The position numbers and the translations under genes are program-made. From an uncultured Flavobacteriaceae bacterium (GTDB lineage Bacteria > Bacteroidota > Bacteroidia > Flavobacteriales > Flavobacteriaceae), in NCBI GenBank assembly GCA_947489085.1, contig CANLCJ010000017.1:1-64000 (forward strand): DNA of 64,000 bases. The letters run 5' to 3'. Shown here piece after piece: positions 1 through 64,000 of the stretch. Each line of letters opens with the position of its first letter. Position 1 is the first letter of the stretch. The notes beneath the pieces were generated by a model, which was given only the letters and a program-made list of their open reading frames with translations, did not search any database and was not told where the DNA came from.

Positions 1-65
1 AAAAAGAATTAGAAATTAAAATCAATAACTATAGAAAAGTCGCTTAACTATTTATACCAAATTTA

Positions 66-134
66 CTAGGTAGTCCATTCTGATCCCAAATAATAAATGT
101 CATTTTCTGGATTGATATCTTTTGATATTATCAT
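66..134 (-). pseudogene. truncated ABC-3C middle-component-like remnant
   Basis: A 22-codon reading frame starts 2 bp after the stop of the HNH gene and reads MIISKDINPENDIYYLG followed by five more residues, then TAG. From memory, the start (SKDINPxxDxYYLG) resembles the N-termini of middle components of ABC-three-component systems, whose genes sit next to the HNH/CTD effector. The match then breaks off, and the remaining 65 bases of the window are rich in stops in every frame on this strand. I infer a deletion or frameshift remnant rather than a working gene. Family assignment is from recall of a short motif, so moderate certainty only. Confidence 0.45.
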
Positions 135-136
135 AA

Positions 137-943
137 TTAAATAGGTTCTTCTAATATTTTACACCTCATGAATGCATCAACCATAATTATAGAAATACCG
201 TAGACAATATCTTCATGATAAAATTCTCCATCTTGTTTAACTAAATTAAATAGTTCATTTTCTATGTCTTCGAAAATGTTATCTGCATTTTCTCTAATTT
301 GTTCAATTAAGTTTTGATTACCATTAAGATATTCACCTTTTTTTCTAAGATATAAATTATTAATATTTCTAAGTAATTTATCTTTTTTAAAACTTCCTTG
401 AGCTTCCAGTTCTCGATAAAGGCTATTTACTTTTGGATAAAAAACTTTATACTCATTAATAATGTACTTGTTTCTTTTTATATCATTATAATGAATTTTT
501 ACATCAATATCAAAAGGTTTTGTTTTAATATCATCACCCTCATCAATTTCGAATTCTAAATCAGAAATTGCATCAATAGCAGTTTTTAACAAGCTACTAT
601 TTCTGAGCTTATACAACATTTTCGATTCATGATTAGATTTCCATTCTTTTAATAATTCAACAGGAAACTTTAATTCATTCTCTTTATTATCAATAATGGT
701 ATGGTGTTCATCGCATAACAAAATTAAATTATTGTAATGCCTTCTTTCATCATCAGTCATGTCATCACTCCATCTAGGGCCATTTTCACTGGCAGCTTCT
801 ATATGACAGATTTTACTAACAATTGATTTTCCATCTTCTGCAATTAAAGATTTTTTACAAGTTGGTTCTGCACACTCATTTCCAGACAAGGTATCTAACC
901 TTCTAACTGTACTAGGTTTGTACTGTCTTGCTTTATCACCCAT
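137..943 (-). CDS. HNH endonuclease with ABC-3C-type C-terminal domain
   Basis: A 268-residue protein. The N-terminal ~110 residues are an HNH-type nuclease module: paired cysteines C24 and C29, then CHIEAA (C46, H47), NGPR (54-57), and NLILLCDEHH (72-81) with C77, H80 and H81 as further ligands. The C-terminal ~120 residues are predicted helical and end in DAFMRCKILEEP, which resembles the C-terminal domain of effectors in ABC-three-component (ABC-3C) systems. Those systems pair the effector with a middle component and an ABC ATPase and are thought to act against invading DNA. Here only a 22-codon remnant of the likely middle component follows, and any ATPase would lie beyond base 1. The gene is visibly more AT-rich than the genes to its right, consistent with transfer. 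An HNH role is well supported; the ABC-3C link is inferred. Confidence 0.75.
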   Translation of the reverse strand: MGDKARQYKPSTVRRLDTLSGNECAEPTCKKSLIAEDGKSIVSKICHIEAASENGPRWSDDMTDDERRHYNNLILLCDEHHTIIDNKENELKFPVELLKEWKSNHESKMLYKLRNSSLLKTAIDAISDLEFEIDEGDDIKTKPFDIDVKIHYNDIKRNKYIINEYKVFYPKVNSLYRELEAQGSFKKDKLLRNINNLYLRKKGEYLNGNQNLIEQIRENADNIFEDIENELFNLVKQDGEFYHEDIVYGISIIMVDAFMRCKILEEPI

Positions 944-1008
944 GCGGCTAAATTAATATTTTTGATATTCTTAATTAACAAGATTATAAAGAATATAAAA
1001 TTGTTTTT

Positions 1009-1070
1009 TACGGATATCCGTATTGCAAATAACAAATTATAAAGAGAATTGTAAATATACGATTTGCAAT
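1009..1070. promoter_or_regulatory. palindrome and inverted repeat upstream of HNH gene
   Basis: A perfect 14-bp palindrome TACGGATATCCGTA lies at 1009-1022, about 66 bp upstream of the HNH start. It runs straight into ATTGCAAAT (1022-1030), which is repeated in inverted orientation as ATTTGCAAT at 1062-1070. Such sites would suit a dimeric repressor, but no regulator gene is visible nearby. Function is inferred only from symmetry and position. Confidence 0.35.
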
Positions 1071-1224
1071 GAAAATAAGAAATGAATTACAAAACATTCT
1101 ATTTTTTTAGAATTATTATGTTAAGGAAATGAATTAAAAATGCTTAATAGTTGTAATCATGGAACGAAGCAAACCTCATCAATTCTTCATTAAATTGGTT
1201 GGACATTATAATATTTAGAGGAGC

Positions 1225-1258
1225 AAAAAAAGTCTAACAGAAATGTTAGACTTTTTTG
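1225..1258 (-). terminator. bidirectional rho-independent terminator
   Basis: Stem GTCTAACA/TGTTAGAC with loop GAAA, flanked by A and T runs on the two sides so it can work in both directions. It lies 35 bp beyond the stop of the jelly-roll protein gene read on the minus strand, which it most likely terminates. Confidence 0.8.
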
Positions 1259-1292
1259 TTTATAGACATTAAGTTTAATTGCTTTGGCTCTT

Positions 1293-2117
1293 CTAACGTT
1301 TATCTGAAAAAGACGTATTGCTTACATATATTTCGGCAACTCCAGATGTAATACCATAGGCACCGTATCTTATAGCTGTTTCTAGGGCTAGTTCAGGTTG
1401 TGGTACATTCCAATTGTATATTTTATCTTTAACTTTTAAATGCACGTAATGGGTGTTTACAGGCGTGCCTATAAAGCCTGTTTCTAACTCCAAGTTAAAA
1501 GCTTCTCCTTTTTTTACACGCGTTAGGTAAACGTCTTTTCTTCCATTGTTGGAAAATCTACCATCTCGTTTAGTAATTTGTTCACTGTAGATGTAAAAGT
1601 AAATACCATCTTCTTGTTTTACTTTTTTAGCTATTATCAGGCAAATCGCGGGGTCTGGATTTGTGTGACCTTGATGTTTGCCTTTAACCTGTATAAAATA
1701 GGTGCCGCGACCACCACTAACGCTTTCTATACGGAATGTTCCAGAAAACTTCTGGTAATTGCCGTCTTTTGCCTTGGGTCTAGGTCTAAACTTACGCTCC
1801 ATTCGGGGAGAAAGTCCATTTTTATCGGCGTTATTAGAGCCTGCTGCAATTTGGTATGCACCCCAAGTAGTGGTACTGCCTTTAAAGGTAACTTCTTTAT
1901 AATTATAAGCGCAAGTTCTATCGTCTAGTTCTCCTAAATTAACGGGCTTCGCCACATCGACGTTTGTTATCCCTTTTCTATTGCAATTTTTGGGTTTGGC
2001 AATTTTATGTGTTTTTTTGGTTTGCGCATTTGTAACACTAGGAGATAAACTGCTTATTAGCATTGCGAAAAGACCCAAAGAGGTTGTTTTAACAGTAAAA
2101 GAAGAAAATAAAGGCAT
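1293..2117 (-). CDS. secreted PL7-like jelly-roll protein
   Basis: A 274-residue secreted protein with an N-terminal hydrophobic signal ending near VTNAQ (residue ~32). The body carries a pattern reminiscent of alginate-lyase-2 (PL7) jelly rolls: SPRMERKF resembles the R-x-E-x-R strand, Q-V-K-G-K-H occupies the position of the QxH strand, and IRYGAY resembles the YFKAGxY strand. The same order (RxERxF, FxGxxRx, RYGAY) occurs in the lipoprotein at 22559-23575, so the two appear homologous. Known PL7 enzymes cleave alginate; the substrate here is unknown and some catalytic positions differ, so it could be a carbohydrate-binding relative. The gene stands alone, with a terminator downstream. Confidence 0.5.
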   Translation of the reverse strand: MPLFSSFTVKTTSLGLFAMLISSLSPSVTNAQTKKTHKIAKPKNCNRKGITNVDVAKPVNLGELDDRTCAYNYKEVTFKGSTTTWGAYQIAAGSNNADKNGLSPRMERKFRPRPKAKDGNYQKFSGTFRIESVSGGRGTYFIQVKGKHQGHTNPDPAICLIIAKKVKQEDGIYFYIYSEQITKRDGRFSNNGRKDVYLTRVKKGEAFNLELETGFIGTPVNTHYVHLKVKDKIYNWNVPQPELALETAIRYGAYGITSGVAEIYVSNTSFSDKR

Positions 2118-2170
2118 AAGATTAGAGTGTTAATTTAAAAGGTAATAAATAGCAAAAACAAGACCAAAGT

Positions 2171-3139
2171 TTATTTTTTTAAAATGGTGTAAACAGGAAA
2201 ATGATCGCTGTATCCGCCTTTGTATTTTTTACCAGCATAAGTTCTAAACGGTGCGCCTTTGTAGTGGCCTTTATATTGCTTTAAAAAATCGGCATCGAAA
2301 ATCTCTGCTTTAAAAAATTCGAAATCGGTTTTAGAGCTTTTAAAAAATATATTGGATAGTAATATTTGGTCGAATAAAAACCATTGACGTCTATGCTTAA
2401 CAGTGCCTCTAGAAAAGGAGCGTAAAGTCTCATAAGGATTGTATATGCTGTGCGCTTCCACCAGTTGTTTTAAACTGTTATTTTGTGGGTTATCGTTAAA
2501 ATCCCCCATAATCATAATTTTTGCATTCTCGTCTTCGGTACATAGAGACGCTATTATTTCGCTTACTTTATTGGAGGAGGCTAAACGTTTAAACTCAGAT
2601 TCTTTTTGACCTTCTCTTCTCGAAGACCAATGGTTTACAATAAAGTGTATAGTTTCCCCATCTAAAATACCTGAAACTAATAAAATATCTCTAGTGTAAT
2701 CTGGTGTGCCATCATCATCAGTTAAGCTTATGGTGTAAGTTTCAGAATTTAAAACCTCGAAGGCTGTAGTATCGTATAGTAAAGCAACATCTATACCGCG
2801 CTCGTCCAGAGAGTCGAAATGTACATAATCGTAATTGCAATATTCTAAAGGTTTAGAGGCTATTAAATCTTCTAATACAGTACTGTTCTCTACCTCTGCT
2901 AGACCAACAATGGCAGGGTGTTTTCCTGTTTCTTCTTGGCCTATTTTAGAAATGGCATGCCCAAGTTTAAGCAGTTTATTGTCGTAGCGTTTTTGGGTCC
3001 ACCGTCTTATAGCGTTTGGTAAAAAATCGCTATCGTGGGTATATTTACTGTCTTCTAGATCGAAAAGATTTTCTACATTATAAAATGCCACGGTTTGCAT
3101 ATTGTGGCGTATACTGGGTGCATTAAAATTTTGTGTCAT
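2171..3139 (-). CDS. endonuclease/exonuclease/phosphatase (EEP) family protein
   Basis: A 322-residue protein of the EEP (DNase I-like) superfamily. Motifs in order: FYNVENLFD near residue 19 (metal and phosphate site Asn), a Glu in LAEVEN (~residue 95), RGIDVALLY, NHWSSRREG (catalytic His region), GDFNDNP (metal-binding Asp/Asn) and the terminal SDHFPV with the general-base Asp-His pair. No signal peptide, so probably cytoplasmic. Substrate cannot be told from sequence: DNA, RNA or a phospho-compound are all possible. It lies alone between the jelly-roll gene and divergent hflX, and is unlike the compact xth at 6805-7566. Confidence 0.8.
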   Translation of the reverse strand: MTQNFNAPSIRHNMQTVAFYNVENLFDLEDSKYTHDSDFLPNAIRRWTQKRYDNKLLKLGHAISKIGQEETGKHPAIVGLAEVENSTVLEDLIASKPLEYCNYDYVHFDSLDERGIDVALLYDTTAFEVLNSETYTISLTDDDGTPDYTRDILLVSGILDGETIHFIVNHWSSRREGQKESEFKRLASSNKVSEIIASLCTEDENAKIMIMGDFNDNPQNNSLKQLVEAHSIYNPYETLRSFSRGTVKHRRQWFLFDQILLSNIFFKSSKTDFEFFKAEIFDADFLKQYKGHYKGAPFRTYAGKKYKGGYSDHFPVYTILKK

Positions 3140-3177
3140 ATTTCAAAAATATGAAAATAACACTCAACGCAATTACT

Positions 3178-3185
3178 TAACTTTG
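3178..3185 (+). promoter_or_regulatory. -7 box TAACTTTG upstream of hflX
   Basis: Matches the Bacteroidota -7 consensus TAnnTTTG about 120 bp before the hflX start. No clear -33 TTG is seen. The leader contains a short direct repeat CTGCTAAT and a small palindrome ATTAAG-GT-CTTAAT near 3251-3264. Confidence 0.5.
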
Positions 3186-3304
3186 TACAGATATATTTCT
3201 TTTTATAAGAATGCTGCTAATTCCTGCTAATGTTATTGCTTTTTTAGGGATTAAGGTCTTAATAATCAGAAATAATACTTATTTTACATGTATAGTGAAT
3301 TTTT

Positions 3305-4522
3305 ATGATAGAAAAGAAAGATGTTGCTTTAGAGAAAGTCGTTTTAATTGGTATAATTACTAAGGAACAGAACGAAGATAAATTAAAAGAGTATTTGGAT
3401 GAGTTGGAGTTTTTAACATTTACTGCAGGAGGTTATGCTGTAAAACGGTTTACTCAAAAAATGGACATGCCCAATCCTAAAACATTTATTGGAACGGGTA
3501 AAATGGAGGATGTTAGAGATTATGTGGAAACACATAAGATTAGCACTGCGATTTTCGATGATGAGCTTTCGGCCACCCAAGAACGTAACATAAGCAAAAT
3601 ACTAGGCTGCAAGGTTTTAGATCGTACAAATTTAATTTTAGATATTTTTGCGCAACGCGCACAAACAAGCTATGCAAGAACTCAGGTAGAACTGGCGCAA
3701 TACGAATATTTATTGCCTAGATTACGTGGTATGTGGACGCACTTAGAGCGCCAGCGTGGTGGTATTGGTATGCGTGGTCCTGGTGAAACCGAAATTGAGA
3801 CAGATAGACGTATTGTTCGTGATAAAATTGCACTTTTAAAGGCTCGAATAAAAACTATAGACAAGCAGATGGCCGTGCAACGGGGTAACCGTGGCAAAAT
3901 GGTACGAGTAGCCTTGGTTGGGTATACCAACGTGGGTAAATCTACATTAATGAATGTAATTAGTAAGAGCCAAGTCTTTGCGGAAAATAAATTGTTTGCT
4001 ACTCTAGATACAACTGTGCGCAAAGTGGTAATTCAAAACTTACCGTTTTTGCTAAGTGATACTGTTGGTTTTATTAGAAAGTTGCCTACGCAGCTTGTAG
4101 AAAGTTTTAAAAGTACTTTAGATGAAGTTAGAGAGGCCGACTTGTTATTGCATGTTGTAGACATATCTCATGCCAATTTCGAAGAACATATCGATTCGGT
4201 TAATAAAATACTGGGCGAAATAGAAAGTAGCGATAAGCCTACCATTATGGTTTTTAATAAGATTGATGCTTATGAGGCTGAAACGCTTGAAGAGGATGAT
4301 TTAGAGACCGAAAAAACAAAAAAACATTACACTTTAGAAGAGTGGAAGAGTACGTGGATGCATAAAATAGGTAACAATGCACTTTTTATCTCTGCAATAA
4401 ATAAGAGTAATATTGAAGATTTTAAAAAACGTGTTTACGATGAGGTGCGTGAGATACATGTAACGCGTTTTCCTTATAATCACTTTTTGTATCCAGATTA
4501 TACTTATGAGGATATCGAGTAA
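3305..4522 (+). CDS. hflX: ribosome-associated GTPase HflX
   Basis: A 405-residue HflX, a GTPase that binds the 50S subunit and helps split or rescue stalled ribosomes. The N-terminal HflX domain and connecting helices contain the signature RGGIGMRGPGETE (151-163). The G domain follows with G1 GYTNVGKST (206-214), G3 DTVG (252-255) and G4 NKID (318-321). The length fits Bacteroidota HflX, with a short C-terminal tail. Transcribed alone, from a TAACTTTG box to a strong terminator at 4574-4610. Confidence 0.96.
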   Translation: MIEKKDVALEKVVLIGIITKEQNEDKLKEYLDELEFLTFTAGGYAVKRFTQKMDMPNPKTFIGTGKMEDVRDYVETHKISTAIFDDELSATQERNISKILGCKVLDRTNLILDIFAQRAQTSYARTQVELAQYEYLLPRLRGMWTHLERQRGGIGMRGPGETEIETDRRIVRDKIALLKARIKTIDKQMAVQRGNRGKMVRVALVGYTNVGKSTLMNVISKSQVFAENKLFATLDTTVRKVVIQNLPFLLSDTVGFIRKLPTQLVESFKSTLDEVREADLLLHVVDISHANFEEHIDSVNKILGEIESSDKPTIMVFNKIDAYEAETLEEDDLETEKTKKHYTLEEWKSTWMHKIGNNALFISAINKSNIEDFKKRVYDEVREIHVTRFPYNHFLYPDYTYEDIE

Positions 4523-4573
4523 GTATACTAGAATTGGTAGCCTCACTCTAGTTGCGTAAAGCGTAATAAGTAA

Positions 4574-4610
4574 AAACAAAAGCGTATCTGTTGTAGATAC
4601 GCTTTTGTTT
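4574..4610 (+). terminator. rho-independent terminator after hflX
   Basis: Long stem AACAAAAGCGTATCT/AGATACGCTTTTGTT with loop GTTGT. It is symmetric, with A and T runs, and sits between the convergent hflX and aldo/keto reductase genes, serving both. Confidence 0.9.
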
Positions 4611-4627
4611 CGTGTTTTTTTTATGAG

Positions 4628-5659
4628 CTAAGCTGCTGGATTTGGAATGTCGTTATGTACGGCATCTATAGCCTCTAATATCTCGTTGCTAAGCGTTACA
4701 TCTATACTTGATATATTTTCTTCTAGTTGGTGCATTTTGGTAGCACCAACAATAGTACTGGTTACAAAGGGTTGTTGGTTTACAAAAGCTAAAGATAGCG
4801 CTGCAAGGCTTAGGTTATGAGCTTCTGCAATTTCCATATAGCGCTTTGTGGCTTCTGTGGCTTGTTCGCTGCTGTAGCGCGCAAATCTAGGGAATAGTGT
4901 TAAACGGGCATCATCTTCTGCTTTACCTTTTATGTATTTTCCAGAAAGGACACCAAATGCCATTGGTGAGTAGGCTAATAAACCAATGTTTTCGCGCAAG
5001 GCAACTTCCGCCAAATCGGTTTCGAAGGTTCTGCACAGCATAGAGTAGGCATTCTGTATGGTAAGCATGCGGGGTAGGTTATGGTTTTTATGCTCTTCTA
5101 GATAGCGCATGGTACCCCATGAGTTTTCGTTAGAAATGCCTACATGGCGTATGCGCCCTGCTTTTACTTCTTGATCTAAACTGTGGAGTATGCTGTTAAA
5201 GTTATCTTCCCATTGTGCATCGTATTTGTACAGACGTTGCCCAAAACGGTTTGTATTGCGTTCTGGCCAATGCAATTGGTATAGATCGATGTAATCTGTT
5301 TGTAAGCGTTTTAACTCTTTGCTAATGGCTGCTTTAATGGCTTCTGGACTAAATCCATTTGTTCTTATGTGTGCTGTATAATCGCCAGTACCAGCTATTT
5401 TAGAGGCGAGTATTACTTTATCTCTATGCCCTGTTTTTTTTAGCCAACTGCCTATAATCTCGCTGGTTTTTCCTTGAGTTTCAGCATTAGCGGGTACGGG
5501 ATATAACTCTGCACTATCAATAAAATTTACACCTTTATCTAAGGCATAGTTTAGTTGTTCGTGGCCTTCGGCTTCGGTATTTTGGTTGCCCCATGTCATA
5601 GAACCAAGGCATATTTTACTCACTTTTATATCGGTATGTGGTAACGTTGTGTATTTCAT
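4628..5659 (-). CDS. tas: Tas-like aldo/keto reductase
   Basis: A 343-residue NADP-dependent aldo/keto reductase. The N-terminus (LGSMTWGNQNTEAEG, then FIDSAELYPVP and ETQGKTSEIIG) closely follows E. coli Tas in wording and spacing. The catalytic tetrad is visible: Asp in FIDSAE, Tyr in ELYPVP, Lys in LASKIAG and His in LYQLHWPER. The NADP-binding end is present as STIVGATKMHQLEENI. Natural substrate unknown; family members reduce aldehydes and ketones. Stand-alone gene with terminators at both ends. Confidence 0.85.
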   Translation of the reverse strand: MKYTTLPHTDIKVSKICLGSMTWGNQNTEAEGHEQLNYALDKGVNFIDSAELYPVPANAETQGKTSEIIGSWLKKTGHRDKVILASKIAGTGDYTAHIRTNGFSPEAIKAAISKELKRLQTDYIDLYQLHWPERNTNRFGQRLYKYDAQWEDNFNSILHSLDQEVKAGRIRHVGISNENSWGTMRYLEEHKNHNLPRMLTIQNAYSMLCRTFETDLAEVALRENIGLLAYSPMAFGVLSGKYIKGKAEDDARLTLFPRFARYSSEQATEATKRYMEIAEAHNLSLAALSLAFVNQQPFVTSTIVGATKMHQLEENISSIDVTLSNEILEAIDAVHNDIPNPAA

Positions 5660-5701
5660 AGTTTTTTTGTGTTGCAGTAAATTGCTTCTTTTCTGTAAAG
5701 A

Positions 5702-5743
5702 TAAAAAACCGTTAAATGCCTTCTTAGCTTTAAACGGTTTTTT
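5702..5743 (-). terminator. hairpin upstream of tas / downstream of OmpA gene region
   Basis: AAAAACCGTT-AAA pairs with TTTAAACGGTTTTT (one bulge), loop about 12 nt, followed by a T run on the plus strand. It lies between the OmpA-lipoprotein gene and tas, both on the minus strand; it borders the repeat element at 5743-5828 and probably ends the xth-OmpA transcript. Confidence 0.55.
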
Positions 5744-5828
5744 TGCGTTAGCGATTGAACGGTGTGTTTAAGCTCCCCGCCTAAGCGGGAAGCGAGTAGT
5801 GAAAGCGCGACCCTTGGGTAACGCCCTA
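5743..5828 (+). repeat. GC-rich dispersed repeat, copy 1
   Basis: Starts TTGCGTTAGCGATTG and ends GCGCGACCC-TT-GGGTAACGCCCTA, with an internal hairpin CCCGC-CTAA-GCGGG. It is markedly more GC-rich than its surroundings. A second related copy with the same start and end words lies at 60919-61015. I recall similar intergenic elements from other Flavobacteriaceae. No coding content; role unknown. Confidence 0.6.
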
Positions 5829-5832
5829 GTTA

Positions 5833-6792
5833 TTATTGCGTGTTTAATAACCTAGATAACTCGTCTAGTTTTGGGGTTAATATAACTTCTATACGGCGGT
5901 TTTTGGCGCGACCGGTTTCGGTGTCGTTTGTTGCTATTGGAGCGTATTCGCCTCGACCTGCTGCGGTTAGGTTTTCGGGGTTTATTGCGGTGTTTTCTCT
6001 AAGTATATTTACTATGGCTGTGGCACGTTTTGTAGAGAGGTCCCAGTTGCTGGTTAATGCGCCGCTACCTGAGTAGGGGATGTTGTCTGTATGCCCCTCT
6101 ATAAGCACAGCTATATCTGGATTTTCTGCTAAAACATTGCCTAGGCTACGTACAGCGGTTTTACCATCTGTACCTATGGCCCAGCTTCCAGATTGAAAGA
6201 GTAACTTGTTTTCCATAGAAACGTACACCTTGCCACCGCGCTGCTCTACGGTTAGCCCCTTGCCTTCAAAATCGGTTAATGCGCGGGATATGGCATTTTT
6301 TAGCTGCGTCATTGCAGCGTCTTTTGTGGCGATAACGTTTTCTAATTCGGCTATTCTGCTAGAACGTGCTTCCAACTCTCGCTTTAGCTGCTCTAAGCGC
6401 GCGTTTTCTGTTGCTAAAGCTTGTTCTTTGGCTTCTAACTGCGCTAAAAGCTCTCGGTTTTTCTTAGAGTTTTTGGCTATGGATGCCGAGCTGTTTTTTT
6501 CTAAAGCGGCGTAAGAAGATTTTAGGTTTTTTAAGTTAGCACTGGCTGCATTAAAATCGTTTTGCAATTTATCGCGCTCTGCAATAGCATCGTTATAAGC
6601 TGCTTTAAGTTGGCTTAGATCGTTTTCAAGATCGTTTTTGCTTTTTAACAGGCTTTCGTTTTCTTGACCAAGTTTTCTGTTTTCTTGTTTTAAGGAGGCG
6701 TATTTACTCTCTAAATCTTTGTATATTTTTGGAGATACGCACGAGGTTAAGCATACTATTGCGCTTGTTATTAATATACTGTTTTTTATCAT
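5833..6792 (-). CDS. OmpA-family lipoprotein with coiled coil
   Basis: A 319-residue outer-membrane lipoprotein. The signal peptide ends at the lipobox LTSC (Cys18). Residues ~22-160 are a long heptad-rich coiled coil of Glu/Lys/Leu/Ala. The C-terminal OmpA/MotB domain has GHTDNIPYSG, LSTKRA and NRRIEV, which bind peptidoglycan. The arrangement suggests a rod linking outer membrane to cell wall. Its start is 12 bp after the xth stop, so the two are probably cotranscribed although their roles differ. Confidence 0.9.
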   Translation of the reverse strand: MIKNSILITSAIVCLTSCVSPKIYKDLESKYASLKQENRKLGQENESLLKSKNDLENDLSQLKAAYNDAIAERDKLQNDFNAASANLKNLKSSYAALEKNSSASIAKNSKKNRELLAQLEAKEQALATENARLEQLKRELEARSSRIAELENVIATKDAAMTQLKNAISRALTDFEGKGLTVEQRGGKVYVSMENKLLFQSGSWAIGTDGKTAVRSLGNVLAENPDIAVLIEGHTDNIPYSGSGALTSNWDLSTKRATAIVNILRENTAINPENLTAAGRGEYAPIATNDTETGRAKNRRIEVILTPKLDELSRLLNTQ

Positions 6793-6804
6793 GATGTTGG
6801 GGAT

Positions 6805-7566
6805 TTAAGATTCTATTTCTACCAAAACTGGACAATGATCGCTATGTACAGCTTCTGTAAGTATTACGGCACGTTGTATTTGGGGTTGTAATGGTTGCGA
6901 TACCATGGTGTAGTCTAAACGCCAGCCTTTGTTGTTTGCTCTTGCATTTGCACGGTAGCTCCACCAGCTAAATTCTTGGCGTTCTGGATGCATGTGCCTA
7001 AAAGCATCTGTAAATCCGCTGGCTATAAAATTGCCTATCCATTCGCGTTCTACAGGTAAAAAACCAGAGACGCCTTTCATTTTTGGGTTGTGTATGTCTA
7101 TGGCGTCGTGACAAATATTATAATCGCCACACACTACCAAGTTAGGAATGTCTTGTTTTAATTGGTTTATGTAATTTTGAAACATGTCCATGTATTCCAA
7201 TTTATGGTCTAGACGCGCCGCGTTGGTACCAGAGGGTAGGTAAAGGCTCATTACCGAGATGCCATTAAAGTCGGCTCTAATGTTTCTACCTTCGCTATCC
7301 ATAGAAGCAATTCCTGTACCGTATTCTACATGTTGAGGTTCTGTTTTACTTAATATGGCAACGCCACTGTAGCCTTTTTTTTCTGCACTAAACCAATAGT
7401 TGTACTTGTAGCCTGCATCTTCGAACAATTGCAGGTCTAATTGGCTTTCCATAGCTTTTATTTCTTGTAGGCAAATTACATCTGGGTTTGCACTTTTTAG
7501 CCAATCGATAAAGCCTTTATTTATTGCGGCGCGTATGCCGTTTACGTTATATGATATTATTTTCAT
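6805..7566 (-). CDS. xth: exodeoxyribonuclease III
   Basis: A 253-residue ExoIII/AP endonuclease for base-excision repair, cutting at abasic sites and degrading 3' ends. Motifs in order: SYNVNGIRAA (metal-binding Asn), CLQEIKA (metal-binding Glu), YLPSGTN, GDYNICHDAID (catalytic Asp/Asn), RLDYTMVS and the final SDHCPV (Asp-His pair). Length is normal for the family. First gene of a probable two-gene unit with the OmpA lipoprotein; the 274-bp gap upstream is shared with the divergent barrel gene. Confidence 0.95.
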   Translation of the reverse strand: MKIISYNVNGIRAAINKGFIDWLKSANPDVICLQEIKAMESQLDLQLFEDAGYKYNYWFSAEKKGYSGVAILSKTEPQHVEYGTGIASMDSEGRNIRADFNGISVMSLYLPSGTNAARLDHKLEYMDMFQNYINQLKQDIPNLVVCGDYNICHDAIDIHNPKMKGVSGFLPVEREWIGNFIASGFTDAFRHMHPERQEFSWWSYRANARANNKGWRLDYTMVSQPLQPQIQRAVILTEAVHSDHCPVLVEIES

Positions 7567-7762
7567 ACGGGTGAATAAGGTGTTTTAGCTAAAATAAATA
7601 ATACGTTACTTTTACACTATTAACTGGTTTAATCTTTTTATGTTTTATATACATTTAAGGTTTTTGCAATGGTTTTGTATACCGCTTGGTTGCGTTAGTC
7701 TTAATTTTTCCTTAAAAAACGGCTGTTTTGTGTAAAGTTGCGCCTTGTTGCATTTAATTGCG

Positions 7763-7819
7763 ATATTTTAAGCGTATTAAGATAGTTTTAACGTCGTTAT
7801 TTGTAAAATATTTTAAGCG
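7763..7819 (+). repeat. direct repeat ATATTTTAAGCG x2
   Basis: The 12-mer ATATTTTAAGCG occurs at 7763-7774 and 7808-7819, 45 bp apart, the second ending 21 bp before the start of the large barrel gene. Possible protein-binding sites; function unknown. Confidence 0.3.
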
Positions 7820-7840
7820 ATTTTTAGTTTAAATAACTGG

Positions 7841-10800
7841 ATGAAGTACTTATTGTTTTGTAGCGTTGTGTTATTTGGATACTTTGGTTTCTCTCAAAAC
7901 CAATACAGCCAATATAAAACCAAAAAAGTGATCTATAGAGATTCTGTTTTGGTGGACAGTGTGAGTATTAATTCAAGCTTATTTTCGGTAAAAATAACGC
8001 GAGATAAGGTTTTAGACAGCTCTTACTATAACATAGATTTTGCTAAGGCTTTACTAACGTTTAAAAAGCAAGTAGAGACCGACTCTATCATTATAGATTA
8101 TTTAAGGTTTCCTGAGTTTCTTACTAAAACTTACAAGCAATTGGACGAACGTATTATTGTTAAAAATAATGCAGGGAACAGAAGGTTATACAAATTAACA
8201 CAAACAAATATTAAGCGTAATTTTATTCCCTTCGATGGGTTAACAACTACAGGTAGTATTTCCAGAGGCGTTACTATTGGTAGTAATCAAAATTCGGTGT
8301 TAAATAGCGAATTGGATCTACAAATTACGGGTAAGCTTAATGATAAGGTCTCTTTAAGGGCTTCCATACAAGATGCTAATATTCCCTTGCAGGAAAGTGG
8401 TTTTAGCCAAAGGCTTGATGAGTTCGATCAAGTATTTATAGAGTTATTTAGCGATAAATGGAACATTCGTGCTGGAGATATTGATTTGCAGAACAACAGT
8501 TCTTTTTTTGGCGCTTTTTCGAAACGCGTACAAGGTTTAGCGGTAAATGCTAATCTGGGAGAAGAGGCGTCTAGAACTAATTTATTTGCTTCTGGAGCAT
8601 TGGTAAGAGGACAGTTTACGACTAGCCAGTTTGTAGGGCAGGAGGGCAATCAAGGGCCGTATAAATTACAAGGCCAAAACGGAGAGTTATTTGTGCTTAT
8701 TGTATCTGGTAGCGAAACGGTTTATGCTAATGGTATTGCGTTAGAGCGAGGGGAAGACAAGGATTATATTATAGATTACAATGCTGGAGAAATTATTTTT
8801 AATACAACATTTCCTATCACTTCAGAAATGCGTATTACGGTAGATTATCAATTTAGCGAGCGTAATTTTTCGCGTATCGTAGCCTATGGTGGCACTAATT
8901 ATTCCAGCAATGCGTTTAAAATTGGATTTTCGGTGTATTCTGAAAACGATTCGAGAAACCAACCTTTACAACAAAACCTTTCTGAAGCTCAAGTTGATAT
9001 TTTAGAGGCGGCTGGAGACGATAGGGCGTTAATGGTAGCACCCTCTGCAGTAGAAGACAGCTTTAGCGATAACCGTATTTTATACAGGCGTATTTTTATT
9101 GATGGTAATGAGGTGTTCGAGTTTTCTAACAATCCTGAGGACGAGCTTTTTCGTGTTGCTTTTACTTTGGTGGGAGCCAATCAAGGTGATTATGTGCTAA
9201 GCACTACTAATGCTATTAGCAATATTTTTGAATTCGTTGGTGTTGGTCAAGGTAATTACGCACCAATAATACAGCTTATTGCGCCTACCAAATTACAGGT
9301 TGCTGTAGTAAATGGGAGTTACACGCCCTCTGATAAGACCACTGTGGCTTTTGAGTTGGCGGGAAGTAAGAATGATTTAAATTTGTTTTCTGATAGAGAT
9401 GATGAAGACAACGACGGATTTGCGGGCAGGCTTAAAGCACAGCACGCTTTTATTAAATCGGATAGTCTGTGGAATCTTAATGCCTACGTGCATACAGATG
9501 TTATACAGGATAATTTTAGAAGTATAGAAATTTTGTACAACGCAGAGTTTAACAGGGATTGGAATTTAGAGCAGCCCAGAGGTAACCAACGTGTGGGAGA
9601 TCTAGGTACGCAAACTACTGTAAATTCTGGATTGGATATTTTTCACCCTAAAAAGGGGCGTATTAACTATCAATTTGAGTATTTAAATTTTGCCAACGGT
9701 TTTAACGGTAATAGACATATTGCCAATGCCGATTTGTTTTTAAAGCGATTCAGTCTGTACTCGCATTCTAGTTTTTTAAATGCCAGTTCTAGTGTAAACC
9801 GATCTACTTTTTTAAGATCGCATAACAATGTAGTTTATAATTTGAAAAAAAAATGGGTAGGGGCCAAATTTTCTATAGAGGATAACCAGCAGAATGAGGT
9901 GGAAACAGATGCTTTAACACCTTTAAGCCAAAGATTTGTGGCTTATGAAGGGTTTGCAGGTATAGGCGATAGTACTAAGGTGTTTGCTCAGTTAGGTTAC
10001 AGACACCGTGTTAACGACAGTATACGCAATGCCGCTCTAGAAACGGTAAATACTTCTAATACGTTTTATTTGGATTCGCGATTGATACAAAACAAAAATA
10101 CACGTTTGGCATTTTTTGCAAATTACAGAACCTTGCGTTTTACAGATAATACGACACCAGCCGAGAATGCTTTAAACTCCAGATTGCAGTATAACCAAAA
10201 GCTATTTAAACGTATTGTACAGAGCAATACCGTGTTCGAAACAAACTCTGGAAGTTTACCACGACAAGATTTTACCTTTGTAGAGGTAGAGCCCGGACAA
10301 GGCACTTTTACTTGGAACGATTATAATAATAATGGCATACAAGAACTGGAAGAATTTGAAACAGCATTATTCCAAGATCAAGGGCTTTACATTCGTGTGT
10401 TATTGCCCAATCGTGTATTTATAAAAACGCATCAAAACAGGTTTAGCCAAACGCTAACGATTAACCCTTCGCAATGGCGTAAAGCTAAGCCTAAAACAAA
10501 ACAATTTTTTGCTCATTTTTACAACCAAACAAGTTATTTAATAGATCGTAAGGTCGAACAAGATGGCAGTAATTTTAATTTGAATCCTTTTGAAAGCAAT
10601 GCCGATAATCAGTTAGACTTGCAGCTCAATTTGCGAAATGTGCTTTTCTTTAATAGGGGTAAACAGCATTACACCACGTCTTACACTTATTTGTCAAATA
10701 AAGCGACTAATAGTTTATCAGTCGGGCTTGTTGAGAATAATGTAACGAGTCATCAATTTAACTTTAATCATAAAGTAAAAGAGAACTGGTTAATCACGCT

Positions 10801-11263
10801 ACAATCTGCGTTGGGTACCACCGAGAGTGCCAGCGAAAACTTTAGCAGTAGAAATTTTAATTTAGATGAGGTTTCTGCTAGTCCTAAATTATCCTATTTA
10901 TTTAATGAAAATAGTCGTTTCGATGTGTTTTATAACTACACGACTAAAGACAATACTATCGGTGATTTTGAAAGTCTAGTACAACAAAATTTCGGGCTAG
11001 GCTTCAACGTTTCTAAAAACGAAAAGGCAGCTGTAAATTTAGAGGTTAATTATTTTGAAAATAATTTTAATGGCAATTCCAATACTCCAGTTGGGTTTCA
11101 ACTTCTAGAGGGCTTACAACCAGGAAATAATTTTACTTGGACGGTTTTAGCACAAAAAAAATTAACTAAGTTTTTAGATTTAAACATTAGTTACTTTGGC
11201 CGTAAAACAGAGACCAGTAATGCCATACATACTGGTAATATACAGTTAAAGGCTTATTTTTAA
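7841..11263 (+). CDS. large outer-membrane beta-barrel protein, SprA-like N-terminal part
   Basis: A 1140-residue exported protein with a signal peptide ending near FGFSQ (residue ~19). Residues ~130-230 contain RGVTIGSNQNSVLNS, LNDKVSLRASI, NIPLQESG and EFDQVFIELF. This order resembles the start of the barrel in SprA, the T9SS translocon, but the protein is about half the size of SprA. The rest is alternating polar/hydrophobic beta-strands rich in Asn, Tyr and Phe, ending in a typical OM terminal strand (IQLKAYF). No TonB box or plug domain is seen. Function unknown; it may be a conserved SprA relative. Monocistronic, with a terminator 36 bp downstream. Confidence 0.7.
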   Translation: MKYLLFCSVVLFGYFGFSQNQYSQYKTKKVIYRDSVLVDSVSINSSLFSVKITRDKVLDSSYYNIDFAKALLTFKKQVETDSIIIDYLRFPEFLTKTYKQLDERIIVKNNAGNRRLYKLTQTNIKRNFIPFDGLTTTGSISRGVTIGSNQNSVLNSELDLQITGKLNDKVSLRASIQDANIPLQESGFSQRLDEFDQVFIELFSDKWNIRAGDIDLQNNSSFFGAFSKRVQGLAVNANLGEEASRTNLFASGALVRGQFTTSQFVGQEGNQGPYKLQGQNGELFVLIVSGSETVYANGIALERGEDKDYIIDYNAGEIIFNTTFPITSEMRITVDYQFSERNFSRIVAYGGTNYSSNAFKIGFSVYSENDSRNQPLQQNLSEAQVDILEAAGDDRALMVAPSAVEDSFSDNRILYRRIFIDGNEVFEFSNNPEDELFRVAFTLVGANQGDYVLSTTNAISNIFEFVGVGQGNYAPIIQLIAPTKLQVAVVNGSYTPSDKTTVAFELAGSKNDLNLFSDRDDEDNDGFAGRLKAQHAFIKSDSLWNLNAYVHTDVIQDNFRSIEILYNAEFNRDWNLEQPRGNQRVGDLGTQTTVNSGLDIFHPKKGRINYQFEYLNFANGFNGNRHIANADLFLKRFSLYSHSSFLNASSSVNRSTFLRSHNNVVYNLKKKWVGAKFSIEDNQQNEVETDALTPLSQRFVAYEGFAGIGDSTKVFAQLGYRHRVNDSIRNAALETVNTSNTFYLDSRLIQNKNTRLAFFANYRTLRFTDNTTPAENALNSRLQYNQKLFKRIVQSNTVFETNSGSLPRQDFTFVEVEPGQGTFTWNDYNNNGIQELEEFETALFQDQGLYIRVLLPNRVFIKTHQNRFSQTLTINPSQWRKAKPKTKQFFAHFYNQTSYLIDRKVEQDGSNFNLNPFESNADNQLDLQLNLRNVLFFNRGKQHYTTSYTYLSNKATNSLSVGLVENNVTSHQFNFNHKVKENWLITLQSALGTTESASENFSSRNFNLDEVSASPKLSYLFNENSRFDVFYNYTTKDNTIGDFESLVQQNFGLGFNVSKNEKAAVNLEVNYFENNFNGNSNTPVGFQLLEGLQPGNNFTWTVLAQKKLTKFLDLNISYFGRKTETSNAIHTGNIQLKAYF

Positions 11264-11296
11264 GGTAACCGTCTGGCTTAAGGTAGTATTAAAACA

Positions 11297-11325
11297 AAAT
11301 GTCTCGCAAAGGCGAGACATTTTTT
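11297..11325 (+). terminator. terminator between barrel gene and amt
   Basis: Stem ATGTCTCGC/GCGAGACAT (11299-11307 and 11312-11320), loop AAAG, flanked by A and T runs. Serves the convergent barrel and ammonium-transporter genes. Confidence 0.9.
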
Positions 11326-11350
11326 GAATTTTATAGAGATAACGGAACTC

Positions 11351-12577
11351 TTAATGTTCGTTCAATCTAAAGTCAGGATAAGCATCCATTCCATGCTCAT
11401 GAGCATCTAAACCTTCTAGTTCTTCACGTTCAGAAACTCTAATACCTACAGTTTTCTTAAGCGTAAATATAATAAGGAAAGCAGAAACCAAACAAAATGC
11501 AGCATAGCATGCAACACCTGTTAATTGGATTAAGAATGTGTGATCTGGATTAGTAGAGAAGATACCAACAGCTAATGTGCCCCAGACACCACAAATAAGG
11601 TGTACTGCAATAGCACCAACAGGATCGTCTAATTTAATAGCATCTACAAAAGCAACAGCAAATACTATTAGAACACCTGCTATGGCTCCAATTATAATAG
11701 CGCTCTCTGGCGTCATAACATCTGCACCTGCAGTAATACCTACTAAACCACCTAAAATACCGTTTAAAAACATAGTTAAATCTAAGTTTTTAAATTTTAA
11801 AAATGATACAAAAGCAGCAACAACGCCACCAGCAGCGGCAGCTAAACACGTTGTTACTAAAGTTAAAGACGTTAGTTCTGGATCTGCAGATAGTACAGAA
11901 CCACCGTTAAAACCAAACCAACCTAACCAAAGGATAAGAACACCAGCAGTAGCTAAAGGAATGCTGTGCCCTGGAATAGCTTGCGGCTTTCCGTTTTTAA
12001 ATTTACCAATACGCGCGCCTAGTAACCAAACAGCAACTAAAGCAGCCCAACCACCAACGGAGTGTACCAAGGTAGAACCAGCAAAATCATAAAATCCCAT
12101 TTGGTCTAAAAAACCACCACCCCATTTCCATGAACCAGCTATCGGGTATACAAGACCTACATATATTACTGTAAAGATCATAAAAGGTCCTATTTTCATA
12201 CGTTCTGCAACTGCACCAGATACTATTGTAGCAGCTGTAGCGGCAAACATACCTTGAAATAAAAAGTCTGTCCACCATGTGTAGCCACCATCTGCATATT
12301 CTGGAGTCATGCCATTTTCAGGAGGTGTAATGCCAAAACCAGCGAAATCGATAATACCCGCAGAGCCTTCTGCAAATCCGGGATACATTAAATTGAACCC
12401 AGCAATGTAGTACAGCAAAAGCCCTACAGTAATAATAAATATGTTTTTAAATAAAATGTTAATAGTGTTTTTTTGTCTAGTAAGTCCAATCTCTAAAAAG
12501 GCAAACCCTGTATGCATAAAGAAGACAAGTGCCGTACAGATCATCATCCATACATTATTGGTTGTTAATAATTCCAT
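11351..12577 (-). CDS. amtB: ammonium transporter (first of two)
   Basis: A 408-residue Amt/MEP/Rh channel moving ammonium across the inner membrane, with about 11 membrane segments. Seen: the signature FAATAATIVSGAVAER (111-126) and the twin pore histidines H172 (VHSVGGWAAL) and H326 (VHLICG). No cleaved signal is apparent; the N-terminus begins directly in the first membrane helix. It starts 32 bp after glnK, so this is the classic glnK-amtB pair in which PII plugs the channel when nitrogen is plentiful. The C-terminal tail with EHGMDAYPDF is the usual PII-contact region. Confidence 0.95.
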   Translation of the reverse strand: MELLTTNNVWMMICTALVFFMHTGFAFLEIGLTRQKNTINILFKNIFIITVGLLLYYIAGFNLMYPGFAEGSAGIIDFAGFGITPPENGMTPEYADGGYTWWTDFLFQGMFAATAATIVSGAVAERMKIGPFMIFTVIYVGLVYPIAGSWKWGGGFLDQMGFYDFAGSTLVHSVGGWAALVAVWLLGARIGKFKNGKPQAIPGHSIPLATAGVLILWLGWFGFNGGSVLSADPELTSLTLVTTCLAAAAGGVVAAFVSFLKFKNLDLTMFLNGILGGLVGITAGADVMTPESAIIIGAIAGVLIVFAVAFVDAIKLDDPVGAIAVHLICGVWGTLAVGIFSTNPDHTFLIQLTGVACYAAFCLVSAFLIIFTLKKTVGIRVSEREELEGLDAHEHGMDAYPDFRLNEH

Positions 12578-12609
12578 AATAAATGTAATATGTTATAAAT
12601 AGTTTGTGT

Positions 12610-12948
12610 TTATTTTAAAGTGTCTGCACCTTTTTCCCCAGTTCGTATACGGTAACATTCATTAATGTCTGAAACGAAAATTTTACCATCTCCAACCTCT
12701 CCAGTAGAAGCGGCGTCCATTAATGTTTTAATGGTAACTTCTTCAAAATCGTCATTAACAACAATAGATAAGTGTCTGCGTTGTATATCGCTTGTACTGT
12801 AAGACACACCTCTGTATACGTGGCCTTCTTTTTCGTTACCTAAACCTGTAACATCCCAGTAAGAGAAAAAGTTAACGCCCACATTATGCAATGCATCTCT
12901 AACGGCACTGTATTTAGATTTTCTAATAATTGCTTCTATTTTTTTCAT
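12610..12948 (-). CDS. glnK: PII nitrogen regulatory protein
   Basis: A 112-residue PII signal protein that senses 2-oxoglutarate and ATP/ADP and controls AmtB. The T-loop region reads GLGNEKEGHVYRGVSY with Tyr50 aligned to the uridylylated Tyr51 of E. coli, but the next stretch is STSDIQRRHLSIVV where enteric proteins have the FLPKVKIE-type strand. The C-terminal signature GEVGDGKIFVSDI is intact. First gene of the glnK-amtB unit. Whether it is uridylylated cannot be told. Called glnK rather than glnB because of its linkage to amt. Confidence 0.93.
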   Translation of the reverse strand: MKKIEAIIRKSKYSAVRDALHNVGVNFFSYWDVTGLGNEKEGHVYRGVSYSTSDIQRRHLSIVVNDDFEEVTIKTLMDAASTGEVGDGKIFVSDINECYRIRTGEKGADTLK

Positions 12949-13045
12949 CGTTTTTTTATGTGTTTATTTTGGTTAATAAGAATTAGGTGGTATTCTAAAA
13001 TTATACCTTTTTATAGAAAGAACAGCGTATTCCTATATAATAAAA

Positions 13046-13076
13046 GAATGCCTTAAGATATAAATCTAAGGCATTC
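13046..13076 (-). terminator. terminator after second amt gene
   Basis: Stem GAATGCCTTA/TAAGGCATTC with a ~11-nt loop; on the minus strand it is followed by TTTTATTATA. It separates the second amt gene from glnK-amtB. Confidence 0.75.
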
Positions 13077-13110
13077 CTAATGCTAAATTAAACTTAAAAT
13101 ATATGTAAGC

Positions 13111-14394
13111 TTAATCTTCCATTTCTCTTTGTCTCTTTCCAGGGTAAGCAAGAGCACCGTGTTCTGAAAGATCTAAACCTTCTATTTCTTCTTTTTCTGA
13201 AACTCTTAATCCTAATGTTTTCTTAAGTATCATTAAGAAAATATAAGACGTTACTACGGCCCAAATAGCATAAGCTAATGTACCTATTAATTGTGCTAAA
13301 AATTGGTTAGCACCACCACCGTTTAACAAACCGATAGGGCTATCTCCATCAATACCCCAAAGACCGATAACTAAAGTACCCCATGCACCACATATACCGT
13401 GTACAGAAAAAGCACCTACAGCATCATCAACCTTAAGTTTTTGTTCTACAAATTCCATAGCGAATACTACGATGATACCACCGATAAAACCAGCTAATAT
13501 AGAGCCACCTTCTGTAATGTTACCACAACCAGCAGTAATACTTACTAAACCAGCTAAAGCACCATTTAAAGTCATATCTAAATTTGGCTTACCATATTTT
13601 ACCCAAGATAAAATTAAGGCACCAATAGCACCAGCAGATGCAGCAAGGTTGGTAACTAAAACTACCATAGAAGCACCTACAGCATCGTCTCCACCCCAAG
13701 CTAATTGAGAACCACCGTTAAAACCAAACCATCCAAACCAAAGGATAAAAACCCCTATAGTTGCTAATAATTTGTTGTGTCCAGGTATAGACACTGCTTT
13801 ACCGTCTATATACTTTCCTAATCTAGGTCCTACTAAAATTGCAGCAACTAATGCAGCCCAACCCCCTACGGCGTGTACTACAGACGATCCTGCAAAATCA
13901 ATAAACTCAGCTGGCATAATACCATCGGTATTGTTTAACCAACCACCGTTCCACTCCCAACCACCTGCGATTGGATAAATGAAAGCTGTTAAGATAACAG
14001 AAAAAATAATGTATGTTGTATATTTTGTTCTACCAGCTATAGCTCCAGAAACAATAGTTGCAGCTGTTGCACAGAATACGGTTTGGAAAAATAAATCGGC
14101 AGGGCCTTGGTTAAACATAAAACCACTCCAGCCTATCCAACCACTAGCAGATTCGCCATACATAAGAGAGTACCCTACAAACCAAAATACTAAGGATCCT
14201 ACAGCGATATCTAAAACGTTTTTCATCGCGATGTTTACCACGTTTTTAGAACGTGTCATACCAGATTCTACTAATGTGAATCCTGCTTGCATTAAGAATA
14301 CTAGAATACCAGAAATAAGCATCCATAACATTCCCATGTCGCCTTCTATTGCGGCGGTATCTTGAATTAAAAGGGGCATATTATATATAGACAT
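13111..14394 (-). CDS. amtB: ammonium transporter (second of two)
   Basis: A 427-residue Amt channel related to but distinct from the one at 11351-12577. Seen: CATAATIVSGAIAGR (108-122) and the pore histidines H174 (VVHAVGGWAAL) and H332 (VHGICGAWGT). The C-terminal tail LSEHGALAYPGKRQ is present. It has its own terminator on each side (13046-13076 and 14432-14464), so it is transcribed separately from both glnK-amtB and the porin gene. Two Amt copies may differ in affinity or regulation; that is inference. Confidence 0.94.
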   Translation of the reverse strand: MSIYNMPLLIQDTAAIEGDMGMLWMLISGILVFLMQAGFTLVESGMTRSKNVVNIAMKNVLDIAVGSLVFWFVGYSLMYGESASGWIGWSGFMFNQGPADLFFQTVFCATAATIVSGAIAGRTKYTTYIIFSVILTAFIYPIAGGWEWNGGWLNNTDGIMPAEFIDFAGSSVVHAVGGWAALVAAILVGPRLGKYIDGKAVSIPGHNKLLATIGVFILWFGWFGFNGGSQLAWGGDDAVGASMVVLVTNLAASAGAIGALILSWVKYGKPNLDMTLNGALAGLVSITAGCGNITEGGSILAGFIGGIIVVFAMEFVEQKLKVDDAVGAFSVHGICGAWGTLVIGLWGIDGDSPIGLLNGGGANQFLAQLIGTLAYAIWAVVTSYIFLMILKKTLGLRVSEKEEIEGLDLSEHGALAYPGKRQREMED

Positions 14395-14431
14395 AATAAA
14401 TAAATTAACGGTTAATAATTAAAGGGAGAAA

Positions 14432-14464
14432 AGAGCAAGTTCTTTTAAGCAAAGTACTTGCTCA
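14432..14464 (-). terminator. terminator after porin gene
   Basis: Stem GAGCAAGT/ACTTGCTC (14433-14440 and 14456-14463), 15-nt loop, followed on the minus strand by TTTTCT. Ends the porin transcript before the second amt gene. Confidence 0.75.
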
Positions 14465-14511
14465 TTCTTTTATTTGTTGTGTTGTGTGTTGTTTTGTGTT
14501 ATTATAACAAC

Positions 14512-15558
14512 TTAGAAAGAATAAATAGCAGCCAAAGTAAATGAAGCTAAGCTACTAGTTGGGTCTAAATCGTTATCCAAGAAAGGCTCAACATCGTTAC
14601 CAAAAGTGTCTAATCTAATTTCAGGCTTGATAGTTAAGTTTTCAATAGAAAAGCTTCCTGTTAAAGTAGTAGCAAAAGTTGTAATGTCATCTGTTTCGTC
14701 TATATCATCATTCAAACCAAAGAATTCACCTCTAAGACCAAGAGAAAAACTGTCTGATAATGCATATTGAGGATATAATGCCGCTCCATAAAAACTTACT
14801 GCATCGTCGTTTTCACTGTTATATGCAGCATTGATACCTAAGTAAAATTTTTCAGATAAATCAAATCCACCTGTGTAATCTACTTCAAATCCTAAACCTA
14901 CATCAGGATCTGCACCGTCGTAGTAAAAATTTAAGAATTGACCTTTATACCCTAATTGAGCTCCAAATGCATAATCTCCAGTGATATTGTTGTTAGTGTC
15001 TGTAACATTCATCACAGCAAGCATTAAGCTAAAATCATCAGATAAAGCGAAATCTGCTTTTAAACCTACGTGAGAGAAAGGTCCGCTAGAGAATAAATAA
15101 GAAGTACTGTAGTTGAAGTTTCCAACAGGAGAAATTACTTCATAACCTAAATACGTATTAAAACGACCTAATGTTAAAGTTGTTTTGTCAGACACATTCC
15201 AGTAAGCATACAATTGGTTGATAAATATATCTGTATCACCGCCTACAGATTGAAAAGCTCTAGTACCAAAAGCTAAATCTGCAACAGCACCTGTCTTTTC
15301 GCCTTCGTAAGAAGCAATTAAGTTAGCAAATCCTAATGCAAAACCAGTTTGGTTAGCAAAAGATGTACCTGGAGCCTGAGCAGCAAATTCACCTGTAGGC
15401 AAATTATCGTCTCCAAATACAGGAAGCGCTACATCAGTAGATGTTATGTTCGTTCTATAATACGTATCTACAGACCCACTTATAGATAATTTTTTGTCCT
15501 CTTGAGCAAATAAAGCAGTTGCTGCAAAAAGCATAGTTAAAGTAAATAGTTTTTTCAT
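14512..15558 (-). CDS. BBP2-type outer-membrane beta-barrel porin
   Basis: A 348-residue outer-membrane protein with a clean signal peptide (MKKLFTLTMLFAATALFAQ). The mature part is built of short amphipathic strands with Gly/Tyr/Phe ends, contains QLYAYWNVSDKTTLTLGRF and closes with ASFTLAAIYSF, typical of the putative beta-barrel porin-2 (OmpL-like) family. Many Asp residues in the loops. Its position beside two ammonium channels, PII and GOGAT suggests an outer-membrane entry route for nitrogen compounds or a nitrogen-regulated porin; this is contextual inference. Transcribed away from gltB across a 456-bp gap. Confidence 0.75.
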   Translation of the reverse strand: MKKLFTLTMLFAATALFAQEDKKLSISGSVDTYYRTNITSTDVALPVFGDDNLPTGEFAAQAPGTSFANQTGFALGFANLIASYEGEKTGAVADLAFGTRAFQSVGGDTDIFINQLYAYWNVSDKTTLTLGRFNTYLGYEVISPVGNFNYSTSYLFSSGPFSHVGLKADFALSDDFSLMLAVMNVTDTNNNITGDYAFGAQLGYKGQFLNFYYDGADPDVGLGFEVDYTGGFDLSEKFYLGINAAYNSENDDAVSFYGAALYPQYALSDSFSLGLRGEFFGLNDDIDETDDITTFATTLTGSFSIENLTIKPEIRLDTFGNDVEPFLDNDLDPTSSLASFTLAAIYSF

Positions 15559-16014
15559 AATGTTTTAAATTTTTGGTTATTAAATTTTAAAATTTATTTT
15601 TAAGACGGTGGCTAAACTATTTAAAAAAGCCTAACCCCCCTAAAAAAATAGGGGTAATTGAGCCATTTTTATGATTTTTTAAGTTTTAACCTTATTTTTT
15701 TAGGGGTAATTCGTTTTTATTTAAATTTTATGAATTTTTAACAACCTCGTTATTTGAATTTTTATCAGTTTTTAGGGGTTTTGGATACAGTTTTTTTTGA
15801 CAAAAACATAAAAAAGACACAAATATTCAGAGATATACATATAATTTTGATTTTTTAACATTGAATTTTTAACAATATATGTCTGTATTATTGATAGAAA
15901 ATGATTTTTAGCTTTACTTCTATTAAAAAATCGAAATAATGGAAAGCGATTTATTATAAATCTAAAACCAATGCCTACCTTTGTATTTCGACGCTTTTTA
16001 ATTTAAACTTATCG
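15559..16014. promoter_or_regulatory. 456-bp divergent control region of porin and gltB
   Basis: The word TAGGGGT occurs three times in one orientation (from 15649, 15701 and 15773), twice as TAGGGGTAATT after a run of A or T. The first copy also pairs with CCCCTA at 15637-15642 to form a hairpin with an A6 loop. Near gltB, TACCTTTG (15976-15983) matches the Bacteroidota -7 box about 32-38 bp before the start codon. The repeats may be binding sites for a nitrogen-responsive regulator; no coding region or RNA gene seen. Confidence 0.45.
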
Positions 16015-19000
16015 TTGATTATGCTGAAGAAACAAGGATTATATTCCCCGGAATTTGAACATGAAAACTGCGGTGCTGGATTTATTTGTAATCTTAAAGG
16101 AGAGAAAACAAATCAAATTATACACGATGCTTTAGAGATTTTAGTAAAACTAGAACATCGTGGTGGTGTAAGTGCAGATGGTAGAACAGGAGATGGCGCA
16201 GGACTCCTAATTGATATTCCTCACGACTATTTTAAACGTGTATGCGATTTTAGCATACCCGAGCAAAGAGAGTACGCTGTTGGTATGGTGTTTTTACCAA
16301 AAAATAGCAACCAGTATAAGTTTTGTAAAACAACATTTGAACGTCAAGTAGAAGCACAAGGCCTAACCATTTTAGGATGGCGAAAAGTTCCTGTAGATTC
16401 CTCTCAATTGGGACAAATTGCCCTAGCGTCAGAGCCTATAATAGAACAATTATTTATAGGTAAAAGCGAAACTATAGATGAGGCTACATTTAAGGCGAAG
16501 TTGTATGCAGCACGAAAAATCGCAGAACATGAAGTTACCGTTTCTAAAATTTCTGAAAGCTCTTATTTTTATGTGCCAAGCTTATCAACAACAACATTAA
16601 TATATAAAGGTATTATAATGCCTGAAGATATAGGGCCATACTATACCGATTTACAACAAGAAGATTTGGTAACACGTTTGGCACTTGTACACCAGCGTTT
16701 TTCTACCAATACAATGCCAACATGGGAATTGGCGCAGCCATTCCGTTTTATGTGTCAAAATGGAGAGATTAACACATTACGTGGTAACGTAAGCCGCATG
16801 CGTGTTCGTGAAGAAATCATGAAAAGCGATGTGTTTGGTCCTCAAATAGATAAATTATTTCCAATTATCCTACCAGGTAAATCCGATTCAGCATCTATGG
16901 ATATGGTAGTAGAATTGTTAACGCACACAGATCGTTCACTTCCAGAAATCATGATGATGATGATTCCTGAAGCATGGGAGAAACACGCCACCATGTCTGA
17001 AGATCGAAAAGCATTTTACGAATACAATGCTTGCATTATGGAGCCTTGGGATGGTCCTGCTTCTGTACCATTTACAGATGGGGATTATATTGGGGCGTTA
17101 TTAGACCGTAATGGATTAAGACCTTCGCGTTACACAGTAACCAAAAGTGGTAAATTGATTATGGCATCTGAGGTTGGTGTTGTAGAAGTAGCACCAGAAG
17201 ATGTAGAAATGCACGGTAGGTTAGAGCCAGGAAAAATGTTTTTAGTAGACATGAACGAAGGCCGTATTATCGATGACGAAGAAATTAAAACAAAAGTGGT
17301 GTCTCAACGACCATACAAAGCATGGTTAGACAAAACGCGTCTGCATTTAAAAGACGTACCGTACACAAACGAAACCTGTCCTATAGAGACTATAGATGTT
17401 AAAACCAGACAACGTCTGTTTAACTATACATTCGAAGATATACAAGAAGTAATTACACCAATGGCTCAAAATGCTAAAGAAGCATTAGGATCTATGGGTA
17501 TTGATACGCCGTTAGCTGTATTGTCAGACAGACCACAATTAATATCTAACTATTTCAAACAATTATTTGCGCAGGTAACCAACCCACCTTTAGATGGTAT
17601 TCGCGAAGAGATTGTAACAGATATTAGCTTAAATCTAGGTAAAGATCGCAACATCTTTAGCATTACAGAACAGCAGTGTAGAAAACTAAGAATCCAAAAC
17701 CCTGTAATATCTAATGGCGATTTAGAAAAAATAAGAACCATAAATATAGAAAGTTTCAAGGCTGAAACTATCCAAATGCTTTACCCAAAAGCACAAGGCA
17801 TGAATGGTCTTGAAGATGCTTTAGACGCTATTGTTATCCAGATAGAAAAAGCACTAGAGCGTGAAACAAACATCATTATCTTATCAGATAGAGGTGTTAA
17901 CGAAGATAATGCACCGATACCATCATTATTAGCATGTTCTTATGTAAACCACCAATTAAACCGTTTGCGTAAGCGTTCTTATTTCGATATTATTATCGAA
18001 TCTGCAGAACCTCGCGAACCACACCATTTTGCAACCTTATTCGGTTATGGCGCCAGTGCCATAAACCCTTATATGGTTAACGAAATTATCAGGATGCAAG
18101 TTAAAGGTGGCTTTATTACTGGTATGGACGAGCAGAAAGCCGTAGATAACTTTAATAAAGCTATTGGTAAAGGACTATTGAAAGTAATGAACAAAATCGG
18201 AATTTCGACATTACATTCTTATAGAGGTTCTCAAATTTTCGAAATAGTTGGTTTCAATTCGCAATTTGTTGAAAAATACTTCCCATACACAGCCTCTAGA
18301 ATAGAGGGTATAGGGCTTTACGAAATAGAAAAAGAAATTAGCCAACGTTACAAGTTGGCATACCCAGATAAAGCTATAGATAAAAAATTAGGCTTAAATA
18401 TAGGTGGCGATTACCGTTGGAGACGTAATGGCGAGCGCCATATGTTTAACCCAACTACTGTATCTAAATTGCAACAAGCAGTTAGGTTGAGCGACCAAAA
18501 GAGTTACGATGTATATTCTAACACTATTAATGAGCAATCTAAAAACTTAATGACCATTCGTGGTTTATTTGAGTTCGATAATTTAGATCCTATTCCTTTA
18601 GATGAAGTAGAGCCATGGACCGAAATCGTGAAGCGCTTTAAAACAGGTGCTATGTCTTATGGATCTATCTCTAGAGAAGCACACGAAAATTTAGCCATTG
18701 CAATGAACCGAATTGGAGGAAAATCTAATTCTGGTGAAGGTGGAGAAGACAGAAACCGTTTCCAACCAGATGTAAATGGAGACAGCCGTAATTCTGCCAT
18801 TAAGCAGGTGGCATCTGGACGTTTTGGAGTAACATCACACTACTTAACAAACGCCAGAGAGATTCAAATTAAAATGGCGCAAGGTGCTAAGCCAGGTGAA
18901 GGTGGACAACTACCTGGAGAAAAAGTATTGCCATGGATTGCAAATGCTCGTAATTCTACGCCTTTTGTAGGTTTAATTTCGCCACCACCGCACCACGATA

Positions 19001-20532
19001 TTTATTCTATTGAAGATTTAGCGCAGCTTATCTACGATTTAAAAAATGCCAATCGTGAAGCCAGAATTAACGTGAAATTAGTGTCTGAAGTAGGTGTAGG
19101 AACGATCGCTGCTGGTGTTGCAAAAGCAAAAGCAGACGTTGTACTTATATCTGGTTACGATGGTGGTACAGGAGCATCGCCATTAACATCTTTAAAACAT
19201 GCAGGTTTACCATGGGAACTGGGGTTATCTGAAGCACAACAAACTCTGGTATTAAATAATTTAAGAAGTCGAATTGTTGTAGAATGCGATGGGCAACTTA
19301 AAACAGGACGCGACGTTGCTATCGCTGCGTTATTAGGTGCCGAAGAATTTGGATTTGCAACAGCACCGCTTGTAGCTTCTGGTTGTATCATGATGCGTAA
19401 GTGCCATTTAAATACATGTCCAGTAGGTATTGCTACTCAAGATAAAGAATTACGTAAAAACTTTAAAGGTACACCAGAACACGTTATTAATTTCTTCTAT
19501 TATATAGCCGAAGAATTAAGAGGTATTATGGCACAATTAGGGTTTAGAACGCTTGAAGAAATGGTAGGGCAAACGCATAAAATAAATGCGAATAAAGCCA
19601 TTACACATTATAAAGCAAAAGGTTTAGACTTGTCTAGCATATTACACAGGCCATCTGCTTACAGCGATTTACCAGTTAGAAATTCAGAAAAGCAAGACCA
19701 CAACCTAGAAAAAGTTTTAGACTTTACAATCTTAAAAGATGCACACCGTGCCTTATATAGAAAAGAGAAAACAACCTTAAGTTATCCTATAACAAACATA
19801 GATAGAACAGTAGGTGCTATTGTAAGTAACGAAATTTCTAAAATCTACGGACACTTAGGATTGCCAGAAGATACCCTAAACTTAAACTTTACAGGTTCGG
19901 CAGGACAAAGTTTTGGAGCTTTTGGAGCCTTTGGGTTAACGTTTAGTTTAGAAGGTAATACTAACGATTACTTAGGTAAAGGCCTTTCTGGAGCAAAACT
20001 TATTGTAAAGAAACCAAAAGAAGCAGATTTCGAAGCTAACGAAAACATTATAGTAGGTAATGTGTGTTTATTTGGTGCCGTAAATGGAGAAGCATACATA
20101 AACGGTATTGCAGGAGAGCGTTTTGCTGTTCGTAACTCTGGAGCTACTACAGTAGTTGAAGGTGTTGGAGACCATTGTTGTGAGTACATGACAGGTGGAC
20201 GCGTTATCGTATTAGGAAGTACAGGACGTAATTTTGCTGCTGGAATGAGTGGCGGTATTGCATACGTTTACGATCCTGAAAATAAATTTACAAATGGTTT
20301 ATGTAATACAGAAACCATAGAATTTGAAGACATTTCTAAAGACGACGCAAACGAATTAAAAAGCACTATAGAAAAACACGCATTATATACAGACAGTGCT
20401 ATAGCAAAAACATTATTGGACGATTGGGATACAAGCTTAGGTAACTTTATAAAAGTAATGCCTATAGAATACAAACGTGCCTTAAAGCGTTTAGAGACTG
20501 AAGAACAAATGGTAGAAGAATTAACAGCTTAG
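16015..20532 (+). CDS. gltB: glutamate synthase (GOGAT) large subunit
   Basis: A 1505-residue GOGAT alpha subunit making glutamate from glutamine and 2-oxoglutarate. Domains in order: class II glutamine amidotransferase whose catalytic Cys19 (HENCGAGF) becomes the mature N-terminus after propeptide removal; central domain; FMN-binding synthase domain ([21 protein letters not shown]); the 3Fe-4S cysteines in [13 protein letters not shown]; and a C-terminal GXGXG-type beta-helix. Start may be 16015 or the second Met at 16021. Four bp separate it from gltD, so the two are translated from one message. Confidence 0.97.
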
Positions 20533-20536
20533 AATC

Positions 20537-22003
20537 ATGGGAAAAGTAACAGGTTTTAAAGAATTTGAAAGACAAGATGAAACGTACACGCCTGTAAAAG
20601 ACCGTGTAAAACATTATAAAGAATTTACAGTTCCACTTTCTGAGACGGAATTAACAACACAAGGATCACGCTGTATGGACTGTGGCATTCCTTTTTGCCA
20701 TAGTGGTTGTCCACTAGGAAATCTAATTCCAGATTTTAACCATATGGTACACCAAGGAGAGTGGCAAAAAGCATCGTGGATATTACACTCTACAAATAAC
20801 TTTCCTGAATTTACAGGACGTTTATGCCCTGCGCCTTGCGAGAAATCGTGTGTACTAGGTATTATCGAAGATCCAGTATCTATAGAAAACATAGAGAAAA
20901 ATATTGTCGAACGTGCTTTTAAAGAAGGATGGATTAAACCACAGCCGCCAAAAACAAGAACTGGTAAAACAGCAGCCGTTGTAGGTTCTGGACCAGCAGG
21001 ATTAGCGGCAGCACAGCAATTAAATAGAGCAGGACACACTGTAACTGTTTTCGAGCGTGACGACGAAATCGGAGGGTTATTACGATACGGTATTCCTAAT
21101 TTTAAAATGGAAAAAGAAATTATAGACCGTCGTGTTGCCATTTTAGAAGCAGAAGGTATTACCTTTAAAACAAACGTAAATGTAGGTGTAAACTATGATA
21201 CTGAAGATTTAAAGGCTTTTGATGCTGTAGTGCTATGTGGTGGAGCTACAGAAAGACGTAGTTTGCCAACACCAGGTATCGATGCAGATGGGGTAGTACA
21301 GGCTATGGATTTCTTAACGCAACAAACCAAAGTATTATTTGGCAAAAAAGTAGAAAATCAAGTACTGGCAACAGGTAAAAATGTAATTGTAATTGGTGGT
21401 GGAGATACAGGATCGGATTGTATAGGAACATCTAACCGTCAAGGCGCAACATCTGTTGTAAACTTCGAAATTATGCCAAAACCACCAGGACACCGCTCAC
21501 CAACAACACCTTGGCCATTCTGGCCATTGCAGTTAAAAACATCATCTTCTCACGAAGAAGGTGTAGAACGCAACTGGTTGATAAACACTAAAGAGTTTGT
21601 TACAGACGAAAACAACAAGCTAGTAGCACTTAAAACAGTTCATGTAGAGTGGAAGATGGTACCGGGACAACGCCCACAGTTAGTAGAAATTGAAGGTACA
21701 GAAAAGACTTGGCCATGCGATTTAGCACTTCTAGCTTTAGGGTTTACAGGTCCAGAAAAAACATTAGCAGAAAAATTAGGCTTAGATACAGATCCTAGAT
21801 CCAATTACAAAGCTGAATATGGAAAGTACCAAACAAATATTCCTAATATTTTTACAGCAGGAGATATGAGAAGAGGGCAATCTCTTATAGTTTGGGCTAT
21901 TTCAGAAGGAAGAGAAGCTGCAAGACAAGTAGATATCTATTTAATGGGAAAATCAGACTTGCCTTCTAAAGATATTGCAGGAGATTTGGTACCACTACAC
22001 TAA
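20537..22003 (+). CDS. gltD: glutamate synthase small subunit
   Basis: A 488-residue GOGAT beta subunit that feeds NADPH electrons to GltB. The N-terminus carries two 4Fe-4S cysteine clusters (CMDCGIPFCHSGCPLGN and CPAPCEKSCVLGI). Then come FAD-binding GSGPAGLAAA and the NADPH-binding GGGDTGSDC, with a second FAD contact in NIFTAGDMRRGQ. Length and order are standard. Ends at a strong terminator. Confidence 0.97.
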   Translation: MGKVTGFKEFERQDETYTPVKDRVKHYKEFTVPLSETELTTQGSRCMDCGIPFCHSGCPLGNLIPDFNHMVHQGEWQKASWILHSTNNFPEFTGRLCPAPCEKSCVLGIIEDPVSIENIEKNIVERAFKEGWIKPQPPKTRTGKTAAVVGSGPAGLAAAQQLNRAGHTVTVFERDDEIGGLLRYGIPNFKMEKEIIDRRVAILEAEGITFKTNVNVGVNYDTEDLKAFDAVVLCGGATERRSLPTPGIDADGVVQAMDFLTQQTKVLFGKKVENQVLATGKNVIVIGGGDTGSDCIGTSNRQGATSVVNFEIMPKPPGHRSPTTPWPFWPLQLKTSSSHEEGVERNWLINTKEFVTDENNKLVALKTVHVEWKMVPGQRPQLVEIEGTEKTWPCDLALLALGFTGPEKTLAEKLGLDTDPRSNYKAEYGKYQTNIPNIFTAGDMRRGQSLIVWAISEGREAARQVDIYLMGKSDLPSKDIAGDLVPLH

Positions 22004-22030
22004 ATTTTCTATCATATATATACAGAATTT

Positions 22031-22066
22031 AAAGCGGTAAATCTTATTGGATTTACCGCTTTTTTC
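22031..22066 (+). terminator. terminator after gltBD
   Basis: Stem AAAGCGGTAAAT/ATTTACCGCTTT (22031-22042 and 22051-22062), 8-nt loop, followed by TTTTCTTTT. Confidence 0.92.
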
Positions 22067-22113
22067 TTTTATAGACATTTCACATTAGCATATACTTGTG
22101 CATAATCTATCTT

Positions 22114-22178
22114 TAATCAAGGTCTATATTAACGCTTTTTCTATATTTTGTGAACTCCTTTTGATTCATAATCAAGGT
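22114..22178 (+). repeat. direct repeat TAATCAAGGT x2
   Basis: TAATCAAGGT at 22114-22123 and 22169-22178; CTATATT is also repeated between them. Part of the 555-bp gene-free region upstream of the lipoprotein gene at 22559. Possible regulator sites; function unknown. Confidence 0.35.
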
Positions 22179-22226
22179 TAAATGAGTTAAAACAGACTTA
22201 AAATTACAAGTTTTTGTCGTATTTTA

Positions 22227-22282
22227 TGTTAAATTCAGTTGAATTTAACAACAAGTTCAAAACTTTAACATGTTAAAGTTTT
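22227..22282. promoter_or_regulatory. twin palindromes, candidate operator pair
   Basis: Two strong inverted repeats lie side by side. At 22227-22250 the arms are TGTTAAATTCA and TGAATTTAACA around GT. At 22259-22282 a perfect 24-bp palindrome has half-site AAAACTTTAACA. Both share a TTTAACA/TGTTAAA word. The spacing of their centres (about 32 bp, three helical turns) suits cooperative dimer binding. They lie ~280 bp upstream of the secreted PL7-like gene. No T run follows, so they are not terminators. Which regulator binds is unknown. Confidence 0.5.
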
Positions 22283-22558
22283 GGGACTAAATCTAAAATA
22301 CCAATGCTTTATTTTAGTTGTAAATTTAGACAAACATAAAGGATAAAGATTATATAAAAACCATAAAATCAGAATAATAATACAAAAATAACAGGTATTG
22401 CAAGTACTTCTTTAGGCCTCTTAAGTCTTTTTTTAAAACAACTTTATAAGCATAAATAGGACAAAAAACAAGAACAGACCAGAACAGAACAGTGTATAAC
22501 AGGATGGTAGGCGTAGTATAATTCCGAATCTTTGGATCATAACTAAAAATTAATAATT

Positions 22559-23575
22559 ATGAAAATTAAAAGAAATTTGGGGAGGCTATCTCTATCAGTG
22601 TTAATGTTGACCGCATTTGCTTGTTCTGAAAACGAATCCCTATCAGAAGATTTTGAACCTTTAGAGCGTGTAGAAGCAAGTCTTGCCGTTGTGGCAGACA
22701 ATTGTGGAAACAATGTGTTTCGAAGAAGCCTAGGAAGTGCTGCTGCAGTTCAAGGGAATCGTTGTACCGATTCAAGTATAAGTTTAACGGAGGATAACCC
22801 TGGTGGGCTAGACTGTAGAGCTTTAAACCAAGGTAGCCATACACGAGAAGGCTCTTGGTTCCTTTACAACATTGTACAAGGCTTTAAAGACGCAAATAAC
22901 GGTACAGCTGTTAGAATAGAGCGTGCATTCGCCAATTTTAACAACCCACCATCTGGTATGCAAAGAATGATGGCCTTTAATGGTCGTGTTAGGGTAGATA
23001 GACTCCCAAACGATCCTGGTATAAATTCGCCTAGAAATAATAGAGGTCCAAGAGACGAATTTAGAGAAGATTTTACTTACATATGCCAAATGCACGGTTC
23101 TAGAGAGGTTAGAAATATTCCTGGATCGACCACACCTCAAAATGGACAAACACACAACAGTGCCATTTGGTTATTAAGAGCGCAACGTGTAAATAATACT
23201 AATAGATTCAGGTTTGTATTAGAAATGAGTAATGGTCCTTTTACAAGCAGTAACAGACCAGGCAGAACAGAGTTTGATCTTGGAGGAGATCGTTTGATAG
23301 GAACTATGTATAGAATACGTGTAGATTATGGTTTTGTTAACCGTTGTTATCAAGGTACAATACGTATTAATAGTGAAGTATTTAATTTGCAAGATATACG
23401 TCCATATAACTTTACTACTCAAGATCAGTATTTTAGATATGGTGCTTACAGAGCTGGTAGAAATATAACGGGGAACGCCAATGCAACACCTAACTTTGCA
23501 CAGCAGGCTATTGTTGCTTGGGAAGATAATACAACATATTGTATTGGACCAATAACTGCAGCGACGCCAAAGTAG
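22559..23575 (+). CDS. PL7-like secreted lipoprotein
   Basis: A 338-residue lipoprotein with lipobox TAFAC (Cys22). After a ~50-residue linker it carries VRIERAF, FNGRVRV, ICQMHG, YRIRVDYG and YFRYGAYRAG in order. R-x-E, Q-x-H and YFxxGxY are the three hallmark strands of alginate-lyase-2 (PL7) jelly rolls, and the same order is seen in the protein at 1293-2117. Six or more Cys in the mature part suggest disulfides. It may be a surface polysaccharide lyase or a binding protein; catalytic activity is not proven because the third motif is altered. Monocistronic, with a long, repeat-rich upstream region. Confidence 0.5.
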   Translation: MKIKRNLGRLSLSVLMLTAFACSENESLSEDFEPLERVEASLAVVADNCGNNVFRRSLGSAAAVQGNRCTDSSISLTEDNPGGLDCRALNQGSHTREGSWFLYNIVQGFKDANNGTAVRIERAFANFNNPPSGMQRMMAFNGRVRVDRLPNDPGINSPRNNRGPRDEFREDFTYICQMHGSREVRNIPGSTTPQNGQTHNSAIWLLRAQRVNNTNRFRFVLEMSNGPFTSSNRPGRTEFDLGGDRLIGTMYRIRVDYGFVNRCYQGTIRINSEVFNLQDIRPYNFTTQDQYFRYGAYRAGRNITGNANATPNFAQQAIVAWEDNTTYCIGPITAATPK

Positions 23576-23783
23576 AAGAAGAGACTAATAAGTAGTGTTC
23601 AATACGTCGAGACCATTTCTTTTTAGCAGTATTAAAGCAAAGGCTTAATATCTTGGTTGAACGGGTTTCAATCCCTATATTATTACATACTAATTTTAGT
23701 ATATGTTAGTACAACCTTATGCTTATTTTCAACTTAAAAAGTCTATGTGATTTTTCGAGATTAACACTTCGCAGAAATACCCA

Positions 23784-23819
23784 AAAAGGTCGTCTTATAA
23801 CCATGTAAGACGACCTTTT
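23784..23819 (+). terminator. terminator downstream of PL7-like lipoprotein
   Basis: Stem AAAGGTCGTCTTA/TAAGACGACCTTT with an 8-nt loop, followed by T. It lies ~210 bp beyond the stop codon, so the transcript would have a long 3' tail. Confidence 0.85.
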
Positions 23820-23912
23820 AATATACTACTTTACACTTGCAAATTAAGTGTGTACGATTCTCTATAATCTGCCTTAGGTTACTAATTTATAGCGTTTCGG
23901 TTTTTGAGGAAA

Positions 23913-23950
23913 TAAAAAAGCCATTTAAAATTGGTTTAAACGGCTTTTAT
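23913..23950 (-). terminator. terminator after fbp
   Basis: AAAAGCC-A-TTTAAA pairs with TTTAAA-C-GGCTTTT around ATTGG; A/T runs flank it. Serves fbp on the minus strand. Confidence 0.8.
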
Positions 23951-23976
23951 TATTTTGTTAGAAGAAAGACAAAACG

Positions 23977-24987
23977 TTAGGCTTTGGCTTTCTGCATAAA
24001 TTCTTCTGCTTTGTCTACCATATTTTTACTCCCACAAATAAATGGAACACGCTGGTGCAGCTCGGTAGGTTCAATATCCATAATACGTGTAAAACCATCA
24101 CTAGCCTTTCCATTAGCTTGTTCGGCCAAAAAAGCAACAGGATTACATTCATACAACAAACGCAGCTTTCCGTTAGGATTTTTAGAGCTTTGTGGATACA
24201 AATAAATACCTCCTTTAATCATATTTCTATGAAAATCTGAAACAAGAGAACCAATATACCTAGAGGTATAAGGACGATCACCTTCTTCCTCTTGGCAGTA
24301 TTTTATATAATTTTTTATACCTTTTGGAAAGTGAATGTAGTTCCCCTCATTTACAGAATATATGTTGCCATCTTCTGGAAATTGCATGTCTGGATGCGAA
24401 AGGTAAAAAGAACCTATAGCTGGGTTAAGCGTAAAACCGTTTACGCCAACTCCAGTGGTATATACTAACATAGTTGAAGTGCCATAAACGACATAGCCAG
24501 CAGCAACTTGAGCACTACCTTTTTGTAAAAAATCTTCCATTTGTACAGGCGTACCAATTGGAGTAACGCGTCTATATATAGAAAAAATTGTACCTACAGA
24601 AACATTAACATCTATGTTCGAAGAGCCATCCAGAGGGTCGATAAGTACCACGTATTTATTCTGGTGGTTTTCATCTTGACTGTTAATGGTAATGTAATCA
24701 TCTTCTTCCTCGCTTGCTATACCACAAACTATGTTTCGCTTTGTTAGGGTTTGTATAAATTTATTATTCGCATAAACGTCTAATTTTTGCTGGTCTTCAC
24801 CTTGAATGTTAGTGTCTCCAGCAGCTCCAATTATATCCACTAACCCCGCCTTATTTACTTCATGATTTACTATTTTAGCCGCCAACCGTATAGAGTTGAG
24901 TAAGCTGGATAATTCACCAGAGGAATATTTAAAAGAAGTTTGATTTTCAATAATAAATTCACCTAGTGTTTGTTTTTTATGAGCCAT
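23977..24987 (-). CDS. fbp: class I fructose-1,6-bisphosphatase
   Basis: A 336-residue class I FBPase, the gluconeogenic enzyme releasing phosphate from fructose-1,6-bisphosphate. Seen: the metal site ASEEEDD (91-97), the signature [10 protein letters not shown] (117-126) and the substrate-binding region near [13 protein letters not shown] and [11 protein letters not shown]. Length and motifs are normal. Monocistronic; no clear -7 box was found in the 116-bp gap upstream. Confidence 0.96.
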
Positions 24988-25103
24988 GTTAAATTGTTTA
25001 TGCTAACAAATATCTGTAAAATTTATGTAACTACAACGTTTTCGATACTTAGAAATATAATGTAATATCAAACTTTTAGTACATTTAATAGAAATTTAAT
25101 AAA

Positions 25104-25583
25104 ATGAACGTTTTTATAAGAACAGCACAAATTAAAGATATGCCAGAGGTTTTAAAATTAATAAAACAATTGGCAGTTTTTGAAAATGAACCTGATGCTG
25201 TAGAAATTACCGTAAAAGATTTAGAACGAGACGGTTTTGGGGAAATTCCACAGTTTCATTGTTTTGTAGCAGAAGTTGAAGGTGCGATAGAAGGCATTGC
25301 ATTGCTTTATAACCGATACTCTACATGGAAAGGCCGTGTAATCCATTTGGAAGACCTTATTGTAAACAAAGCAAAAAGAGGGCATGGCATCGGAACAAAA
25401 TTATTGGATGAAGTTATACGCTATGGCTATAACCGAGGTGTACAACGCATCCATTGGGAGGTTTTAAATTGGAATGCACCAGCGATAGCATTTTATGAGA
25501 AAAATGGAGCGACCATTATGCGAGATTGGAATGTGGTACAAATGGATAGCGTAGGTATAAAAAACTATGTGTCTAAATTGTAA
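25104..25583 (+). CDS. GNAT acetyltransferase, SSAT-like
   Basis: A 159-residue GNAT-fold N-acetyltransferase. The acetyl-CoA site is visible as VNKAKRGHGIGTKLL, and the C-terminal strand has WNAPAIAFYEKNGA. Overall sequence order (IHLEDLIV, then RGHGIG, then VLxWNxxAIxFY) resembles diamine acetyltransferases (spermidine/spermine type). The substrate is not determined. It lies 72 bp before the acyltransferase gene on the same strand and may share its transcript. Confidence 0.85.
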   Translation: MNVFIRTAQIKDMPEVLKLIKQLAVFENEPDAVEITVKDLERDGFGEIPQFHCFVAEVEGAIEGIALLYNRYSTWKGRVIHLEDLIVNKAKRGHGIGTKLLDEVIRYGYNRGVQRIHWEVLNWNAPAIAFYEKNGATIMRDWNVVQMDSVGIKNYVSKL

Positions 25584-25655
25584 ATAAGCTAATAATAGTT
25601 TAAGACGTATTTATATTATGATAATTTACTTGGCAACATATTTGTTTTTACGAGC

Positions 25656-27458
25656 ATGACCCAAAGTGATACAGATGTATTAGTAACAACCAAAACACTA
25701 GCTAAAGCTATTCGATTGCACAAATATGGTTATGCAGGGAAACTGCTAGCTTGGGTACTGATGCATGTGTTACGTTTGCCTGTACTTAACAGTATTTATA
25801 AACGTAACAAGCATTTAAAAGGGCGTCTTTTTCTAGATGGTATCTTAGGCGATTTTAAGGTTCGTTATTACATTCCAAAAACAGATTTAAAACGACTGCC
25901 CAAAGACGGGGCATTTATTACGATTTCCAACCACCCTTTAGGAGGAATAGATGGCATCCTCCTGCTTAAATTGGTGTTAGAGCAGCGGAAAGATTTTAAA
26001 ATCATGGGTAATTTTCTTTTACACAAAATTTTGCCTTTACAACCCTATATTATACCTGTAAACCCTTTTGAAGATAGGAAGGATTTAAAATCGAGCGTAG
26101 CAGGTTTTAAAGCAGCAATGTCGCATCTAAAATCTGGTAAACCATTGGGTGTTTTTCCAGCAGGAGAAGTGTCAACATCTAAACAAAATATAGATATAGT
26201 GGATAAGCCTTGGGCGCCAACAGCAATGAAGCTTATAAAGAAGGCAGAAGCTCCCGTAGTGCCTATTTATTTTAAGGCTAAAAATAGTGCGCTTTTTTAT
26301 CTGTTATCGCGAATAAGCAGCACGTTACGTACGGCCAAATTACCATCTGAGTTGTTAAACCAAAAACGACGGCTTATACAAATACGTATAGGACAGCCCA
26401 TAACAGTTAAAACCCAAGCCGAATACAAGTCCTTAGAAGCTTACACAAGTTTTTTAAGGTATAAAACCTACATGTTGTCCAAACCATTTAAAGTAAAGAC
26501 AAAACTTCAGGATTATAGCCCATCTTTTTTTAAAACGGGCATTAGCCCTAAAGCAATAGTGCAACCAGTAGATGATTTACTTATTTTACAGGAGATTACT
26601 TTGTTAAGAGATGGTAAGAACAGGCTTTTTGAAAGTAAGAATTACGAAGTTTATCTTACGCCAGCCCATAAAATACCTAACATACTAAAAGAAATAGGGC
26701 GGCTTAGAGAAATTACGTTTAGAGCTATAGGCGAAGGCTCCTTAAAAGCGATCGATTTGGACGCTTTCGACAATTATTACCACCATATGTTTTTATGGGA
26801 TACCACTAGCAAATGCATTGTTGGGGCCTACAGAATAGGCTTAGGAGCACAAGTATATAAGGCTTATGGCATAAAGGGCTTTTACTTGCATGATCTTTTC
26901 CGTTTCGAACCAGAATTGCATGGTATGATGCGTAAGTCTATCGAAATGGGTAGAGCATTTGTAATTAGAGCATACCAACAAAAACCAATGCCTCTATTTT
27001 TATTATGGAAGGGTGTTGTGCATACACTATTGCGTTACCCAGAACATAAATATCTTATAGGAGGAGTAAGCATTAGCAATCAATTTTCTCATTTTTCGAA
27101 GTCATTAATGGTAGAATACATGATGACCAACTACTACGATGCGGAGATTGCCAAATATATCAAGCCTAAGAAGGCGTTTAAAGCTGAGTTGCAAGCTAGA
27201 GACAAAGCTTATATTTTTAACGAACTTATAGCTAACGATTTGAATAAATTAGATAGGCTTATTGATGAGTTAGAGTCTGGCAAATTGAGAATGCCTGTAC
27301 TTTTAAAAAAATACATTAAACAGAACGCTAAGTTAGTTGCTTTTAACGTAGATCCCTTATTTAATAACGCTATAGATGGTTTAATGTATATTAAAATTGA
27401 TAACTTACCAGAAGCAACGGTTAAACCAGTAGCGGAAGAGTTTGCAAAACAACAGTAG
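25656..27458 (+). CDS. olsF: bifunctional ornithine-lipid acyltransferase (OlsF-like)
   Basis: A 600-residue two-domain protein. The N-terminal half is a PlsC-type O-acyltransferase with NHPLGGID (H93, D99; an H-x5-D spacing instead of the usual H-x4-D) and VFPAGEVS (~165-172). The C-terminal half (~310-530) is an OlsB-like N-acyl domain with AYRIGLG, FYLHDLFRF and EMGRAFV. This fusion is the layout of OlsF, which makes ornithine lipids in Flavobacterium and Serratia: the C-terminal part adds the first acyl group to ornithine, the N-terminal part the second. It would act at the inner membrane face. Ornithine itself versus another amino acid cannot be read from sequence. Confidence 0.78.
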   Translation: MTQSDTDVLVTTKTLAKAIRLHKYGYAGKLLAWVLMHVLRLPVLNSIYKRNKHLKGRLFLDGILGDFKVRYYIPKTDLKRLPKDGAFITISNHPLGGIDGILLLKLVLEQRKDFKIMGNFLLHKILPLQPYIIPVNPFEDRKDLKSSVAGFKAAMSHLKSGKPLGVFPAGEVSTSKQNIDIVDKPWAPTAMKLIKKAEAPVVPIYFKAKNSALFYLLSRISSTLRTAKLPSELLNQKRRLIQIRIGQPITVKTQAEYKSLEAYTSFLRYKTYMLSKPFKVKTKLQDYSPSFFKTGISPKAIVQPVDDLLILQEITLLRDGKNRLFESKNYEVYLTPAHKIPNILKEIGRLREITFRAIGEGSLKAIDLDAFDNYYHHMFLWDTTSKCIVGAYRIGLGAQVYKAYGIKGFYLHDLFRFEPELHGMMRKSIEMGRAFVIRAYQQKPMPLFLLWKGVVHTLLRYPEHKYLIGGVSISNQFSHFSKSLMVEYMMTNYYDAEIAKYIKPKKAFKAELQARDKAYIFNELIANDLNKLDRLIDELESGKLRMPVLLKKYIKQNAKLVAFNVDPLFNNAIDGLMYIKIDNLPEATVKPVAEEFAKQQ

Positions 27459-27503
27459 AATAGCACCACACCACATACAAAACTTTAATATTGACCATAA
27501 TAA

Positions 27504-27538
27504 ACAAAGGCTTGAATATTTAAATTCAAGCCTTTTCT
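27504..27538 (+). terminator. terminator between olsF and sdhB
   Basis: Stem AAAGGCTTGAAT/ATTCAAGCCTTT (27506-27517 and 27524-27535), 6-nt loop, T-rich on both strands; shared by the convergent olsF and sdh transcripts. Confidence 0.9.
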
Positions 27539-27559
27539 ATAAGTTGAGGGCTTCTTGTA

Positions 27560-28300
27560 TTATACAGAAGCTTTCATAAGTTCTCTGTTCATTCTTGCAA
27601 TGTTATCTAAAGAAATACCTTTAGGGCATTCTACTTCGCAAGCGCCGGTATTGGTACAATTACCAAAACCTTCTAAATCCATTTGGTTTACCATGTTTTT
27701 AACACGATCTGCTGCCTCTACTTGACCTTGAGGTAATAACGCATATTGAGATACTTTTGCACCTACAAACAGCATAGCAGAAGAGTTTTTACATGTAGCC
27801 ACACAAGCACCACAACCAATACAAGTTGCCGCATCCATTGCTAAATCTGCATCTTCTTTAGGAATAGGAATGGCGTTAGCATCTTGGGTGTTACCAGATG
27901 TGTTTACAGAAATGTAACCACCAGCATGTTGAATTCTATCGAAAGCACTTCTGTCTACCGCTAAATCTTTTATTACAGGAAAAGCAGCAGCTCTAAAAGG
28001 TTCTATAGTTATGGTGTCTCCATCTTTAAACATACGCATGTGCAGTTGGCATGTTGTAACACCTCTATCTGGCCCATGTGCTTCACCATTAATATACATA
28101 GAGCACATACCGCATATACCTTCTCTACAATCGTGATCGAAAGCAACAGGATCTTCTCCAGAAGCTATTAACTGTTCATTTAGAACATCCATCATTTCGA
28201 GAAAAGACATGTGTTCTGAAATCTCTGTTACTTTATAATCGACCATTTGACCCTTTGTATTTGAGTCTTTCTGTCTCCAAATTTTAAGTGTTAAATTCAT
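27560..28300 (-). CDS. sdhB: succinate dehydrogenase/fumarate reductase iron-sulfur subunit
   Basis: A 246-residue electron-transfer subunit. The 2Fe-2S ligands are in CREGICGMC with a distant Cys in GVTTCQL, the 4Fe-4S ligands in [11 protein letters not shown] and the 3Fe-4S site in [12 protein letters not shown]. Last gene of sdhCAB, 10 bp after sdhA, closed by a terminator. With SdhC it forms a type B complex linking succinate oxidation to menaquinone. Confidence 0.96.
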
Positions 28301-28310
28301 AATGTCAATT

Positions 28311-30323
28311 CTATTTATATGAACGTTGTTTCAGTTCAATATCGTTAAATTCTAATTCTTCTTTATGTAAAACGGCATCTGCAGGTTCTCCTTTATATTC
28401 CCAAGCGGAAACAAAAGCAAACTCTTCATCGTTACGTTTAGCTTCTCCTTTTTGAGGGCCAGATTCTTCAGCAGATTCTTCTCTAAAGTGCCCACCACAA
28501 GATTCTTCTCGTGTTAAAGCATCTTTAGCAAATAATTCGCCAAGTTCAAGGAAATCTGCCACACGGCCAGCTTTCTCTAACTCAGGGTTCATTTCGTTAG
28601 CCCCACCAGGTACAGAAACTTCTTTCCAGAACTCTTCGCGTATTGCTTTGATTTCTGCCATGGCTTCTTTTAGGCCTTTTTCGTTACGAGACATACCGCA
28701 TTTGTCCCACATTACTTTTCCTAAGCGTTTGTGGAAGTAATCTACAGATTTTGTACCCTTATTGTTTACAAAGAAATCTATACGTGATTTGACTTCTTTT
28801 TCAGCATCTTCAAATTCCTTAGTATCGGTAGATATTTTACCTGTTCTAATATCATCTGCCAAGTAATCACCAATAGTATAAGGTAATACAAAATAACCAT
28901 CGGCTAAACCTTGCATTAAAGCAGAAGCCCCAAGCCTGTTGGCACCGTGGTCAGAGAAGTTTGCTTCTCCAATACAGTAGAGTCCCGGAACAGTAGTCAT
29001 TAAGTTATAATCTACCCATACACCACCCATGGTATAGTGTACAGCAGGATAAATCATCATTGGAGTTTCATAAGGATTCTCATCTACGATTTTCTCGTAC
29101 ATTTGGAATAAGTTTCCATATTTAGCCTCTACAATCTTTTTTCCTAAGTCTTTTATTTCGGCATCACTGGCATTAGCAATGTTTTTTACTTTAGCCTGTT
29201 CTTCGCCATATCTTATAATTGCAGATGCAAAATCTAAATATACAGCTTCTCCAGTAGCATTAACACCATATCCAGCATCACAACGCTCTTTTGCAGCCCT
29301 AGAAGCCACATCTCGAGGTACTAAGTTACCAAATGCAGGGTATCTGCGCTCTAAGTAATAATCTCTTTCGTCTTCAGATAAATCGGTTGGTTTTTTTCTA
29401 CCTTCACGAATTGCTTTTACGTCTTCTATATTTTTTGGCACCCATATACGGCCATCGTTACGTAAAGATTCCGACATTAAAGTTAACTTAGATTGGTAAT
29501 CTCCAGAACGTGGAATACAAGTAGGGTGAATTTGTGTGTAACATGGGTTAGCGAAAAATGCACCTTTTTTATGTATTTTCCAACCAGCAGAAACATTAGA
29601 ACCCATAGCGTTAGTGGATAGGAAGTAAACATTTCCATAACCACCAGAAGCTACAACCACAGCGTGTGCAGAGTGGCGCTCTATTTCTCCTGTAGTAAGA
29701 TTTCTTGCTATAATACCTCTTGCTTTACCATCTACTTTTACTAAATCTAGCATTTCATGACGGTTAAACATTTCAATTTTACCGCGAGCAATTTGGCGGT
29801 TCATTGCAGAATAGGCTCCCAACAATAATTGCTGTCCAGTTTGGCCTTTAGCATAAAAAGTTCTAGATACTAATACACCACCAAAAGAACGGTTATCTAA
29901 TAAACCACCATAGTCTCTTGCAAAGGGAACACCTTGCGCAACACACTGGTCTATAATATTGGTAGATACTTCTGCTAATCGGTGTACATTTGCTTCTCTA
30001 GAGCGGTAATCTCCACCTTTTACAGTATCGTAAAATAAACGGTAAGTAGAATCCCCATCGCCTTGATAATTTTTTGCGGCATTGATACCACCTTGTGCAG
30101 CAATAGAGTGTGCACGTCTAGGTGAATCTTGATATGCAAATGCTTTTACATTATAACCAAGCTCTGCCAAGGTAGCACAAGCAGATCCTCCTGCAAGACC
30201 AGTACCAACAACAATAATGTCGATATGCCTTTTATTAGCTGGGTTAACAAGGTTAATTTTGTTTTTATAATTAGTCCATTTATCTTTAATTGGACCTTCA
30301 GGTACTCTTGAATTTAAAGCCAT
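28311..30323 (-). CDS. sdhA: succinate dehydrogenase/fumarate reductase flavoprotein subunit
   Basis: A 670-residue catalytic subunit. FAD binding: [17 protein letters not shown] near residue 38, and [14 protein letters not shown] containing the His-adjacent loop. Substrate site: HPTCIPRSG and the DVASRA arginine region; a second FAD contact is [16 protein letters not shown]. Its length (670) matches the long Bacteroidota/B. subtilis-type class rather than the shorter proteobacterial enzyme. Lies 13 bp after sdhC and 10 bp before sdhB. Confidence 0.96.
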
Positions 30324-30336
30324 AGTAATATTAAGA

Positions 30337-31014
30337 TTAATGGTTTTGAGTTAAAAAATGAAAAACAGCTACAGCAACAAAACCTAAAGGCACGATAACT
30401 GAATATACTTTACCTACAGTTAGCATTGTTTTTTTGCGTCCAACGGATGCTCCAACAGATTGAAATGCTGAATTGAAACCATGAGCTAAGTGTAAACCTA
30501 AAAGCACGAAAGCAACAACATAAGCAATAACTCTTGCTGGATTATGAAATTTTTCTACAAGTTCATGGTAGTATCTAAACTCTCCATTGTGTAACCCAGA
30601 GATGTCTCCTAAAACATATTTGGTGTTAATTTCGGGAAACCAAAAATCGATAAAATGAAGTACAATAAATGCTAAAATTACCAAACCACTGTATATCATG
30701 TTTCGGCTTACCCAAGCAGAGTTTGCGGCACCGTTATTTTTGGCATAGGCTGTGCCGTTTGCTTTTTTGTTTTTTAATTCTAAAATAAAACCCATTACAA
30801 AATGGAAGACAACAGCAAAGATTAAAATTGGCTGAAGTAGAAACTGAACAACTGGGTTTGTACCCATAAAGTGAGATACTTCATTAAAAGCATCTGGACT
30901 AAAAATTGATAGTATATTAATTGCTAAATGTTGCAGCAAAAAAAACATGAGGAAAAATGCGGAAAGTGCCATAGCTACTTTCCTTCCGATTGAAGATTTA
31001 AAAAATCCGGCCAT
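30337..31014 (-). CDS. sdhC: succinate dehydrogenase cytochrome b subunit
   Basis: A 225-residue membrane anchor with five predicted helices and conserved His (QHLAIN, HFVMGF, HFIDFW, HLAHGF, AVFHFL) suited to two b haems. This is the single-subunit, di-haem type B anchor, so no sdhD is expected and none is present. First gene of the operon, behind a good TTTTG-N19-TATATTTG promoter. Confidence 0.94.
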
Positions 31015-31044
31015 TGTATTAGTTATAATTAATTTTTATTATAG

Positions 31045-31076
31045 CAAATATAACTTACAATGTGTTTAACTCAAAA
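31045..31076 (-). promoter_or_regulatory. sdhCAB promoter
   Basis: On the minus strand TTTTG, 19 nt, then TATATTTG, 31 nt before the sdhC start codon: the fullest match in this window to the Bacteroidota -33/-7 promoter. Confidence 0.7.
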
Positions 31077-31190
31077 CAAAGATGTCTTAAAGTCCTTATT
31101 AAGAATCATTACATAAAAGCTGTGTTTTTCAGGCTTAAACAATTGATCTTTAGTGCTTAAACTGCTTTTTATATTTGTTAGAAGCTAAAG

Positions 31191-33089
31191 TTATTCTATA
31201 ATAATTTTTAAAGTACTGCTTTTAGTATTTCCAGTAAGCTTTAAAAGGTAAAGTCCAGAAGCAATATTTTCAACATTTATTGCAGTATCGGCACTAAATT
31301 TATCTGTTAAAGCTAGACTACGTACCAGCTTGCCAGATAGGTCACGAATTTCTATAGTTTTAAGCTGTTGTGTTGAATTATTCTTTACAAAAAGAGTGCT
31401 GTTAGCAGGGTTGGGGAACACAAAAATGTTTTGGTTGAATAAAGTTTCGGAAGCAGTACTTAATACACACGAATCTTCAAAATCTGTCATACGTGTAAAG
31501 CTACAAGCAAAGTTATCTCTACCTAACGCTTGTACACTGGTTGCAGCAGTTATGTTCGAAGCATTTAAATCTCTCAATATCTCAAAATTAGAAATTGCAA
31601 AATGCATGGCATCGTCTGTGTCGATAACATGATCTAATTGGTGTGCATGTCCTAACTCGTGAAGCGCAACGCTTTCAAAATCCCATTGAAAAAATGTAAT
31701 GCCATTAGGGTTTTCACCAAAATACCAAGATTCTTGAGCGGGTGTTGAAGGGTTGTTTAGATCGGAACTAAACAGAATATCAATTTCTGTAACGGGAACA
31801 GTTTGGTCGTTACAAAACGCCGTAATAGAGCTTGTTGCACCCAAAACACCTTCAGGTAAAGGGTCCTCCGTATCAAAAGCTACAACACTTATGTTGTCTA
31901 CAGCTATTCTTGCTATTTGTGTTGGAGTTGCACTAAAAACCCAATTTATACGTGTTTGGCAGCGCCAGTTATTAAAAGCTCTTAAAAAAGCAGATCTTGC
32001 AGGGGCATCAGCATCAAATTCGTTGTTAAAAGACCATCTGATGTTGCCTGTATTGTTTGTGGATACGTGTTGTGTTCTTCTGCCTCGACTATCGTTAATT
32101 ATAGCATAAGTAACAACTAAATCTTGAGAAGAAACACCAATGGTTCCATCGGCATTTATAATTCTTATATCTCCTGTTCCTGCGGTACTAGGTACTTCTA
32201 CAACAATACTATTATCTGTCCAAGAAATTATTTGGCTGCTAAGCGCATTGGTATAATTTGGAGTGCCATCCTCACGGTTTACACCGCCAGAATCGGCATC
32301 TCTAAAACCAACACTACCTCTTGTGTCTCCAAAACCAGAACCTGATAATGTTAACCTGGAACTTGTACCTGCAGAAATTGCAGTTGGTGAAAATGTAATA
32401 TTTTCTGGAGGTAAAAACACAGCCTTACGTTTTTGCTGTACTTTTAGAGATGCTGTTTGTGCTTTTCCTAAATGTATTGCAGTTTGTTGCGTAATGCCAC
32501 TAATTGTAGCGTAGAAAGATTGTGAAGCAATTTGTGTTTTAGAAAATGGGTTGCTAAAGCCATCGGTAATAGCATCATAGCGATAAAACCCTTGCAGGCT
32601 ACTGTAAACATTATATTTTTTGTTATTGGATGCAGTATTGGGAACTAGATGACTTGAATTAGTGTTTTCGGTTAGTATAAACACACCACTTTCTCCTATA
32701 CTTAGCTTCAAATTGGGTATTATTGTTTGCTTTACACCTTCTACAATACCTCCCTTGGTAATAATATCTAAAGTATTCGCGGTTTCGCCTTTAAAAATGC
32801 TATGTATTCTAATGGTACTAAGAGTGTAAATATTGTCTCTAGTTGTATTCCATGAACTTTTTTGTGAAACAACTTCGCCTTCTACAACCAATTGCCCGGC
32901 GTTTAATTGATTTTCTAAAGGGATTTCGTATAGCATGCCACCTTGAGCATTAACACTCAAAGTTGTTAAAATCAGAATTAGTAATAAAGGAATTTGCCTT
33001 TTGGCTAAGGCAATATTGAGTTGTTTGAAAGTGCGCACAAAAAACAGTTTATTGTATAGGTTTTGCCTACAATCGATTGATATGGACAA
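31191..33089 (-). CDS. TIG-domain HELGH metalloprotease with T9SS sorting domain, paralogue 1
   Basis: Up to 632 residues. Layout: signal peptide ending at SVNAQ; a conserved N-terminal domain (IPLENQL, VVEGEVVSQKSSW, LSTIRIHSIFKG); an IPT/TIG fold (~230-320: ITFSPTAISAG, GSGFGD, GFRDADSGG); a zinc-protease domain with HELGHAHQLDH (~475-485), i.e. HExxHxxxxxH, followed by a Met-turn-like AMHF; and a C-terminal T9SS type A sorting domain (VFPNPANSTLFV to KIIIE). Metzincin-like secreted protease is the best reading. The first-Met start at 33089 gives an unusually long n-region; an in-frame GTG at 33038 (VRTFKQLN) is a plausible alternative. Two paralogues follow upstream. Confidence 0.75.
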   Translation of the reverse strand: MSISIDCRQNLYNKLFFVRTFKQLNIALAKRQIPLLLILILTTLSVNAQGGMLYEIPLENQLNAGQLVVEGEVVSQKSSWNTTRDNIYTLSTIRIHSIFKGETANTLDIITKGGIVEGVKQTIIPNLKLSIGESGVFILTENTNSSHLVPNTASNNKKYNVYSSLQGFYRYDAITDGFSNPFSKTQIASQSFYATISGITQQTAIHLGKAQTASLKVQQKRKAVFLPPENITFSPTAISAGTSSRLTLSGSGFGDTRGSVGFRDADSGGVNREDGTPNYTNALSSQIISWTDNSIVVEVPSTAGTGDIRIINADGTIGVSSQDLVVTYAIINDSRGRRTQHVSTNNTGNIRWSFNNEFDADAPARSAFLRAFNNWRCQTRINWVFSATPTQIARIAVDNISVVAFDTEDPLPEGVLGATSSITAFCNDQTVPVTEIDILFSSDLNNPSTPAQESWYFGENPNGITFFQWDFESVALHELGHAHQLDHVIDTDDAMHFAISNFEILRDLNASNITAATSVQALGRDNFACSFTRMTDFEDSCVLSTASETLFNQNIFVFPNPANSTLFVKNNSTQQLKTIEIRDLSGKLVRSLALTDKFSADTAINVENIASGLYLLKLTGNTKSSTLKIIIE

Positions 33090-33183
33090 ACTTATAGCGC
33101 AAAAACTAATAAACCAATTAAATAAACTAAAATATTAACTCAGATACTAATTTGATAGAAAATAGATGAAAGCTTGTTGGAAT

Positions 33184-34992
33184 TTACCTTATTATTATTC
33201 GAGATGTAAAATCATCGCCCTCGTAACTAATATTAATAAAATAAAGTCCAGGATTAATTTGTTGTAAGTCTACCCGTTCTGTTGGTGCTGCAGCTCTTAA
33301 ATCTTTAAACATAACCCTTCTGCCACTTACATCGTATATGCTAATATCATTAAGTGCAATGCCAGAAACGTTTTGTATAAAAAGTTGATCTTCAACAGGG
33401 TTTGGGAAGATTGTTATGGCTTCACTAACCTCTACAGTATCATCACTACCATCTGTAGAACAGTTGCCAGCAAAAGCTGTCATTAAGGGGATATTTAGGC
33501 ATATTTGATTGGTTGTACTTCTTAATTGTATGTTATTGGCTGCAGCTATGGAACCCGCATCAATTTCGCGATTTTTTTGTCCAGGTAAAGAGGCAAAATG
33601 CATAAGATTATCAATATCTATAACATGACCCAATTGATGGGCATGGCCCAACTCGTGCAAGACTACTTCTTCAAAGTCGAATTGACCGTTACCTATACCT
33701 TCTTCCCCAAAAAACCAATCCATATCTGTACTAAATACAATATCTAAATCGCTAACAAACCACATTAATCCAGTTGGACATAAAACTCCAGAATAGGTAG
33801 AGAATGTACTTCCAAGTATGCCTGCATCTAGAGGCTCTACTATGGTGTTATCGAAAGTTACAATATGTCCAGAACCATCTAGACCATTATCTTGCGTTGG
33901 AGAATTACTAATGATCCAATTTATACCTGTTTCACAACGCCATGTTTCTACAGAACGCTGAAAAGCACTTCTGGCGCCAGGATGGTCTGCGTCTTCTAAA
34001 AAACGAGACGACAGTTCCCAAGTATATCCACCAAAATTATTATTGTTAATGTGCTGTACTTGGAAGCTTTCGTTTTCTGGATCAGTAACCACGTTAGATT
34101 CAGAAGATGTTACCGTTAGTATTTGGGAGGATAGCGTACCTACCCGATTTACATCTCGTACAACAATTTCTCCCGTGCCAGCAGCAGATGGTACTTCGAG
34201 TCTAATCTCGGTATCGGACCAAAATAGAATTTCGCTGTTTAGAGCGTCTATAAAGCCTCTACCACCACTGTCTGCATCTCTAAACGCTACAGAGCCAACG
34301 AAATCTCCAAATTCGTTTCCTGTAATGGTTAAAATAGATTTTGTTCCTGCTGTTATGGTGGTTGGAGAAAAAGCGATATTACGTGGGGGAAATTGACTGC
34401 TTTTACTGGCGGCGGTATTTGAAGTTTTAGCGTCCGGGTTTGTCTTCATTTCAATGACAGGTTTTCCTGTTACATTTGTTATTTCTTTATAAAATGAAGA
34501 CGTAATGCCTTTTCTGGCTTGTAATGTATTGGCAACTTCGTTGGTAGATAAGCTGTAGCGGTAAAAACCCTGACTGCCAGAATAGGCTTTATATTGGGGT
34601 GTGTTACTTTTATGCGCTACACTTAATTTCGTGTCGTCTTCATTTAAAGTAAAAACGCCTAGCTCTCCCATTTTTAAGTCAAGCACGTGAGATGCTACAA
34701 TACCTTTATCTCCTACAAAACCACCCAGAGTTATTACTTCTACAATTTCTGTGTTGAGTTTGCCTTTAAAAACTTTATAAACTTCTACTGTATTAGCAGT
34801 ATAAATCATCTTATGGTTATCATCCCAATAGGATGTCTTTGCTATAACCTTTCCTTCTAAAACAGTGCTAGACTTTTCAATTTGTTGTTCTAAAGGGATT
34901 TCCAACAATGTACTTTGAGCATTTATAACATTTATGTTTAACAGAAATGCCACAACAAATAATGCTAAATGGGAAATAATGTTTTTAGTCAT
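33184..34992 (-). CDS. TIG-domain HELGH metalloprotease with T9SS sorting domain, paralogue 2
   Basis: 602 residues with the same architecture as its neighbour: signal peptide ending at VINAQ; N-terminal domain (LEIPLEQQIEKS, VLEGKVIAKTSYW, VYKVFKGK); TIG domain (IAFSPTTITAG, GNEFGD, FRDADSGG); protease domain with HELGHAHQLGH (~444-454) and Met-turn-like LMHF; and the T9SS domain IFPNPVEDQLFI to RIIIR. Here residue 10 of the zinc motif is Gly, one step from the matrixin HExxHxxGxxH. Sequence divergence from paralogue 1 is substantial, so this is not a recent duplication. Confidence 0.77.
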   Translation of the reverse strand: MTKNIISHLALFVVAFLLNINVINAQSTLLEIPLEQQIEKSSTVLEGKVIAKTSYWDDNHKMIYTANTVEVYKVFKGKLNTEIVEVITLGGFVGDKGIVASHVLDLKMGELGVFTLNEDDTKLSVAHKSNTPQYKAYSGSQGFYRYSLSTNEVANTLQARKGITSSFYKEITNVTGKPVIEMKTNPDAKTSNTAASKSSQFPPRNIAFSPTTITAGTKSILTITGNEFGDFVGSVAFRDADSGGRGFIDALNSEILFWSDTEIRLEVPSAAGTGEIVVRDVNRVGTLSSQILTVTSSESNVVTDPENESFQVQHINNNNFGGYTWELSSRFLEDADHPGARSAFQRSVETWRCETGINWIISNSPTQDNGLDGSGHIVTFDNTIVEPLDAGILGSTFSTYSGVLCPTGLMWFVSDLDIVFSTDMDWFFGEEGIGNGQFDFEEVVLHELGHAHQLGHVIDIDNLMHFASLPGQKNREIDAGSIAAANNIQLRSTTNQICLNIPLMTAFAGNCSTDGSDDTVEVSEAITIFPNPVEDQLFIQNVSGIALNDISIYDVSGRRVMFKDLRAAAPTERVDLQQINPGLYFINISYEGDDFTSRIIIR

Positions 34993-35240
34993 AATACAAT
35001 GGCGAATTGGGGTTAGAGAAATTAAGGTACTATTAATAAACGTTAAAAAGGGTTTAGAAATTGTATATTTAAGTAGGGGTAATTGGCAAAACCTTACTTA
35101 AAACCCTCATTAAAAAAGAGGAAACGAGATCTTTTACAACGAAGTGTTTGCGTGTGTTTTGAAAATGGTAAAATACATTTAGAAATATGTTGCAATTTTA
35201 ACGCAGGTTTTTAAACTAGATAAAAGCAATAATCCTTTTG

Positions 35241-35248
35241 TAAATTTG
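35241..35248 (+). promoter_or_regulatory. -7 box TAAATTTG upstream of pepP
   Basis: Matches TAnnTTTG 22 bp before the aminopeptidase start codon; no distinct -33 element. Confidence 0.5.
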
Positions 35249-35270
35249 TAAAAGAAAATTAACACATACT

Positions 35271-36569
35271 ATGAAATACGATCCTATCGATGCAGCTCTA
35301 TTTGTTAAAAACAGAGCTAACTTTACATCTAAAATGTTGCCTAATAGCTTGGCTATCTTTAATTCTAACGATATTTACCCTGTTAGTGCAGATAGCACTT
35401 TACCATTCGAGCAACACCGAGATATTTTTTACCTAAGTGGTGTAGATCAAGAAGAAAGTATTCTAGTATTGTTTCCCGATTGTCCAAAAGAAAAGCATAG
35501 AGAGCTTCTCTTTTTAAAAGAAACTAACGCACATATTGCAGTTTGGGAAGGTGAGAAACTAACCAAAGACGCTGCATATAAAACAAGTGGTATAAAAACG
35601 GTATATTGGTTGAAGGATATGGAGCGTGTGCTTTTTGAAATTTTGACGCAATGCAGTACCATCTACATTAATACTAACGAACATTACAGGTCTAATGTAG
35701 AAGTAGAAACGCGAGAAGATAGATTTACCAAATGGTTAAAAGATAAATATCCAGCACATAATGTGGCTAAAAGTAACCCGATACTACAACGGTTGCGATC
35801 TATTAAAGCGCCAACAGAAATTTCGTTGATACAAAATGCGTGCGATATTACAGAAAAAGGATTTAGACGGGTGTTGCAGTTCGTAAAACCAGATGTTATG
35901 GAGTACGAAATTGAAGCCGAATTTATTCATGAATTTATAAGACGTAAATCTAAAGGGTTTGCCTACACACCAATTATAGCTTCAGGAAATAATGCTAATG
36001 TGTTGCACTATATACAGAATAATAAAGTGTGTAAATCTGGCGATCTCATACTTATGGATGTAGCCGCAGAATATGCAAACTACTCTAGCGATATGACGCG
36101 CACAATACCTGTTTCTGGGCGTTTTACCGAACGCCAAAAAGCAGTTTATAATGCTGTATTAAGAGTGAAAAATGCGGCTACTAAAATGCTAACACCAGGG
36201 ATAAATTGGGAAGATTACAATAAAGAAGTAGGAAAGGTAATGACTTCTGAGCTACTTGGTTTGGGATTACTAGATAAAACAGACGTTAAAAATGAAAACC
36301 CAGATTGGCCTGCTTATAAAACATATTTTATGCATGGCACCAGCCATCATTTAGGTTTAGATACGCACGATTATGGGCTACTTACAGAACCTTTGCAAGC
36401 AAATATGGTGCTTACAGTGGAGCCAGGTATTTACATCCCGAAAGAGGGTTTTGGCATTAGGCTAGAAGACGATGTGGTTATAAACAACTCAGGTTTACCA
36501 ACAAATCTTATGAAAAACATACCAATAGAAGCAGATGAGATTGAAGCGTTAATGCATAATAATGCCTAA
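35271..36569 (+). CDS. pepP: Xaa-Pro aminopeptidase (aminopeptidase P family)
   Basis: A 432-residue creatinase/prolidase-fold peptidase that removes an N-terminal residue preceding proline. N-terminal creatinase domain (~1-170), then a pita-bread catalytic domain with dinuclear metal ligands: Asp in LILMDVAAEYANYSSDMT (two Asp), His in FMHGTSHHLG, Glu in LTVEPGIY and Glu in IRLEDDVV. No signal peptide, so cytosolic. It interrupts the metalloprotease paralogue cluster on the opposite strand. Confidence 0.93.
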   Translation: MKYDPIDAALFVKNRANFTSKMLPNSLAIFNSNDIYPVSADSTLPFEQHRDIFYLSGVDQEESILVLFPDCPKEKHRELLFLKETNAHIAVWEGEKLTKDAAYKTSGIKTVYWLKDMERVLFEILTQCSTIYINTNEHYRSNVEVETREDRFTKWLKDKYPAHNVAKSNPILQRLRSIKAPTEISLIQNACDITEKGFRRVLQFVKPDVMEYEIEAEFIHEFIRRKSKGFAYTPIIASGNNANVLHYIQNNKVCKSGDLILMDVAAEYANYSSDMTRTIPVSGRFTERQKAVYNAVLRVKNAATKMLTPGINWEDYNKEVGKVMTSELLGLGLLDKTDVKNENPDWPAYKTYFMHGTSHHLGLDTHDYGLLTEPLQANMVLTVEPGIYIPKEGFGIRLEDDVVINNSGLPTNLMKNIPIEADEIEALMHNNA

Positions 36570-36585
36570 ACAGTTTAGCTAAAAT

Positions 36586-36622
36586 TCTGCTACAAGGTTT
36601 AGTAGGCCTGTCTTGTAGCAGA
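36586..36622 (+). terminator. terminator between pepP and paralogue 3
   Basis: Stem TCTGCTACAAG/CTTGTAGCAGA with a 15-nt loop followed by TTTATAAA; located between convergent genes. Confidence 0.75.
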
Positions 36623-36633
36623 TTTATAAATAA

Positions 36634-38430
36634 TTACTCTATAATTAGTTTCTTAGTACCAGTGTTAAAACCATCTGTAAGAGATAGCAAGTACACACCA
36701 GCTTCTAAATTATCTAAACTCATTCTTGAGATTCGAGATCCTGCATTTAGTTTTTTGAGCATAACTCGTCTGCCACTCAAATCGTAAAGTGTGGCATCTA
36801 TATTGCTATTTGCTGTGGTGGAATTTCTTGAGATAAAAACCTCGTCTTTAGCAGGATTAGGAAACAATTCTAAGCCATCTAAAATAGAAATGTCTTCAGT
36901 ATTTAAAGTGCAATCTCCTGTAAAACTTGTCATTAAACCTACACGCAAATCGGAAGGGCAAATTTGGTTTGTTGTACTTCTAAAATGGACATTATTAGCA
37001 CCTTCAATTAAATTAGAAGAAATGGTTCTCGAAATGGAGGAGGGGCCAAAAGTTGATCTAAAATGCATTAAGCTGCCTTCATCTATAACGTGATCTAGGA
37101 GGTGTGCATGCCCAAGTTCATGTAATGCTGTAGACTCGAAATCAATTTGGTTATTACGAATAGCACCTACTCCAAAATACCAATTTATGTCTCTGTTAAA
37201 AATAATATCAATACCAACTACAAACCATTGTTCGCCACTAGGGCAATTAATACCTCTGCGAAAAGTAAATGTTCTCCCTAAACCGCCAGCAGGTAATGCT
37301 TCGAATCCACCGCCATCAAAAGTAACAACATTTCCATCGCCTTGTCTTGAGGTGTCTTGGCTAGGTTGATCGCTTATTACCCAATTTACGCCTGTTTTAC
37401 AACGCCATATTTCTAAGGCGTTTTCGAAAATTGCCCTAGCCCCAGGGTTATCGGTATCGTTAAAAAAACCAGGTGCAAGTTCGAAAGTGTATCCCCCTGT
37501 ACCATTATCATTATAATGTTGAAGTAAGAACGCTTCTCTTCCGCTACTAGCGTTAAGCTGCGAAAAATTAACAGTTAAAATAGAAGAGGATTCTGCGCTA
37601 ATGCCTCCTGTAGTAGTAATACGTATATTGCCAGTACCAGCATTTGCAGTTACGTTAACACGTATTTGTGTATCGCTCCAACTTAAAATTTCGTTAGAGA
37701 CAGCATCTACAAAAGATTGTCCCCCATTATCAGCATTTCTAAATCCAACAATACCTGGAGCATCACCAAAGCCGCGGCCAGAAATGGTTAAGGTGGATTG
37801 CGTCCCAGCAGAGATAACCGATGGCGAAAACGAAATGCCTTCTGGCACAATGGCTTTGAGTGTTTGCGTTTGTACACGATCGGAAACTTCAAAACCTTTT
37901 ACAGTACTAAAACGCTCTCCTGTAAGAAACATGATCTCTTTGTACAAAGACTGTTCAATATCCTTTCGCATTTTAAAAACATTAGTGGCAGTATTATTAA
38001 GTACATCGTAAACATAAAACCCTTGATTGGCACTATATGCATCAAACATATCTCTACTGTCTTTATAAGATCCATCTAATTTAGTTTTACTATCGCATAG
38101 AGTAAAAAGCCCGACATCTCCTATTTTAAGCGAAAGAGAATGGGAGGCTTCTATAGCATCAAGGCCTATACGTCCGCCTGTAGTAACAACGTTAGCGTTT
38201 CTGGTGGAGGAGCCTTTAAAAGTTTTGTATATTTCTATGGTGTTAACCGTATAAATCATAGTATGCGCCTCGTTCCAAAAACATTGTTTATGGGTAACTT
38301 TTCCTTCAACAACTAATGTTGCATTTTCAATTTGTTGCTTCAAGGGAACTTCAAAAAAAGATTGTGAAAAGATAAATTGCGAAAAGAATAATACTTTAAG
38401 TGCAAATAAGAAGGTTGCTTTTTTTAGCAT
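36634..38430 (-). CDS. TIG-domain HELGH metalloprotease with T9SS sorting domain, paralogue 3
   Basis: 598 residues. Signal peptide ending at FIFSQ; N-terminal domain (VPLKQQIENATLVVEGKVTHKQ, with IYTVNTIEIYKTFKG); TIG domain (ISFSPSVISAG, GRGFGD, GFRNADNGG); protease domain HELGHAHLLDH (~436-446) with Met-turn-like LMHF; T9SS domain LFPNPAKDEVFI to KLIIE. The zinc motif and Cys pattern (WRCKTG, then C near the end of the protease domain) are kept in all three paralogues. Likely exported through T9SS and anchored or released at the cell surface. Confidence 0.77.
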   Translation of the reverse strand: MLKKATFLFALKVLFFSQFIFSQSFFEVPLKQQIENATLVVEGKVTHKQCFWNEAHTMIYTVNTIEIYKTFKGSSTRNANVVTTGGRIGLDAIEASHSLSLKIGDVGLFTLCDSKTKLDGSYKDSRDMFDAYSANQGFYVYDVLNNTATNVFKMRKDIEQSLYKEIMFLTGERFSTVKGFEVSDRVQTQTLKAIVPEGISFSPSVISAGTQSTLTISGRGFGDAPGIVGFRNADNGGQSFVDAVSNEILSWSDTQIRVNVTANAGTGNIRITTTGGISAESSSILTVNFSQLNASSGREAFLLQHYNDNGTGGYTFELAPGFFNDTDNPGARAIFENALEIWRCKTGVNWVISDQPSQDTSRQGDGNVVTFDGGGFEALPAGGLGRTFTFRRGINCPSGEQWFVVGIDIIFNRDINWYFGVGAIRNNQIDFESTALHELGHAHLLDHVIDEGSLMHFRSTFGPSSISRTISSNLIEGANNVHFRSTTNQICPSDLRVGLMTSFTGDCTLNTEDISILDGLELFPNPAKDEVFISRNSTTANSNIDATLYDLSGRRVMLKKLNAGSRISRMSLDNLEAGVYLLSLTDGFNTGTKKLIIE

Positions 38431-38889
38431 AGTATTGGTTTTAGCTGGTGTTAAGTAAAGTTTATCGATTTAAAGTTATTGTATAAAGGCTCTAAATATA
38501 CGATGGTATGTTGAGTTTAGATGTGCTATGGCCTTCTTACAGCGTGCCTTTAGAATAATTTAAAAGAAAGTTACTGTTCTTTATGTTTCAAATTCTTTTA
38601 AAGTTTAAACGCTCAGGTAGAACACTAAAATAGATCTTTCAAAACAAAAAAATCATAAAATGTTGTATGGTAAATATCTGATTTTAGATACTTTATTTAT
38701 TTTTTTGTGTTTTTGAAACCTTTTTTTTGCATATTAATGTTAGTTTTAGCGAATCTTTACGATTAAGCTATGCATGGGTTATAATAACCTTTCTAAATTT
38801 AGTCAAGCATTTTCTGCGTATCAAGACACTGCAGGAGAGTTAACCTATGTTAAGTGCTTAACTTTGTATAATGTTAAAAAAATGAAATT
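38431..38889. other. 459-bp divergent gap before GH39-like gene
   Basis: Contains an inverted repeat TTTAAAAGAA/TTCTTTTAAA near 38559-38602, T-rich tracts around 38695-38730, and TAACTTTG (38859-38866), a -7 box 23 bp before the GH39-like start. No coding frame or RNA gene seen. Confidence 0.45.
38859..38866 (+). promoter_or_regulatory. -7 box TAACTTTG of GH39-like gene
   Basis: TAnnTTTG match 23 bp upstream of the start codon at 38890. Confidence 0.5.
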
Positions 38890-40626
38890 ATGAATTGTTC
38901 CTTATTTACCAGGCAAACGAAATTAGTTTTTTCGGCTTGCCTACTCTCAATGTTTGCCTTCTTTAACAGTTGTGAAGACTCTGAGACGATAGTTGAAGAG
39001 CTTGCAGCTCAAGAAATTGCAGACGATCTTCCAGAAGAAGAAGTTGCAGGGTTTGATGTTGATCCTGATAATTTTGTCGTGGTCAATACAGATAATGTTG
39101 TAGGGCCACTACAAAACTTTTGGTCTACAAGACCAATTATAAACCAAACACGTTTTGCTGGCGCTAACTTTAGAAATAATATAGTTGCTCCTTTGCGTGC
39201 TTATGTAGATAATTACAATATTGTGCGTTCTTTGGGTGGACGCTTAGATGATAGAAATACGTTTTTTAGAGGTGTTGACGAATTTGGTAATGTTATTACA
39301 GATTTCTCTGATTATATAAGAGATTTAAGAGGATTGTTTCTAACAGGAGTAGAGCCTAGAATTGTATTAGATAATGTGCCTTGGGAGATGTCTGGAGAGC
39401 GCATAGAGGAAACTTTTGGTAATGCAAGACCACCATTAGATTACGGTATTTGGAGACAATACATCAATGCTTTTTTACAAGCGTTAATTGACGAATTTGG
39501 TGCTTCAGAAGTAGAAACGTGGCGTTTTAGAATAGGTACAGAACCAAATTTAAATCCAGGCCATTGGTCAGGAACAATAGAAGAATATTATATTCATTAC
39601 GATATTACTGTTGACGAGGTTTTAAAAGTATTGCCAAATGCAAAAGTTGGTCCAGGTAACTTATTAACCGAACGTTCTGCTACGTTTACTACAGAAATAA
39701 TAGATCACTTCGCCACAGGTATTAATGCTGTAACTGGAGAGGTAGGTTCTCAAATGGATTTTTTCAGTATATCTTATTACGAACAATTAGATAGAAATTT
39801 TGTTAAGTTTAGTGGAATAGTACCTGCCTATAGAAGAGCACTAGACAGATATCCACAATTTGCAAATATTCCTTTCGATATTCAAGAATTTGGAATATTG
39901 CGAGATGAGAATGCAGTTAGAGGTGTTAGTTTAAACGATGGTGCTGAATTAGGCGCTAGTTGGTATGCTTCTATTATAAACATGGCTCTTGAAAATAGAA
40001 TTAATGAAATTTACGATTGGGGTCAAGAAATATCAGATACTGGTGGCTTACCATCTGGAAGACGTCATGTAACAGAAATGTTCCTAATGATGGAAGACGG
40101 AACAAGATTACAATCTGCACAGCCTACATCAATAGATAATGCAGTTACATCTGCGGGGGTAATACCTGTACTTAAGGAAGGTAGTATCTTTTTATTAGTG
40201 TACAACCACCATGCATTAAGATCTAATAATGATGTGAGAGAACTATTCGTACAGGTAGAAGGTTCAGAAGTTAGTGCATCTCAAACATGGACAATGAATG
40301 AGTGGACTATTGACGAAAATAATGGAATCTTCTTAAATCAATTATATGATGACTTGAGAGCAGCAGGGATACAAGAAAACACAAGAGGTAGAATTTTTGG
40401 AACCAGAACCTCTGATCGTTTTGATAGCTCTTGGCAAAATGTTTTCAACGCCAATAGAGCAAGATATGAGGAGTTATCTCAGTTACCTCAAACAGTAGAG
40501 GACGAGTTAGTTACGCGATCTAGTGAAAACACTATCGATTTAACTTTAGAAATGCCAGCACACAGTGTAAGATTAATTCAATTAACACCATCTAACTTGT
40601 TAAGTACAAACGGATTTGGTAGATAA
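38890..40626 (+). CDS. GH39-like glycoside hydrolase lipoprotein
   Basis: A 578-residue surface lipoprotein; lipobox FFNSC (Cys28), then an acidic linker. Residues ~75-440 look like a clan GH-A barrel: WRFRIGTEPN (acid/base Glu218 in the T-E-P-N position of the NEP motif), HWSGTIEEYYIHYD, AKVGPGN, and nucleophile candidate Glu333 in FDIQEFGI. Order and spacing match GH39 (xylosidase/iduronidase) best. A beta-sandwich tail follows. The substrate is unknown; no SusC/SusD pair is nearby, so this is not a standard polysaccharide utilisation locus. It has its own promoter and a strong terminator. Confidence 0.65.
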   Translation: MNCSLFTRQTKLVFSACLLSMFAFFNSCEDSETIVEELAAQEIADDLPEEEVAGFDVDPDNFVVVNTDNVVGPLQNFWSTRPIINQTRFAGANFRNNIVAPLRAYVDNYNIVRSLGGRLDDRNTFFRGVDEFGNVITDFSDYIRDLRGLFLTGVEPRIVLDNVPWEMSGERIEETFGNARPPLDYGIWRQYINAFLQALIDEFGASEVETWRFRIGTEPNLNPGHWSGTIEEYYIHYDITVDEVLKVLPNAKVGPGNLLTERSATFTTEIIDHFATGINAVTGEVGSQMDFFSISYYEQLDRNFVKFSGIVPAYRRALDRYPQFANIPFDIQEFGILRDENAVRGVSLNDGAELGASWYASIINMALENRINEIYDWGQEISDTGGLPSGRRHVTEMFLMMEDGTRLQSAQPTSIDNAVTSAGVIPVLKEGSIFLLVYNHHALRSNNDVRELFVQVEGSEVSASQTWTMNEWTIDENNGIFLNQLYDDLRAAGIQENTRGRIFGTRTSDRFDSSWQNVFNANRARYEELSQLPQTVEDELVTRSSENTIDLTLEMPAHSVRLIQLTPSNLLSTNGFGR

Positions 40627-40660
40627 GATGCTAATACTATAAACGTATTATTACATTAAT

Positions 40661-40702
40661 AAAAAACCTCCAAAAGTATTCAATACTTTTGGAGGTTTTT
40701 GT
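40661..40702 (+). terminator. strong terminator after GH39-like gene
   Basis: 19-bp arms AAAAACCTCCAAAAGTATT and AATACTTTTGGAGGTTTTT around a single C, so the loop must open a few pairs; T run follows. Confidence 0.92.
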
Positions 40703-40849
40703 TTAGAATATGATCTGTTCTATTTTAAATTTAGTTTTGTGTATGATAAAATTGCTTAAAGGTTTGAGCACTACTTTAAGTAAATGAAAGACGCTAGTTG
40801 TTAATTTAATTCAGGATACATAATAAATGAATATTAAACAGTGAAATAC

Positions 40850-40878
40850 AAAAAACGCACCCCATTTGGATGCGCTTT
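40850..40878 (-). terminator. terminator after aspartate kinase
   Basis: On the minus strand AAGCGCATCC pairs with GGGTGCGTT (with a G-U pair), then TTTTTTG. 31 bp beyond the stop of the kinase gene. Confidence 0.75.
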
Positions 40879-40908
40879 AGTGAAATTTAGGGGAAAATTA
40901 TAACGAAT

Positions 40909-42231
40909 TTAAACCGTAGCAAAATCGAATAAATAGCTATTTAACTTTTGTAAAGTTTTAATTTTATTAGACGTATCTACTAATAAAGAAATATTGTTAT
41001 TGCTTCCACCGTAAGATATCATTCTAATTTTAACATCTCTAAGGATTTGAAATAATTTATGGGTGCCAGCGTCATTAACTATGGCATGGCCTACCAAGCA
41101 CACAATACTTTGGTTTTTGTCGACCTCTATAGAAGCAAAGGTTTCTAAGTCGGATACAATTTCTTGAAGTCTGCTGTCATCATCAATCGTTAAAGACACA
41201 GCAACTTCCGAGGTTGTAATCATGTCGATAGAAGTTTCGTAGGTTTCAAAAATTTCAAAAACCTTTTTTAGAAACCCGTGCGCTTGTAACATTCTGCCAG
41301 ACTTAATTTTTATAGCAGTAATAGTGTCTTTTGCGGCTATAGCCTTAATGCCTGTTTCGGTATGGTGGTGTGTTATGGACGTTCCAAGAGCTTCAGGATC
41401 CATAGTGTTTTTTAAACGTACAGGAATACCATCTTTTTTTACAGGTAAAACAGTTTGCGGATGCAATATTTTAGCTCCAAAGTATGCAAGCTCAGCAGCC
41501 TCGTCAAAAGATAAATTAGAAATTGGTTTCGTGCCTTCTACATGTCTGGGGTCGTTATTATGCATCCCATCAATATCAGTCCAAATTTGCACTTCTTCAG
41601 CCTTAATAGCAGCACCTATAATAGTAGCCGTGTAGTCGCTCCCTCCGCGTTGTAAATTAGAAACCTCTCCATTAACATCCAGGCAAATAAAGCCCTGTGT
41701 AATGTATATGTCAGCCTGTTCAGAGGTGTTTAAAATATCTGAAAGGTCTTTCGCTATAGCATCGAAATTAGGCTCTTTAACAGCATCTGTCTTCATAAAA
41801 TCTAAAGCAGGTAGCAAAGTAGAAGCAATACCTTCTTGTCTTAGATAACAATTAAACATGAAAGTAGAAAGTAATTCACCCTGAGCTAAAATTTCATTTT
41901 CTAATACTTGGGTATAAGTACTACTTGTAGCAGCTTTTAAAACATCAAAACGGCTATTAACATAGTTCGTAGCTTCCGTATGTAGTGCTGCATCTGTAAG
42001 TAGCGTTTTAAGCACAGGAATATAAGTGTCTAGCAAGACGTTAACAGCATGTAAAGCGTCTGTTTTGTCTTTGTTTTCTATAGCTTTTGCAATAGCAACT
42101 AAACTATTAGTAGTGCCAGACATAGCAGAGAGCACAACGATTTTCTTTTCGCCATTATCAATTATGCTTTTAACATTGGCCATATTCTCAACAGAGCCAA
42201 CAGACGTTCCTCCAAACTTTAATACTTTCAT
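40909..42231 (-). CDS. lysC: aspartate kinase, monofunctional
   Basis: A 440-residue aspartokinase, the first step toward lysine, threonine and methionine. N-terminal kinase domain with KFGGTSVGS, SAMSGTTNSL, LQRGGSDYTA and WTDIDGM; two ACT domains follow (about 300-440: IKIKSGRMLQAHGFL, SVSLTIDD, NNISLLVD). No homoserine dehydrogenase fusion. A -7 box TACTTTTG (42251-42258, minus strand) lies 20 bp upstream. It is divergent from an ACT-like protein gene. Confidence 0.93.
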   Translation of the reverse strand: MKVLKFGGTSVGSVENMANVKSIIDNGEKKIVVLSAMSGTTNSLVAIAKAIENKDKTDALHAVNVLLDTYIPVLKTLLTDAALHTEATNYVNSRFDVLKAATSSTYTQVLENEILAQGELLSTFMFNCYLRQEGIASTLLPALDFMKTDAVKEPNFDAIAKDLSDILNTSEQADIYITQGFICLDVNGEVSNLQRGGSDYTATIIGAAIKAEEVQIWTDIDGMHNNDPRHVEGTKPISNLSFDEAAELAYFGAKILHPQTVLPVKKDGIPVRLKNTMDPEALGTSITHHHTETGIKAIAAKDTITAIKIKSGRMLQAHGFLKKVFEIFETYETSIDMITTSEVAVSLTIDDDSRLQEIVSDLETFASIEVDKNQSIVCLVGHAIVNDAGTHKLFQILRDVKIRMISYGGSNNNISLLVDTSNKIKTLQKLNSYLFDFATV

Positions 42232-42250
42232 TTCTTTTAATTTTGAAGTA

Positions 42251-42308
42251 CAAAAGTAGAATAGGAAAGGGAACTGGATGTATTTTTACAAAAAAAGATT
42301 TATTTTTG
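42251..42308. promoter_or_regulatory. divergent -7 boxes of lysC and ACT-like gene
   Basis: TACTTTTG on the minus strand at 42251-42258 faces lysC; TATTTTTG on the plus strand at 42301-42308 faces the ACT-like gene. The two start codons are 99 bp apart, allowing shared control. Confidence 0.5.
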
Positions 42309-42330
42309 CACAAATTGTTAAATAATTAAC

Positions 42331-42987
42331 ATGAAAACAGTGTCGAACTGCGTAGAAGATATTTTAATTACACAGCCTTATTTGGAAGAAGCCCTAGCGA
42401 GAAACATTATTAATTTTAGCGCACTGGCGGTAGAATTAACCGAACCCATAAGTAAAATGCTAAAAAAGGAGGTAAAACCAGGTGCAATAATGATGGCTTT
42501 AAGGCGCTACAATCCACCTCCAACTTTGGGTAATACGATTAAAATGAAGAAAGTGATACAGAATTTGGGAGATATTACGGTACGCTCTAATCTAACAGAC
42601 TTTACAGTTAAAAATTCTAAGACATTAATAGATAACCATGCTAAAATATTAGAACGCATTAATGCAGAAGATAAACTATTCTACACATTTACGCGAGGTA
42701 TACATGAAAGTAATATTATTGTATCTAGCATATTAAACGACTTTATAAACACGCACCTAAAACACGAATTTTTCATTGCAATTCAAAAAAACCTTTCAGC
42801 TATAAGCATCAATTTACCGCAAGATAACTCTAAAATAGCAGGATTGTATTATCATTTTTTTAAGCGTCTGGCCTGGGAAGGTGTCGTGCTTTACGAAGTA
42901 ATATCTACAACCAACGAGTTTACAATACTTGTAGAAGATGAGTATGTAGATAAAGCTTTTACAGCCATTAAAAAGGTGAAGGGGTAA
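42331..42987 (+). CDS. ACT-like domain protein, unknown role
   Basis: A 218-residue cytosolic protein without catalytic motifs. The N-terminal ~60 residues are helical (ILITQPYLEEALARNIINFSA; KPGAIMMALRRY, a winged-helix-like pattern). The C-terminal part (~155-218: NLSAISINLPQD, YYHFFKRLAWEG, STTNEFTILVEDEY) has the strand-helix order of an ACT domain. Divergent to lysC from a 99-bp gap, which hints at a regulatory or amino-acid-sensing link, but this is inference. No known function recognised. Confidence 0.6.
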   Translation: MKTVSNCVEDILITQPYLEEALARNIINFSALAVELTEPISKMLKKEVKPGAIMMALRRYNPPPTLGNTIKMKKVIQNLGDITVRSNLTDFTVKNSKTLIDNHAKILERINAEDKLFYTFTRGIHESNIIVSSILNDFINTHLKHEFFIAIQKNLSAISINLPQDNSKIAGLYYHFFKRLAWEGVVLYEVISTTNEFTILVEDEYVDKAFTAIKKVKG

Positions 42988-42997
42988 CTTTTTAATA

Positions 42998-43158
42998 GAA
43001 GTGATTTAAACTTTTTAAATTCTAGCGAAAATTCTAGATTTTTTGTTCAATTGAAATATTTTTAGAAGTTCATGGCAGCGCTATGGACTAAGAAAAAGAC
43101 AAACATTGAATGAAAAAGAAGTTTTTTATAGCGAATTGAAAAAAGTTTAAATCACTTC
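42998..43158. mobile_element. MITE-like palindromic element
   Basis: A 161-bp element bounded by terminal inverted repeats. The left end GAAGTGATTTAAACTTTTT (42998-43016) is an exact inverse of the right end (43140-43158), and homology continues inward (AATTC, GCG). The middle has a near-perfect hairpin AGTTCATGGC-AGC-GCTATGGACT (two G-U pairs), and the arms between can pair imperfectly, so the whole unit folds into one long hairpin. ATA flanks both ends (42995-42997, 43159-43161), a possible 3-bp target duplication. It has no coding capacity. It may also be a large RNA hairpin in the 3' UTR of the ACT-like gene. Confidence 0.55.
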
Positions 43159-43180
43159 ATAAGATCACACTTAAATTTTA

Positions 43181-43203
43181 AAGACGCTTTTTAGCGTTTT
43201 TTA
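43181..43203 (+). terminator. small terminator after ACT-like gene
   Basis: ACGCT/AGCGT stem extended by AAA/TTT, loop TTTT, followed by TTTTTT. Sits just before the -7 box of the hydrolase gene. Confidence 0.6.
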
Positions 43204-43214
43204 TGGAGCGATTT

Positions 43215-43222
43215 TATCTTTG
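43215..43222 (+). promoter_or_regulatory. -7 box TATCTTTG of hydrolase gene
   Basis: TAnnTTTG match 17 bp before the start codon at 43240. Confidence 0.55.
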
Positions 43223-43239
43223 CACTTTAACAATTAGAA

Positions 43240-44013
43240 ATGATTTTAGAGTATAAAGGCACACCTGTATTCTATACAGACGAAGGTAAAGGTGCAGTAG
43301 TAGTATTGCTACACGGGTTTCTGGAGAGTAGTTATATTTGGGCAGATGTAAAGACAAGCTTGGCCAAGCGTTACAGAGTAGTTTGTATAGATTTGTTGGG
43401 GCATGGGCAATCAGGGTGCTTAGGTTACATCCATACTATGGAACTTATGGCAGAGACTGTTTGTGCCGTCTTAAAACAGTTAAAGATTAGACGCTCTACT
43501 CTTATTGGACATTCTATGGGAGGCTATGTTGCTCTGGCATACGCCGAAAAATACCCAGACAATGTTAAAGGCTTGTGTCTGGCTAACTCTACCGCCCAAG
43601 CAGACAGTGAGGAACGAAAACTAAACAGAGATAGAGCCATAGAAGCCATAAAGACAAACCATAAAACCTTTATTAGGATGGCTATTTCTAATCTTTTTAG
43701 ACCTAAGAACCGTAAGCTGTATGCAAACGAGATAAAAGCATTAAAAAAAGAAGCTTTAAAAACGCCAATACAAGGTGTTATAGCGGCTCTAGAAGGGATG
43801 AAAATAAGAATAGATAGAGAAGCACTTTTACATTTTGGCCCTTACAAAAAAATGATAATTATAGGACGAAAAGACCCTGTTTTAGACTACCAAACATTAT
43901 ACAGCCAAGCAAAAGAGTCTTGTGCAGAAATTTTAGTTTTTCCAGACGGACATATGAGTTTTATCGAAAATAAGGATGAATTTTTAAAAGGATTAATGCA
44001 TTTCATCGAATAA
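43240..44013 (+). CDS. alpha/beta-fold hydrolase
   Basis: A 257-residue alpha/beta hydrolase. Oxyanion motif LLHGFLES (24-31), nucleophile Ser92 in IGHSMGGY, acid Asp in IIIGRKDPVLD and His238 in PDGHMSF complete the triad. No signal peptide. The family covers esterases, lactonases and haloalkane dehalogenases; the substrate is not predictable. Followed at 79 bp by the first of two small Cys/His proteins. Confidence 0.85.
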   Translation: MILEYKGTPVFYTDEGKGAVVVLLHGFLESSYIWADVKTSLAKRYRVVCIDLLGHGQSGCLGYIHTMELMAETVCAVLKQLKIRRSTLIGHSMGGYVALAYAEKYPDNVKGLCLANSTAQADSEERKLNRDRAIEAIKTNHKTFIRMAISNLFRPKNRKLYANEIKALKKEALKTPIQGVIAALEGMKIRIDREALLHFGPYKKMIIIGRKDPVLDYQTLYSQAKESCAEILVFPDGHMSFIENKDEFLKGLMHFIE

Positions 44014-44092
44014 TTATACATCACAACGATATATTTGTATTTTTTATCTATATTTAAGATGCCTTAAAATTTGAAAATCAAAAACTTAACCC

Positions 44093-44359
44093 ATGGAATA
44101 CAAAACGACCCAACCAAAATTTATTCCCACATTGTATTGTAATCTTTTTGGACATAGTTACTATGTGTCTAAAAAGGTTACCTACCATGTTAAAGAGTAC
44201 ACCTGTAGCCATTGCAAAAAGCAATTAACAACCAGTAGCAATGGAAATTTGGTAGAATTAACACCTAAATTTAAAGAGATTAATGCCATTCTGGAACGCA
44301 TACACCAATCTAGAAGGCAAAGATCAAAGAAGAAATCGTTAATTTCACCGATTTACTAA
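44093..44359 (+). CDS. small Cys/His (zinc-ribbon-like) protein, paralogue A
   Basis: An 88-residue protein. CNLFGHSYYVS, VTYHVKEYTCSHCKKQLTT and LTPKFKEINAILERIH are its main blocks. Cys16, His21, and the CSHC pair could bind one zinc ion. The closest pattern I recall is the small DUF1660/prophage-type family, seen in flavobacteria as tandem copies. The C-terminus is basic. It is paralogous to the next gene and has no recognised function. Confidence 0.7.
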   Translation: MEYKTTQPKFIPTLYCNLFGHSYYVSKKVTYHVKEYTCSHCKKQLTTSSNGNLVELTPKFKEINAILERIHQSRRQRSKKKSLISPIY

Positions 44360-44434
44360 CCGATAGCGCACAATTTTTATTTTATTTTACTACATTGTTG
44401 ATTCCCTTGGTATTAATAATAGCAAAACATTAAA

Positions 44435-44713
44435 ATGAAAAACCTCCACTGTATGCTTTTCGGGCACACTTACCAAGTGTCTAGAAATGTAACTTACCAC
44501 GTAAAAGAATACGAATGTACTGTCTGCAAAAATCAACTTACTACAAATGCACAGGGAAATTTAGTGAAGTTGACGCCTAAGTTTAAAGAAATAAACGACG
44601 TTCTAGAGCGTGTACACAACAAAAAAAACAGAATAAAGTTAAAAGCTGATACGCCACCAAACAAAGACTTGCTCGTATTTAGTCATCAAAATTTTTCCAA
44701 CCCTGAGCCTTGA
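44435..44713 (+). CDS. small Cys/His (zinc-ribbon-like) protein, paralogue B
   Basis: A 92-residue paralogue of the preceding gene: CMLFGHTYQVS, VTYHVKEYECTVCKNQLTT, LTPKFKEINDVLERVH. Cys/His spacing is unchanged, which argues that metal binding is under selection. The last ~25 residues are unrelated to paralogue A, and the final 35 bp overlap the 3' end of convergent thiL, suggesting the tail was gained by read-through into thiL sequence. Confidence 0.7.
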   Translation: MKNLHCMLFGHTYQVSRNVTYHVKEYECTVCKNQLTTNAQGNLVKLTPKFKEINDVLERVHNKKNRIKLKADTPPNKDLLVFSHQNFSNPEP

Positions 44714-45725
44714 GCTCGATTTTAGATTCTGCACGCGTTACTAAATGTTTTCCAGAAGTATGTTCTGTAATATAACCAATTACAGATAAATTTGGGTTGC
44801 CTTTAATTTTAGGGAAATCGTCTTGGCTAATTGTAAATAACAATTCGTAATCCTCGCCACCATTAAGTGCCACGGTGGTGCTATCTATATTAAATTCTTC
44901 GCAAACAGAAATAACCTGTGGATCTAAAGGTATTTTAGATTCATATAGATCACAGCCAACATTGCTATGTTTGCACAGGTGCATAATTTCAGAAGACAAG
45001 CCATCGCTTACATCGATCATAGCTGTAGGTTTAACATCTAAAGCTTCTAGTAATTCAACAATATCCTTTCGCGCTTCTGGTTTAAGTTGGCGTTCAATTA
45101 TATATGTATAACCGTCAAGATCTGGCTGATTGTTAGGATTTACTTTATAGACTTCCTTTTCACGTTCCAAAACTTGTAGCCCCATATACGCAGCACCTAA
45201 ATCGCCAGAGACTACCAATAAATCGTTAGGTTTAGCACCGCTTCTGTACACCGCTTTATTTGGAGCTACTTTACCAATAGCAGTAACAGATATAAGTAAA
45301 CCCGTAGTAGAAGAAGTGGTATCGCCACCAACAACATCAATGTTATAAATTTTAGCCGCAGTTTCAATGCCAGCATACAATTCTTCCAGAGCCTCTAAAG
45401 GAAATCTGTTAGATACAGCAATAGACACAGTAACTTGAGTGGCTTCTGCGTTCATGGCATACACATCAGATAAATTAACAACAATAGATTTATATCCCAA
45501 ATGTTTAAGAGGCGCATAACTCAAGTCGAAATGCACACCTTCAACTAAAAGATCTGTAGTAACTACAACGTTTCTATCTTCAAAATTTAAAACAGCAGCA
45601 TCGTCTCCTATGCCGTGCACCGTAGACGATTGTTTAATGTTAAAGTGTTTTGTTAAATGGTCTATAAGTCCAAATTCGCCTAGGTGGCTTAAAGCTGTAT
45701 GCTGTTGGTTTTTATCTTCTATCAT
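44679..45725 (-). CDS. thiL: thiamine-monophosphate kinase
   Basis: A 348-residue ThiL that phosphorylates thiamine monophosphate to thiamine diphosphate, the last step of the pathway built by the operon at 52-63 kb. Motifs: GIGDDAAVL (ATP/Mg), VTTDLLVEGVHFD, VGGDTTSS, SGDLGAAY, MIDVSDGLSSE and NGGEDYELLF. Not linked to the main thi operon. TATTTTTG lies only 4 nt before ATG, so the message may be nearly leaderless. Confidence 0.95.
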   Translation of the reverse strand: MIEDKNQQHTALSHLGEFGLIDHLTKHFNIKQSSTVHGIGDDAAVLNFEDRNVVVTTDLLVEGVHFDLSYAPLKHLGYKSIVVNLSDVYAMNAEATQVTVSIAVSNRFPLEALEELYAGIETAAKIYNIDVVGGDTTSSTTGLLISVTAIGKVAPNKAVYRSGAKPNDLLVVSGDLGAAYMGLQVLEREKEVYKVNPNNQPDLDGYTYIIERQLKPEARKDIVELLEALDVKPTAMIDVSDGLSSEIMHLCKHSNVGCDLYESKIPLDPQVISVCEEFNIDSTTVALNGGEDYELLFTISQDDFPKIKGNPNLSVIGYITEHTSGKHLVTRAESKIELKAQGWKNFDD

Positions 45726-45729
45726 ACTG

Positions 45730-45737
45730 CAAAAATA
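45730..45737 (-). promoter_or_regulatory. -7 box TATTTTTG of thiL
   Basis: TAnnTTTG match ending 4 nt upstream of the thiL start codon. If used, transcription would begin at or inside the start codon. Confidence 0.4.
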
Positions 45738-45906
45738 AGAACCTTTTTAATTTATCGGGTACATAGGGTTACAATTCAAAAACAATTTAAGAATAAAGCT
45801 AATACACAATAACATTAGAAGAGATCTGCTTAGCAGGTAAATGTTAAAATTGCTAAGATTTTAGAATGTAATAGGGGATCAGTTACAAATTACTAGGATA
45901 ATGGTT

Positions 45907-45914
45907 TAAATTTG
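45907..45914 (+). promoter_or_regulatory. -7 box TAAATTTG of surface lipoprotein operon
   Basis: TAnnTTTG match 88 bp before the start chosen at 46002; it also argues against the upstream ATG at 45927, which would leave almost no leader. Confidence 0.45.
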
Positions 45915-46001
45915 TGATGCAACCCTATGCTTTTAGCAATAAATAAGCTAGGGTTATCGTTTATAAATAACTTTCTTAACAGACAAACTAAATCTAGTAA
46001 C

Positions 46002-47261
46002 ATGCGCATAATAAGAACCCAAAAAGTAGCACTTCTAGCTTATTTTATGTTAGTAGTTTTTCTAGTTTCCTGTGGCGGGAACGATGACGATGGCTCGCAG
46101 GTAGTAAATGAAATAGATGAACCTGTTACAGGGGCATGCAATCAAGGTTTAGCTTTAGGTATGTTTCCTTGCAATGGTTACGATTTAATGTTTAACATGC
46201 CATTAAGTGTTTTTGGGGCTCAAGCAGCTAACGATTCTTGGGGATGGACGGACCCAGAAACAGGTAAAGAGTATGCCATTATAGCCACAGACCGAAACAC
46301 CAATTTCGTAGACATATCGAATGTTGAAAATCCAGTTTATTTAGGTAGTGTGCCAACGGCAACAATTCCTAGCCCGTGGCGAGATGTAAAAGTATATGGA
46401 AATCATGCTTATATTGTGGCAGATAATGCAATAGGAGAGGATAGCCATGGTCTGCAAGTTTTCGACTTAACGCGTTTGCGTAATGTAGAAAATCCACCTC
46501 AGGAATTCCAACCAGATACGCGTTTAGAGGAAATTGGGCGTGCGCATAATGTGGTAGTAAACCCAGAAACAGCTTTTATTTATGCTGTTGGTGGTAACAG
46601 AGCTAATGCCTTTTCTGGAGGGCCTATTTTTATAAATGTAGAAAACCCAGGAAACCCCGTAATTGTAGGTGGTTTTGGAGAAGGCGAATACTCGCACGAT
46701 GCACAGGTAGTTACCTATAATGGCCCAGATACCGATTATACAGGACGAGAAATTTTAATTGGTAGTAATGAAAACGAAGTGGTTATTGCAGATGTAACGG
46801 ACAAAGCCAATCCAGTAGCAATTTCTACGATAAGCTATGCAAATTTAGGATATGTACACCAAGGCTGGTTTACAGAAGACATGCGTTACTTTATAGTAGG
46901 CGACGAGCTGGACGAACAGCAAATAGGTAACAATACGCGATTAATTGTTTTAGACTTTAACGACTTAGATAACCCGCAATTTCACTTTAATTACTTTGCC
47001 GATAACGCCGCTGTAGACCATAATGGATATGTTATAGGAAACACATATTACCAAGCCAGTTACCGTGCAGGGTTACGCGTTTTAGATATATCGAATATAT
47101 CAGGGCGTATGTTTACAGAAACAGGCTTTTTCGATACATTTCCAGAAGATAATAGTACCGCTTTTAACGGTGCATGGAATGTGTACCCTTTTTTTGAAAG
47201 TGGAAATATTGTGATTAGTGATATAGAACGAGGCCTTTTTGTGGTTAGAAAGAGCGAATAG
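46002..47261 (+). CDS. choice-of-anchor-B type surface lipoprotein
   Basis: A 419-residue lipoprotein. The start at 46002 is chosen because MRIIRTQKVALLAYFMLVVFLVSC gives a clean signal with lipobox Cys24; an upstream ATG at 45927 would add 25 odd residues. The body has repeated LVIVD-like units (FVDISNVENPVYLG, VFDLTRLRNVENPP, IADVTDKANPVAIS, RVLDISNISG) typical of a beta-propeller in choice-of-anchor B proteins. Conserved HD/HN residues (AHNVVV, SHDAQV, VHQGWF, DHNGYV) line up at equal places in blades. First gene of the operon containing MbnP/MbnH. Confidence 0.8.
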   Translation: MRIIRTQKVALLAYFMLVVFLVSCGGNDDDGSQVVNEIDEPVTGACNQGLALGMFPCNGYDLMFNMPLSVFGAQAANDSWGWTDPETGKEYAIIATDRNTNFVDISNVENPVYLGSVPTATIPSPWRDVKVYGNHAYIVADNAIGEDSHGLQVFDLTRLRNVENPPQEFQPDTRLEEIGRAHNVVVNPETAFIYAVGGNRANAFSGGPIFINVENPGNPVIVGGFGEGEYSHDAQVVTYNGPDTDYTGREILIGSNENEVVIADVTDKANPVAISTISYANLGYVHQGWFTEDMRYFIVGDELDEQQIGNNTRLIVLDFNDLDNPQFHFNYFADNAAVDHNGYVIGNTYYQASYRAGLRVLDISNISGRMFTETGFFDTFPEDNSTAFNGAWNVYPFFESGNIVISDIERGLFVVRKSE

Positions 47262-47276
47262 TGTTACGAGTTTAAA

Positions 47277-48629
47277 ATGAAAAAAAAGTGCCTATATAAT
47301 GTTTTTATAAGTTTCGTGTGGATTTGTAGCTTAAGCTGCTCAACCAGCGAAGATACTGACACGCCTAACGAAAATATTGTTTCAAACAATAACATTCAGG
47401 TCAAAACATTTGGAGGGAGCTTAAACGATAGCGGGAAAGCTGTAATAGCGACAACAGATGGGGGTTATATTGTTTTAGGACACACCCAAAGTGCAGATGG
47501 CGATATTATAGGAAAAACAAACACATCTTTCGACTACTTGCTTCTAAAATTTAATGCCAATAGTGAGTTGCAATGGCAGAGAGCTTATGGCGGTACAGGT
47601 AACGATAGGGGGGAAGCTATTATAGAAACAACAGATGGCGGTTTTGCGGTACTGGGTTTTAGCGAAAGTGAAGACTTAGACGTAACAGCAAATGCTGGTG
47701 CCAGCGATTTTTGGCTGTTAAAACTTAATGCTTTTGGAGAAGTTCTCTGGCAAAACACTTATGGATTTCAAGGAGCAGATACAGGAATGGCATTAGTACA
47801 AACCAACGATGGCGGATTTTTAATTACGGGAAGCCTAGACGTATCCTCTTCTTTAGGCGAAGGCAATGCAGGAAAAACACGCTCCGCAAAACGCCATGCT
47901 GGTGGTAACTATTGGGTTATTAAAACAGATCCTAATGGGCAAAGAGAATGGAGCAGGTTTTATGGCGGTTCTTTTACAGATACCCCCACCGATATTATCC
48001 AATCTGAGGATAATGGCTATATTGTTATAGGGTCATCAGACAGTAATGATTTGGATATAACAGGCAACAAAGGCAGTTACGATTTTTGGGTTTTAAAACT
48101 CTCAAGTACTGGTGAGTTGCTATGGCAACGCAGCTATGGCGGTTCGCAAATAGACCAAGCACACAGTATTACCATAGCCAACGATGGCAATTATCTTATA
48201 GCGGGAGACACGCGTAGTAACGATCAAGATGTCGCAAACAACAATGGTGCGGCAGATGTTTTTCTGGTTAAAATAAGACCCAATGGCAATTTAATTTGGC
48301 AAAAAACTTTTGGAGGTAGCGGTTTCGATGCAGCACGTAGCATTATAAAAGATAGATCGGGTGGGTTTTTAATAGCTGGGAGTTCTAGAAGTTTAGATGG
48401 AGACTTGAGTAAAAATAATGGACAAAACGACGCTTGGATTTTAAAAATAAACGCTGATGGCGATTTAGAATGGCAAGATACTATAGGAGGTGCTAATATA
48501 GACCTCGCGTTTAGTGCTGCCCAACTAAACAATAATACTGTAGTAATTGTGGGCGAAACTAGCAGTGCCGATATAGATATACAACAAAACAAAGGGTTTA
48601 CCGATGTTTTACTACTAAAACTAAATTAA
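47277..48629 (+). CDS. seven-repeat beta-propeller-like lipoprotein
   Basis: A 450-residue lipoprotein with lipobox SLSC (Cys~20). It contains seven ~57-residue repeats, each starting with a YGGS/FGGS-like turn, then DGGYIV-x-G, a D-rich SxDxD loop and a WxxKLxxxGxxxW strand (for example KTFGGSLNDSG, RAYGGTGNDRG, RSYGGSQIDQA, KTFGGSGFDAA). This predicts a seven-bladed propeller. Asp/Asn-rich loops could bind calcium. Gap of 15 bp from the gene before and 6 bp to mbnP-like, so the genes are cotranscribed. Role unknown. Confidence 0.75.
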   Translation: MKKKCLYNVFISFVWICSLSCSTSEDTDTPNENIVSNNNIQVKTFGGSLNDSGKAVIATTDGGYIVLGHTQSADGDIIGKTNTSFDYLLLKFNANSELQWQRAYGGTGNDRGEAIIETTDGGFAVLGFSESEDLDVTANAGASDFWLLKLNAFGEVLWQNTYGFQGADTGMALVQTNDGGFLITGSLDVSSSLGEGNAGKTRSAKRHAGGNYWVIKTDPNGQREWSRFYGGSFTDTPTDIIQSEDNGYIVIGSSDSNDLDITGNKGSYDFWVLKLSSTGELLWQRSYGGSQIDQAHSITIANDGNYLIAGDTRSNDQDVANNNGAADVFLVKIRPNGNLIWQKTFGGSGFDAARSIIKDRSGGFLIAGSSRSLDGDLSKNNGQNDAWILKINADGDLEWQDTIGGANIDLAFSAAQLNNNTVVIVGETSSADIDIQQNKGFTDVLLLKLN

Positions 48630-48635
48630 TTTGTT

Positions 48636-49415
48636 ATGAAAAAGATAGTACCAATTTTTGCAATTCTAATCGCCTTGTTTTTTGCATGTAACGGCGAGGA
48701 TTCCACCAATTTGGAGAATGTTAATAGTAGCGCAAGTCAAGTTACTTTAAATTTTGAACACACGTGGGAAGAGACACCAGTAACTAATGCAGCATTCAAT
48801 ACCATTCAATTTACCAATGCCAATGGAGAAGCTATGAGTATTACCAGGCTGCGTTATCTTATATCTAACATTACATTTACAAAAGCCACAGGAGAGCGTA
48901 TTGTTATAGATGGTTATAATTTGGTAGATGTTACCAATACAACAAATTTAGAACAAATTATAAGTGAAGTTCCTCATGGTAACTATACTAACGTTTCGTT
49001 TACATTTGGTTTCGATAATGCGGCCAATTACAATAACAATTATCAAGATTTAAATACTGCAGTTTGGAATGTTCCTGATGTTTTAGGTGGTGGCTACCAC
49101 TATATGCAGTTAGAAGGGAAATATATAGCAGATGACGCTACAGAAAAAGGCTATGTTTACCACGCTATAAGAGCCGTAGACATAACAGGAGACACCCCGA
49201 GATTTGAAGATACGTTTTTTACAGTAAATCTGGGCGCTGTAAACATTACAAAAGAAACAGAATTAACTGTAGAAATGGATGTTGCAGAATGGTTTAAAAC
49301 GCCTAATACTTGGGATTTAAACGAGTTAGATACGATGCTTATGCCAAACTTTAATGCTCAGTTATTAATGTACGAGAATGGACAAAACGTATTCCGATTA
49401 AAAGACATCAATTAA
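48636..49415 (+). CDS. MbnP-like copper-binding family lipoprotein
   Basis: A 259-residue lipoprotein (lipobox FFAC, Cys18) of the MbnP family. Recognised by LRYLISNI, YNLVDV, FGFDNAANYNNN and GGGYHYMQLEGKY in order. In characterised MbnP proteins a Trp is converted to kynurenine by the partner MbnH and contributes to Cu(I) binding. Candidate Trp here: W44, W144, W219, W226; His H42, H114, H155, H176 are possible ligands. The MbnH-like partner is the next gene, 1 bp away. No methanobactin precursor or biosynthesis genes are seen, so this is a methanobactin-independent pair. Confidence 0.78.
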   Translation: MKKIVPIFAILIALFFACNGEDSTNLENVNSSASQVTLNFEHTWEETPVTNAAFNTIQFTNANGEAMSITRLRYLISNITFTKATGERIVIDGYNLVDVTNTTNLEQIISEVPHGNYTNVSFTFGFDNAANYNNNYQDLNTAVWNVPDVLGGGYHYMQLEGKYIADDATEKGYVYHAIRAVDITGDTPRFEDTFFTVNLGAVNITKETELTVEMDVAEWFKTPNTWDLNELDTMLMPNFNAQLLMYENGQNVFRLKDIN

Positions 49416-49416
49416 G

Positions 49417-50478
49417 GTGAAAAAAGCAAGGTTCAAATATATTATAGGTTTATGGAGTTTTTTTACAGTTTTATCTTGTAGTACGGAAGATTCTAGCCTA
49501 GAAAATGCACCAACACCAAGCCAGCTTGATGTACCAGTACTTTTCGAGCGTAATATAATTGCACCATTATTACCTGTAGATAACCCTCTAACAGAAGAAG
49601 GCATTGCACTTGGCGAAAGGTTATTTTTCGACCCCTTGCTTTCTAAAGACAATACTATTTCTTGTGCAAGCTGCCATGCCCCTGCACAAGCGTTTTCAGA
49701 TACTGTACAATTTAGCAGAGGGGTAGAAGAAAACTTAGGCGAAAGAAATGCAATGCCGCTATTTAACTTAGCATGGAATTTTAGCGAGCGTTTTTTTTGG
49801 GACGGGCAGTCCTTTAGTTTAGAACACCAAGCTTTGGCACCAGTAACAAACCCTAAAGAAATGGGAAGCACTTGGCCAGATGTAGTTGCTAAGCTTCAAG
49901 ACCATGCGAGCTATCCAGATTTGTTTGAGCAGGCTTTCGGTACCACGCTCGTAGATTCTGTAACAGTTACTAAGGCTTTGGCGCAATACGAGCGTACACT
50001 AATATCCGCAAACTCCAAATTCGATAAATTCTTATTAGGCGAGGTGGCCTTAACACCAGAAGAACAAAATGGTTTCGATGTGTTTATGGACGAAGCCAGA
50101 GGCGATTGCTTTCACTGTCATGGTAGTGATAAAAACCCTTTATGGACAGATAACGATTTTCATAATAATGGCTTAGATGCCGTAATTACAGATGTTGGTC
50201 TCGGTGCTGTAACCGGAGACCCTGCAGACCACGGTAAGTTTAGATCACCCTCTTTACGTAATCTAGCTTTTACAGCCCCGTACATGCACGATGGCCGTTT
50301 TGAAACTCTAGAGCAGGTTATTAATCATTATAGCGAAGGTCTAAAAGATTCTCCAACAATAGATCCACTTATGAAAAAAGTAGCTTTAGGAGGTGTTGGG
50401 CTAACTCCAAAAGATAAGTCGGATTTAAAAGCGTTTTTATTGGCATTGAGTGATGCCACTTTTGTGGCAAATAACTAA
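49417..50478 (+). CDS. MbnH-like di-haem cytochrome (MauG/CcpA family) lipoprotein
   Basis: A 353-residue di-haem c protein starting with GTG, 1 bp after the MbnP-like stop. Lipobox VLSC (Cys21). Haem-binding CASCH (83-87) and CFHCH (231-235), plus the MauG/CCP landmarks GERLFFDPLLS, NAMPLFNLAW, FFWDGQ, YERTL, FRSPSLRNL and YMHDGRF. Family members are cytochrome c peroxidases or post-translational oxidases (MauG, MbnH). The MbnP-like neighbour makes the MbnH role likeliest: oxidising a Trp of that protein. Last gene of the operon; no strong terminator seen. Confidence 0.82.
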   Translation: MKKARFKYIIGLWSFFTVLSCSTEDSSLENAPTPSQLDVPVLFERNIIAPLLPVDNPLTEEGIALGERLFFDPLLSKDNTISCASCHAPAQAFSDTVQFSRGVEENLGERNAMPLFNLAWNFSERFFWDGQSFSLEHQALAPVTNPKEMGSTWPDVVAKLQDHASYPDLFEQAFGTTLVDSVTVTKALAQYERTLISANSKFDKFLLGEVALTPEEQNGFDVFMDEARGDCFHCHGSDKNPLWTDNDFHNNGLDAVITDVGLGAVTGDPADHGKFRSPSLRNLAFTAPYMHDGRFETLEQVINHYSEGLKDSPTIDPLMKKVALGGVGLTPKDKSDLKAFLLALSDATFVANN

Positions 50479-50948
50479 GGTTAGTCTAAAAAAATGTTTT
50501 TGAAAAAAACTTTACAATTTTAGTAAATAGTATTATTCGAAATTTCTTAGGGAAGTACAGTGTTGATTGTAAATTTGATCCCATTTAAGTCGTTTTTACC
50601 AGATTGACGTCTATTTTTAATATCTGTAATTATCGCTTTAGGGTTAAATATGATCCTGTTTGCGAAAGGTTAAAAACCGTTTTCTATTCCTAAATTGTCA
50701 AAGTATCAAAACGAAAGAAATAAACATGAAATTGAATACAATTTGAGTTAATACTTTAAGAAAAATAAATATAAATAAAGGATTTGAGCTACAATCTGCG
50801 TTTGAAATCACTTTGTTTTCGTTAAAACCGTGTTTTTATGATAAATAACTCAAATTAGATTTTGTATTGTATACTATTTATTATTAAGTTTATACCCTGT
50901 TAGTTAGATCTAACAACACATATACAATTTAAACTAAATATTATAATT
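50479..50948. other. 470-bp gene-free region before T9SS cargo gene
   Basis: Contains inverted 11-mers AATTTGAGTTA (50740-50750) and TAACTCAAATT (50846-50856), a perfect palindrome GTTAGATCTAAC (50903-50914), the repeated word GTTAAAA(A)CCGT near 50670 and 50821, and a weak TAAATTTG (50570-50577). Probably a long leader or regulatory zone; no coding frame recognised. Confidence 0.4.
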
Positions 50949-51779
50949 ATGAGAAAAATTACATTAATTTGTTTTTTACTACTAATGGCAATTGTTGCTG
51001 ATTTACAAGCTCAGGATTTTACCAGAGTTGATGGTACTTACAGAATGAGAGTTAGGGATTCGGATCCTGAAGTTTACATTACACTACCTAACAGTGACCC
51101 TATTCCCGAAGGCGATCGTATCAATCTTAATTTTGAAGAGTTAGACTTAAATAGTAATAGACAAATACTTTCCATTACAGCTAATCCTGATGGTAGATTC
51201 GTAGTTGATGATGATGGTATCAATCAGCCACTAGATTTCTTCATCCAATCTCTTATTCCTGGTCAAGGTGCATTAGTATATGCAGAACCTGAAAATGCCA
51301 GCACGCCTATAGCCGTTCAAAGTGAACAAGGTGTGGATATATTAGGGACGTCTCCAGAAGTTGGTCAGTGGTTTTTTAGAGGTGACAATCAATGGTTCAA
51401 TAATCTTAGAATAGGGGAAACTTCTGCAAGAAGAGTTAATGCCTCATCAGGAATAGTTAGACTTACTGGTGGTGGTGGTACTGTATTTGATTTCGTAGAG
51501 GCAGCTTTCGATCAAACATTAAGTACAGATTCTAATGAGTTATCTTCAAACGATTTCTTTATTTCTAATCCAGTAAATAACATTTTAGAAATAAGCACTA
51601 ACGTTACTAAAATTGATCAAGTTGAAGTTTACAGCTTATTAGGTAACAAAGTATTAACGCAGTCTACAGAGGCTTTATCTTCAACTAGTTTGGATGTTGC
51701 TGGTTTATCTGCAGGTGTTTATTTAGTAACAGTAGACACACCAAAAGGTGTTTTTACTACTAAGGTTATTAAGCAATAA
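50949..51779 (+). CDS. T9SS-secreted protein of unknown function
   Basis: A 276-residue exported protein. Signal peptide ends at DLQAQ (residue ~22). The central ~150 residues are Asp/Asn-rich beta structure (RVDGTYRMRVRDSD, VDILGTSPEVGQWF, GIVRLTGGGG) with no family that I recognise. Residues ~200-276 are a type A T9SS sorting domain (ISNPVNNILEIS, VEVYSLLGNKV, LDVAGLSAGVYLVTV, TKVIKQ). Preceded by a long unexplained leader and closed by a terminator. Confidence 0.75.
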   Translation: MRKITLICFLLLMAIVADLQAQDFTRVDGTYRMRVRDSDPEVYITLPNSDPIPEGDRINLNFEELDLNSNRQILSITANPDGRFVVDDDGINQPLDFFIQSLIPGQGALVYAEPENASTPIAVQSEQGVDILGTSPEVGQWFFRGDNQWFNNLRIGETSARRVNASSGIVRLTGGGGTVFDFVEAAFDQTLSTDSNELSSNDFFISNPVNNILEISTNVTKIDQVEVYSLLGNKVLTQSTEALSSTSLDVAGLSAGVYLVTVDTPKGVFTTKVIKQ

Positions 51780-51832
51780 TATATGCTTTAGATCGTAGAA
51801 AGCTTCATAGTTTTTTACTCAAAATTTAATTG

Positions 51833-51864
51833 AACAGGCTATCTTTCTAAGGTAGCCTGTTTTT
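51833..51864 (+). terminator. terminator after T9SS cargo gene
   Basis: Stem AACAGGCTA/TAGCCTGTT with an 11-nt loop, then TTTT. Confidence 0.88.
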
Positions 51865-51892
51865 CGTTTAACCCTATAACATGTTAAAAGCC

Positions 51893-51932
51893 AAACAAAG
51901 ATGTGTCCAGTCTGCAGAAATCTTTGTTTTTA
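51893..51932 (-). terminator. possible thi operon terminator
   Basis: Stem AAACAAAGAT/ATCTTTGTTT (51893-51902 and 51920-51929), 17-nt loop, A/T flanks. It lies 65 bp beyond the stop of the last thi gene on the minus strand. Confidence 0.45.
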
Positions 51933-51996
51933 GGAAGAAAAGCTTAAGCTTATCAAAAATTTGAGTCTATCTGAGAAACTGTAATTTTTTAGTGCT

Positions 51997-53052
51997 TTAC
52001 AGTTGCCCTTTTAATTTTAGTAGTGGTGTCTTAAAATTTAGCTCATTAAGGATCTCTATGGCTCTAGAACTTCGTAGTCCTGATTGGCAATATACAACAA
52101 GAGGTTTGGAGGTTTTAATTTCGTGGCTACGCGTTTCTAGCTCGTCTAAAGGGATATGTTGGCCTCCTATGTGGTAGTTCTCGCGTTCCCAGAGTTCTCG
52201 AACATCTAATAGGTTATAGTCTTGAAGAGCGGCCTCTAGCGTTTCTAAGCTAATTTCATCTTTGTTAATATGGGTATGTATGCCACAGAAAAACTCATAA
52301 TCAGTTTCTAGAGTTGTAAGTTGAGCATTTTCAGTTTTATCGAATTCTAAAAGTAACTGTCGGTGAGAGAGCATATCATAGGTTAACAGTTGTCCAGACA
52401 GGGGGATACCAATACCACATATAATTTTAATCGCTTCACTGGCTTGGAAACTCCCAATCACTCCTGGTAATACGCCCAAAACGCCTATATCTGAACAATT
52501 AGGGACAGCACCTGGTTGGGGCGGTGTAGGGTACAAGCAGCGGTAGGTTGGACCGTTATTATAATTAAAGACACTAACCTGACCTTCAAATTTAAAAATA
52601 GCACCGAAAACTAAAGGTTTTTTTGTGAGTACAGCAGCATCGTTAACCAAATATCGAGTTGGAAAATTATCGCTGCCATCTATAATGATATCGTAAGCTT
52701 TAAAAAGCGTTAACGCATTGCTTTTAGAAAGCATTTCGATATGGATTTTAAAATGTACAAACGGATTTAAGCGCCTGAGTTTGGTTGCAGCAACTTCGGC
52801 TTTAGGCTGGCCTATGTCGTCATGGGTATAAAGTATTTGGCGCTGTAAATTACTTTGATCTACAACATCGTTATCTATAATACCAATGGTGCCAACGCCA
52901 GCGGCCGTAAGGTATTGTAAAATAGGACAGCCTAAACCTCCAGCTCCAATAACCAGTACTTTAGCTTTTTTTAATTTTTCTTGTCCTTCAAGGCCTATTT
53001 GGTCTAAGATAAGATGACGGTTGTATTGTTTTTTTTCTTCTGTACTTAACAT
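51997..53052 (-). CDS. thiF: ThiS adenylyltransferase ThiF with rhodanese domain
   Basis: A 351-residue E1-like enzyme that adenylates the C-terminal Gly of ThiS. Nucleotide site GAGGLGCP (~37-44), IDNDVVDQSNLQRQ, and the PNCSDIGVLGVLPG loop with the catalytic-type Cys. The C-terminal ~100 residues are a rhodanese domain with CQSGLRS carrying a persulfide Cys. The second zinc CxxC of MoeB is incomplete. Last gene of the thi operon, 5 bp after thiH; the rhodanese fusion suggests it also supplies sulfur. MoeB is a possible alternative name, but context favours ThiF. Confidence 0.9.
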   Translation of the reverse strand: MLSTEEKKQYNRHLILDQIGLEGQEKLKKAKVLVIGAGGLGCPILQYLTAAGVGTIGIIDNDVVDQSNLQRQILYTHDDIGQPKAEVAATKLRRLNPFVHFKIHIEMLSKSNALTLFKAYDIIIDGSDNFPTRYLVNDAAVLTKKPLVFGAIFKFEGQVSVFNYNNGPTYRCLYPTPPQPGAVPNCSDIGVLGVLPGVIGSFQASEAIKIICGIGIPLSGQLLTYDMLSHRQLLLEFDKTENAQLTTLETDYEFFCGIHTHINKDEISLETLEAALQDYNLLDVRELWERENYHIGGQHIPLDELETRSHEIKTSKPLVVYCQSGLRSSRAIEILNELNFKTPLLKLKGQL

Positions 53053-53057
53053 AGTGT

Positions 53058-54203
53058 TTAATGGCTAAAGTGTTCCCAGTCTTTCCACACCACTTCTAAA
53101 CCTTGGCCTTTTAGCATGTCTACGATCGTTTCGGTACTGCGTTCGTCTGAGATTTCAAACTGTTCTAGAGATTGCGGAGCTACAGCATAGCCTCCTGGAT
53201 TTGTTTTAGACTCTGCACTAATGGAAGTGATGCCTAAATTTACAATATTATTTCTAAAGACTTCACTTTCTCGGGTAGACATAGACAGTTCTACATCCTC
53301 ATCCAGCAAGCGAAAGGCACAGATGGTTTGTACCAAATCGGCATCGGTCATTTCTACTTTAGGTTCTAAACCGCCGCTATGTGGGCGTAATCTTGGAAAA
53401 GAAATCGAGTATTTTGTTTTCCAGTAGTTCTTCTGTAAGTACTTTAAATGTAAGGCGGTAAAAAAACTATCAGCCCTCCAGTCTTCCAATCCAAAAAGCG
53501 CGCCTAAACCTATTTTATGAATGCCTGCTTTACCTAAACGGTCTGGGGTTTCTAAGCGGTAATTAAAATTAGATTTTTTCCCTTTAGGGTGGTGTTTTTT
53601 ATACTCATCGCGATGGTAGGTTTCTTGATATACCAATACGGCATATAAACCGTGTGCAGCGAGGTATTCGTATTCGTCTTGGTCTAAGGGTTGTACTTCA
53701 ATAGTAATGTTAGAAAAGTGCGTACGGATTAGTTGTATGGCATTCTTTATGTATGCTACGCCTACGGTTTTATTTGCTTCGCCAGTCACCAATAAAATAT
53801 GATCGTAGCCTTTTGCTTTTAAAAAAGCGACTTCTTTAAGTATTTCACTATCTGTGAGCGTGCGTCGCGGAATTTTATTTGTCATACTAAATCCGCAGTA
53901 GGTACAAATGTTTTGGCATTCGTTGCTTAAATACATGGGCGCGTACATTTGCATGGTATTTCCAAAACGCTTTTTAGTGAGTAACCTGCTTTGTTGGGCC
54001 ATTTGCTCTAGATAGGGTTTCGCCGCAGGAGAAATAAGTGCCTTAAAATCTTCTAAAGTTCTTTTAGAGGCTGCCAAGGCCTGTTGTACGTCTGCTTCGG
54101 TTTTATTAAAGATACTGTTTAGTGTATCGTCCCAATTATAACTGTTAAACACGTCTGTAAAGTACGTTGTGTTTAGGGGTTTATTTTTGGCTTTTGGCTC
54201 CAT
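53058..54203 (-). CDS. thiH: 2-iminoacetate synthase ThiH
   Basis: A 381-residue radical-SAM enzyme that cleaves tyrosine to make dehydroglycine for the thiazole ring. Cluster ligands C96, C100 and C103 in CQNICTYC. Also YLSNEC before it, LLVTGEA, and SFPRLRPHSGG. Using ThiH instead of the oxidase ThiO implies a route that works with little oxygen. Located between thiG and thiF. Confidence 0.96.
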   Translation of the reverse strand: MEPKAKNKPLNTTYFTDVFNSYNWDDTLNSIFNKTEADVQQALAASKRTLEDFKALISPAAKPYLEQMAQQSRLLTKKRFGNTMQMYAPMYLSNECQNICTYCGFSMTNKIPRRTLTDSEILKEVAFLKAKGYDHILLVTGEANKTVGVAYIKNAIQLIRTHFSNITIEVQPLDQDEYEYLAAHGLYAVLVYQETYHRDEYKKHHPKGKKSNFNYRLETPDRLGKAGIHKIGLGALFGLEDWRADSFFTALHLKYLQKNYWKTKYSISFPRLRPHSGGLEPKVEMTDADLVQTICAFRLLDEDVELSMSTRESEVFRNNIVNLGITSISAESKTNPGGYAVAPQSLEQFEISDERSTETIVDMLKGQGLEVVWKDWEHFSH

Positions 54204-54237
54204 AAGGATCGCTTTTGTAGGGTCTAATAATTTGGAT

Positions 54238-55008
54238 TTAGTTTAAAAAGCTTGTTAAAGGACTGCTGGCTTCTGCATGTTGTTTAACAGGTGCTAATTT
54301 GGCTTCGTAAGCCATGCGGCCAGCTGCTACTGCCATTTTAAACGCTTTAGCCATAGCTATGGGGTTTTGGGAAACTGCTATTGCGGTATTCACCAAAACA
54401 GCATCGGCACCAAGCTCCATAGCATAAGCGGCATGCGATGGTGCGCCAATACCTGCGTCTACGATTACAGGTACATTGGTCTGGTCGATTATAATTTCTA
54501 AAAAGTCCTTAGTTTTTAAGCCTTTGTTACTTCCTATTGGGGCGCCTAAAGGCATCACACATTGCGTGCCTACCTCTTCGAGGCGTTTACACAATACAGG
54601 ATCGGCATGTATATAAGGCATCACAACAAATCCTAATTTTACTAATGCTTCAGCCGCTTTTAGAGTTTCTATAGGGTCTGGTAAAAGGTATTTAGGATCT
54701 GGGTGTATTTCTAATTTTACCCAATTGGTTTCTAGAGCCTCTCTAGAGAGCTGTGCTGCAAAAACAGCTTCCTCGGCGGTGCGTACACCAGAGGTGTTTG
54801 GTAGAAGGTGAATTCTATCGTGAGCGAGGTGTGTTAATATGTCGTCTTCGGTATTATCTACTTCGACACGTTTTAAAGCGACAGTGACCAGTTCACTTTC
54901 ACTTTCAATTAGGGCAGCCTCCATTAAGGCAGAGGTGCTAAATTTACCTGTACCTGTAAATAACCGAGAGCTAAATGTTTTATCTGCTATGTTTAAAGTT
55001 GTATGCAT
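54238..55008 (-). CDS. thiG: thiazole synthase ThiG
   Basis: A 256-residue TIM-barrel enzyme forming the thiazole phosphate from deoxyxylulose phosphate, dehydroglycine and ThiS-thiocarboxylate. Motifs: [79 protein letters not shown]. The Schiff-base Lys is in WVKLEIH. Standard length; 34 bp before thiH. Confidence 0.96.
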
Positions 55009-55049
55009 GGCGTGTGTTGTTTTTTGCTACTCACTAAAAGGGAGTAGCG

Positions 55050-55697
55050 CTATTTTTTATCAAATGTATAACGTTGTTCTAAAGTAGAAGAAGCGTTAAG
55101 TAATTGGTTAAATGTATGTATACGATTAAAATCTTGAGTAATTGCTCCCGAAACAGCAATTCCAGAGATGCCTGTTTTTAGAATGGCTGGCACGTCTTCT
55201 AAAGTAATACCGCCTATAGCAAGTATGGGTGTTTTAGTATTTAGAGCGTCTATTAGTGCCGTATAACCATTCAATCCCAGTACAGGGCTTAGGTTTGCTT
55301 TGGTGTCTGTAAATTTAAAAGGACCTAAGCCAATGTAATCTACGTCTTTTTTAATTAGGGTCTGGCAATCGTCTAAAGTGTTTGCGGTACCTCCAATGAT
55401 TTGCCAACTGTATAGTGTTTTTCTAGCATCTAGAGGGCAGGTATCGGTTTTTCCTAAATGCACACCGTCTGCTTTAACTGCTTTGGCAATTCTATAATGG
55501 TCGTTAATAATGAGGCGGGTTTGAAAATGGCTTGTAATTTCGCGTGCTTGTGTCGCTAGTTTTAAAAGTTTCTTTTCCGAACAATTTTTTAAACGTAATT
55601 GTACCAATTCGGCTCCAGAAGTACATGCTTTTTGTATGTGCTCTATATGGGCTTTAGGAGACTCGCCTTGAGATATGTAATGGAGTTTTGGTATCAT
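55050..55697 (-). CDS. thiE: thiamine phosphate synthase ThiE
   Basis: A 215-residue TIM barrel coupling the pyrimidine and thiazole halves. Motifs: VQLRLKN, INDHYRIAKAVKADGVHLG, GLGPFKFTDTK, LAIGGITLEDVP, GISGIAVSGAI. Starts with ATGA overlapping the stop of thiD, so translation is coupled. The pyrophosphate loop contains KFTDTK as in true ThiE, unlike the TenI-like copy at 60225-60815. Confidence 0.94.
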   Translation of the reverse strand: MIPKLHYISQGESPKAHIEHIQKACTSGAELVQLRLKNCSEKKLLKLATQAREITSHFQTRLIINDHYRIAKAVKADGVHLGKTDTCPLDARKTLYSWQIIGGTANTLDDCQTLIKKDVDYIGLGPFKFTDTKANLSPVLGLNGYTALIDALNTKTPILAIGGITLEDVPAILKTGISGIAVSGAITQDFNRIHTFNQLLNASSTLEQRYTFDKK

Positions 55698-56470
55698 CGT
55701 GATGTAAAAGAATTGGAAGCATAGGTATGATGGCCTAATAAGCTTGTATTTGAGTTTAAGAAGGCTTCGGTATACTGTTTTGCCATAAGCGCAGCATCTT
55801 CTAAGGGAAGCCCTAATAAAATTTGACTGGCCAGTGCAGAGGACAACACACAGCCACTGCCATGTTTTTCGTGAACCGTTAACGCTTTTGGAGGTATAGA
55901 AGTCATTACTATTTTATTATAGTGTAAGGTGTCCCATCCTTTTTTATCACGACGATGTCCGCCTTTTAAGTAAATATGAGTTAAGGCCGAAATGTGCTCT
56001 AAGGTGCTTTCTATGGTTAAATTGGGGTGTAACCACTGTATCTCGTTATAATTAGGTGTAATTATAAAACATTGTGCCCATATTTTATGGAGTAGGTCTT
56101 GATTTTCGTGTGTATGGAAATCGAAACCAGCCGAGGCTTTGATTATAGGGTCTAAAATGATTTTTAAATTAGCGTTTAGGGTTAATAAATGATCTAATAG
56201 ATTAGAGAGTACACTCCAAGATTCTACAAGACCTATTTTAACAACGGTAATATCAAAACGCTCAAAAAGAACAGAGATTTGAGCGGTAATAAGCTCAGGC
56301 TTTAACCATTCGCAACGGCTAAAGTTAGTATCGTTTTGAACGGTAACAGCGGTACATACCGATAGGCCATAGAGTCCATGCGCTTCGAATGTCTTAATGT
56401 CGGATGTTAGTCCTGCACCGCCGCTAGGGTCATGTCCTGCTATTGTTAATATGTAGTGGTTTTGTTTCAT
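55694..56470 (-). CDS. thiD: hydroxymethylpyrimidine/phosphomethylpyrimidine kinase ThiD
   Basis: A 258-residue ribokinase-fold enzyme that phosphorylates HMP twice. Motifs: AGHDPSGGAGLTSDIKTFEAHG, TAVTVQNDT, KIGLVES, LDPIIKASAG, ITPNYNEI, KGGH and HGSGCVLSSALAS (anion hole/catalytic Cys region). Overlaps thiE by 4 bp and follows the SNF2 gene by 6 bp. Confidence 0.95.
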   Translation of the reverse strand: MKQNHYILTIAGHDPSGGAGLTSDIKTFEAHGLYGLSVCTAVTVQNDTNFSRCEWLKPELITAQISVLFERFDITVVKIGLVESWSVLSNLLDHLLTLNANLKIILDPIIKASAGFDFHTHENQDLLHKIWAQCFIITPNYNEIQWLHPNLTIESTLEHISALTHIYLKGGHRRDKKGWDTLHYNKIVMTSIPPKALTVHEKHGSGCVLSSALASQILLGLPLEDAALMAKQYTEAFLNSNTSLLGHHTYASNSFTSR

Positions 56471-56476
56471 ATAGTA

Positions 56477-59400
56477 TCAGCTAAATAAATCGGTAATACT
56501 TTCTTTAGATAAATTTTTCACAAAACTTTCGTCGGTTTGTATGATGTCGTCGGATAATTGTTTTTTTGTTTCTTGGTATTTTATGATTTTTTCTTCTATG
56601 GTATCTTTACAAATCATTTTATAAGCCATTACTTTTTTCGTTTGTCCTATACGGTAACAACGGTCAATCGCTTGCGCTTCTACTGCTGGATTCCACCAAG
56701 GGTCTACAATATAAACGTAGTCTGCTGCTGTTAAGTTAAGACCTGTACCGCCTGCTTTTAAGCTTATAAGAAAAACGCGAACGTCTGAGTTGTTTTGAAA
56801 ATTAGCGACTCTAGCCTGCCTGTCTTTTGTTTTACCATCTAAGTATTCGTATTGAATATGTTTTGCGTCGAAAGCTATTTTAATAAGGTTTAGCATTTTT
56901 ACAAATTGAGAAAACACTAATATTTTATGTTGTCCTGTTTGCTCTGTAACATGCTTTACGAGTTCTTGAATTTTAACAGATTCTGAGGTGTATTTTTCTT
57001 GATCGTTTAACAATTCTGGCGCATCGCAAATTTGGCGTAGCTTTGTGAGGCCTTCTAAAACATACATTTTAGATTTACCTACACCGTCTTCGTCTATTTT
57101 TTCAAGTAAATAATTTCGGTATTTGTTTTTATAGGCATCATAGAGTTTTTTTTGTTCTTTTTCCATGGTGCAGTATAAAATCTGCTCTGTTTTTTCTGGC
57201 AACTCTGTAGCTACTTGTGCTTTGGTTCTTCGCATTAAAAACGGATGTATCATTTTTCGAAGCGCTTCGGCAGCATCGGGGTCTTTATGTTTGTCTATGG
57301 GTGTGGAAAACTCGTTTTTAAAATTTGCCATAGTGCCTAGAAGTCCAGGATTTACAAAGCTCATTTGAGCATATAAATCGAAAGTATTGTTTTCAATAGG
57401 TGTGCCTGTTAAAACCAATCTATTATTTGCTTTTATAAGTTTTACAGTTTTATACCTTTTAGAATTGGGGTTTTTTATGGCTTGAGATTCGTCTAAAATA
57501 CAATAGTGGAATTGGTAATCTTTTAAAAACGAAATATCGCGCATCACTACTCCGTAAGTGGAGAATACGAGATCTACAGTGCTAAAATTAGCAGTGTCTG
57601 TATCTCTGTTAGTCCCATTATGTACTAAATATTTTAATGCAGGTGCAAATTTTGTAACTTCTTCTTGCCAATTAAATATTAGTGAAGTAGGTAAGATGAT
57701 TAAAGTGGCTTGTTTAGGTTTTTTTGTATTCTTTATGTGTTTTAAAAAACTAATGACTTGAAGGGTTTTACCAAGCCCCATATCGTCTGCCAAACAACCA
57801 CCGAATTTATAGGTTTCTAAAAAGTTAAGCCAATTAAGGCCTTCTTTTTGGTAGTTGCGCAGGTTTGCTTTTAAGCCAGCAGGTTTTTGTATATTATTGA
57901 TATTTTTAAAGCTGTCTAAGCCTTCCTTTATTTGCCTGTGGTTTTTTGCAATTTCCGACGTAATATCTATATCTTCATATAAAGTATCAATAATTGATAA
58001 TTGATATTTGGATACTTTTATAGTGTCTTTTTTTACGTCTCCAGATCTAAAAACGTTACTGTATTTTTCCACCCATTGTTTGGGCAAAATACCAATGCTA
58101 CCGTCTTTAAGCTTTACAAAATTATCCTTGTTTATTACAGATTTTCGTATGTCTTTTAAACTTACGAGTTGGTCTCCAAATTTAATTTCTATACCTACAT
58201 CAAACCAGTCTATTTCAGAATTTACGTTTGTCTGTATTGTAGGTTTGTTTGTGTTGTACTTTAATTTAGATAATTTTTCTGAACCGTAAATTTCAATATT
58301 ATGAGTTTTAAAAATTTCAAAGGCCTCTAAAAACCATCCGTTTTTAACAAAATCTTCTATGTTTAAGTAAAAAAAACCTTGGTTTTGATTTTTAAAATAA
58401 GGATGCGTACTTGCTACAGTATTGTAAAATTCTCGTTCTAGATCTAAATGGCGATTTACTTTTACATGTTTACCATTATCTTCGTAAGTTAAATAATCGT
58501 TTTTAAGTAATTCGTAGTGTTCGTTATTATATTCTAATATGGGGTTTAAAATGATAATATCTTCCTCTTCAGAACAATAAATTTGCTTTTTAAAATCTGT
58601 AGCCTTTGTAGGTCTTAATTTGTATTTTCTTTTAGATACGACAACTTCAAACTGCTTTTCTAGTGGTTTAATAAGTGCTTCATTGTAGGCCTCAAAATCG
58701 GTTTTATTGATGCGAATTTCAGGGGTTTCATTAAACTTCAAAAAAGCTTGAGCTTCATATAATGATTTATAGAAATAATAGGTGTCTTTTTTTTGAATAC
58801 AGAATAGATTGTTTACATAAGCACCTTTTTTAAGTGCTATTTTTTTACCCTCGAGTTTTATATAGGCTTTTAACAGATAGAAATGTGTTTCTTCTGTAAG
58901 TTTAAAAGACAAAGAAGGATGCATTTTAGAAATAACTACAGGTTCTATATGTTTTGAGGATATATTTTGCTTAACTTCTGTAAGCCTACCTACAATTACA
59001 GTGTCGTCTATAGCGTCTACAATTGTTTTTATGTTCTGGAATTGGTACCGGTGGACTGTACTTGTAAGCTTAGAGTCGAAATTTTCTAGTTTAAAAATAG
59101 ATTCTAATATAAGTTGTTCTTTTTCGGTGAACAATTGTTTTTTAGCAATATAGGTATCTGCTTCTACTATTGTAATCTTAGAGGTTAACCTACGCTTTAA
59201 TTTATCGGTGTTACCCATAACAGGGTAAAATCCTAAACCATGATGTGGAGGTGCAAAAAGTAAAGCAAAGGCTTTAGGTTTTGTGTTATCTTCTACAGGT
59301 AGTTGCGAAGCAATTATGGTTTTAGGGTCTGTAAAATTTTTAGAAAAAAGATCTAAATCTTCGTTGGCATAGCTTTTAAGGATACCAGGAACTTTTGGAG

Positions 59401-60217
59401 TCGCTTCCAGTTTGCCGTTAACGTATTGGAAGTCGAAGTAAGTATTATAGATGTCATCTTTTAGGCTAAACCCATAAGCATTTAAAAGCACTTCTTTTTT
59501 AGCTAATATTTCTTCTTTAGATGCTAAAAACAGAGGCGCTTTTTTTGAAATATAATAAAGGGCTCTTGTTTGATGTTTGCATAAATTCTTATTGGAATTT
59601 TTACAATGGCATAAAAGTGATAACTCGGTTTCTGTTTTTTTAATTTCTAGAGAGACATAGTTTGAAGACCAATACTCATTTTCAGCGACTATAAAGTTTA
59701 AATGATTATCGCTAGCGGCCTCTAACTCTATGTCTAAGAGAATGTGTATATAGCTATTATAATTTTGCTTAGAGGCATGTGCTTTAATAAGTGCATCTAA
59801 ATTTGTGTTGTACACGTTCTCTATGGGAATAGTATAAGGTGCTGTAGATGAATATTTTTTGGCGCTTTTTGGGGTAACAGCTATTGGTTTTTCTATATCT
59901 GCGACTTCTAGATTATTTTTGCTTTGATCTTGAGTTGAAAAAAAGGCTTCTGCTTCTACTGCTAAGGCGACTTCGTGTTTGCAAACATTTCCATGATCGA
60001 AGGGACAACTACAATGGCTTGAAATGTGTCCAAAAATAAGTCCTGTAAAACTTACAGTATAAGGAATGCCAGACGAGCCTTCTACAGTAGCACTTATAGT
60101 GTTTCGATCTGTAGAAAAGTCAAGATCTAATACATTACATTGGCTTGCACGACCACGAATAACAGCTGTGGTGTTTGCATGTATGTACGTTTTTAATCTT
60201 TTATTATGAAGCTCCAT
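56477..60217 (-). CDS. SNF2-family helicase with two SWIM zinc fingers
   Basis: A 1246-residue SNF2/SWI2 ATPase. Two CxCx7CxH SWIM zinc fingers near the N-terminus (C69, C71, C79, H81 and C203, C205, C213, H215), a long middle region (~220-780) without a recognised fold, then the helicase core: Walker A DMGLGKT (812-818), DESQ (909-912), LTGTPIEN, and the C-terminal lobe with VFSQF, LISLKAGGTGLNL and AIDRCYRIGQ. It translocates on DNA or remodels protein-DNA complexes; exact role unknown. Odd: it sits inside the thiamine operon, 7 bp after the TenI-like gene and 6 bp before thiD, so it should be under the same TPP riboswitch. Confidence 0.93.
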   Translation of the reverse strand: MELHNKRLKTYIHANTTAVIRGRASQCNVLDLDFSTDRNTISATVEGSSGIPYTVSFTGLIFGHISSHCSCPFDHGNVCKHEVALAVEAEAFFSTQDQSKNNLEVADIEKPIAVTPKSAKKYSSTAPYTIPIENVYNTNLDALIKAHASKQNYNSYIHILLDIELEAASDNHLNFIVAENEYWSSNYVSLEIKKTETELSLLCHCKNSNKNLCKHQTRALYYISKKAPLFLASKEEILAKKEVLLNAYGFSLKDDIYNTYFDFQYVNGKLEATPKVPGILKSYANEDLDLFSKNFTDPKTIIASQLPVEDNTKPKAFALLFAPPHHGLGFYPVMGNTDKLKRRLTSKITIVEADTYIAKKQLFTEKEQLILESIFKLENFDSKLTSTVHRYQFQNIKTIVDAIDDTVIVGRLTEVKQNISSKHIEPVVISKMHPSLSFKLTEETHFYLLKAYIKLEGKKIALKKGAYVNNLFCIQKKDTYYFYKSLYEAQAFLKFNETPEIRINKTDFEAYNEALIKPLEKQFEVVVSKRKYKLRPTKATDFKKQIYCSEEEDIIILNPILEYNNEHYELLKNDYLTYEDNGKHVKVNRHLDLEREFYNTVASTHPYFKNQNQGFFYLNIEDFVKNGWFLEAFEIFKTHNIEIYGSEKLSKLKYNTNKPTIQTNVNSEIDWFDVGIEIKFGDQLVSLKDIRKSVINKDNFVKLKDGSIGILPKQWVEKYSNVFRSGDVKKDTIKVSKYQLSIIDTLYEDIDITSEIAKNHRQIKEGLDSFKNINNIQKPAGLKANLRNYQKEGLNWLNFLETYKFGGCLADDMGLGKTLQVISFLKHIKNTKKPKQATLIILPTSLIFNWQEEVTKFAPALKYLVHNGTNRDTDTANFSTVDLVFSTYGVVMRDISFLKDYQFHYCILDESQAIKNPNSKRYKTVKLIKANNRLVLTGTPIENNTFDLYAQMSFVNPGLLGTMANFKNEFSTPIDKHKDPDAAEALRKMIHPFLMRRTKAQVATELPEKTEQILYCTMEKEQKKLYDAYKNKYRNYLLEKIDEDGVGKSKMYVLEGLTKLRQICDAPELLNDQEKYTSESVKIQELVKHVTEQTGQHKILVFSQFVKMLNLIKIAFDAKHIQYEYLDGKTKDRQARVANFQNNSDVRVFLISLKAGGTGLNLTAADYVYIVDPWWNPAVEAQAIDRCYRIGQTKKVMAYKMICKDTIEEKIIKYQETKKQLSDDIIQTDESFVKNLSKESITDLFS

Positions 60218-60224
60218 AGTGTCT

Positions 60225-60815
60225 TTATTTCGAGAAACCTTGTTGCATTTTTTTAAATGCGATAATAGGGTGTTCTGTATTCCAAATACCGCCTAATACA
60301 CCAACGCCTTGAAATCCTAAGCGTTTAAAAGCATCAAGGTTATCGGGGGTAACACCACCCATACCTATAATGGTTTTATCGATATGGTTCACATCGAAAC
60401 CGCGCCCTTCGTAGCCTTGTTTAGAGATAGACGCAAATACGGGGCTTAATAAATGGTAGTCAAATTCAAAATCGCATGCTGCGAGCACTTCGGGTTCATG
60501 AAACGAAGAGCTAATGGTTTTGCCAAACATATTAAGGTCTTTAAAATACTGCCCAGGATTATCGATATGGTCCTTGCGTTTTTGTTCTTGAAAATGAATG
60601 CCTTTTAGTGCAAATTCATTAATCAATTCATGATGGTAATGTACCACAATACGATCGTGATATTTGACATCTATTTTATTGAGGTAGGCACAGTGTTGCT
60701 CGTAATTTTTATGGGGCTTTCTAAAATGATAGTACTGTAAGCCTGCTTCGAACAGACGTGTTAACAGGTCTATTTCGTTAGGAATATCGTTTTCTGGTGC
60801 AATTAAAACAATCAT
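60225..60815 (-). CDS. second ThiE/TenI-like protein
   Basis: A 196-residue TIM-barrel protein of the ThiE/TenI family. It keeps the barrel order (LYYHFRKP-like start, FALKGIHFQ, GKTISSSFH, LLSPVFASISKQGYEGRG, GMGGVTPDN, GVGVLGGIW) but has GIHF instead of DGVHLG and lacks the QLR and pyrophosphate-loop signature of the true ThiE at 55050-55697. It therefore resembles TenI, the thiazole tautomerase, more than a synthase. A role in thiazole maturation is inferred. It follows thiC after a 211-bp gap with structured elements. Confidence 0.8.
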   Translation of the reverse strand: MIVLIAPENDIPNEIDLLTRLFEAGLQYYHFRKPHKNYEQHCAYLNKIDVKYHDRIVVHYHHELINEFALKGIHFQEQKRKDHIDNPGQYFKDLNMFGKTISSSFHEPEVLAACDFEFDYHLLSPVFASISKQGYEGRGFDVNHIDKTIIGMGGVTPDNLDAFKRLGFQGVGVLGGIWNTEHPIIAFKKMQQGFSK

Positions 60816-60837
60816 TTTTTAGAGTGTTTGTTATAAG

Positions 60838-60893
60838 ACCAGTTCTTAAGTATTTGCTATAAATCGTGTTTTAGCAAGTAGGAGAGAACTGGT
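60838..60893 (-). promoter_or_regulatory. nested hairpin between thiC and TenI-like gene
   Basis: ACCAGTTCT (60838-60846) pairs with AGAACTGGT (60885-60893); inside, a symmetric 7/7 internal loop is followed by TTGCTA/TAGCAA. No T run follows on the transcript strand, so it is not a standard terminator. It may be an mRNA processing or stability structure within the operon. Confidence 0.4.
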
Positions 60894-60918
60894 GTTTTAT
60901 AATTGAATGTTGAGGTGC

Positions 60919-61015
60919 GTTGCGTTAGGGATTGCAGTGAAAATCCTTTTGCTTTTTTGCAAAAGATTGTAACGGAAAGCCCGCCCACGCTTTTTTTGAA
61001 GCGTGGGGACGCCCT
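60919..61015 (+). repeat. GC-rich dispersed repeat, copy 2
   Basis: Starts TTGCGTTAGGGATTG and ends GCCCGCCCACGC...GCGTGGGGACGCCC, with a hairpin CCCACGC/GCGTGGG and an inner TTTTGC/GCAAAA stem. Shares start and end words with the copy at 5743-5828. Inserted between thiC and the next gene of the operon. Confidence 0.6.
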
Positions 61016-61026
61016 GAATTTTAAAT

Positions 61027-62892
<1,866 letters not shown>

Positions 62893-62921
62893 TTATTAAA
62901 CGTTAGAGATGTAAGATAGGC

Positions 62922-63125
62922 TTAGCCTCCTTGTGTTGATGTAATTATTAAAATGGCATCGTTTTGATGCAGTGTTTGGGTGTGCCACTCTGTTTTTTTT
63001 ATCACTTTATTATTGATAGCAATGGCAATACCGTTGGTTTGTATTTCTAATTTAGAAACCAAATCATTAAGGGTAGTTTCTGGAGCGATATGGTGTGCTT
63101 TTTGGTTTACTTCTACAGAAATCAT
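62922..63125 (-). CDS. thiS: sulfur carrier protein ThiS
   Basis: A 67-residue ubiquitin-like sulfur carrier ending in the required Gly-Gly (STQGG). The start at 63125 (MISVEVNQKAHH) is chosen because the longer frame to 63218 would begin inside the TPP riboswitch. Core words: TTLNDLVSKL, GIAIAINNKVI, LHQNDAILIITSTQGG. First gene of the thi operon. Confidence 0.93.
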   Translation of the reverse strand: MISVEVNQKAHHIAPETTLNDLVSKLEIQTNGIAIAINNKVIKKTEWHTQTLHQNDAILIITSTQGG

Positions 63126-63162
63126 ATAGTCATTTATAGTTTTTGTAGTAAACCTAGAAGTA
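63104..63162 (-). promoter_or_regulatory. candidate expression platform around thiS start
   Basis: On the transcript, the segment at 63104-63115 (inside the first thiS codons) can pair either with GGTTTACT (63147-63154) or with TACTTCTA (63155-63162) upstream. The two 8-bp pairings exclude each other, and in both the ATG at 63125 lies in the loop. This could be a switchable translation-control hairpin linked to the riboswitch; no intrinsic terminator was found between riboswitch and thiS. Confidence 0.4.
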
Positions 63163-63186
63163 GATGTATAGTTGTGGGCTATGTAA

Positions 63187-63256
63187 CTATAACTTTTCCC
63201 TACGTTGGTCTTAACCAAATCAGGTTCTAAGGATATGTCTCAAGCTAAAGTTATAG
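63187..63256 (-). ncRNA. TPP riboswitch (THI element)
   Basis: Read on the minus strand: P1 stem CTATAACTTT/AAAGTTATAG closes a compact ~70-nt fold containing the THI-box words CTTGAGA, CCTTAGAACCTGAT, TTGGTTAAGACCAACG and GTAGGGA, in the canonical order with a short P3. It binds thiamine diphosphate and would switch off the thi operon when the vitamin is plentiful. It sits 61 nt before the thiS start. Confidence 0.93.
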
Positions 63257-63278
63257 CTACTCCTAAAGTTTACGTTTA

Positions 63279-63286
63279 CAAAGATA
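63279..63286 (-). promoter_or_regulatory. -7 box TATCTTTG of thi operon
   Basis: TAnnTTTG match on the minus strand, 23 nt upstream of the riboswitch, placing the transcription start just before it. Confidence 0.6.
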
Positions 63287-63321
63287 AGCAATAGTTGCTT
63301 TAAGTTGTTGGTTTTATAGTG

Positions 63322-63762
63322 CTAATTAAAAATACGTAATGTACTGCCGTTTTGTTCTACACGGTAGGGTATAAGTGTGCTTAGCCGTTCGTCGCTATCG
63401 TCCAAGGGTAGACCTGTAAATAGGCTATATCTAATTGCGTTTTCGCAGGTAGATTGGCCTATTACTCCATTAATTTCAAGAATGGAACAGGGCTCGAAAG
63501 TACGGTTAGGGTCTGCTGCATCGAAAGCTACAAAGCCACTACCTGTATTTGTAATTATAATACCACCATTACCTGCATTTGCTAAAAAGACTGCGTTACT
63601 GGGGAATTGAAGTTGATTGAATTGGGGAAAATTTAAATTTATAGTTTCGTTTACTGGTATATCTAGCAAGAATTGGCTGTTCGAATTATTTCCAGAATCG
63701 TCGTCGCAATTGGTAACTAAAATTAATAAACCTAAGCTTATAAAGAAGTTAAGGAGTTTCAT
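63322..63762 (-). CDS. degenerate Rieske-like lipoprotein
   Basis: A 146-residue lipoprotein. The start at 63762 is preferred to 63801 because MKLLNFFISLGLLILVTNC is a clean lipoprotein signal with Cys19. GGIIITNTGSGFVAFDAADPN, EPCSILEING, STCENAIRYSLFTG and IPYRVEQNGSTLRIFN follow the pattern of small flavobacterial Rieske-fold lipoproteins. However, the usual Cys/His ligand pairs are missing: Asp replaces Cys in AADPN and no CxH or CxxH is present, so a 2Fe-2S cluster is unlikely. Role unknown. Confidence 0.6.
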   Translation of the reverse strand: MKLLNFFISLGLLILVTNCDDDSGNNSNSQFLLDIPVNETINLNFPQFNQLQFPSNAVFLANAGNGGIIITNTGSGFVAFDAADPNRTFEPCSILEINGVIGQSTCENAIRYSLFTGLPLDDSDERLSTLIPYRVEQNGSTLRIFN

Positions 63763-63819
63763 AGGTGTTGAAATTAGGCCGCAATTTACGACAAAATACA
63801 AACGGATTTAAATATTTTG

Positions 63820-63827
63820 TATATTTG
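63820..63827 (+). promoter_or_regulatory. -7 box TATATTTG of greA
   Basis: TAnnTTTG match 124 bp before the greA start codon, upstream of the leader hairpin. Confidence 0.55.
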
Positions 63828-63858
63828 TGATACTGTCTCGTGAAAGCGGGATTTTTTT

Positions 63859-63930
63859 ATGCTGAACTTGTTTATTCTTAACTACTGTAGTGTAGATGAT
63901 TTAAGAATTTTAGAGTTTCAGCATCTTTTT
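63859..63930 (+). promoter_or_regulatory. nested hairpin with T run in greA leader
   Basis: Outer arms ATGCTGAA/TTCAGCAT (63859-63866, 63917-63924), middle arms ATTCTTAA/TTAAGAAT (63874-63881, 63901-63908) and a tip CTAC/GTAG, followed at once by CTTTTT. It lies between the greA promoter and its start codon with no gene before it on this strand, so it looks like a leader terminator or attenuator. Confidence 0.55.
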
Positions 63931-63950
63931 ATTAAATAAACGATGAAGTA

Positions 63951-64000
63951 ATGAGTAAAGTATCTTACTATACACCAGAAGGACTAAAAAAATTAAGAGA
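63951..64000 (+). CDS. greA: transcription elongation factor GreA, 5' end only
   Basis: The first 16 codons, beginning MSKVSYYTPEGLKKLR, match the N-terminus of Bacteroidota GreA, which rescues backtracked RNA polymerase by stimulating transcript cleavage. The gene runs off the end of the window, so only the start and leader can be judged. ATG at 63951, preceded by a GATGAAGTA spacer. Confidence 0.85.
   Translation, partial: MSKVSYYTPEGLKKLR

Follow-up and report, generated by a model that had tools for sequence, protein, structure and literature searches.

An SNF2-family ATPase gene with two SWIM motifs recurs between tenI and thiD in thiamine operons of Flavobacteriaceae

A gene encoding an SNF2-family ATPase occupies the junction between tenI and thiD in a thiamine (thi) operon of an uncultured Flavobacteriaceae bacterium, and relatives of this gene are found at the same junction in at least one further genus, an arrangement that is recurring rather than a one-off. 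According to our best reading, which we hold with a probability of roughly 0.6, the product would be a working but dispensable DNA translocase whose gene has settled in the thi operon as an accessory and is expressed from the thi transcript.

The thi operon of the window

The window, the whole stretch of 64,000 nucleotides that was analysed, carries thiS-thiC-tenI-SNF2-thiD-thiE-thiG-thiH-thiF in this order on one strand, with a TPP aptamer upstream of these co-directional genes (Table 1). The SNF2 ORF is separated by 7 bp from the end of the TenI-like gene (60225) and by 6 bp from the start of thiD (56470). The original prediction had placed a helicase gene at these distances inside the operon and behind a TPP riboswitch, and the ORFs, the Pfam matches and RF00059 all bear this out. 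An assembly artefact was rejected, since the same place is found on separately assembled contigs and both gene ends are in place in the sister species G006. For thiS, the ORF listing gives a TTG start at 63218, inside the aptamer, and the ATG was chosen instead. The Flavo-1 RNA element between thiC and tenI is a dispersed element with 11 matches in the genome at E <= 0.001, six of them above the cut-off. The GC content of the SNF2 gene (0.326) is the second lowest among the listed ORFs of at least 250 aa, but its GC3 (0.26) is ordinary among them, so composition permits no conclusion on a recent foreign origin.

The thiSEGCHF-tenI operon of B. thetaiotaomicron is likewise a riboswitch-led thi biosynthetic operon with tenI (PMC5613172), although, as named in that paper, it includes no helicase, unlike the operon of the window. 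Among the literature matches listed, in a search that covered few subscription papers or preprints, none deals with an SNF2 gene located in a thi operon.

Table 1. Features of the thi operon and of its SNF2 gene in the window
Feature	Position	Strand	Basis or remark
-7 promoter box, Bacteroidota-type (TAnnTTTG)	63279..63286	-	directly upstream of riboswitch
TPP riboswitch aptamer RF00059	63180..63274	-	72.2 bits, cut-off 54.3
thiS	62922..63125	-	PF02597; start ATG at 63125
thiC	61027..62886	-	PF01964
Flavo-1 RNA element between thiC and tenI	60919..60990	+	antisense to operon
TenI-like gene (TMP-TENI superfamily)	60225..60815	-	PF02581, 1.8e-9
Dual-SWIM SNF2 ATPase, 1246 aa	56477..60217	-	ORF, Pfam domains, motif alignment
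First SWIM motif, C69-x-C71 ... C79-x-H81	59975..60013	-	alignment
Second SWIM-like motif, C203-x-C205 ... C213-x-H215	59573..59611	-	alignment
SNF2-related ATPase domain, aa 789-1068	57014..57853	-	Pfam
Helicase_C domain, aa 1082-1191	56645..56974	-	Pfam
thiD	55694..56470	-	PF08543
thiE	55050..55697	-	TIGR00693 above cut-off
thiG	54238..55008	-	ORF, Pfam
ORF taken to be thiH	53058..54203	-	Radical_SAM, BATS
thiF with rhodanese domain	51997..53052	-	ORF, Pfam

The SNF2 protein and its family

The window protein is of the SNF2 family, with an SNF2-related domain (SNF2-rel_dom, E 3e-75, 253.5 bits against a cut-off of 24.9) and Helicase_C (E 6.3e-22, 78.4 bits against 23.5) both above the Pfam cut-offs. 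The alignments show no variation at motor residues 811-818 and 909-912, and the protein is predicted from its sequence to be a DNA translocase. It also carries two copies of the CxCxnCxH signature of the SWIM zinc finger, and both CxCx7CxH motifs are at least 90% conserved in an alignment of 50 relatives. The Pfam SWIM model has no match to the window protein; of five thi-slot proteins in the alignment it matches four, with E <= 1 (best 1.2e-7). A sequence search with the N-terminal 793 aa finds no relative of solved structure at E <= 1. The structure prediction of the N-terminal part (mean pLDDT 81.3, pTM 0.41) finds nothing in the PDB at E <= 0.001 with Foldseek, and its VIA matches are weak, so no fold is claimed.

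The term chromatin-type remodeller, used in the original prediction, turns out to be a matter of name only: the protein belongs to the bacterial SNF2/SWIM family (SNF2 + SWIM + SNF2_assoc helicases, PF00176 + PF00271 + PF04434 + PF08455), and 76 of its 80 listed relatives have no thi gene in the neighbouring DNA examined, which was short for some. At E <= 1, the motor domains of this family are common to all five thi-slot proteins scanned, SWIM is found in four and SNF2_assoc in two, and Bacteroidota relatives in the family are similar in length to the window protein. The thi-slot proteins differ from these helicases in their fixed place in the thi operon and in their two SWIM motifs.

Several better-known proteins resemble parts of the window protein. 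The profile of ZorD from Zorya (PADLOC PDLC00633; structure 8qy7) matches aa 441-1232 at E 5.6e-120. For the pre-motor region, apo ZorD is the top Foldseek match, a weak one (E 3.7e-3, TM 0.14), and ranks second in VIA, again weakly (Z 5.2; 191 residues at 538-761 with an rmsd of 5.4), behind a polo-box domain (Z 5.5). Unlike ZorD, however, the window protein has two SWIM fingers, and it reaches 241.9 bits against an NCBIfam ZorD cut-off of 1500. At the locus, the immediate neighbours of the SNF2 gene are thi genes and not the ZorA/ZorB motor genes, which we take to be the Zorya partners of ZorD. DpdE (PADLOC PDLC02842) gives the best PADLOC profile match (E 1.6e-152), confined to the motor half (696-1244); unlike DpdE, the SNF2 gene has thi genes and not dpd genes as its immediate neighbours at this locus, and its NCBIfam DpdE score, 40.3 bits, is below the cut-off of 500. 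The best solved relative of the motor is the SNF2 core of PDB 1z63 (E 5.4e-132, profile positions 785-1251), presumably of the Sulfolobus SSO1653 type, whose chain comprises the motor only, unlike the full-length window protein. Scores also fall below the NCBIfam cut-offs for pilus_reg_Snf2 (397.4 against 1100 bits) and the SCO1167 helicase (430.8 against 1200), as well as for the equivalog of the RNA-polymerase-associated SNF2 protein RapA (38.9 against 576). Membership in Zorya, DpdE, RapA or pilus Snf2 was thus rejected on scores far under the cut-offs or on partners that are not adjacent.

Among the 76 listed relatives outside thi surroundings, tight embedding between two same-strand genes (gaps up to 100 bp) is seen in four, a count based on crude ORF calling (L041, L057 and L117 are mis-started); 11 of the 76 lack an ORF on one side. 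A survey of neighbours covered 90 immediate neighbours at 55 loci, 21 of the 76 having been dropped by hand as same-genus or near-duplicate loci on the basis of their titles (three of these, L060, L066 and L115, are without an obvious twin in the set) and ORFs shorter than 90 aa or cut off being left out. No recurrent defence partner was found among these 90 neighbours, where PADLOC matches at E <= 1e-10 fall into 15 families, the commonest (PDC-S01) in two neighbours; likewise, no Pfam family recurs in more than three of the 90, among the matches listed (best 25 of 133 families).

Distribution and history of the slot

Eight further intact orthologs, with 43-58% identity, lie in the same tenI-thiD slot, seven of them in Aquimarina-genus genomes and the eighth in a Flavobacteriaceae MAG whose genus is unknown. 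The arrangement is beyond chance because the same position recurs in these eight genomes; operon order in relatives was the check proposed with the original prediction. A full-length ortholog is present in 8 of 66 Aquimarina-genus genomes, and the TenI-like gene in 62 of them; two of the scans of Flavobacteriaceae covered 397 genomes each, drawn from a larger group. One of those eight copies, that of G455, is located outside any thi operon. In another Aquimarina-genus genome, G436 (L167), the same junction holds a different ORF of 168 aa.

Five genomes of the window's genus have thiD (the window included); the helicase is absent from three of them, in which thiD directly follows tenI, and is a decayed remnant in one. 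In the sister species G006, the SNF2 gene carries a 3473-bp deletion at a 6-bp repeat and has lost its frame, and the thi genes are otherwise full length: the eight thi proteins show 97.7-100% identity, with matches that span almost their entire length. The SNF2 protein is probably dispensable for thiamine synthesis.

The nine thi-slot SNF2 proteins and the relocated G455 ortholog form one clade (UFBoot/SH-aLRT 95/96; 100/99 without the deepest member; SH-aLRT 95 in another tree). In the flanking-gene tree, a single clade of SNF2-bearing operons is rejected (p-AU 1.7e-12), and the presence of SNF2 needs at least four changes, three of them forced by the starred branches. With one SNF2 clade but no single flanking-gene clade, the association is long-standing and patchy, with repeated loss or exchange. 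L043 has a tenI tail and a thiD head like those of the window's congeners, yet its SNF2 is the deepest branch, a mismatch which implies that SNF2 and its flanks differ in history and leaves a single entry unproven. In five pairs, NG86 dN/dS is 0.096-0.189 for SNF2, at near-saturated synonymous sites, and 0.104-0.252 for thiD; the SNF2 coding sequence is under purifying selection.

Expression and competing explanations

In nine of ten thi operons, a set that also takes in SNF2-less ones and the near-copy G006, the motif TAnnTTTG, which we take to be the Bacteroidota -7 consensus, has its start 9-13 bp upstream of the aptamer. A scan for this one box type found no instance within the 300 bp that precede SNF2 at any of the seven loci with the full stretch, the window among them. 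Other operons do have boxes nearby: L124 has one at -10 relative to SNF2 (in 178 bp scanned), L152 one at -87 relative to tenI, and L032 one that lies within SNF2, at -238 relative to thiD. Additionally, the SNF2 stop overlaps the thiD ATG in four operons (L032, L151, L152 and L124). A two-box promoter pattern matched 2 of 10 positive-control riboswitch promoters and was replaced as a negative test by the single -7 box; a wider two-box variant matched the window 4 times, where 5.2 matches were expected, so that its one match inside the SNF2 gene is within chance. SNF2 is probably cotranscribed with the thi genes, and the helicase is likely to be repressed by TPP. The riboswitch-led thi operon of B. 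thetaiotaomicron is reported to fall as a whole when thiamine is present (PMC5613172).

The reading that we prefer would run as follows. A functional bacterial SNF2 translocase (two SWIM fingers, a middle region and an intact motor) would have become an accessory resident in some Flavobacteriaceae, having moved into the junction between tenI and thiD on at least one occasion, in an ancestor of the present thi-SNF2 clade. It would then have been kept or spread with the slot through inheritance and operon recombination, and repeatedly lost by deletion. Its expression would rely on the TPP-riboswitch promoter, through read-through and translational coupling, and, with no visible promoter of its own, SNF2 would be made mainly at low TPP. 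The protein would not be needed for thiamine synthesis and may act in trans on DNA or transcription complexes.

The original prediction left a choice between deliberate coupling to vitamin status and a clean insertion. The latter, taken as a single event specific to the window's species, could appeal to the three congeners with thiD directly after tenI, but it is refuted by the eight other slot holders and we regard it as extremely improbable. Coupling fares better in part: residence in nine genomes, one clade, purifying selection, stop/start overlaps with thiD and the missing box before SNF2 argue for coupling or long residence, and the rarity of tight embedding in non-thi relatives (4/76 of those listed) argues for coupling. 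The SNF2-less congeners and the remnant, the 8 orthologs against 62 TenI-like genes in 66 Aquimarina-genus genomes, and the G455 copy speak against a needed link. We consider it rather unlikely that low TPP induces a motor helpful in thiamine starvation, e.g., in transcription recycling or repair, with selection keeping its operon place. The more specific claim, that an SNF2-SWIM motor acting on DNA or RNA is under the direct control of the TPP riboswitch, which would hard-wire vitamin B1 status to genome or transcription maintenance in these Flavobacteriaceae, and that the thi-slot clade is selected for this link, seems to us unlikely as well, and slightly more so.

The junction could instead be a permissive landing site, and SNF2, possibly defence-like, a passenger that is selected apart from thiamine and moves by recombination between thi operons. 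Patchiness, discordance with the flanking genes, the different ORF in G436, the relocation in G455 and the resemblance of the motor half to the ZorD and DpdE profiles make this a possibility that we entertain tentatively, although the single clade with its long residence and the 90 neighbours without a recurrent defence partner speak against it. The original prediction held that a gene found elsewhere in relatives, together with an internal promoter isolating it from the thi transcript, would count against it; the former occurs in one genome (G455), and the latter was not found by the one-box scan.

Related operons in which one large motor gene is intact, broken or missing, within a vitamin operon that is otherwise known, amount to a natural repeated experiment, and this set allows a test of whether operon membership reflects shared function or merely shared transcription. 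Were the coupling under selection, a nucleic-acid motor would be tied to a vitamin-sensing riboswitch; if it is not, the tenI-thiD junction would be a clear case of an operon landing site that supplies regulated expression.

An SNF2 gene between tenI and thiD

The occurrence of an SNF2 gene within a thiamine operon is both real and recurrent. The original prediction placed a helicase between the TenI-like gene and thiD, behind a TPP riboswitch, and this is borne out by the ORF, by its flanking gaps (7 bp on the TenI-like side, 6 bp on the thiD side) and by the aptamer score (see table). On the same strand, the TenI-like gene, thiC and thiS lie 5' of the helicase, and thiD, thiE, thiG, thiH and thiF lie 3' of it. 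Two SWIM-type CxCx7CxH motifs fall within the first 790 residues of the protein, and each of their eight ligands is conserved at 90% or more among 50 aligned relatives; the Pfam SWIM model matches 4/5 proteins encoded at this junction (the thi slot) and does not match the window protein. The window genome holds no further match to this protein at E <= 1e-5.

Just 5' of the TenI-like gene lies an imperfect inverted repeat, with 74% complementarity between its 31-nt arms and a 6-nt spacer, which could possibly form a hairpin in the transcript. The thiC-tenI gap also holds a Flavo-1 RNA element, antisense to the operon, which is found in the SNF2-bearing operons of the sister species G006 and of loci L032 and L040, and not in L042, L150, L151 or L152; among SNF2-less operons it occurs in 0/5 and in 1/20 (L180), the 20 stretches reaching 1.5 kb from tenI.

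Features of the thi operon in the window and of two loci from the Aquimarina genus
Feature	Position	Strand	Remarks
SNF2 ATPase	56477-60217	minus	1246 aa
TenI-like gene	end at 60225	minus	upstream of helicase
thiD	start at 56470	minus	downstream of helicase
thiC	61027-62886	minus	
TPP aptamer	63180-63274	minus	heads operon; 72.2 bits, cut-off 54.3
Inverted repeat	60832-60899		
Flavo-1 element	60919-60990	plus	
168-aa ORF of G436	L167:977-1483	minus	in tenI-thiD junction
SNF2 ortholog of G455	L153:7808-11584	plus	outside thi operon

The same junction in other genomes

When a species-level genome collection was scanned for the family's N-terminal part, using two peptide patterns, thi genes lay near SNF2 in four of the best 80 loci, namely the top four, always as tenI-SNF2-thiD within the stretch examined; three are Aquimarina records and one is a Flavobacteriaceae MAG contig (L043, 4.3 kb). 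In the Aquimarina genus (that of G210), full-length orthologs (50-58% identity) are present in 8/66 genomes, seven of them between tenI and thiD (the G464 contig retains only 22 matched residues of tenI, and a contig end cuts thiC in G467). Together with the window and L043, this gives nine intact thi-slot copies, with tenI-SNF2 gaps of -14 to 114 bp and SNF2-thiD gaps of -1 to 69 bp, the SNF2 stop codon overlapping the thiD ATG in four. Tight embedding between two same-strand genes, with gaps of at most 100 bp, occurs in 4 of the 76 other relatives among the best 80 loci (11 of these 76 have no ORF on one side). The eighth ortholog (G455) sits in an apparent polysaccharide gene cluster, as judged by eye.

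An ATPase of DUF4143 type (by eye) comes next after the G455 ortholog, and DUF4143 recurs in 2/90 wider-family neighbours. Two separate tenI-like matches each were found in G430, G431, G467, G469, G471, G475, G483, G485, G487 and G489 of the Aquimarina genus, one of the two adjoining SNF2 in G467, G469 and G487.

A further 27 tenI loci analysed from this genus have no adjoining thi-slot SNF2; thiD falls within the stretch examined in 24, and tenI-thiD spacing is 0-62 bp in 23. In the remaining one (G436), a different ORF occupies the junction, which argues that this junction tolerates cargo. By eye, the start of that ORF resembles a signal peptide.

Probable loss and exchange of the helicase

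Within the window organism's own genus (12 genomes, the window's included; thiD present in 5/12 at E <= 1e-30), thiD comes straight after the TenI-like gene in G002, G007 and G004, at spacings of 23, 0 and 98 bp that depend on start codons assigned by script. In G006, the eight thi proteins share 97.7-100% identity with those of the window, and the helicase stands in the same place without 3473 bp, leaving residues 1-25 and 1179-1246 joined at a 6-bp repeat, out of frame. Most simply read, the helicase predates the divergence of these two species and later died in G006, leaving the other thi genes unbroken. Selection on the remnants looks relaxed (dN/dS ~0.5 in the 68-residue tail, zero synonymous changes in the 25-residue head, very few sites in each).

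On SNF2 trees, the nine thi-slot proteins group with the G455 copy in a single clade (SH-aLRT 95 in a 43-row tree; UFBoot/SH-aLRT 95/96 with 21 hand-picked of those rows; 100/99 with the deepest member, L043, set aside). On a tenI+thiD tree (35 operons, of which 8 carry SNF2 or a remnant of it, with long branches in 6/35 rows; L043 and G464 excluded as too short), the SNF2 label requires at least four changes, three of them forced by well-supported branches, and uniting those eight operons is rejected (p-AU 1.7e-12). The deep position of the L043 SNF2 is unlike its flanks, which are close to the window's congeners: its tenI tail is 76 and 73% and its thiD head 77 and 73% identical to G002 and G007 (nearest or near), the thiD head also 74% to G004. 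The plain reading is long residence of SNF2 in the thi slot after at least one entry, with repeated loss and exchange among operons.

Two sorts of thiC occur, one 95-99% identical to the window's (some Aquimarina-genus operons and G004), the other 85-89% (including G002 and G007), whereas tenI and thiD of these same operons are at 36-70%, which suggests operon mosaics.

Expression and proposed role

Purifying selection acts on SNF2, five pairs giving NG86 dN/dS values of 0.096, 0.109, 0.120, 0.189 and 0.162, most with synonymous sites near saturation. A -7 box (TAnnTTTG) begins 9-13 bp 5' of the aptamer in 9/10 operons; none is present in the 300 bp 5' of SNF2 in 7/7 loci with the full stretch, nor in the 199 bp scanned at L043. 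This distribution of boxes points to transcription of the helicase from the riboswitch promoter, though it is no proof. Boxes at -87 from tenI in L152 and at -238 from thiD in L032 count against this, and L124 has a box at -10 from SNF2 (178 bp scanned). In B. thetaiotaomicron, a riboswitch-led thi operon as a whole is lower with thiamine, according to passages of one report (PMC5613172).

The closest solved relative of the motor is 1z63. By sequence the motor is similar to ZorD and DpdE, and the modelled pre-motor region bears a weak structural likeness to ZorD, but the genes directly beside it in the window are thi genes. No recurrent partner, defence or other, appears among 90 immediate neighbours of wider-family loci (from 55 loci, 21 of 76 dropped). 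SNF2 is therefore taken as a putative DNA translocase that would work in trans, would not be part of thiamine chemistry and would borrow its expression from the thi operon. No account of an SNF2 gene in a thi operon was found in the literature searched. Collectively, the protein is of a known kind, its place is new and repeatedly kept, and vitamin status may control this motor for a reason.
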